Of a DNA stretch of 21,016 nucleotides, positions 1 through 21,016 are shown one piece after another. Under the pieces are notes generated by a model that was given only the letters and a program-made list of their open reading frames with translations, did no database searches and was not told the origin of the DNA. Source of the stretch: a virus; IMG/VR virus record IMGVR_UViG_3300006072_000061, positions 1 through 21,016 of that record; one strand, written 5' to 3'. How positions within the stretch are numbered: the first letter of the stretch is position 1; the number at the start of each line of letters is the position of its first letter. A program made the position numbers and the translations under genes.

Positions 1-10
1 GTATTTCACA

Positions 11-38
11 TTACAGCGTCTTAAAAGCGCCGTATCAT
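11..38 (+). promoter_or_regulatory. possible sigma70-like promoter before the first gene
   Basis: ATTACA at 10-15 and TATCAT at 33-38 are separated by 17 bases, the usual spacing for a vegetative promoter. The -10 matches the consensus at five of six positions, the -35 at only three or four. A strong ribosome-binding site AAGGAG follows at 50-55. The site lies at the window edge, so an upstream gene could also read through here. Low confidence. Confidence 0.25.
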
Positions 39-60
39 AGACTCAAACTAAGGAGTCAAT

Positions 61-519
61 ATGCCATCTTGGACATCACTAGGACACGCGATGCGCCGTC
101 GCATGGGTGCTCCTTCCTCTCATATCGAAGCGACAGGTGCCTCAATGAAATCTTCATCACTTACACCAGAGCAAGTAATTGCCTCAGCAGCACACGCAAA
201 ATCACCACGCCGTTACATGGGCATGGAAGCAAACAACTTTGAAAATGTTTCTGCTCAACCAGGCAACACAATGTCACGTCCACGTAAGAACACACAGGCT
301 GCAGATCCAACCGCTGGTGGCAAGGCTAACCGCACAAACAAACTTGCTGGTTCAGCAGCAGCATCAGAGCGCATGGGTGCTCGCTACGAAATTGGCGCAA
401 AGTTCCCAGCAGTGCACTCAATCGAAGCCTCTGCAACAATGCGTAACGCAAAGACAATCCCATCAGTCATGGGACGTCAAGCACCTGATTTCAACGCTGC
501 AATGGGTGAGTCTTACTAA
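61..519 (+). CDS. hypothetical phage protein, 152 aa, Ala/Ser/Met-rich
   Basis: I do not recognise this protein. It is basic and rich in Ala, Ser, Met and Asn, with no membrane segment and no signal peptide, and looks largely unstructured. A short RMGA motif occurs twice (residues 14-17 and 104-107). The start is well supported: AAGGAG lies six bases upstream of the ATG. It is the first of a run of small co-directional genes with almost no spacing, typical of a phage operon. The next gene begins one base after its stop codon. A minor virion or assembly protein is possible from context only. Confidence 0.75.
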   Translation: MPSWTSLGHAMRRRMGAPSSHIEATGASMKSSSLTPEQVIASAAHAKSPRRYMGMEANNFENVSAQPGNTMSRPRKNTQAADPTAGGKANRTNKLAGSAAASERMGARYEIGAKFPAVHSIEASATMRNAKTIPSVMGRQAPDFNAAMGESY

Positions 520-520
520 A

Positions 521-760
521 ATGTTATCTATGTCCGAGTTCGGTGACAACATGAAGAGCGGACAGATGTTTCAGCAACATACCGAGACACCTCCTCCACT
601 CTCACTGAGCGCATCAACCAATACCAGCAGCGGAGCAGCCACAGCGTGGTCTAACCGCTCATTGGGACAAGGACGCACACTGCCGTATTCAGCAAAGACT
701 GCAGGAACTGTTTACAAGTTTGAGGATAATCAATCCTCACTCCCAGCAATCAAGGAGTAA
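521..760 (+). CDS. hypothetical protein, 79 aa
   Basis: Unrecognised. The frame is open from about position 179, but the part before 521 overlaps the upstream gene in another frame and looks like shadow sequence, so I start at the ATG one base after the upstream stop. A second in-frame ATG at 530 is an equally possible start. The protein is rich in Ser, Thr, Gln and Asn, with a proline run (PPPL) near residue 25, suggesting a flexible protein. No clear ribosome-binding site precedes either ATG, so translation is probably coupled to the upstream gene. Its stop codon overlaps the ribosome-binding site of the next gene. Confidence 0.65.
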   Translation: MLSMSEFGDNMKSGQMFQQHTETPPPLSLSASTNTSSGAATAWSNRSLGQGRTLPYSAKTAGTVYKFEDNQSSLPAIKE

Positions 761-762
761 TC

Positions 763-1359
763 ATGCCACTAAGCAACGATGAGTTTGCTGCGCACGTTAA
801 AGAACATGGTGGCGGATCTCTTGGCTATTTTAGCCGTGAGCATGTAACTGGTCGCGGGTTTATGACTGCAGCAGTTCCAGAGGCAGAGCACACAGCAGAG
901 CATGATTTGACTGGTGATGATATCGGCGCATTTCAAAAGAAAAACGCTGCTGTAGCAAAGAATGTTCCTGGAGCAATTCATGGAGCATGGGGACGCACTC
1001 AAGATATCTCTGTTAAAGCACCAACTCCAAATGCAGCCCGTTCAATGGGAACTACTGTTGGAGAGATGGAATCTTACGCAACACCTCACACTCCAGTAAA
1101 CCGCAAGGGCGCAACTGTTGGTCCAGGTGGAGGAGCAGTTCTCTTGCATATGGGTCAATTTGGCAAGAATAGCGCTGAAGAGAGTTACCGTCCTGGAGCC
1201 CTTGATATGCAGGGTGGCAAAGGAAGCCTTACAAAGTACGAGTACGCCAATAAAGACTGGAATCAAACATCGCCATCTGGTCACAAGTTGGGTGATGTTC
1301 TCCGTACTATCAACACAAACCGCGCTATGAAGCAACGCAAAGTGATCGGTCGTGAATAA
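763..1359 (+). CDS. hypothetical phage protein, 198 aa
   Basis: Not recognised. The ATG follows an AAGGAG ribosome-binding site with six to seven bases of spacing, and this site contains the stop of the preceding gene. The protein is Gly- and His-rich, with GGG stretches near residues 16-18 and 122-124. The C-terminus is strongly basic (residues 175-198). No membrane helix, signal peptide or catalytic motif is visible. The last base of its TAA stop is the first base of the ATG of the following HNH gene. It belongs to the same operon as the other small left-arm genes; a virion-associated role is only a guess from position. Confidence 0.75.
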   Translation: MPLSNDEFAAHVKEHGGGSLGYFSREHVTGRGFMTAAVPEAEHTAEHDLTGDDIGAFQKKNAAVAKNVPGAIHGAWGRTQDISVKAPTPNAARSMGTTVGEMESYATPHTPVNRKGATVGPGGGAVLLHMGQFGKNSAEESYRPGALDMQGGKGSLTKYEYANKDWNQTSPSGHKLGDVLRTINTNRAMKQRKVIGRE

Positions 1360-1754
1360 TGGAGACCAAAACTTGCACATCCTGTGAGCAGGATTTACCC
1401 ATCTCCAAGTTTAAAATGCGTGGTGGACGTCAAGTAGGCACAAGACAAGCCATGTGTAATCGTTGTTTATACGTTAAATACACACGACCACTTGTAGAAC
1501 AAAAAACTAAAGAAATTCATGAATATCAGGTAAAAAAAGGATGTGCAGATTGTGGATACAACGCTCATCCTGCAGCCTTAGAATTTGATCATCTTGTTGG
1601 TTTTGAAAAGAAATTCAATATAGGTGAACAAGTAGGTAATTACAGTCGTGAAAAACTGTGGGAAGAAATAGCAAAGTGTGAAGTGGTATGCGCCAATTGC
1701 CACGCCATACGAACGGCAAACCGTCGTAATCGAGTAGAGATTGAGGTGATCTGA
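1359..1754 (+). CDS. HNH endonuclease with N-terminal zinc finger
   Basis: A 131-aa HNH nuclease, a family that nicks or cuts DNA using a metal held by a beta-beta-alpha fold. Two Cys pairs (C6/C9 and C33/C36) form a small N-terminal zinc finger. The HNH part follows: C62/C65, the EFDH motif with D77 and H78, then C111/C114 with H115. Such stand-alone HNH genes in phages are usually mobile (homing) endonucleases. The gene is visibly richer in A and T than its neighbours and has A-rich codons, consistent with recent arrival. It is joined to both neighbours by overlaps (TAATG at 1357-1361, TGATG at 1752-1756). It has the same architecture as the HNH gene at 13733-14200, so the two are paralogues or share a source. 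Confidence 0.9.
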   Translation: METKTCTSCEQDLPISKFKMRGGRQVGTRQAMCNRCLYVKYTRPLVEQKTKEIHEYQVKKGCADCGYNAHPAALEFDHLVGFEKKFNIGEQVGNYSREKLWEEIAKCEVVCANCHAIRTANRRNRVEIEVI

Positions 1755-2288
1755 TGGCTGGAGGCTATAACAACTTCTCGCCACAGCAGAACTGGCAGTC
1801 CCTTGGTGCTGGCGGTATGTACGGTTACAACAATCAAACTGGCGCAGGAACTCCCGTTGCACGGGACAGTTTGGATCAGTCACGCATTGGCGTGGGCCGT
1901 ATTCCATCTGCGGAATATCCCTGACGGCTACCTCGGAACGATACGATCCCGTCGAGATGATCGTCTTCTTGATTCAATCAAGAATCGTGTTAATCAGAAA
2001 TCATACCAACGCGGTGTTCACAAAGGTGAGCGCATTGAGCCATCTATGTATTTTTGGCCTGACTCTGTCAACATGGATAGCGGTCTTAAGCGCCAAATGA
2101 AAGCCAAACTTGTTGACATCGATGGCGGTATGGTATTTCGTGTTCCAAGGGCTGCACCACAAACCCAGTTGGCTCCTGCTCCACACCTTGTTAACGATGG
2201 TAAAGCCAACACAATGGCAGATGCACCAACTGAGATCAATGCACGCCGTCAAGCGATGATGGCTTACTTGAGACCTGCGTGGGCATAA
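1754..2288 (+). CDS. hypothetical phage protein read through a +1 frameshift (joined product about 177 aa)
   Basis: Frame one runs from the ATG at 1754 to TGA at 1922-1924 (56 aa, Gly/Asn/Gln-rich). The second frame carries on with no plausible start codon until an ATG at 2046, well inside it. Skipping one base at the CCC codon (1919-1921) joins the frames as E-Y-P-D-G-Y and gives a continuous hydrophilic protein of about 177 aa. The second part is basic and Arg/Lys-rich up to about residue 80 of the fused product, and Pro/Ala-rich later. I infer one gene expressed by programmed +1 frameshifting, or a gene with an assembly error of one extra C. The 56-aa product alone could also be made. Function is unknown; a virion component is plausible because frameshifting is common in such genes. 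Confidence 0.7.
1916..1925 (+). promoter_or_regulatory. candidate +1 ribosomal frameshift site (TAT CCC TGA C)
   Basis: CCC followed by TGA lets the proline tRNA move one base forward onto CCT, and TGA followed by C is a weak termination context. CCC-TGA is the type of site described for +1 frameshifting in the structural genes of Listeria phage PSA; prfB uses CTT-TGA-C. Only a weak Shine-Dalgarno-like GCGGA lies upstream. A sequencing or assembly indel is the main alternative. Confidence 0.6.
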
Positions 2289-2289
2289 C

Positions 2290-2925
2290 ATGGCTATGTT
2301 TGGTGTAAACCCACACGGTCGTTGGGATAAGAACCTTGCACAGGAGCAGTTCCAAGCCCATGTAGGAAACATTATGAATAAATACCGTGAAGCATCTCCA
2401 GAAATGTTAAAAGGAGGTAATGAGTGGTATCAACGCGCTAATGATATTGCAAATACTTTAGGTAAAGGAAATGTAGAAAAAGGCGCAGGAGTTATTGCAG
2501 CACTTTCACCTCAAATGGGTTGGGGTCGCAATATTGACATGGCAAAAGAGTTATTTCAACACGGCACTGCTTCACACACAGAAGACAACTTAAACAAAGC
2601 ACTACGAATTCATGCAGGAGAAAATCCACGAGACGTACTTGGTGGACATAAAGTTCGTAGTTTTTATGAGAACATTGTAAACCCAGAAAATCCAGACCCA
2701 GTAACTATCGATAGGCATGCTCACGACCTTGCTCTTGGATTACCATTTAAAGGATCAGGTGGCGGAACTCAAGGAGAAGCAGGAACAAACCCAGGATTAG
2801 GTGCTGTTGGTCGTTACAACCATTTTGTACATGCATACAAAAACGCTTCTAAAGAACTAGGTATTGACATACCAAATAGACTTCAAGCCGTTACTTGGGT
2901 AACTCACCGAGGAGCAATCGGATGA
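2290..2925 (+). CDS. conserved-looking phage protein of unknown function, 211 aa
   Basis: The protein is soluble and folded-looking, without signal peptide or membrane segment. Recognisable stretches are IAALSPQ near residues 69-75, GGHKVRSFYENI near 118-129 and TIDRHAHDLALG near 139-150. The combination of an all-helical-looking body and a D-R-H motif faintly recalls HhH-GPD DNA glycosylases, but I cannot support that from sequence alone. Codon use is richer in A and T than in the genes on either side, as in the nearby HNH gene, suggesting an acquired gene. The ribosome-binding site is weak. Its TGA stop overlaps the ATG of the next gene (ATGA). Confidence 0.75.
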   Translation: MAMFGVNPHGRWDKNLAQEQFQAHVGNIMNKYREASPEMLKGGNEWYQRANDIANTLGKGNVEKGAGVIAALSPQMGWGRNIDMAKELFQHGTASHTEDNLNKALRIHAGENPRDVLGGHKVRSFYENIVNPENPDPVTIDRHAHDLALGLPFKGSGGGTQGEAGTNPGLGAVGRYNHFVHAYKNASKELGIDIPNRLQAVTWVTHRGAIG

Positions 2926-3284
2926 CACAATCATTTGACGGCAACTACGACTACACCAAGCCATGGCGTGCACCTATTCAACCTGATCAGGTTGCAAAAA
3001 AGTGGTCGTACAACGGCCCATGGTCAACCAACATGGAGCGCCTTACTTCTCAGGCACTCATGGTTGCAACCATTCCAGGAGCCGATATTCAAGCAATGGT
3101 TCGCCCACCACTTCCACAGATTCAACTATTTCCAGAGCGTTTTGGGTACGGCCCAAGTGTTCAACCTGGAATTGAGGATGTAGTAAGCGTAGATCGCAAC
3201 TATCATGAGCCTAGAGTTTCTTGGTACTCAGGATCTCCTGCTGGCTACTCAGGTAGCAGCCGTAACGATTTGGGGACTAACTAA
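2922..3284 (+). CDS. hypothetical protein, 120 aa, Pro/Tyr-rich
   Basis: I start this gene at the ATG at 2922, which overlaps the previous stop (ATGA) and has GAGGAG upstream; the frame is open 27 bases further but that stretch lies inside the upstream gene. The protein is rich in Pro, Tyr, Trp and Ser, with a cluster of proline-rich hydrophobic segments in the middle (PPLPQIQLFPERFGYGP, about residues 66-82). No domain is recognised. Its context among small left-arm genes would suit a minor virion protein, without direct evidence. Confidence 0.75.
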   Translation: MTQSFDGNYDYTKPWRAPIQPDQVAKKWSYNGPWSTNMERLTSQALMVATIPGADIQAMVRPPLPQIQLFPERFGYGPSVQPGIEDVVSVDRNYHEPRVSWYSGSPAGYSGSSRNDLGTN

Positions 3285-3484
3285 TGTTTGATGGCGACGG
3301 CGCTGAGACAATGGAACTGCAGGCTAAAAAAGTTATGCAGAATGCCATGGAATACCGTGGATCTGCTCCATGTCCAACCTGTGGAGTCATTATGAACCCA
3401 GTAGAATTTATGTATAACCAAGGTAAATGTCTTAACTGCTTGACCCAACAAAAGGCAAGCCGAATCAAAGGAAAGATGGTCTAA
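3284..3484 (+). CDS. small zinc-ribbon-like protein, 66 aa
   Basis: A 66-aa protein with two Cys pairs, C30-P-T-C33 and C49-L-N-C52, spaced as in a zinc ribbon. An N-terminal helix-like acidic segment precedes it and the C-terminus is basic (KASRIKGKMV). It starts with a TAATG overlap with the previous stop. Small zinc ribbons of this kind often bind nucleic acid or other proteins; its target is not evident. Confidence 0.75.
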   Translation: MFDGDGAETMELQAKKVMQNAMEYRGSAPCPTCGVIMNPVEFMYNQGKCLNCLTQQKASRIKGKMV

Positions 3485-3485
3485 C

Positions 3486-3692
3486 ATGGCAGTTAACTCC
3501 TCACGCTCAATGAACCAGTCACTCGATGAGGGTGCAACTGACGGCAAGTACCGCAAGGCTCGCCCAAACACTGAAGTCATTCCAGGACTTGGTAACGAAG
3601 AGACTATGCGCAACCGCGAAGCGCTACACCCATTCTCAGGTTACGGGTTTATTACCTCTGAGATGCCTAACAAAGTAAATCCAGGTAAGTAA
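3486..3692 (+). CDS. hypothetical protein, 68 aa
   Basis: Not recognised. A hydrophilic 68-aa protein starting one base after the upstream stop. It has no Cys, membrane segment or signal peptide. GKYRKARPNTEVIPGLGNEET (about residues 20-40) and a Pro/Phe/Gly-rich C-terminal half are its main visible traits. Translation is probably coupled to the upstream gene because only a weak purine-rich stretch precedes the ATG. Confidence 0.65.
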   Translation: MAVNSSRSMNQSLDEGATDGKYRKARPNTEVIPGLGNEETMRNREALHPFSGYGFITSEMPNKVNPGK

Positions 3693-3694
3693 TC

Positions 3695-3922
3695 ATGGCA
3701 GTCACAGCCGTACCAGATCGCGGAGATAACCCAAAGCGTAAGATTAACTTTTATCACGCTAGTGGCGATTACAGCCATAGCGCTGATGTTCGTTGGTTAA
3801 ACCCTAAAGGATATCGTTCAGGACGTCCTCACGGCTCAGAGTTAAAAAAACACATGCCACACATGGGTGGATGGGCAATGCCTGAGTACGATAACAACCC
3901 AAAAGCGCCAAAGAACGATTAG
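3695..3922 (+). CDS. hypothetical protein, 75 aa, His/Gly/basic-rich
   Basis: Not recognised. Short basic protein with many His, Gly, Pro and Asn residues; motifs such as HASGDYSHSADVRWLNPKGY lie near residues 21-40. It begins two bases after the previous stop with AGGTAAG upstream. It is the last gene of the first plus-strand block, followed by a short spacer with a weak hairpin and a fresh strong ribosome-binding site. Confidence 0.65.
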   Translation: MAVTAVPDRGDNPKRKINFYHASGDYSHSADVRWLNPKGYRSGRPHGSELKKHMPHMGGWAMPEYDNNPKAPKND

Positions 3923-3925
3923 TTT

Positions 3926-3950
3926 AACCCCACAGCCCTTTTAGGGTTTT
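3926..3950 (+). terminator. weak hairpin with T-run after the first gene block
   Basis: CCCT (3936-3939) can pair with AGGG (3943-3946), followed by TTTT at 3947-3950. Alternatively AACCC (3926-3930) pairs with GGGTT (3944-3948). Both stems are short, so this may terminate only partly. Confidence 0.35.
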
Positions 3951-3985
3951 ATAGGTTTGTCTCCTAGCACTAATAAGGAGAACCT

Positions 3986-4534
3986 ATGAGCGACATCCCA
4001 GTCCTTGGCGAAAAAAAGCCAGCAGCAAATGAGCCTATGTTTCGTTTGCTCTACTGTCTTGTCTGTCAGACTCTGGAAGAATTACCGCCCTATGAAGGTC
4101 CGACAGAGTTAGATCATCTCCTAGCAGTAGCATGTGAACTACACGTATTCCCATCAGGTGAGCCTCATAAGGGCAAATTATTTGTCCTTCCTCTTAGAGT
4201 CTGGGCATCTCGTGAATCAAAGCGAGAGATCATCAAGCAGATCAAAGGCGGAGGATCAGCAGGACTTGCAGAGTTTGATGAATCATTTTATGACTCACGC
4301 TCTACCTTCATGGAAGGTGCAATGGAGTGCTACAACAAGCACAATAAGCCCAAAGAAGGTTGCTCGGATTGGCATGCAAAAGATCGTTTGCTTATTCCAA
4401 AAACGCAAAAAGAAAGAAAAGCAGAAGGTATGGGAAGTTACCTTGATGCACCAGGACCAAAGACCTATCTATGCGATTTTTGTCCTGTAGCCATCGGTGT
4501 AGCACAGCGCAAGCAAAAGTTGATGGGAAAGTAA
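3986..4534 (+). CDS. Cys-rich hypothetical phage protein, 182 aa
   Basis: A 182-aa soluble protein with paired cysteines near both ends: C24/C27 (in YCLVC) and C163/C166 (in LCDFC). Further C50, H53, C115 and C126 lie between. This suggests one or two zinc sites closing the fold. I remember similar proteins with the opening YCLVC...ELP from actinobacteriophages, always without a function. The start is certain: AAGGAG sits seven bases before the ATG, after a 63-base gap, so a new transcription or translation unit may begin here. The next gene follows directly after its stop. Confidence 0.8.
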   Translation: MSDIPVLGEKKPAANEPMFRLLYCLVCQTLEELPPYEGPTELDHLLAVACELHVFPSGEPHKGKLFVLPLRVWASRESKREIIKQIKGGGSAGLAEFDESFYDSRSTFMEGAMECYNKHNKPKEGCSDWHAKDRLLIPKTQKERKAEGMGSYLDAPGPKTYLCDFCPVAIGVAQRKQKLMGK

Positions 4535-4810
4535 ATGGCTCAAGCAATCTACACAGTCACTATTAATGACGACAGTTCAATCACCACTGTCTCGCAGGCT
4601 GCTGGTGAAGGGGTTGCTCGACAAGCAACCACCTTTGACATTTATCAATCTAGTAAAGAACTTGTTTCAGAGATAGATAACCAACTTTTGGCTGAACGAG
4701 TTGCCAAATTGGTCTTAAATGGAATCCGCCCAACAGATCCCAGTGCAGAAATACGGGCAAAAATCATAGATGCATTAAGCGATAGAGGCATAGAACCTAC
4801 TCAAAACTAA
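4535..4810 (+). CDS. hypothetical protein, 91 aa
   Basis: Not recognised. An acidic small protein: an N-terminal beta-like part (IYTVTINDDSSITTV, residues 5-19) and a helical C-terminal half (about residues 40-91). The ATG follows immediately on the upstream stop, with GGGAAAG as ribosome-binding site. No Cys, no membrane helix. Confidence 0.7.
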   Translation: MAQAIYTVTINDDSSITTVSQAAGEGVARQATTFDIYQSSKELVSEIDNQLLAERVAKLVLNGIRPTDPSAEIRAKIIDALSDRGIEPTQN

Positions 4811-4822
4811 TAGACTTAGGGC

Positions 4823-5761
4823 ATGAATCGCTCTGATGGTCTCGACAGGTTTGCTCAACCTATCAGTCTAGAAGGCAGAGCCACATCCTATTTTTCTAGC
4901 CCTGAGCAGGATTTAGATCCTCGTCTCTTTTCTGGCAACCAACTCAAGGGCTGGGTTCGTTCTGGGTTGATGCAACTCCTCTTTGACTTCTTACATGAGA
5001 AGTACCGTCATGCTGATCTTTGGGCACATGTATGGATTGCAGGTTCGGGTGTTTCATACCAGTGGTCTGCTGCTCGCGAACCAGGCGATCTTGATGTGTT
5101 GATTGGTGTTAACTACATCCAATTCCGTAAAGCCAACCCTGAGTATCTTGGACTTGGTGATACAGAGATTAGCCAGATGCTCAATGAAGATTTTCGTACA
5201 TACCTGCAACCAGAGACAGAGAACTGGAATGGGTTTGAAGTTACTTTTTATGTAAATCCTGGCGCTACAGACATCACATCAATTAATCCATATGCAGCAT
5301 ACGACCTTACTCATAACGAGTGGACCGTTCACCCACAACAACAGAGCGCACCATACAAGCCTGTATGGGAAGCAATGGCTCAGCGTGATCGTAATATTGC
5401 ATCAGAGATTGTCACTCGTTACTCAAAGGCGCTTGCTGATTTGCATGGTGCCCAGAATGATGCAGCACGCAGAAATGCAGAGTCACGATTGCAAGCATCA
5501 CTTTCACAAGGCTCAGCGCTGTTTGAAGACATCCACCAAGCACGTAAGTTTGCATTTAGTCAGACAGGTGAAGGCTATTCTGACTTTTATAACTACCGCT
5601 GGCAGGCTGGAAAGAAGTACGGAACAGTACCAGCGTTGCGCCAGATGCATGACTACCTTCAGGCATACAAAGAAGGAAATGCCGAAGAGAACTACGGCGT
5701 AGAACTACCAGATACTCAGACACTCATTCGTAGAGCGGCGACATACAGAGCAAAAGGATAA
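4823..5761 (+). CDS. putative nucleotidyltransferase-fold protein, 312 aa
   Basis: The N-terminal half shows the Pol-beta-type nucleotidyltransferase signature: G74-S-G76 at the end of a strand-like segment (WIAGSG), then GDLDVLI with D89 and D91 as the two metal-binding Asp. The third acidic residue could be E139 in GFEVTFYV, where the family usually has Asp. Such enzymes transfer a nucleotide from an NTP to a protein, RNA or small molecule. The C-terminal half (about 180-312) is predicted helical and Arg/Lys/Glu-rich. It starts a tight group with the HAD-like and TGT-like genes downstream (three-base spacing), suggesting a common process. Function beyond the fold is unknown, and substitution of the third Asp leaves activity uncertain. 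Confidence 0.7.
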   Translation: MNRSDGLDRFAQPISLEGRATSYFSSPEQDLDPRLFSGNQLKGWVRSGLMQLLFDFLHEKYRHADLWAHVWIAGSGVSYQWSAAREPGDLDVLIGVNYIQFRKANPEYLGLGDTEISQMLNEDFRTYLQPETENWNGFEVTFYVNPGATDITSINPYAAYDLTHNEWTVHPQQQSAPYKPVWEAMAQRDRNIASEIVTRYSKALADLHGAQNDAARRNAESRLQASLSQGSALFEDIHQARKFAFSQTGEGYSDFYNYRWQAGKKYGTVPALRQMHDYLQAYKEGNAEENYGVELPDTQTLIRRAATYRAKG

Positions 5762-5764
5762 ACG

Positions 5765-6256
5765 GTGAACATACTACTATCACTAGACGGGGTATTAAGT
5801 TCTGACACAGGAGAACCAATCAGAGCAGGAGTAGCAATCTACTACGCTCTTAATAACGGTAACCGTGTCTCTCTCCTTACCTCACGCACTAAAGCCGATG
5901 CAGAGCAATGGCTATTTAGTCATGGAATTATTGGCTATGACGATCTTATCTGTGACGATGTGCACCTAGAGGGCGATGATCTTAAGCGCCGTCAATTTAA
6001 GTTACTACGTAGCCAAGCACCTGTAGAGTTCTATGTAGACTCAGACCCAGCCATGTGTGCATGGGTATTTGAACAACAGCGTGTTGCCACTCTTCTATTC
6101 TCACATCCGTCATACGCTAAGATCGAAAACCGCCCCGATGCTCCTAAGCCATATCGAACGTGGGCAGAGATTGAAGAAGCAGTCAACCGAGCCAACATTG
6201 CTCGCTCTGTAGACCGCTTACGCCCAGATACCAAGATTGGCGAGTACTCTGACTAA
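5765..6256 (+). CDS. HAD-superfamily-like protein lacking the usual nucleophile, 163 aa
   Basis: The layout follows the HAD phosphatase fold: motif I at residues 6-11 (SLDGVL), motif II LLTSRT (about 37-42), a Lys in RRQFKLL (about 75-81) and a motif IV-like YVDSDP (about 89-94). In active HAD enzymes motif I is DxDG; here the first Asp, the nucleophile, is Ser6, while D8 is kept. A phosphatase reaction through an aspartyl-phosphate is therefore unlikely, and a binding or regulatory role, or altered chemistry, is more probable. It uses a GTG start with AAAAGGA upstream, three bases after the preceding stop. The next gene starts inside its 3' end (20-base overlap). Confidence 0.75.
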   Translation: MNILLSLDGVLSSDTGEPIRAGVAIYYALNNGNRVSLLTSRTKADAEQWLFSHGIIGYDDLICDDVHLEGDDLKRRQFKLLRSQAPVEFYVDSDPAMCAWVFEQQRVATLLFSHPSYAKIENRPDAPKPYRTWAEIEEAVNRANIARSVDRLRPDTKIGEYSD

Positions 6257-7757
6257 GATCATATTTTCAGGAGCCGAGGTAGGCTCTAACCGCACGCTCT
6301 TAGAAGGTATGAAAGTTGAGTCGATGGGACTCAACTTCTGGGGTCTCCGTAAGCGTGGGTTGCCAAAGACTAAGATTTGGCTGATTAGTGAACACTTTAC
6401 CCCAGAGACTCAGGTCATCATTGAGTCAGGGGCAGCACAAGCGGACAAGGCTGGGCTATCACGACAGGAACTGCTTTCCCTAGCCGCTGAGTACCAAGAG
6501 TTCCTCGTCAACAACGCAGATCGCGCCTTAGCCTTCCACGAGTTTGACTCCCAAGTACTAGGTAAAGAGTGGATAGAAGCGCAGCGCCCCTTCTTTGAGA
6601 ACGACCCAAAGTTATGGGTAGTCTGGCATGAGTCCTACGGCATAAGTAACTTGCGAGAACTGGCGGGCCGCTATCCCAACATACTTATACCCAACGCCGC
6701 GATAGAGGCTGTCACCAATCTATCGGGAGTGACTCGTGGTCTTGCACGCCAGACAGGAACCACCTTTCACGCCCTCGGATGTGCCAAGCCAGACAACCTA
6801 AGGCAGATACCATTTGGCTCAGCGAGCACATTGTCATGGCTATCACCGATGCGCAGAGGCGAGACGATCGTCTGGGATGGCAAGCAGATCAAGCGATACC
6901 CCAAGCGCATGAAAGACCAAGCACGCATCCGTTATAAGACGGTTGTCGAGCGTGCTGGGCTAGACTATTCTGAGTTTGTTAAAGATAGTACCCTCGAATC
7001 GACTAGAGTTGCAGTCTGGTCATACCTACAGATGGAGTCCGCTATGGAGAAGAAACCGCCTAACTTCCACATCATTGATGGGGGTAAAAAGGACATAGTA
7101 TCTGATAACAGCGATGACCTGTATACGGGGCTAATGATGGAATTAGGGGGTGACCCTTCTGATAACAGTGGTGCAGAAGGGAGGAAAGTGGAGCGTGCAG
7201 AAGTCGTAGAACGCGCCCCAGAAGAGATGCAAAATCTCCCAGTGTTTGGCTTCAAGACTAAGACAATCGTAGAGAGAGGCGATGACGGCAAGGATGTCCT
7301 TAAGGATGTTCCTGTCGTTCACACGCAACAGGCAAGCCTTCGTCAGTGCGATACCTGCTTCGTTGCAAGCAACTGCCCAGCCTTCAAGCCACAGAATCAG
7401 TGCGCATTTAACCTGCCTGTTGAGGTAAAAACCAAAGATCAACTCAAGGCGTTACTCACTGCAATTATTGAAATGCAGGGGCAAAGAGTGGCTTTTATGC
7501 GTTTTGCAGAGGAAATGAACGGTGGTTACGCAGATCCAAATCTCTCGCAAGAGATCGATCGCTTGCTCAAGTTAGTGGGCAATGTCAACGAGATGGATCA
7601 GAATAAAGAGTTCATCCAAATCACGGCAAGCCGTCAATCTTCGGGTGGTGTACTCTCTGCAATCTTCGGAGATCGCGCCCAAGCACTGAAAGAGTTGCCA
7701 GAGACACTCAAGGAAGAGTCAGTCACTAAGATCATTCAGCAATCTATTGAAGATTAG
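6237..7757 (+). CDS. large protein with TGT/DpdA-like TIM-barrel front and Cys-cluster tail, 506 aa
   Basis: Residues 1-260 have the pattern of the tRNA-guanine transglycosylase-like TIM barrel found in phage DpdA-type proteins: ESGA (63-66, where DSG is usual), EFD (102-104), a WH pair (130-131), YPNILIP (146-152), FHALG (178-182) and SASTLSW (195-201). Residues 280-365 look disordered. The tail has a Cys cluster C371-x2-C374-x5-C380-x8-C389 and a helical domain (about 400-500). I know this architecture from other actinophage proteins of undefined function. TGT-like enzymes swap guanine for a deazapurine in tRNA or DNA, but no deazapurine synthesis genes are in the window. The start is TTG at 6237; no ATG or GTG exists nearby. 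Family assignment is from motif memory, moderately sure. Confidence 0.8.
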   Translation: MASTLTKIIFSGAEVGSNRTLLEGMKVESMGLNFWGLRKRGLPKTKIWLISEHFTPETQVIIESGAAQADKAGLSRQELLSLAAEYQEFLVNNADRALAFHEFDSQVLGKEWIEAQRPFFENDPKLWVVWHESYGISNLRELAGRYPNILIPNAAIEAVTNLSGVTRGLARQTGTTFHALGCAKPDNLRQIPFGSASTLSWLSPMRRGETIVWDGKQIKRYPKRMKDQARIRYKTVVERAGLDYSEFVKDSTLESTRVAVWSYLQMESAMEKKPPNFHIIDGGKKDIVSDNSDDLYTGLMMELGGDPSDNSGAEGRKVERAEVVERAPEEMQNLPVFGFKTKTIVERGDDGKDVLKDVPVVHTQQASLRQCDTCFVASNCPAFKPQNQCAFNLPVEVKTKDQLKALLTAIIEMQGQRVAFMRFAEEMNGGYADPNLSQEIDRLLKLVGNVNEMDQNKEFIQITASRQSSGGVLSAIFGDRAQALKELPETLKEESVTKIIQQSIED

Positions 7758-7773
7758 TAGTATCTGATAACAG
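7096..7773 (+). repeat. 16-base direct repeat pair TAGTATCTGATAACAG (7096-7111 and 7758-7773)
   Basis: The 16 bases are identical at 7096-7111, inside the large gene, and at 7758-7773, starting immediately after its stop codon. An 11-base core (TCTGATAACAG) occurs a third time at 7158-7168. The repeats bracket the region encoding the disordered linker and Cys-cluster tail (residues 287 to the end). Confidence 0.8.
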
Positions 7774-7929
7774 TCAATTATTAGATTGAAACTGGGTAGT
7801 CGTTTACCCTTTTGTCCCAGCACTTGTCAAACTTGCTTCTTAACAGGTGCGTGATAGGTTTCGTTACCTCACAATAGGGTACTCAAAATAAGTAGGGTAT
7901 TTCATCAAGTAGAGAAATAGGGTATATCA
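7758..7929 (+). promoter_or_regulatory. structured leader of the ribonucleotide reductase gene
   Basis: This 172-base gap contains no gene. Besides the hairpin at 7794-7813 it has an eight-base stem GCACTTGT (7820-7827) with ACAGGTGC (7843-7850), one G-T pair included, and a small stem AGGT/ACCT near 7856-7869. TAGGGTA occurs three times (7875-7881, 7893-7899, 7918-7924); the last is at ribosome-binding distance from the start codon at 7930. I see no cobalamin riboswitch core. A promoter probably lies here but no -35/-10 pair is convincing. Confidence 0.45.
7794..7813 (+). terminator. probable rho-independent terminator after the large gene
   Basis: GGGTA (7794-7798) pairs with TACCC (7805-7809) around a six-base loop, followed by TTTT (7810-7813). 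The first arm can alternatively form CTGGG (7792-7796) with CCCAG (7816-7820), which would absorb the T-run into a loop. The two structures exclude each other. Confidence 0.5.
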
Positions 7930-9978
7930 ATGTCATTATTTTCATTCAAGTTGGCTGACGACTTTGTTGCTCCGTACAAGGCAAAGAAGGCTCCATTTGG
8001 ATACCAAGATGCAGCAGGAAACTCGGTAGGAGAGATCACATTCTTACGCACCTATTCCCGTAAAAAGGCAGATGGTACGAAAGAGACATGGGTCGATGTT
8101 TGCGAGCGAGTCATCAACGGCATGTACTCACTCCAGAAAGACCACGCCAAGAGCCAGCGTCTTCCATGGTCTGATGCCAAGGCTGCATCCTCTGCCAAGG
8201 AAGCATTCGACCGCCTGTGGAACCTCAAGTGGACACCACCAGGACGTGGCTTGTGGGTCATGGGTACACCGCTCGTCAACGAGCAACGCAACTCAGCAGC
8301 ACTACAGAATTGTGCCTTCGTATCAACAGGTTCAATGACCAAGACAGACCCAGCAAAGCCATTCGCATTTCTCATGGAAGCATCAATGCTCGGTGTGGGC
8401 GTTGGGTTCGATGACAAAGGAGCAGACAAGGAGTTCAAGATCTATGCGCCAGAAGAAGACAGTACCGCTTATGTCATCCCAGACACACGAGAGGGATGGG
8501 TCGAATCAACCGCTGCCCTCCTCAATAGTTACCTTAAGCCAGATACGAAGAAGCCTGTCTTTGATTACTCGGTCATCCGACCAGCAGGAGAACCCATCAA
8601 GATCTTTGGTGGAACCGCAGCAGGTCCAGACCCACTAATCAGACTTCATACATTGATCATCAAGATGTTTGCGGGCCGTGCTGGTGAGTTACTTACTCGC
8701 CGTGACATCGCTGACATCGGAAACATGATTGGTGTCTGTGTTGTCTCTGGAAACGTTCGTCGTTCAGCAGAACTATTGATGGGTCGTCTTGATGACAAGG
8801 ACTTCCTTAATCTTAAAAACTATGAAGTCTATCCAGAGCGTAACTTCTATGACCCAACAGGTAAAGATTCTGGTTGGGGATGGATGTCCAACAACAGCGT
8901 CGAAGTATCTGTTGGTCAGGATTTAACTCCAGCCATTGAGGGTATCGCCCGTAATGGTGAGCCTGGAGTTATCTGGATGGATGTATCTCGCAAATATGGT
9001 CGTCTAGCAGATCCAGAGAACAACAAGGACTGGCGTATCTCTGGCTACAACCCATGTGCTGAGCAGTCTCTTGAGTCATACGAGTGCTGTACTTTGGTTG
9101 AGACCTACTTGAACCGCCATACAGACATCGAGGATTACAAGCGCACACTTAAGTTTGCGTACCTCTATGCAAAGACTGTAACTCTTCTTCCAACACACTG
9201 GCAAGAAACGAACGCCATCATGCAGCGCAATCGCCGTATCGGTACATCGATGTCTGGTGTTGCTAACTTCGCTGACAACAATGGTTGGTCAGAACTTCGT
9301 ACATGGATGGATGAAGGTTACAAAGTAATCCAGAGTTACGATAAGACCTACTCTGAATGGCTAGGTATTCGTGAGTCAATCAAGACCACAACTATCAAGC
9401 CATCAGGAACAGTCTCAATCCTTGCTGGTGAAAGCCCAGGAGTTCACTGGACTGTTGGTGGTCAATACTTCTACCGCACCATTCGTTTTGCTAACTCTGA
9501 TCCAATGTTGCCTCTCTTTAAATTGGCTAACTACCGAGTAGAGCCTGCTGCATCAGACCCAACATCAACATCTGTCGTCTACTTCCCAATCAAGAGCAAT
9601 GCTCGTCGTAGCGAACAGGATGTATCGATCTACGAGAAAATGGCACTTGCTGCAACCGCCCAAAGATATTGGTCAGATAATTCTGTTTCAGTAACAGTCT
9701 CATTTGATCCAAATACAGAGGCTTCGGCTATTGGTACGGCTTTGCATATGTACGATGGACAACTAAAGACTGTCTCATTCCTGCCTATGGACAATGGCTC
9801 ATACGAGCAGATGCCTTACACCCAGATCACTGAGGAAGAGTATGAGAATGAAGGAACGATGAAGTTGTTCCCTATCGATCTTGCTGGTGTCTATGCTGGT
9901 ATGGCTGCTGATGCTATTGGTGAGGCTTACTGCACTACCGATGCCTGTGAAGTGAAGTTGATCAAAGACAATCAGTAA
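7930..9978 (+). CDS. nrdJ: adenosylcobalamin-dependent ribonucleoside-triphosphate reductase (class II, monomeric type)
   Basis: Reduces ribonucleotides to deoxyribonucleotides in the cytoplasm, using adenosylcobalamin to create the thiyl radical; it would supply dNTPs for phage replication. The sequence matches the Lactobacillus leichmannii RTPR type. C128 (QNCAF) and C387 are the reducible pair; C376 and E378 in NPCAE are the radical Cys and the catalytic Glu (C376 to C387 has the same spacing as C408 to C419 in RTPR). The C-terminal C668-x4-C673 pair transfers electrons from thioredoxin or a similar reductant. PSGTVS (491-496) is the phosphate-binding turn. Its 682 aa are somewhat shorter than RTPR (739 aa). 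All catalytic residues are present, so the gene looks functional. It stands alone behind a long leader and is closed by a terminator. Confidence 0.97.
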   Translation: MSLFSFKLADDFVAPYKAKKAPFGYQDAAGNSVGEITFLRTYSRKKADGTKETWVDVCERVINGMYSLQKDHAKSQRLPWSDAKAASSAKEAFDRLWNLKWTPPGRGLWVMGTPLVNEQRNSAALQNCAFVSTGSMTKTDPAKPFAFLMEASMLGVGVGFDDKGADKEFKIYAPEEDSTAYVIPDTREGWVESTAALLNSYLKPDTKKPVFDYSVIRPAGEPIKIFGGTAAGPDPLIRLHTLIIKMFAGRAGELLTRRDIADIGNMIGVCVVSGNVRRSAELLMGRLDDKDFLNLKNYEVYPERNFYDPTGKDSGWGWMSNNSVEVSVGQDLTPAIEGIARNGEPGVIWMDVSRKYGRLADPENNKDWRISGYNPCAEQSLESYECCTLVETYLNRHTDIEDYKRTLKFAYLYAKTVTLLPTHWQETNAIMQRNRRIGTSMSGVANFADNNGWSELRTWMDEGYKVIQSYDKTYSEWLGIRESIKTTTIKPSGTVSILAGESPGVHWTVGGQYFYRTIRFANSDPMLPLFKLANYRVEPAASDPTSTSVVYFPIKSNARRSEQDVSIYEKMALAATAQRYWSDNSVSVTVSFDPNTEASAIGTALHMYDGQLKTVSFLPMDNGSYEQMPYTQITEEEYENEGTMKLFPIDLAGVYAGMAADAIGEAYCTTDACEVKLIKDNQ

Positions 9979-9988
9979 AAAGTAAAGA

Positions 9989-10210
9989 CTAGGAAGCCCT
10001 GCCTTTTGGTGGGGCTTCTTGCTTTGGTACTCCTGTTAACTTCCAATCAGGCTTGCTAGTGAGATGCCACTTCTTGCACTCTTTGCAGGCATATGCGCGA
10101 CAAGGAAGATCTCGCGTCTTTCCTTGTGATATGGCATTCTTCCACGCTACTCGAAGTACTCGTTGTGCTTGTGATTCTGTTGCATAGGTACGCTTACCCG
10201 TGCACTGCAT
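9989..10210 (-). CDS. small zinc-finger protein, 73-74 aa
   Basis: A basic protein of 73 aa with C38, C43, C46 and H50 (numbered from the first of two Met codons) in CRAYACKECKKWHLTSK, a pattern seen in many small phage zinc-finger proteins. The gene has two adjacent ATG codons at 10213 and 10210; AAGGAG lies three bases from the first and six from the second, so I prefer 10210. The start overlaps the end of the upstream gene by about 17-20 bases. The C-terminal 10 or so residues are encoded by the terminator hairpin of the opposite strand. Probably binds nucleic acid; target unknown. Confidence 0.8.
   Translation of the reverse strand: MQCTGKRTYATESQAQRVLRVAWKNAISQGKTRDLPCRAYACKECKKWHLTSKPDWKLTGVPKQEAPPKGRAS
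9991..10020. terminator. bidirectional terminator between the convergent arms
   Basis: AGGAAGCCC (9991-9999) pairs with GGGCTTCTT (10012-10020) in a nine-base stem with one G-T pair and a 12-base loop. On the plus strand TTGCTTT follows; on the minus strand the flank reads AGTCTTTACTTTTTAC, so the hairpin can stop leftward transcription as well. It lies inside the last codons of the minus-strand gene at 9989-10210. Confidence 0.75.
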
Positions 10211-10607
10211 CATCGTCTCCTTTTTCTGTTAAACACCACTCTTCATGATGCTTAATGTGATTGGTTGGATTTTTTATGTACGAAATCATTGTCATCTCTG
10301 TTTGATTTATTGTAGATATTTTAAGTGAAAACAACGATGCGTCACATCGTTCGCATAATAGAACAACATAATCACCATCTAATCTCCAACCTACCTTGAC
10401 TAAATGCTTCCAGAATAGTTCTTCGAACTCGCTCTTGGTAAGGCTATTGGCTTTTGATACTTGGCTATAGAAATCTTCTTTTGAATATTGGTGTGGTTTT
10501 GGGTTGTACGGCAACTCATCTTGCACCCATGTGCCTTTAATTTTGCGCTCTGTATCTTGGCGCTTCTTCTTCCAATCGTGATACTTATTCTCGCCCATAT
10601 TTGGCAT
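10194..10607 (-). CDS. hypothetical protein with possible zinc site, about 137 aa
   Basis: A charged, soluble protein with a Lys-rich front half. C-E-R-C (residues 85 and 88), a HH pair (about 120-121) and C125 could form a zinc site. The frame is open to an ATG at 10619, but TGGAG lies at good distance (six bases) only from the ATG at 10607, so I start there; the longer form would add MEHK. It is richer in A and T than its neighbours. No family is recognised. Confidence 0.7.
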   Translation of the reverse strand: MPNMGENKYHDWKKKRQDTERKIKGTWVQDELPYNPKPHQYSKEDFYSQVSKANSLTKSEFEELFWKHLVKVGWRLDGDYVVLLCERCDASLFSLKISTINQTEMTMISYIKNPTNHIKHHEEWCLTEKGDDDAVHG

Positions 10608-10625
10608 CTTATGCTCCATATCTAT

Positions 10626-10652
10626 GAGATGCCCCTCTTTCGAGGGGCTCTC
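10626..10652. terminator. strong hairpin downstream of the SLT gene
   Basis: GCCCCTC (10631-10637) and GAGGGGC (10642-10648) form a perfect seven-base stem around TTTC; GAGA (10626-10629) and TCTC (10649-10652) extend it to 11 pairs with one bulged base. No T-run follows on the minus strand, so it may be a weak terminator or an mRNA-stabilising 3' structure of the gene ending at 10665. Confidence 0.55.
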
Positions 10653-10664
10653 GTGCTTCTGCTA

Positions 10665-11264
10665 TTACTTCTGCTTAGGCTTTGTCTTTCGTACTGCTTT
10701 GGTCTGATGACCTACAGTCTTAACAGCCACCTTTGCTTTATGTGCCTGAATGTGTGCCTTGTATGGATACATGGCTAACCAGTCTTGTACGACCTTCTGC
10801 CTTGTGCCCTTCCATGCACTCCAATTTCTGCCAGCATTGCTCATTTGATAAGCAATCTGTGCATTGGTCACAGGATTTAGCAGTTGAGCGTTGTACGCTA
10901 AACCGTAATAGGCTCGTCGATCTGCGCCCATCGAGCCAAGCATATTGATCTGGAATAAGCCATACGAGTTGTCTCCAGTATGGACATTTCCGTTGTAATC
11001 AAGCGCATTTCCATGTGATTCTTTCATGGCTACCGCCCATGCATACTTCAAGGATTGACCTGTAAAGCCTACGGCTTGAAGCATCGTGACAAGTTCCGTT
11101 GGTTGAAACTTGGCATAGTTCTGATACTTCTTTAGCACGAGCATTTGGGCTTCTGCCTTACTAGGGGCTACGGCTGGGGCTGATAGCCCGATCATGGCTC
11201 CTAGTACTACTGCTGATGCTGAGATTGACCCCAGTATCACTCTTACTTTTGATATTGCTTTCAT
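10665..11264 (-). CDS. secreted lysozyme-like / transglycosylase (SLT) protein, 199 aa
   Basis: Predicted to cleave the glycan strands of peptidoglycan outside the membrane. Residues 1-39 form a signal peptide: basic start (KAISKVR), hydrophobic core, and possible cleavage after AVA33 or AEA39. The lysozyme-like domain follows (about 45-165) with catalytic Glu82 in MKESHG, SYGLFQIN (100-107) and NWSAW (147-151). The tail (170-199) is very basic and probably binds cell wall or DNA. The start at 11264 has GGAG ten bases upstream; the longer frame to 11288 would run into the integrase gene and spoil the signal peptide. It lies directly behind integrase on the same strand. It may act in lysis, in host-wall remodelling during lysogeny, or on the virion. 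Confidence 0.85.
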   Translation of the reverse strand: MKAISKVRVILGSISASAVVLGAMIGLSAPAVAPSKAEAQMLVLKKYQNYAKFQPTELVTMLQAVGFTGQSLKYAWAVAMKESHGNALDYNGNVHTGDNSYGLFQINMLGSMGADRRAYYGLAYNAQLLNPVTNAQIAYQMSNAGRNWSAWKGTRQKVVQDWLAMYPYKAHIQAHKAKVAVKTVGHQTKAVRKTKPKQK

Positions 11265-11271
11265 AGTTTCA

Positions 11272-12549
11272 TCACTCCATAAAGTCATTGGCGAGTTCTC
11301 CTGCCGTTGACTGCTGGTGACGGAGTCGGTGTAAATACCTTTCCGTCGTTTTAATTGACTGGTGACCTAATCGCTCTTTGACCTCGTGCACATCTACCCC
11401 ATTTTTTAGTAACTGGGTAGCGTTAGCGTGCCGAAGGTCGTGAGTTCTAGGAGTCCAGCCAATTCCTGACTTGGCTATTGCTTGGTTCCATGTAGTTCTC
11501 CATACTCCACGCGGTAAGTGGCTCGTCTCGTCGGTCATGGTCTGACTAATCCTAGCCTTGCCCTTAGCCTTCCGATACTCTCGTTTCGTCTGGCTACAGG
11601 CTTGGCATCGGCAACCCCCATGTGTATAGGAGTAGAGCGTTCCATGCTTGAAGCGTTTTCCCTCTGTTGCATAGGGCTCCAGAGTGTCGATCTCGCGTGA
11701 AGGTTCTAGTTTACCTGCCGTTAATACTATCGATCGAGGGAAGAGCAGGTCATCTTTCCGCAGCGAGTTAGCCGAGACATAGGCAGCAATCTCTTGTAAG
11801 AGGGCTTTTGAGAGGGTTACGGAGCGTTTCTTGCCCGATTTAGTAGCATCTATGACCTTGAATCGCTCGCCAGCGTTGTATTGCGCCCCTAGATCACTGA
11901 CTCGTCTCTGGATAAATACTTCGCCAGAGTTAAAATTGAAATCCTTTACCCTGAGTTCTGTAGCCTCACCGAATCTCGCCCCAGAGAGCACGAGCATCTT
12001 GGCAAGTAACTTCGCACCGGAACCGGTTCCGTCAGGCAAGTTACTTAGTATCTTCTTAAACTCGGCAGGCTCAAGGACATTCTGCAGGTCTGGCTGGCTG
12101 ACTTTGATCTTGATGCCATGCGTGGGGTTGCTGGTGATCGCCTCACTCTCGACCAGCGAGGCGAAGGCTGAGCCCAGACACGCCTTGACCTGACCCAGCG
12201 TGGCTGGCTTGACCCCCTCAAGTCTGAGGTCACTAAGTAACTTTCGAATCTGGCGGGCAGAGATGGAAGTTACTTCATTTGCGCCTAAACGATCTCGAAC
12301 ATATGTACGAAAGGTCATGGTGTAGTTCTTCTTAGTGATCGGCATAAGGTCAGCCGTCTGAATCCATTTGTCGAAGTACTCGGACAGGCTAGAACCAGCC
12401 TCAGAAGGCTCTGTAAAGCCCAGAACCTCAGCCCTCAGACCCGAAGCCTCAGCCTGAGCATAGGAATCCCATGTGCCAGCAGAGAGGCGTTTGCCGTCTA
12501 CTCGGTAATATGCGGTAAAGCGTTTACCGCGTTGTACTACATAAGCCAT
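11272..12549 (-). CDS. int: tyrosine integrase with Cys-rich insertion, 425 aa
   Basis: Site-specific recombinase that joins phage and host attachment sites. Catalytic residues are all present: R192 (SGARFGE), K237, H370/R373/H374 (HDLRH), H396 (LGHQS) and Y405 (nucleophile). The N-terminal arm-binding domain (1-60) and a SAM-like core-binding domain (60-150) precede the catalytic domain. Between K237 and H370 there is an extra segment with HGT near residue 302 and C313/C315/C318 (GCRCQAC), a probable zinc-binding loop. I start at ATG 12549, six bases after GGGAGG; the GTG at 12555 touches that site. Upstream lie operator-like repeats, and an excisionase gene is further up the same operon. 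Confidence 0.95.
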   Translation of the reverse strand: MAYVVQRGKRFTAYYRVDGKRLSAGTWDSYAQAEASGLRAEVLGFTEPSEAGSSLSEYFDKWIQTADLMPITKKNYTMTFRTYVRDRLGANEVTSISARQIRKLLSDLRLEGVKPATLGQVKACLGSAFASLVESEAITSNPTHGIKIKVSQPDLQNVLEPAEFKKILSNLPDGTGSGAKLLAKMLVLSGARFGEATELRVKDFNFNSGEVFIQRRVSDLGAQYNAGERFKVIDATKSGKKRSVTLSKALLQEIAAYVSANSLRKDDLLFPRSIVLTAGKLEPSREIDTLEPYATEGKRFKHGTLYSYTHGGCRCQACSQTKREYRKAKGKARISQTMTDETSHLPRGVWRTTWNQAIAKSGIGWTPRTHDLRHANATQLLKNGVDVHEVKERLGHQSIKTTERYLHRLRHQQSTAGELANDFME

Positions 12550-12569
12550 AGCCACCCTCCCTCAGAGTG

Positions 12570-12662
12570 TTACTGGTCAGTACCTTACTCGCCAGTAGAA
12601 AGTTAGTCAAAAGTATGGGTATCGAGTTACATAGAGAACCCAGAACGGTGGACTTACTGGTC
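12570..12662. repeat. palindromic direct repeats upstream of the integrase gene
   Basis: TTACTGGTCAGTA (12570-12582) and TTACTCGCCAGTA (12585-12597) differ at two positions and lie 15 bases apart; TTACTGGTC recurs at 12654-12662. TACTG-GT-CAGTA is a perfect inverted repeat of five bases. They could bind integrase (arm sites), excisionase or a repressor. No attachment core is identified. Confidence 0.5.
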
Positions 12663-12815
12663 GGCGTTGCCGTTCCAGAAGTCGGGATTGTAGGACTTAT
12701 TGATTGGGTCATTGATGAGATCAGACCAATCACAGATGCAGTCCAAGCGGTTGCTTGAACAGTTAGGACAACGATAACGATCTCCCCTAAAGAGATCTTC
12801 TAAGTAAATGGTCAC
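12654..12815 (-). CDS. small Cys-rich protein, 53 aa
   Basis: A GTG-started gene with a perfect AGGAGG ribosome-binding site four bases before the start. The 53 aa include C16-P-N-C19 and C26-I-C28, probably a zinc knuckle, and end with an Asp/Asn/Trp-rich tail (DFWNGNADQ). No family recognised. It lies between the integrase and a 57-aa gene on the same strand. The reading frame is intact and the ribosome-binding site is ideal, so the gene is probably real. Confidence 0.7.
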   Translation of the reverse strand: MTIYLEDLFRGDRYRCPNCSSNRLDCICDWSDLINDPINKSYNPDFWNGNADQ

Positions 12816-12885
12816 TATTCCTCCTAGTGACTTGGGGCGTAGTCTGGCTACGATTCCATGACAGGTTTAGGCAATGTCTACATCG

Positions 12886-13059
12886 TTATACCTCCACTAC
12901 CTGAGTAGTGATGAGATCGTAGGCATCAGTGAATGCCTCCACGATCGTGACACCACTGCCTACTGCGACAGTCCTCTCCTTCTTGTCGGTGAGGTTGACC
13001 ACGATGCGATCAGACATAACTGTTACATCGATCTCGTACTTACTAGCACTTCTTGCCAT
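12886..13059 (-). CDS. small hypothetical protein, 57 aa
   Basis: A 57-aa protein starting with ATG at 13059, next to the stop of the excisionase gene (TAATATG, two bases apart), with AAGGG upstream. It reads as a beta-rich small protein: EIDVTVMSDRIVVNLTDKK near residues 9-27 and a helix-like end. No Cys or membrane helix. Its tight link to the excisionase suggests a recombination or regulation role, but there is no motif to confirm it. The 70 bases downstream (12816-12885) hold no gene, only a small CGTAG/CTACG hairpin. Confidence 0.65.
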   Translation of the reverse strand: MARSASKYEIDVTVMSDRIVVNLTDKKERTVAVGSGVTIVEAFTDAYDLITTQVVEV

Positions 13060-13060
13060 A

Positions 13061-13243
13061 TTAGTTTCCCTTGCTCTCTCGTTTAGTTATCCATGTATCG
13101 ATTGTTGACTTACTCCACAGAGGTTTGTTGCCGATCTGTAGATCTGGCTCTGGAAGGGTGTTTCGCTTTCGATGCCTGTATATCGTGTCGTACTTGAGAC
13201 CCGACAATTTTGCGATGTCGGTATATGTAAGCCATTCGCTCAT
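13061..13243 (-). CDS. xis: AlpA/MerR-like excisionase, 60 aa
   Basis: A winged-helix DNA-binding protein of the AlpA/Xis type: LTYTDIAKLSGLKYDTIYRH (5-24) is the helix-turn-helix, followed by the wing-like part with GNKPLWSKSTIDTWI (about 38-52). These proteins bind near attachment sites and bias the integrase towards excision, or act as transcription regulators. It is in the same operon and two genes upstream of the integrase. GGAGA precedes the ATG at a somewhat long distance. Length matches the family (50-70 aa). An alternative is a small transcription factor without excision role. Confidence 0.75.
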   Translation of the reverse strand: MSEWLTYTDIAKLSGLKYDTIYRHRKRNTLPEPDLQIGNKPLWSKSTIDTWITKRESKGN

Positions 13244-13257
13244 GCTTTAGTACTCTC

Positions 13258-13578
13258 CTAAGATTGATCTTCATTGGTTATATCTCGCTTATCTATGTAT
13301 TCTAGAAATTGATCTAAGATCTTTGTTAGATCATCTACTGAGTGCTCGGTGAACCCAAGCAGGATCTCGATCACTTTCATAAGCCCCCAGATAATCATCT
13401 CTGGCTCTATGTCATTCTCTGAGAGAACGCGATCAAGATGATCGTTGGCTAGGTACTCCTTGATCTCTGGCGGTAATCCGTCTAGTCGCTCTGCCTCTAC
13501 CTTGAAGCCACGAGCCACCTTGATGAATTCGCTGGCGATGAGGATTGACTTGCGTAGTTCTATTGCCTCTTGATTCAT
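13258..13578 (-). CDS. hypothetical helical protein, 106 aa
   Basis: An acidic, mostly helical protein with hydrophobic helices in the middle (MIIWGLMKVIEILLGF, about residues 61-76), which could be amphipathic or a membrane-contact helix, though charged residues flank it. AAGGAG lies five bases before the ATG. No family recognised. The upstream zinc-ribbon gene ends two bases before this gene starts. Confidence 0.75.
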   Translation of the reverse strand: MNQEAIELRKSILIASEFIKVARGFKVEAERLDGLPPEIKEYLANDHLDRVLSENDIEPEMIIWGLMKVIEILLGFTEHSVDDLTKILDQFLEYIDKRDITNEDQS

Positions 13579-13580
13579 AG

Positions 13581-13733
13581 TTACTCCTTACCTTTGCAGT
13601 TAAAACATATCCACATAACATTCTCTTGATTGTGTTCGATAAACTTCCCAGAAGTAATTAGCCCCTGCTGACCGCATTGATCGCAGGTATCTAATTGATC
13701 TGGTGTTACTCTGATTAGTTCTACATAACCCAT
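13581..13733 (-). CDS. small zinc-ribbon protein, 50 aa
   Basis: A 50-aa protein with C17-D-Q-C20 and C43-F-N-C46, a clean zinc-ribbon spacing. The ATG at 13733 overlaps the TAA stop of the HNH gene (TAATG). The front (residues 1-14) is beta-like. It ends with KGKE just before the next ribosome-binding site. Probably a nucleic-acid or protein-binding ribbon; no specific family recognised. Before insertion of the HNH gene it was probably the direct neighbour of whiB (see findings). Confidence 0.75.
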   Translation of the reverse strand: MGYVELIRVTPDQLDTCDQCGQQGLITSGKFIEHNQENVMWICFNCKGKE

Positions 13734-14213
13734 TACGCCACCTTTCCTGTCTTTACATACTTGTGTAAGTAATCTTTATTTTTCTTGCTGGTTCTGATCT
13801 TGTGGCAGTAAGCGCATCGCACTACGCATTTGCCGATTTCTTTCTGCAATTTGATCAATGGAATACCCTCTTGAATGCCGAGAGAGATATCGAATGACTT
13901 GCGCCCTCTAACATGGTCGAAGTCCAACCCTCTGATGTCTGCGTTGCCACAGTCCACGCATGGGTTCTCGGATTTGTACTCAGCAACATAGGCTTGAAGT
14001 ACTGCACGCCTCTTTGCCTTTGCATACTTAGTCTGCTTGATCATCACCTTGTGATTGTCGGTGTAGTGATCGTAACTAGATTTCTTCTGGCACGACCTGC
14101 ACTGAGTCTGCAATTTATCAGGTCGTGCACTATTGCGATTGTAAAGATGTCGAGCCTTGTAGCGATTGCACTTGAAGCATCGCTTGGTCGTTGCTTTCAT
14201 TACGCCACCTTTC
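13731..14213. repeat. 16-base direct repeats bracketing the second HNH gene
   Basis: GAAAGGTGGCGTAATG (minus strand) occurs exactly at both junctions of the HNH gene: 14198-14213 (whiB end/HNH start) and 13731-13746 (HNH end/zinc-ribbon start). The repeat unit is 467 bases, the length of the HNH gene with one repeat copy. Each copy encodes K-V-A, the stop codon and the next ATG. Confidence 0.9.
13733..14200 (-). CDS. HNH endonuclease with N-terminal zinc finger, 155 aa
   Basis: Second HNH nuclease. N-terminal zinc finger with C8/C11 and C34/C37, Lys-rich middle, then HNH: C81/C84 (CVDCG), LDFDH with D95 and H96, C125, C129/C132 and H133 (CAYCH). Same architecture as the gene at 1359-1754, so a DNA-cutting homing nuclease is the best call. 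Unlike that gene, its base composition resembles its neighbours. It sits as a neat cassette between whiB and a zinc-ribbon gene, flanked by 16-base identical sequences, joined to both by TAATG overlaps. This looks like insertion with duplication of the junction. Confidence 0.92.
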   Translation of the reverse strand: MKATTKRCFKCNRYKARHLYNRNSARPDKLQTQCRSCQKKSSYDHYTDNHKVMIKQTKYAKAKRRAVLQAYVAEYKSENPCVDCGNADIRGLDFDHVRGRKSFDISLGIQEGIPLIKLQKEIGKCVVRCAYCHKIRTSKKNKDYLHKYVKTGKVA

Positions 14214-14457
14214 GTCTATTGCGTGATACATAGAGTGGAGAGTTGTAACTCTTTCCGTAGTACATCTTTCCTCCCCATATTCCATATATCTGTGTTTGAC
14301 TCTCTGCATATTCGGCGCACTGATTAAGTAGTGGACATCTCTTGCAGACTTTAACTGCTTGTTGAATGTCTCTTCGAATCTCGAAGTTATTATCAGGAAA
14401 GAATATCTCTGGGTCAATTTGAGCGCAGAGTTGTGTGCCGTCATATGGTGGTTGCAA
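14200..14457 (-). CDS. whiB: WhiB-family iron-sulfur transcription regulator, 85 aa
   Basis: WhiB proteins carry a [4Fe-4S] cluster on four Cys and act with the host primary sigma factor. Here C11, C38, C41 and C47 are all in place, and the GIWGG turn is at residues 59-63, followed by a basic C-terminus (SRNRRKVA) for DNA contact. In actinophages, WhiB-like proteins can repress host whiB genes or contribute to superinfection exclusion (known for mycobacteriophage TM4 WhiB). It starts with TTG, seven bases after a perfect AGGAGG. This is the strongest host marker in the window: the family is restricted to Actinobacteria and their phages. Confidence 0.95.
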   Translation of the reverse strand: MQPPYDGTQLCAQIDPEIFFPDNNFEIRRDIQQAVKVCKRCPLLNQCAEYAESQTQIYGIWGGKMYYGKSYNSPLYVSRNRRKVA

Positions 14458-14613
14458 TTAATAGCCTCCTAAGCAGTCCTTGCCTTTGGTGTGAAGTGGT
14501 AATGCGTTCTGCATCTCGTAGAGCGTTGGTGCGTAGAGCATAGACTTACAGGCAGAGCATTCATAGTGCCACTCCTCTGCCTGTGCATCGTATTGAAAGC
14601 CCTTGTCATTCAT
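14458..14613 (-). CDS. small Cys-containing protein, 51 aa
   Basis: A 51-aa protein with YECSACKSMLYAP around residues 18-30 (C19, C22) and a third C47; probably a zinc-binding or stable small fold. Its ATG overlaps the stop of the upstream gene (ATGA). The ribosome-binding site of whiB (AGGAGG) lies in its last codons, and the whiB TTG start follows its TAA directly. No family recognised. Confidence 0.7.
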   Translation of the reverse strand: MNDKGFQYDAQAEEWHYECSACKSMLYAPTLYEMQNALPLHTKGKDCLGGY

Positions 14614-14858
14614 GCGTTTGCTTTTTCATTAGTGACTTTACTGAGAAGATCTGTGATCTCTTGTTCACTCACTGGCTCCCAGCCTTCACCTTCATCGTAC
14701 TGCCATTGATCAAGGAGTTCTAAAAGAGCAACTCGAATGACATTGAGTTCTGGCGCTGTAAATGGCGTATTGAGATCATACGCATTAGTGCAGGTCTGAC
14801 ACATTTCTGTGCGATCAACTAATTCGTTTACTTCATAACCACAGTTTGAACAGGTCAT
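14610..14858 (-). CDS. small zinc-ribbon protein with acidic tail, 82 aa
   Basis: An N-terminal zinc ribbon (C3/C6 in CSNC, C20/C23 in CQTC) and a helical, acidic C-terminal half (about residues 35-82). AGGAG lies exactly six bases before the ATG. Such zinc-ribbon plus helix proteins are common in phage early operons; a role in binding RNA polymerase or nucleic acid is possible but not shown. Confidence 0.8.
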   Translation of the reverse strand: MTCSNCGYEVNELVDRTEMCQTCTNAYDLNTPFTAPELNVIRVALLELLDQWQYDEGEGWEPVSEQEITDLLSKVTNEKANA

Positions 14859-14859
14859 G

Positions 14860-15615
14860 TCATGCTCCTATCTTTACGAAGTTGTGTGATTGAGTTTCAA
14901 TTAAATCTCCCTCTACTACAGATATGTCAGAGAGGTTGAGTGTCTTGTACTTCATGGTGTGAGGGTTGCTAGGAGTCGTGTAGCCCACGATGAACCTGCG
15001 ACCCTGAGTGCCTACAACTATGCCGTTGCGTAATCTGCCATGCGCTTGAATCCAGACCCAGTCATTAACCTTTAGGTTGTAGGGCTGAGCCATTACTTTA
15101 CCCCACACTAGATTTCCTGCTAACTCGTTAAGCACTGACTTGTGATCAAGAAGAACCGCCTCAATATCGATGCGCTTCTTGGCTTTGTTGGTTGTCTGCT
15201 TGTGCGAGGTAGTCTGGAAGTTGTCAACGATGAATCGATCATCGCCCCAGAGATGACCAAGTACTTCTGGCTCTACATCGAGATCTCGAATGCGCCATGA
15301 GTATGCCGAGTACTTAGTCTCTGTTTGCCATTCTCCACGATCTGATAGAGACATCGCTTTGTGATCATCGAAGTATCCACAGTGACCATTCTCAAGAACA
15401 TATGCCCAACTCATTGTGATCTTACGAATGATGAGTTGATGACCTTTATAGGTCTCTTCGGTATATGAGATATCTGAGCAACGAATCTCTGCAGTGTTGC
15501 CTATATTCCTACGATTAACCCATGACCCGTACCAGACCTTACCTACCTTGTCTGAGTACTGGCTCTGGTTCTCGTAGTAATCCTTCAACCGCTTTAAGTA
15601 AAATGAATCTGTCAT
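14860..15615 (-). CDS. hypothetical phage protein with SH3-like C-terminal part, 251 aa
   Basis: Not recognised as a whole. The last 70 residues contain a beta-barrel-like pattern, LKVNDWVWIQAHGRLRNGIVVG followed by RRFIVGYTT (about residues 181-220), like KOW/SH3-type modules that bind nucleic acid or proteins. The front half is rich in Tyr, Trp and charged residues, and has no Cys pairs. The ATG overlaps the upstream stop (ATGA). It is co-transcribed with the coiled-coil gene and probably with the VWA/AAA+ pair upstream. Confidence 0.75.
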   Translation of the reverse strand: MTDSFYLKRLKDYYENQSQYSDKVGKVWYGSWVNRRNIGNTAEIRCSDISYTEETYKGHQLIIRKITMSWAYVLENGHCGYFDDHKAMSLSDRGEWQTETKYSAYSWRIRDLDVEPEVLGHLWGDDRFIVDNFQTTSHKQTTNKAKKRIDIEAVLLDHKSVLNELAGNLVWGKVMAQPYNLKVNDWVWIQAHGRLRNGIVVGTQGRRFIVGYTTPSNPHTMKYKTLNLSDISVVEGDLIETQSHNFVKIGA

Positions 15616-16217
15616 CGCACCATATCCCTTGCTTCTAGAACCTTCTCTACTAATACCTGCATGAGTGATAGGTCGAGATCGAATCGGTAAGTAGGAACAT
15701 ACTCACCCTGCTCGTTGCGCTTGTTACGGCTTGAGAGTTCAATCCCGTCAACTCGATTACCGATGATTGTCCGAAGAGAATCTTTGACTGCCTTAGCAAC
15801 GCGATCAGCACGCTCTTGTAATTCGCGCTCTAATCTTTGGCGTTCCTCTCTCTGTTTGCGCTCTACCTCAAGGCGAATGCGCTCAGCCTCTTCTTCTTGA
15901 GTCCAGCGTTCCTCTAGAGAGGAGTACTCAGCCACAATATCCTGAGGTCGAGAGACCCAGTAGAGAGTGTTACCGAATGAATCTGACTTCACCAGATAGC
16001 CCACAGAACGAGAGCCCTGAGGGGCTGGCTTGAAGGTCGCATCGTTAGGGTTCTCTGATCGATAGACCTCGTATGCATACTTATCGAGACTGACTAACTC
16101 AGCCTTAGATAGATCTCGGCGTTGAGCCTTTGCTGGATTCTTCTTATCTGCTGAGGAGTAATCCCATGAAGGAATTACTCCATACTTGATACCGACCTTG
16201 AGTTCTGCTTGCTTCAC
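15612..16217 (-). CDS. hypothetical protein with central coiled coil, 201 aa
   Basis: Not recognised. Residues about 101-145 form an Arg/Glu-rich coiled coil (EERWTQEEEAERIRLE onwards), which suggests a dimer or a bridge between proteins. The C-terminal third is folded-looking (about 150-201). The start codon is GTG, six bases after AAGGAG. Located between the VWA protein gene and the SH3-like gene in the same operon, so it may belong to the same complex; that is an inference from position. Confidence 0.75.
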   Translation of the reverse strand: MKQAELKVGIKYGVIPSWDYSSADKKNPAKAQRRDLSKAELVSLDKYAYEVYRSENPNDATFKPAPQGSRSVGYLVKSDSFGNTLYWVSRPQDIVAEYSSLEERWTQEEEAERIRLEVERKQREERQRLERELQERADRVAKAVKDSLRTIIGNRVDGIELSSRNKRNEQGEYVPTYRFDLDLSLMQVLVEKVLEARDMVR

Positions 16218-16227
16218 TGTTTGCTCC

Positions 16228-18165
16228 TTACGCGTTAGTTAATCTGCGAGAGATCGCGTACTTAACGATCGCTCTTGCCATTGTGATGAGATCAAGAGGG
16301 TTAGCAACTACTGCACCGATCTCACAGTTGTGAGCCTTCTCAGCAGTAAGCACTACCTCTTCATGCTTCTCTGGAATATATGCGAAGGCAGTCAATACTT
16401 TTGACTGACCCATGCGCTTGATTGCATCTTCGTTTGCATCTTGATTGCCGTACCACTCGCCGTCAGTGATGATGAAGAAGATTTTGATCTTGCGATCACT
16501 CTCAGCAAGCAACTTTGTTGCATACTTGATCGCTTGATCTGGCTCTGTGCCACCGCCACTGAATGCATCTCGAATCTGAGAATTAGATTTCTCACTAGCG
16601 CGATACAGGACATGAGTTTCATCGCAGAATGTCAGCACTGTTGTGCTGGCATCGATACGATCAAGTGCTCGCTTGATTGCGTACATTGCACGATTAGCGT
16701 TAGCGATCTTGCTCCCTGTCATTGAGCCAGAGTTGTCGATAGCGATCACGCATTCGATGTCGGTAGCATCTTCACGACCCTCATTCCATTGATCGAAAAT
16801 CGTGTCAAAATCATCGCCACGCATATAGCGACCAACACTCAAGCGACCAGCGTTCTCGTATCTATCCCATGCAGGTTCGAATGAGGCGCGAAGGCGTTCG
16901 AGTTCACGACCGAATGATCGTGATGCTTCAACCGTCACTGAGTCGGGCATGATCTCGCTATAGCGAGCACGCTCTGGCTCTTGTGAGTTGTTTGATGTGA
17001 GAGTTGGCTGACCACTGATCACTCGAAGAATGTCATTGATCTCCTGAGCCACACCAGACTCGCTAAGAATCTGATCGAGCACTGTAGAGATCATCTCACC
17101 AGCACTAGCCCCAGCATCGAGTGACGGCTCTGGCTTGCTTTGATCTGAATCTGAATCTGTATCCCCTGAATCTGAATCTGAATCTGAATCGGGAGTTACT
17201 TCATCGCTCTGATCATCGAAGTCAGACCAATCGATGTCCTCTGCCTTGATCTCTGGGAGATCGTCATCGAGATCATCTGGCTTGTTATTGAGACGATCGC
17301 GCTCCTTCTCCTGCTGGCGTGGTGGCACTGGGCGAGAGTCGACTGATGACTCGATGCCCTGCTGAGGGCGAGCACCATGACCGCATGGGTCGATGACTTT
17401 GACTGGTGTGCCTTCGCCTTCACCATTGACTGCCTTGTACTTTGGTGTACCAGTCTCATCACCATTGCCACCCTCACTCTTTGGTAGCAGGTTGTAGTAC
17501 TGCTCAATGAGTTGTAATCCGCGCTCTGTATCTGTTGGGAATACGAGAGTGCGATACTCATTGATAATCGCCTTAAACTCATCGATCTTATCTTGATGAG
17601 GATAGAGAGCACGCGACTGCTGGCGAATCTCGACAGGTAGATACCTGCGACCGCATAGCAATGGATAAGAGTTCTCGAACACCTCTGGGTTGTTCTTGAA
17701 GTGAATCAAGATCATCGAAGTGAACCACGCGACTGTTGAAGGGTACTTAGCAGTGAAGAATGACTCGATGCGCTGATCTTCTAACGCATTGAATGCAGTC
17801 CACCACTTGTTAGCAATTACTTGCTCAACGAGATCGCTACCTTCTCGGCTGGTGTACAAGATGTGACTGACCTCGTGAAGATCAAGCCCCTTGATGCTTG
17901 CGATCGACTCAGGTGTATCAAGTTCACCGATCTCATTAGCATTGAAGTAGACATCACTAGCCCCAGACCATGCTGGGGCTTTGATTGATGCGCTCTCAAC
18001 CTTGACTGTCACTGGTCGGAATGTGAAGGCAGAGTTCACACGAGAGAAGAAGCCAGTGAAGCGTTCGATACGCTGGCGTTTAGCCTCTTGTGCCTTCTGA
18101 TCTTCTGTTAACTCTTTGAGTGCATCGAAGATTTCTCCGAGATCAGTTACATTGATCTTGTCCAT
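16228..18165 (-). CDS. VWA-domain protein of CobT type with HExxH motif, 645 aa
   Basis: Likely the partner of the AAA+ ATPase encoded just upstream. The N-terminal domain has L-H97-E98-V-S-H101, a zincin-type HExxH, followed at 127-134 by ALEDQRIE, an arrangement known from VWA proteins that work with MoxR/CobS-type ATPases. A long acidic linker (about 295-345) ends in a Ser-Asp repeat. The C-terminal VWA domain has a complete MIDAS: D477-x-S479-x-S481, T540 and D568 (IITDGE). CobT joins CobS and CobN in cobalt insertion, but related VWA/AAA+ pairs also remodel other proteins. Clear ribosome-binding site AAGGAG six bases from ATG. Whether HExxH acts as a protease or only as a structural metal site is open. 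Confidence 0.9.
   Translation of the reverse strand: MDKINVTDLGEIFDALKELTEDQKAQEAKRQRIERFTGFFSRVNSAFTFRPVTVKVESASIKAPAWSGASDVYFNANEIGELDTPESIASIKGLDLHEVSHILYTSREGSDLVEQVIANKWWTAFNALEDQRIESFFTAKYPSTVAWFTSMILIHFKNNPEVFENSYPLLCGRRYLPVEIRQQSRALYPHQDKIDEFKAIINEYRTLVFPTDTERGLQLIEQYYNLLPKSEGGNGDETGTPKYKAVNGEGEGTPVKVIDPCGHGARPQQGIESSVDSRPVPPRQQEKERDRLNNKPDDLDDDLPEIKAEDIDWSDFDDQSDEVTPDSDSDSDSGDTDSDSDQSKPEPSLDAGASAGEMISTVLDQILSESGVAQEINDILRVISGQPTLTSNNSQEPERARYSEIMPDSVTVEASRSFGRELERLRASFEPAWDRYENAGRLSVGRYMRGDDFDTIFDQWNEGREDATDIECVIAIDNSGSMTGSKIANANRAMYAIKRALDRIDASTTVLTFCDETHVLYRASEKSNSQIRDAFSGGGTEPDQAIKYATKLLAESDRKIKIFFIITDGEWYGNQDANEDAIKRMGQSKVLTAFAYIPEKHEEVVLTAEKAHNCEIGAVVANPLDLITMARAIVKYAISRRLTNA
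17140..17187 (-). repeat. Ser-Asp repeat in the linker of the VWA protein
   Basis: On the plus strand the six-base unit GAATCT is repeated in tandem, encoding alternating Asp and Ser (residues about 327-342 of the protein). It forms an acidic flexible linker and could expand or contract by slippage. Confidence 0.85.
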
Positions 18166-18175
18166 GTGTTACTCC

Positions 18176-19048
18176 TTAGACTGTTGCGTACTGAGTTGTT
18201 ACTGCATCTTGATCGATGCCTAGATCATCTTTGATATTGAATGATGCGCCCTCAAGAAGCATCTTGACTGCTGGGCGTTCTTCATCAGAGAAGTTGTTAG
18301 CGAACACTTCGCACGCTAGATCGAAGTTCAATTCTTTCGCTACTAATTCGAAAGTCTTGAGAATGCGTGGAGTGATTGGTGTTTCGAAGATCGTTGACTT
18401 GCTCGCCTGACCGAGATCAACGCCACGAGATTGAGAACGCATACCGAATGCGAGATCAAGAAGAGACTCTGACTTGATGATCTTGCTCTCGATAGCGCGA
18501 TCGTATTCGTAACGCATCTTGAGTTGGAAGCGATCAGCCCACGACTCAGAGAGAGGTTGTCGACCTCGGTACATTGGATTCCAGTCAGCGATCACGATGA
18601 GATCTGGGTGAGCATGAACCACTTCGTAATCTTTGGCAGTGAGCGTGAGAGTACGGCGATGATCAAGGGCTGGGTGGAAGAAGAATTGAGCATTCTTTGC
18701 GAGTTGATCGATCTCACCAAGATTGAGAACACCACCATTGCGCCAGACTTCGACATAGACCGAGTCAACCCATTCGAGTTTGCCGTCACGCGATACCCAG
18801 TTGCCCTGCAACTCGTTAGCACTGAGTGCTGAGTTAGAAGGTAGATCGACATAAGGCAGACCGCGCTGGCTTGCGTAGTACTGAGCGAATGATGTCTTAC
18901 CAGTACCAGCATGACCAGCGTTGAGGATATTGATCTTGTGCTTGCGAGCGAAGTCTGCGATCTGTAGACCAGAGATACCGAACCAGTTGCGATCGATGTA
19001 GTGCTCTTGAGATTCAAGAGTTGGAATTAATTGATTGAGTGGATTCAC
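18176..19048 (-). CDS. AAA+ ATPase of MoxR/CobS type, 290 aa
   Basis: A ring-forming ATPase that probably remodels a target together with the VWA protein. Walker A is G45-H-A-G-T-G-K51-T52. The Walker B region reads L-N-L-G111-E112-I-D: the catalytic Glu is present but the usual preceding Asp is Gly. Sensor 1 is in IADWNP (N157), and R173 in WADRF is the candidate arginine finger. The gene starts with GTG, six bases after AAGGAG, and its stop lies ten bases before the VWA gene. The pair resembles CobS/CobT found in some phages next to cobalamin-linked genes. Specific substrate unknown. Confidence 0.9.
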   Translation of the reverse strand: MNPLNQLIPTLESQEHYIDRNWFGISGLQIADFARKHKINILNAGHAGTGKTSFAQYYASQRGLPYVDLPSNSALSANELQGNWVSRDGKLEWVDSVYVEVWRNGGVLNLGEIDQLAKNAQFFFHPALDHRRTLTLTAKDYEVVHAHPDLIVIADWNPMYRGRQPLSESWADRFQLKMRYEYDRAIESKIIKSESLLDLAFGMRSQSRGVDLGQASKSTIFETPITPRILKTFELVAKELNFDLACEVFANNFSDEERPAVKMLLEGASFNIKDDLGIDQDAVTTQYATV

Positions 19049-19058
19049 TTATTGCTCC

Positions 19059-19319
19059 TTAGTTGTAGTCGGGTGTTGGTACTTCTGGGTTCTTGATTAT
19101 TGCCTGTGATACATCAGAGAGATCATCAAGTGATTGTGCGATGTCTATGAATGCGTTGTGCTCTTCGCATCGCTTGTCGATAATGATCTGCAATTTATCG
19201 AGTGCTGATTCAAGCGTTGCGATGATGACTGCTGGTGCACCTTGCTCGTTGGCGAAGTCGAGAGACTTAGCAAGCATTGCGCCCATGATGCCGAGTTCAT
19301 CTAATTCGAATTCGTACAT
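19059..19319 (-). CDS. acidic helical hypothetical protein, 86 aa
   Basis: An acidic, almost wholly helical protein (residues about 5-75), with one Cys. GAGGAGG precedes the ATG by five bases. It precedes the AAA+ ATPase gene by ten bases, so it may be an adaptor or inhibitor for that complex; this is only an inference from order. Confidence 0.7.
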   Translation of the reverse strand: MYEFELDELGIMGAMLAKSLDFANEQGAPAVIIATLESALDKLQIIIDKRCEEHNAFIDIAQSLDDLSDVSQAIIKNPEVPTPDYN

Positions 19320-19592
19320 TTAATCCTCCTCACTTATCCACGCATTGAGTCGTAGTGAGTTCACGATCTCCCATGCAAGGGCTGATGATGACCCACGAAA
19401 CTCGACACCTTGAGGGAGTGTGATCTCTGGGTTGTCTCCGTCATTGATTGCTTTGATTGCCTCGATCGCTGGCGCGACCATGACTTGAGGCACTGGTGGA
19501 TAGCAATTCGATGAGAAGTGAATTGCGATCTGTTGTTCGAGTTCCAGTACAAAATTGCCCGATGCGAGATCGGTAGCGAAATTAGAGCCCAT
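19320..19592 (-). CDS. hypothetical protein, 90 aa
   Basis: Not recognised. Mixed helix/strand protein with one Cys, a Pro-rich middle (CYPPVPQVMVAP, about residues 30-41) and a hydrophilic end rich in Ser and acidic residues. The ATG at 19592 has GAGGA about nine bases upstream, inside the overlapping small membrane protein gene. The stop codon follows GAGGAGGAT, the ribosome-binding site of the next gene. Confidence 0.7.
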   Translation of the reverse strand: MGSNFATDLASGNFVLELEQQIAIHFSSNCYPPVPQVMVAPAIEAIKAINDGDNPEITLPQGVEFRGSSSALAWEIVNSLRLNAWISEED

Positions 19593-19710
19593 TGGATTCT
19601 TCCTCTTCTAGAGTTTGGCGTAATAGATTGATATCGGGAGTAAGGACAGAGTCGAGCCAGACCGCGAAGATCGTGGCTAGAGTGCAGGAGATAAGAAGGA
19701 ATAGGAACAC
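19582..19710 (-). CDS. small membrane protein, 42 aa
   Basis: A 42-aa protein whose residues 1-18 (FLFLLISC...IFAVW) form a hydrophobic helix, followed by a hydrophilic acidic tail (LEEEESNGL). It starts with GTG directly after the stop of the upstream gene; AGAAGGG is at about ten bases. The 3' end overlaps the start of the next gene by 11 bases. The window has several such micro-membrane proteins; holin-like or host-membrane roles are possible but unproven. Confidence 0.55.
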   Translation of the reverse strand: MFLFLLISCTLATIFAVWLDSVLTPDINLLRQTLEEEESNGL

Positions 19711-20025
19711 TTACCAGACCGCCCTTCTAACGATGCCCTGATGTTTGCTGGTAGTAACTGAGTAGCGGATTGCAGGTATCTCCCAACCATTGGCGTGATG
19801 CCAAGCGATCGGAGTTCCATAGGAGTAGACGATGAAGTCTGGCTTGTGATCTTTCAGAAGTGCCACGACATCGCTCTGCAAGCGACCTGTGTGCAGATAT
19901 TTGCCCTCCTGAAAGTAGATACCAGCCATTGAGTTGGCTTTGAATGGCTGACGGTTGAATATGTACTCACCAGCACCAGAGTTGGTAGTGCTCTTGCCTT
20001 TGATTTCTGTATAGCGTGTTGTCAT
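19711..20025 (-). CDS. conserved-looking phage protein, 104 aa
   Basis: The C-terminal half contains VYSYGTPIAW (about residues 66-75) and YSVTTSKHQ (about 87-95), a pattern I remember from many small phage and bacterial accessory proteins of unknown function. The front is hydrophilic with several Ser/Gly-rich stretches. GGGAGGG precedes the ATG at good distance. The ATG overlaps the stop of the upstream small gene (ATGA). Function unknown; family recognition rests on memory of the motif. Confidence 0.75.
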   Translation of the reverse strand: MTTRYTEIKGKSTTNSGAGEYIFNRQPFKANSMAGIYFQEGKYLHTGRLQSDVVALLKDHKPDFIVYSYGTPIAWHHANGWEIPAIRYSVTTSKHQGIVRRAVW

Positions 20026-20165
20026 TTATTTCCCTCCCACTTTAAGAGTGTGCAGATTCTTTGATCTGCGACTTGGTGGCACTTGCCATAGACAGGGTGA
20101 TGCGTGGCAATGAATGCCATGCCACCGATCAATAGTGCTGAGAAGATCGCGCCTAGTGCTTTCAT
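20022..20165 (-). CDS. small secreted or membrane protein, 47 aa
   Basis: A 47-aa protein with a hydrophobic N-terminal segment (residues 4-20, ALGAIFSALLIGGMAFIA) and a tail with two Cys (C29, C38), which might form a disulfide outside the membrane. GGAGGT lies six bases before the ATG. The ATG overlaps the stop of the previous small gene (TAATG), and its own stop overlaps the next start (ATGA). No family recognised. Confidence 0.75.
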   Translation of the reverse strand: MKALGAIFSALLIGGMAFIATHHPVYGKCHQVADQRICTLLKWEGNK

Positions 20166-20272
20166 TAATTGACCTCCGTATTGTCGTAGTCGATGATCTC
20201 AACCTCAACACCAGCAGGACAATGCGTTACTTCTGCAACGCCACCTGAAACTGTGATGATGATCTTGCTCAT
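20165..20272 (-). CDS. small conserved phage protein, 35 aa
   Basis: A 35-aa acidic protein: IIITVSGGVAEVTHCPAG followed by VEVEIIDYDNTEVN. I remember short proteins with this GGVAEV...EIIDYD pattern from many phages and plasmids; none has a known function. The ATG overlaps the upstream stop (ATGA), with AAGGTGAG upstream. Confidence 0.75.
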   Translation of the reverse strand: MSKIIITVSGGVAEVTHCPAGVEVEIIDYDNTEVN

Positions 20273-20379
20273 GCGCTCACCTTCTCTGGTGCTAGTTGAT
20301 TGATGAGGAATGCATAGAGAGAAGGTGCTACTGATTGGCGTAGCACCTCTAGATCGTTGTCGATGTTATTGAGTTCCAT
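20269..20379 (-). CDS. small hypothetical protein, 36 aa
   Basis: A 36-aa, mainly helical protein without Cys. GGAGGG lies six bases before the ATG, which overlaps the stop of the upstream gene (TAATG). Its stop overlaps the next start (ATGA). Nothing further can be said. Confidence 0.65.
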   Translation of the reverse strand: MELNNIDNDLEVLRQSVAPSLYAFLINQLAPEKVSA

Positions 20380-20615
20380 TAATTGCCCTCCTGTAATAGT
20401 GCTGAGTACTGCTCAAGAAGAGTTCTGCCGTCTAGTGGGTGCTTGTACTTAGCGAAGCGCATAAACTCGTTGCGCTGAATGCGTGATCGATTGCCGAAGA
20501 TAGTGACCGATAGGCGTTCGATCATTGAGTCGAGAACCTTGATCTGCTCCTCTGTGGTGCAGTGTGATCGCTCCCAAGCGAATGCCTGAGCGATACGAGC
20601 CTTGTCTGGTGTCAT
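20379..20615 (-). CDS. hypothetical protein, 78 aa
   Basis: A helical 78-aa protein with basic and aromatic residues in its second half. AAAGGA precedes the ATG at about ten bases, and the ATG directly follows the stop of the previous small gene. No family recognised. Confidence 0.7.
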   Translation of the reverse strand: MTPDKARIAQAFAWERSHCTTEEQIKVLDSMIERLSVTIFGNRSRIQRNEFMRFAKYKHPLDGRTLLEQYSALLQEGN

Positions 20616-20759
20616 TTATTTCAATCCTTTCAAGATGTCTGCGACTTGATTGAGTTGATCATCAGTTAAGTGATCGATCTGAATTGCTGATTCGAATGAG
20701 ACATGGAGGCAGATTCCCTGCCCCCGAATAACACATGATGAGCATCGAATATCTCTCAC
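20616..20759 (-). CDS. small Cys-containing protein, 47 aa
   Basis: A GTG-started 47-aa protein with C6-S-S-C9 and C17 near H19, a possible zinc knuckle, then an acidic helical tail (HLTDDQLNQVADILKGLK). It starts two bases after the stop of the upstream gene and ends next to the next ATG. No family recognised. Confidence 0.65.
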   Translation of the reverse strand: MRDIRCSSCVIRGQGICLHVSFESAIQIDHLTDDQLNQVADILKGLK

Positions 20760-20761
20760 GA

Positions 20762-20941
20762 TTACGCCCCTTTCACGATCTTGGCGATATTGAGTGACTT
20801 GATGAAGTTGATCTCGAAGCCCTCTGATCGGGTCGAGAAGAAGCGAGTGCCGTCTGCTAGTAGCAGGTCGATGAGTTGAGGAGAGATCGTGCCTTTGGCA
20901 ACGATCTTGCCGTTGGTGTCGATGAATGTGCGAGATTTCAT
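20762..20941 (-). CDS. small hypothetical protein, 59 aa
   Basis: A 59-aa basic protein with strand-like segments (SRTFIDTNGKIVAKGTI, residues 3-19; FEINFIKSLNIAKIV, 42-56). GGGAG lies about ten bases before the ATG. No family recognised. Confidence 0.65.
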   Translation of the reverse strand: MKSRTFIDTNGKIVAKGTISPQLIDLLLADGTRFFSTRSEGFEINFIKSLNIAKIVKGA

Positions 20942-20945
20942 TGGA

Positions 20946-21016
20946 TTAGATCTCCCTCTTCAATTTGCCAGTGAAGCGGATTTCAACGATCTGATTGCGA
21001 TTATAGGAGATGAAGT
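20946..21016 (-). CDS. 3' end of a gene that continues beyond the window
   Basis: On the minus strand one frame is open from the window edge to a TAA at 20946-20948 and encodes 22 residues ending VEIRFTGKLKREI. The other two frames have early stops. The gap to the next gene is four bases, as elsewhere in this operon, so this is probably the tail of the next upstream gene. Confidence 0.5.
   Translation of the reverse strand, partial: FISYNRNQIVEIRFTGKLKREI

What the first reader, a model, noticed from the sequence alone, without database searches (positions are those of the whole stretch)
1754..2288. Probable programmed +1 frameshift at CCC-TGA-C
The 56-aa frame ends at TGA 1922-1924. Reading +1 at the preceding CCC joins it to a long frame that has no start codon of its own near its beginning, and the joint reads smoothly (EYP-DGY). 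CCC-TGA is a +1 shift site of the sort reported in structural genes of Listeria phage PSA, and TGA-C is a leaky stop also used by prfB. If confirmed, this actinophage regulates the ratio of two products by a rare type of recoding. The competing explanation is one extra C in a three-C run.
Basis: partly seen in the sequence, partly recalled or inferred. Interest (0 to 1): 0.75.

Follow-up and report, generated by a model that had tools for sequence, protein, structure and literature searches.

The report
Mobile endonuclease cassette with frameshift scar
In a family of viruses that infect actinobacteria, a probable gene-cutting mobile element travels together with a single extra base in the neighbouring gene, and a conserved signal makes the ribosome step over that base, so the gene should still work; this looks like a one-base counterpart of the famous phage T4 'ribosome hop'.

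Summary
At 1919-1925 (CCC-TGA-C) a 56-codon frame joins, by +1, a 121-codon frame. Hundreds of relatives exist. About 88% of the distinct sequences sampled (190/215) read the same protein in one frame (..AEYP|DGYL..). In 25 distinct sequences (26 other contigs plus the window; an N-masked 27th) exactly one T is added at exactly this point. All 24 unambiguous ones read GCG GAR TAY CCY T GAC, so it is not a sequencing error. The site resembles the prfB site: an SD-like GGAG 3 nt before the shift codon, then UGA-C. Synonymous diversity collapses only there, and both halves are under purifying selection.

An HNH endonuclease gene (1359-1754) sits directly upstream in 16/23 frameshift members but 1/182 uninterrupted ones. 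Mosaic comparisons show HNH + 5' half + frameshift site + about 50-90 nt replacing the resident allele in otherwise colinear genomes that have an empty site.

Best explanation: a homing cassette like T4 mobA/gene 60, with the protective insert reduced to one base and bypassing replaced by a prfB-like +1 frameshift. Frameshifting itself is inferred at about 0.93, the mobile cassette at about 0.8, protection from self-cleavage at about 0.55. No experiment has been done.

The parts
1359..1754 (+). HNH endonuclease gene (131 aa; HNH motif LEFDH..CANCH and CxxC pairs intact), inserted between the upstream gene and the target gene; start overlaps the stop upstream (TAATG), stop overlaps the target gene's ATG (TGATG)
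   Evidence: phrog_2255 1.4e-31; upstream of 16/23 frameshift alleles vs 1/182 uninterrupted; empty site in L004; motif present in all 18 copies
1754..1924 (+). 5' part of the target gene: zero-frame ORF, 56 aa, ending at TGA
   Evidence: same 5' half is fused in frame in uninterrupted relatives
1910..1915 (+). Shine-Dalgarno-like stimulator GCGGAA (GCGGAG in 20/24 relatives), 3 nt before the shift codon
   Evidence: GCG 24/24 vs 29/145 uninterrupted; anti-SD duplex energy -5.07 vs -1.06 kcal/mol at this position
1916..1918 (+). 3-nt spacer / E-site codon TAT
   Evidence: TAT 21/24; same spacing as prfB (PMC12421855)
1919..1921 (+). shift codon CCC (CCC 19/24, CCT 5/24 in frameshift relatives)
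1922..1922 (+). extra T relative to uninterrupted alleles; skipped by the +1 shift
   Evidence: insert is T in 26/26 other contigs plus the window; controls for other indels 0
1922..1925 (+). UGA-C, slow termination context; GAC (1923-1925) is the next codon in the +1 frame
   Evidence: GAC 24/24 vs 44/145
1923..2288 (+). 3' part of the target gene, +1 frame, 121 aa
   Evidence: 507 relatives in IMG/VR; purifying selection, omega about 0.03-0.23
1359..1980 (+). approximate mobile/co-converted segment: HNH + 5' half + frameshift site + about 50-90 nt
   Evidence: mosaic profiles L036/L034, L009/L010, L053/L071, L103/L305; synonymous distances by region

Best explanation
The site is a programmed +1 ribosomal frameshift that belongs to a mobile cassette. 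A free-standing HNH endonuclease gene is inserted directly upstream of a conserved actinophage gene of unknown function, and the neighbouring target gene carries one extra T 168 nt after its start codon, at the most conserved stretch of the protein (AEYP|DGYLG). The likely mechanism: the endonuclease nicks or cuts the uninterrupted allele of a co-infecting phage at or near this stretch; repair from the donor copies HNH, 5' half, frameshift site and some tens of bases beyond. The inserted base plus fixed synonymous changes keep the donor's own copy from being recognised. The ribosome restores the protein by a prfB-like +1 shift: an SD-like GGAG 3 nt upstream pauses it, Pro-tRNA slips from CCC (or CCU) over the T while UGA-C is slow to terminate, and translation goes on at GAC. 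Shown by sequence: the conserved site, its constraint, purifying selection on both halves, the HNH linkage, the empty site and the mosaic replacement. Inferred: that ribosomes shift here and how efficiently, that the HNH protein cuts, that it cuts here, and that the T protects.
For: Identical +1 join with identical motif in 24 unambiguous distinct sequences, Fisher p 9e-15 (GCG), 9e-11 (CCY), 2e-11 (GAC) against uninterrupted relatives. 11 of 11 phylogenetically independent pairs agree for the whole motif, p about 0.001. Synonymous diversity collapses only at the A-E-Y-P-D-G codons. SD pairing at the prfB spacing. Motif once per genome, only here. Purifying selection on both halves. HNH directly upstream 16/23 vs 1/182, p 1.6e-17; independent pairs 7.3 vs 0.2. 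All HNH relatives of 69% identity or more that were returned lie at this locus. Between HNH-bearing members synonymous distance is 0.44 (5' half) and 0.41 (first 30 alignment columns after the join) against 0.65 further on; uninterrupted pairs 0.60/0.66/0.66, p 1e-5. Four backbones otherwise colinear with an uninterrupted relative have just this segment replaced. The one HNH-bearing uninterrupted allele, L294, carries the motif minus one base and a D-to-E change at a residue that is D in 177/179. L080 has the frameshift with only an apparent relic of the HNH 3' end.
Against: No translation, cleavage or homing data. Seven of 23 frameshift alleles have no HNH now; loss after arrival is assumed. 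Ordinary homologous recombination between phages could also make mosaics. M. smegmatis shifts at the prfB motif at only 6.6% (PMC12421855), so efficiency in these hosts may be low. HNH distances correlate with target-gene distances (r about 0.72), so part of the association is old and vertical. The window's own SD-like element (GGAA) is weaker than the consensus GGAG.
Confidence: 0.7

Rival explanations
1. Regulatory programmed frameshift only: the phage uses the site to set the level of the full-length protein or the ratio of a 56-aa to a 177-aa product, perhaps sensing RF2 activity, and the HNH gene is a passenger.
For: All prfB-type elements are present and selected; seven frameshift alleles keep the site without HNH.
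Against: 16/23 vs 1/182 HNH linkage; most distinct relatives sampled dispense with the short product; fast turnover of the trait on the tree; no release-factor gene (PF00472) in 21 contigs tested.
Confidence: 0.18
2. Resistance scar: the T and the synonymous changes are selected by the HNH enzyme alone and the gene is crippled in these phages, with no useful frameshifting.
For: HNH linkage; scattered occurrence.
Against: The 3' half stays under strong purifying selection in frameshift alleles (omega about 0.03-0.23); the fixed bases are those of a +1 site (SD-like at 3-nt spacing, UGA-C, CCY), which cleavage resistance would not predict; the motif persists in alleles without HNH.
Confidence: 0.06
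3. Two separate genes with independent or coupled start for the second.
For: The window has a TTG upstream in the second frame.
Against: 5 of 25 relatives lack any ATG/GTG/TTG before the join in that frame and most lack one soon after it; the codons at the join continue the fused protein exactly.
Confidence: 0.03
4. Sequencing or assembly error (one base too many in the C run).
For: One-base indels are a common error; this is inference, no tool result supports it here.
Against: 26 other contigs from many metagenomes, always T, always the same synonymous context, including CCT-T forms without a C run; zero of the other indel types.
Confidence: 0.01

Closest known systems
T4 mobA + gene 60 50-nt bypass cassette (Bonocora et al. 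2011 PNAS, cited in PMC8300805; PMC5009743 section 9; PMC3014915)
   Same: An HNH homing endonuclease gene upstream of a gene that carries a recoded insert absent from relatives without the endonuclease; ribosomal recoding restores the product; the insert is thought to protect from cleavage.
   Different: Here the insert is 1 nt, not 50; +1 frameshift with an SD-like element instead of bypassing; the target gene is not split by the endonuclease gene; many natural donor, recipient and decayed alleles exist; different phages and hosts.
prfB (release factor 2) autoregulatory +1 frameshift (PMC12421855)
   Same: SD-like element exactly 3 nt before the shift codon, UGA-C stop, codon 5' of the UGA slips +1.
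   Different: Shift codon CCC/CCU instead of CUU; the gene is not a release factor; it occurs in phages of Actinomycetota, whose own prfB never has the motif (0 of 2,658).
Listeria phage PSA/A118/A500 tsh +1 frameshift at CCC_UGA (PMC5009743)
   Same: CCC-UGA +1 shift in a phage gene.
   Different: There a structural gene makes two virion products; here uninterrupted relatives show only the long product is needed, and the site is linked to an endonuclease.
Free-standing phage homing endonucleases (T4 mob/seg genes, PMC2988022)
   Same: HNH gene tucked between two genes with overlapping stop/start, sporadic, with co-conversion of the neighbouring gene.
   Different: Self-protection in known cases is by sequence difference; here by a recoded indel (inferred).

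Membership tests
programmed +1 ribosomal frameshift | same join conserved in diverged homologues with both frames under purifying selection | tested here: met
programmed +1 ribosomal frameshift | trans-frame product made in vivo | not testable with these tools
   needs reporter or mass spectrometry
prfB-type frameshift | SD-like element 3 nt upstream of the shift codon | tested here: met
   weaker (GGAA) in the window itself
prfB-type frameshift | CUU_U shift site | tested here: not met
   CCC/CCU in 24/24
prfB-type frameshift | gene encodes release factor 2 (autoregulation) | tested here: not met
   no family hit for the protein; no RF domain in 21 related contigs
Listeria PSA-type structural-gene frameshift | CCC_UGA shift site | tested here: met
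Listeria PSA-type structural-gene frameshift | major capsid or tail protein gene | tested here: inconclusive
   no structural family matched; low-confidence, mostly disordered model
free-standing HNH homing endonuclease | intact HNH motif | tested here: met
   LEFDH and C[AS]NCH in all 18 copies; phrog_2255; no NCBIfam or Pfam match
free-standing HNH homing endonuclease | precise empty site in relatives | tested here: met
   L004, L010, L034, L071
free-standing HNH homing endonuclease | co-conversion of flanking target gene | tested here: met
free-standing HNH homing endonuclease | cleaves the endonuclease-free allele only | not testable with these tools
   needs biochemistry
T4 mobA/gene 60-type recoded cassette | endonuclease gene linked to a recoded insert | tested here: met
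   16/23 vs 1/182
T4 mobA/gene 60-type recoded cassette | recoding by bypassing of a long insert | tested here: not met
   insert is one T; +1 shift

The most novel reading that the evidence does not exclude
A one-nucleotide 'recoded intron': a homing endonuclease cassette whose self-protecting insert is a single base, made harmless by a purpose-evolved SD-assisted +1 ribosomal frameshift, spread and lost repeatedly across actinophages in a bacterial phylum that otherwise lacks this type of frameshift in prfB.
Probability: 0.55. Interest if true: 0.88.

Novelty: new variant of a known kind. Interest (0 to 1): 0.8.

Why it matters
The T4 gene 60 bypass with mobA has stood as close to a singular case in phages of recoding serving a homing endonuclease. 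This family would give a second, independent and minimal solution, with natural donor, recipient, decayed (frameshift without HNH) and reverted (HNH without frameshift) alleles, so the origin and life cycle of recoding elements could be tested directly. It also places a prfB-like +1 signal in Actinomycetota phages although prfB there never uses it and M. smegmatis shifts poorly at the CUU version, which makes the CCC variant a test of what actinobacterial ribosomes accept. It warns that gene callers split such genes and that an odd frameshift next to an HNH gene may be a homing scar.

Tried and rejected
Sequencing error: rejected. Other indel types at the site: none found. Downstream RNA structure as stimulator: frameshift and uninterrupted sets are alike (mean z about -0.5 each). 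Phage-encoded release factor as partner: none in 21 contigs. tRNA genes near the frameshift sites: none in 19 loci. Further copies of the motif in frameshift phage genomes: none besides this gene. Frameshift sites beside more distant HNH relatives (L371-L438): a loose motif scan gave ten candidates, none convincing and none compared with homologues. Structure prediction of the target protein: poor (pLDDT 58, pTM 0.24), so no fold search was made. Host link through genome contigs with the target family: no relative. Collapsing weak branches did not take effect (all thresholds gave the same tree), so 17 changes holds for the fully resolved tree only; 11 pairs on supported branches is the safer number. 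Root state and gain or loss direction could not be resolved. In one search the 5'-half comparisons of frameshift with uninterrupted alleles are one base out of register and were ignored; one search replaces them. The primary T4 cassette paper was not held, so it is cited through reviews.

Full report
OBSERVATION. The window (an IMG/VR virus record) has an ATG frame at 1754-1924 of 56 codons ending GAA TAT CCC TGA C. The +1 frame continues to 2288. Read through CCC-T, the fused protein has 177 residues.

RELATIVES. The 3' part has more than 500 relatives in IMG/VR. In most, 5' and 3' parts are one uninterrupted frame..AEYP|DGYLG..: of 215 distinct sequences fetched, 25 are frameshifted and 190 (185 plus 5 variants or truncated ones) are not. 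A degenerate pattern with one free base after the proline codon, not biased to any synonymous codon, found 26 family contigs besides the window; in every one the extra base is T and the context is GCG GAR TAY CCY T GAC. Patterns for one base fewer or two more found nothing. The nearest cultured relatives are genes of Streptomyces phages of the BRock/GiJojo type, in one frame.

CONSTRAINT. Against 145 uninterrupted distinct sequences: GCG 24/24 vs 29/145 (p 9e-15), GAG 20/24 vs 52/145, CCC or CCT 24/24 vs 48/145 (p 9e-11), GAC 24/24 vs 44/145 (p 2e-11). Along the gene, synonymous diversity of frameshift alleles equals that of the others except at the A-E-Y-P-D-G codons, where it falls to 0.0-0.38. 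With phylogeny taken into account, 11 of 11 independent pairs go the expected way for the full motif (p about 0.001). Both halves are under purifying selection. The anti-SD duplex energy of the 6-mer ending 3 nt before the proline codon is -5.07 kcal/mol in frameshift alleles and -1.06 in the others; no 3' structure distinguishes the sets. In prfB the SD-like sequence likewise lies 3 nt before the shift codon and the stop is UGA-C (PMC12421855). CCC is reported as one of the next most slippery codons in that context (PMC10885494), and CCC_UGA +1 shifts are known in Listeria phages (PMC5009743). So this works like prfB, but it is not prfB: the shift codon and the gene differ. The window's own element is GCGGAA, weaker than the majority GCGGAG.

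HOST. WhiB, an actinobacterial regulator, is encoded in 25 of 26 related contigs tested (only C. glutamicum among 14 control genomes rings) and in the window at 14200-14457 on the minus strand. The window's ribonucleotide reductase is 67% identical to one in Saccharopolyspora. These are therefore most likely phages of Actinomycetota, a phylum in which none of 2,658 prfB genes has the frameshift and in which M. smegmatis shifts at the prfB motif at only 6.6% (PMC12421855).

THE HNH LINK. The gene directly upstream, 1359-1754, is an HNH endonuclease (phrog_2255). It is present upstream in 16 of 23 frameshift alleles with enough flank and in 1 of 182 uninterrupted ones (Fisher p 1.6e-17); on independent pairs 7.3 agree and 0.2 disagree (median p 0.016). 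All HNH relatives of 69% identity or more among the 80 returned lie at this locus, the next being 46% or less over the full length. HNH catalytic motifs are intact in all copies. The close uninterrupted relative L004 shows the empty site: the upstream gene ends on the target gene's ATG.

MOBILITY. L009 vs L010 and L036 vs L034 are 94-100% and mostly 85-98% alike upstream. Then comes the HNH insertion, then a diverged stretch (64-93%) from the start of the target gene to about 30-60 nt after the join, then mostly 87-100% again. L053/L071 and L103/L305 are similar with more background divergence. Conversely, frameshift alleles from different clades are nearly identical at synonymous sites just past the join (L002 vs L036 and vs L053: pS 0.07) while 0.68 further downstream. 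Over all HNH-bearing pairs pS is 0.44 (5' half), 0.41 (first 30 alignment columns after the join) and 0.65 (rest), against 0.60/0.66/0.66 for uninterrupted pairs (p 1e-5). This is the pattern expected of co-conversion from the endonuclease gene across its target. Decay and reversion are visible: L080 keeps the frameshift with what looks like the tail of the HNH gene, read from the translated frames (a nucleotide search did not detect it); L294 keeps the HNH gene, has lost one base of the motif and has changed the near-invariant Asp at the join to Glu. HNH and target distances correlate, so the association is old as well as mobile.

INTERPRETATION. The nearest precedent is phage T4, where an HNH endonuclease gene (mobA) and the 50-nt bypassed insert in gene 60 form a cassette, the insert being thought to protect from the nuclease (PMC5009743; PMC3014915; Bonocora et al. 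2011 as cited in PMC8300805). Here the insert is one base and the recoding is a +1 frameshift. Shown by sequence: the conserved site, its constraint, the linkage, the empty site and the mosaic replacement. Inferred: actual frameshifting, cleavage by the HNH protein, cleavage at this place, and protection by the extra T. The target protein's function is unknown; the structure model is poor. I found no paper describing a homing endonuclease linked to a programmed frameshift in the open-licence library, which is not a complete search.

Noticed in passing
13733-14200 (-): A second HNH endonuclease gene (phrog_2255), directly after the WhiB gene; its neighbours were not compared with homologues for recoded indels.
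   Followed up: no
14200-14457 (-): WhiB-family regulator with TTG start (PF02467, 2e-15), a marker of actinophages.
   Followed up: yes
6237-7757 (+): DpdA/queuine tRNA-ribosyltransferase-like protein (phrog_887), TTG start; a DpdA-like gene is also found near the homologous region in Streptomyces phage GiJojo. It might mean modified DNA, or affect Tyr and Asp tRNAs at the frameshift site; untested.
   Followed up: no
7930-9978 (+): Adenosylcobalamin-dependent ribonucleotide reductase (TIGR02505), closest bacterial relative found in Saccharopolyspora at 67% identity.
   Followed up: partly
16228-19048 (-): VWA-domain CobT-like protein next to an AAA (CobS/MoxR-like) ATPase, a pair frequent in large phages, role unclear.
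   Followed up: no
11272-12555 (-): Tyrosine recombinase/integrase, next to an SLT lysozyme-like gene (10665-11288).
   Followed up: no
2290-2925 (+): DUF7178 protein (PF23802) of unknown function directly after the frameshift gene.
   Followed up: no
L294 (contig IMGVR_UViG_3300022591_000004): Only allele with the HNH gene but no frameshift; carries GCGGAGTATCCTGAAGG with Asp to Glu at a residue that is Asp in 177 of 179 uninterrupted relatives.
   Followed up: partly
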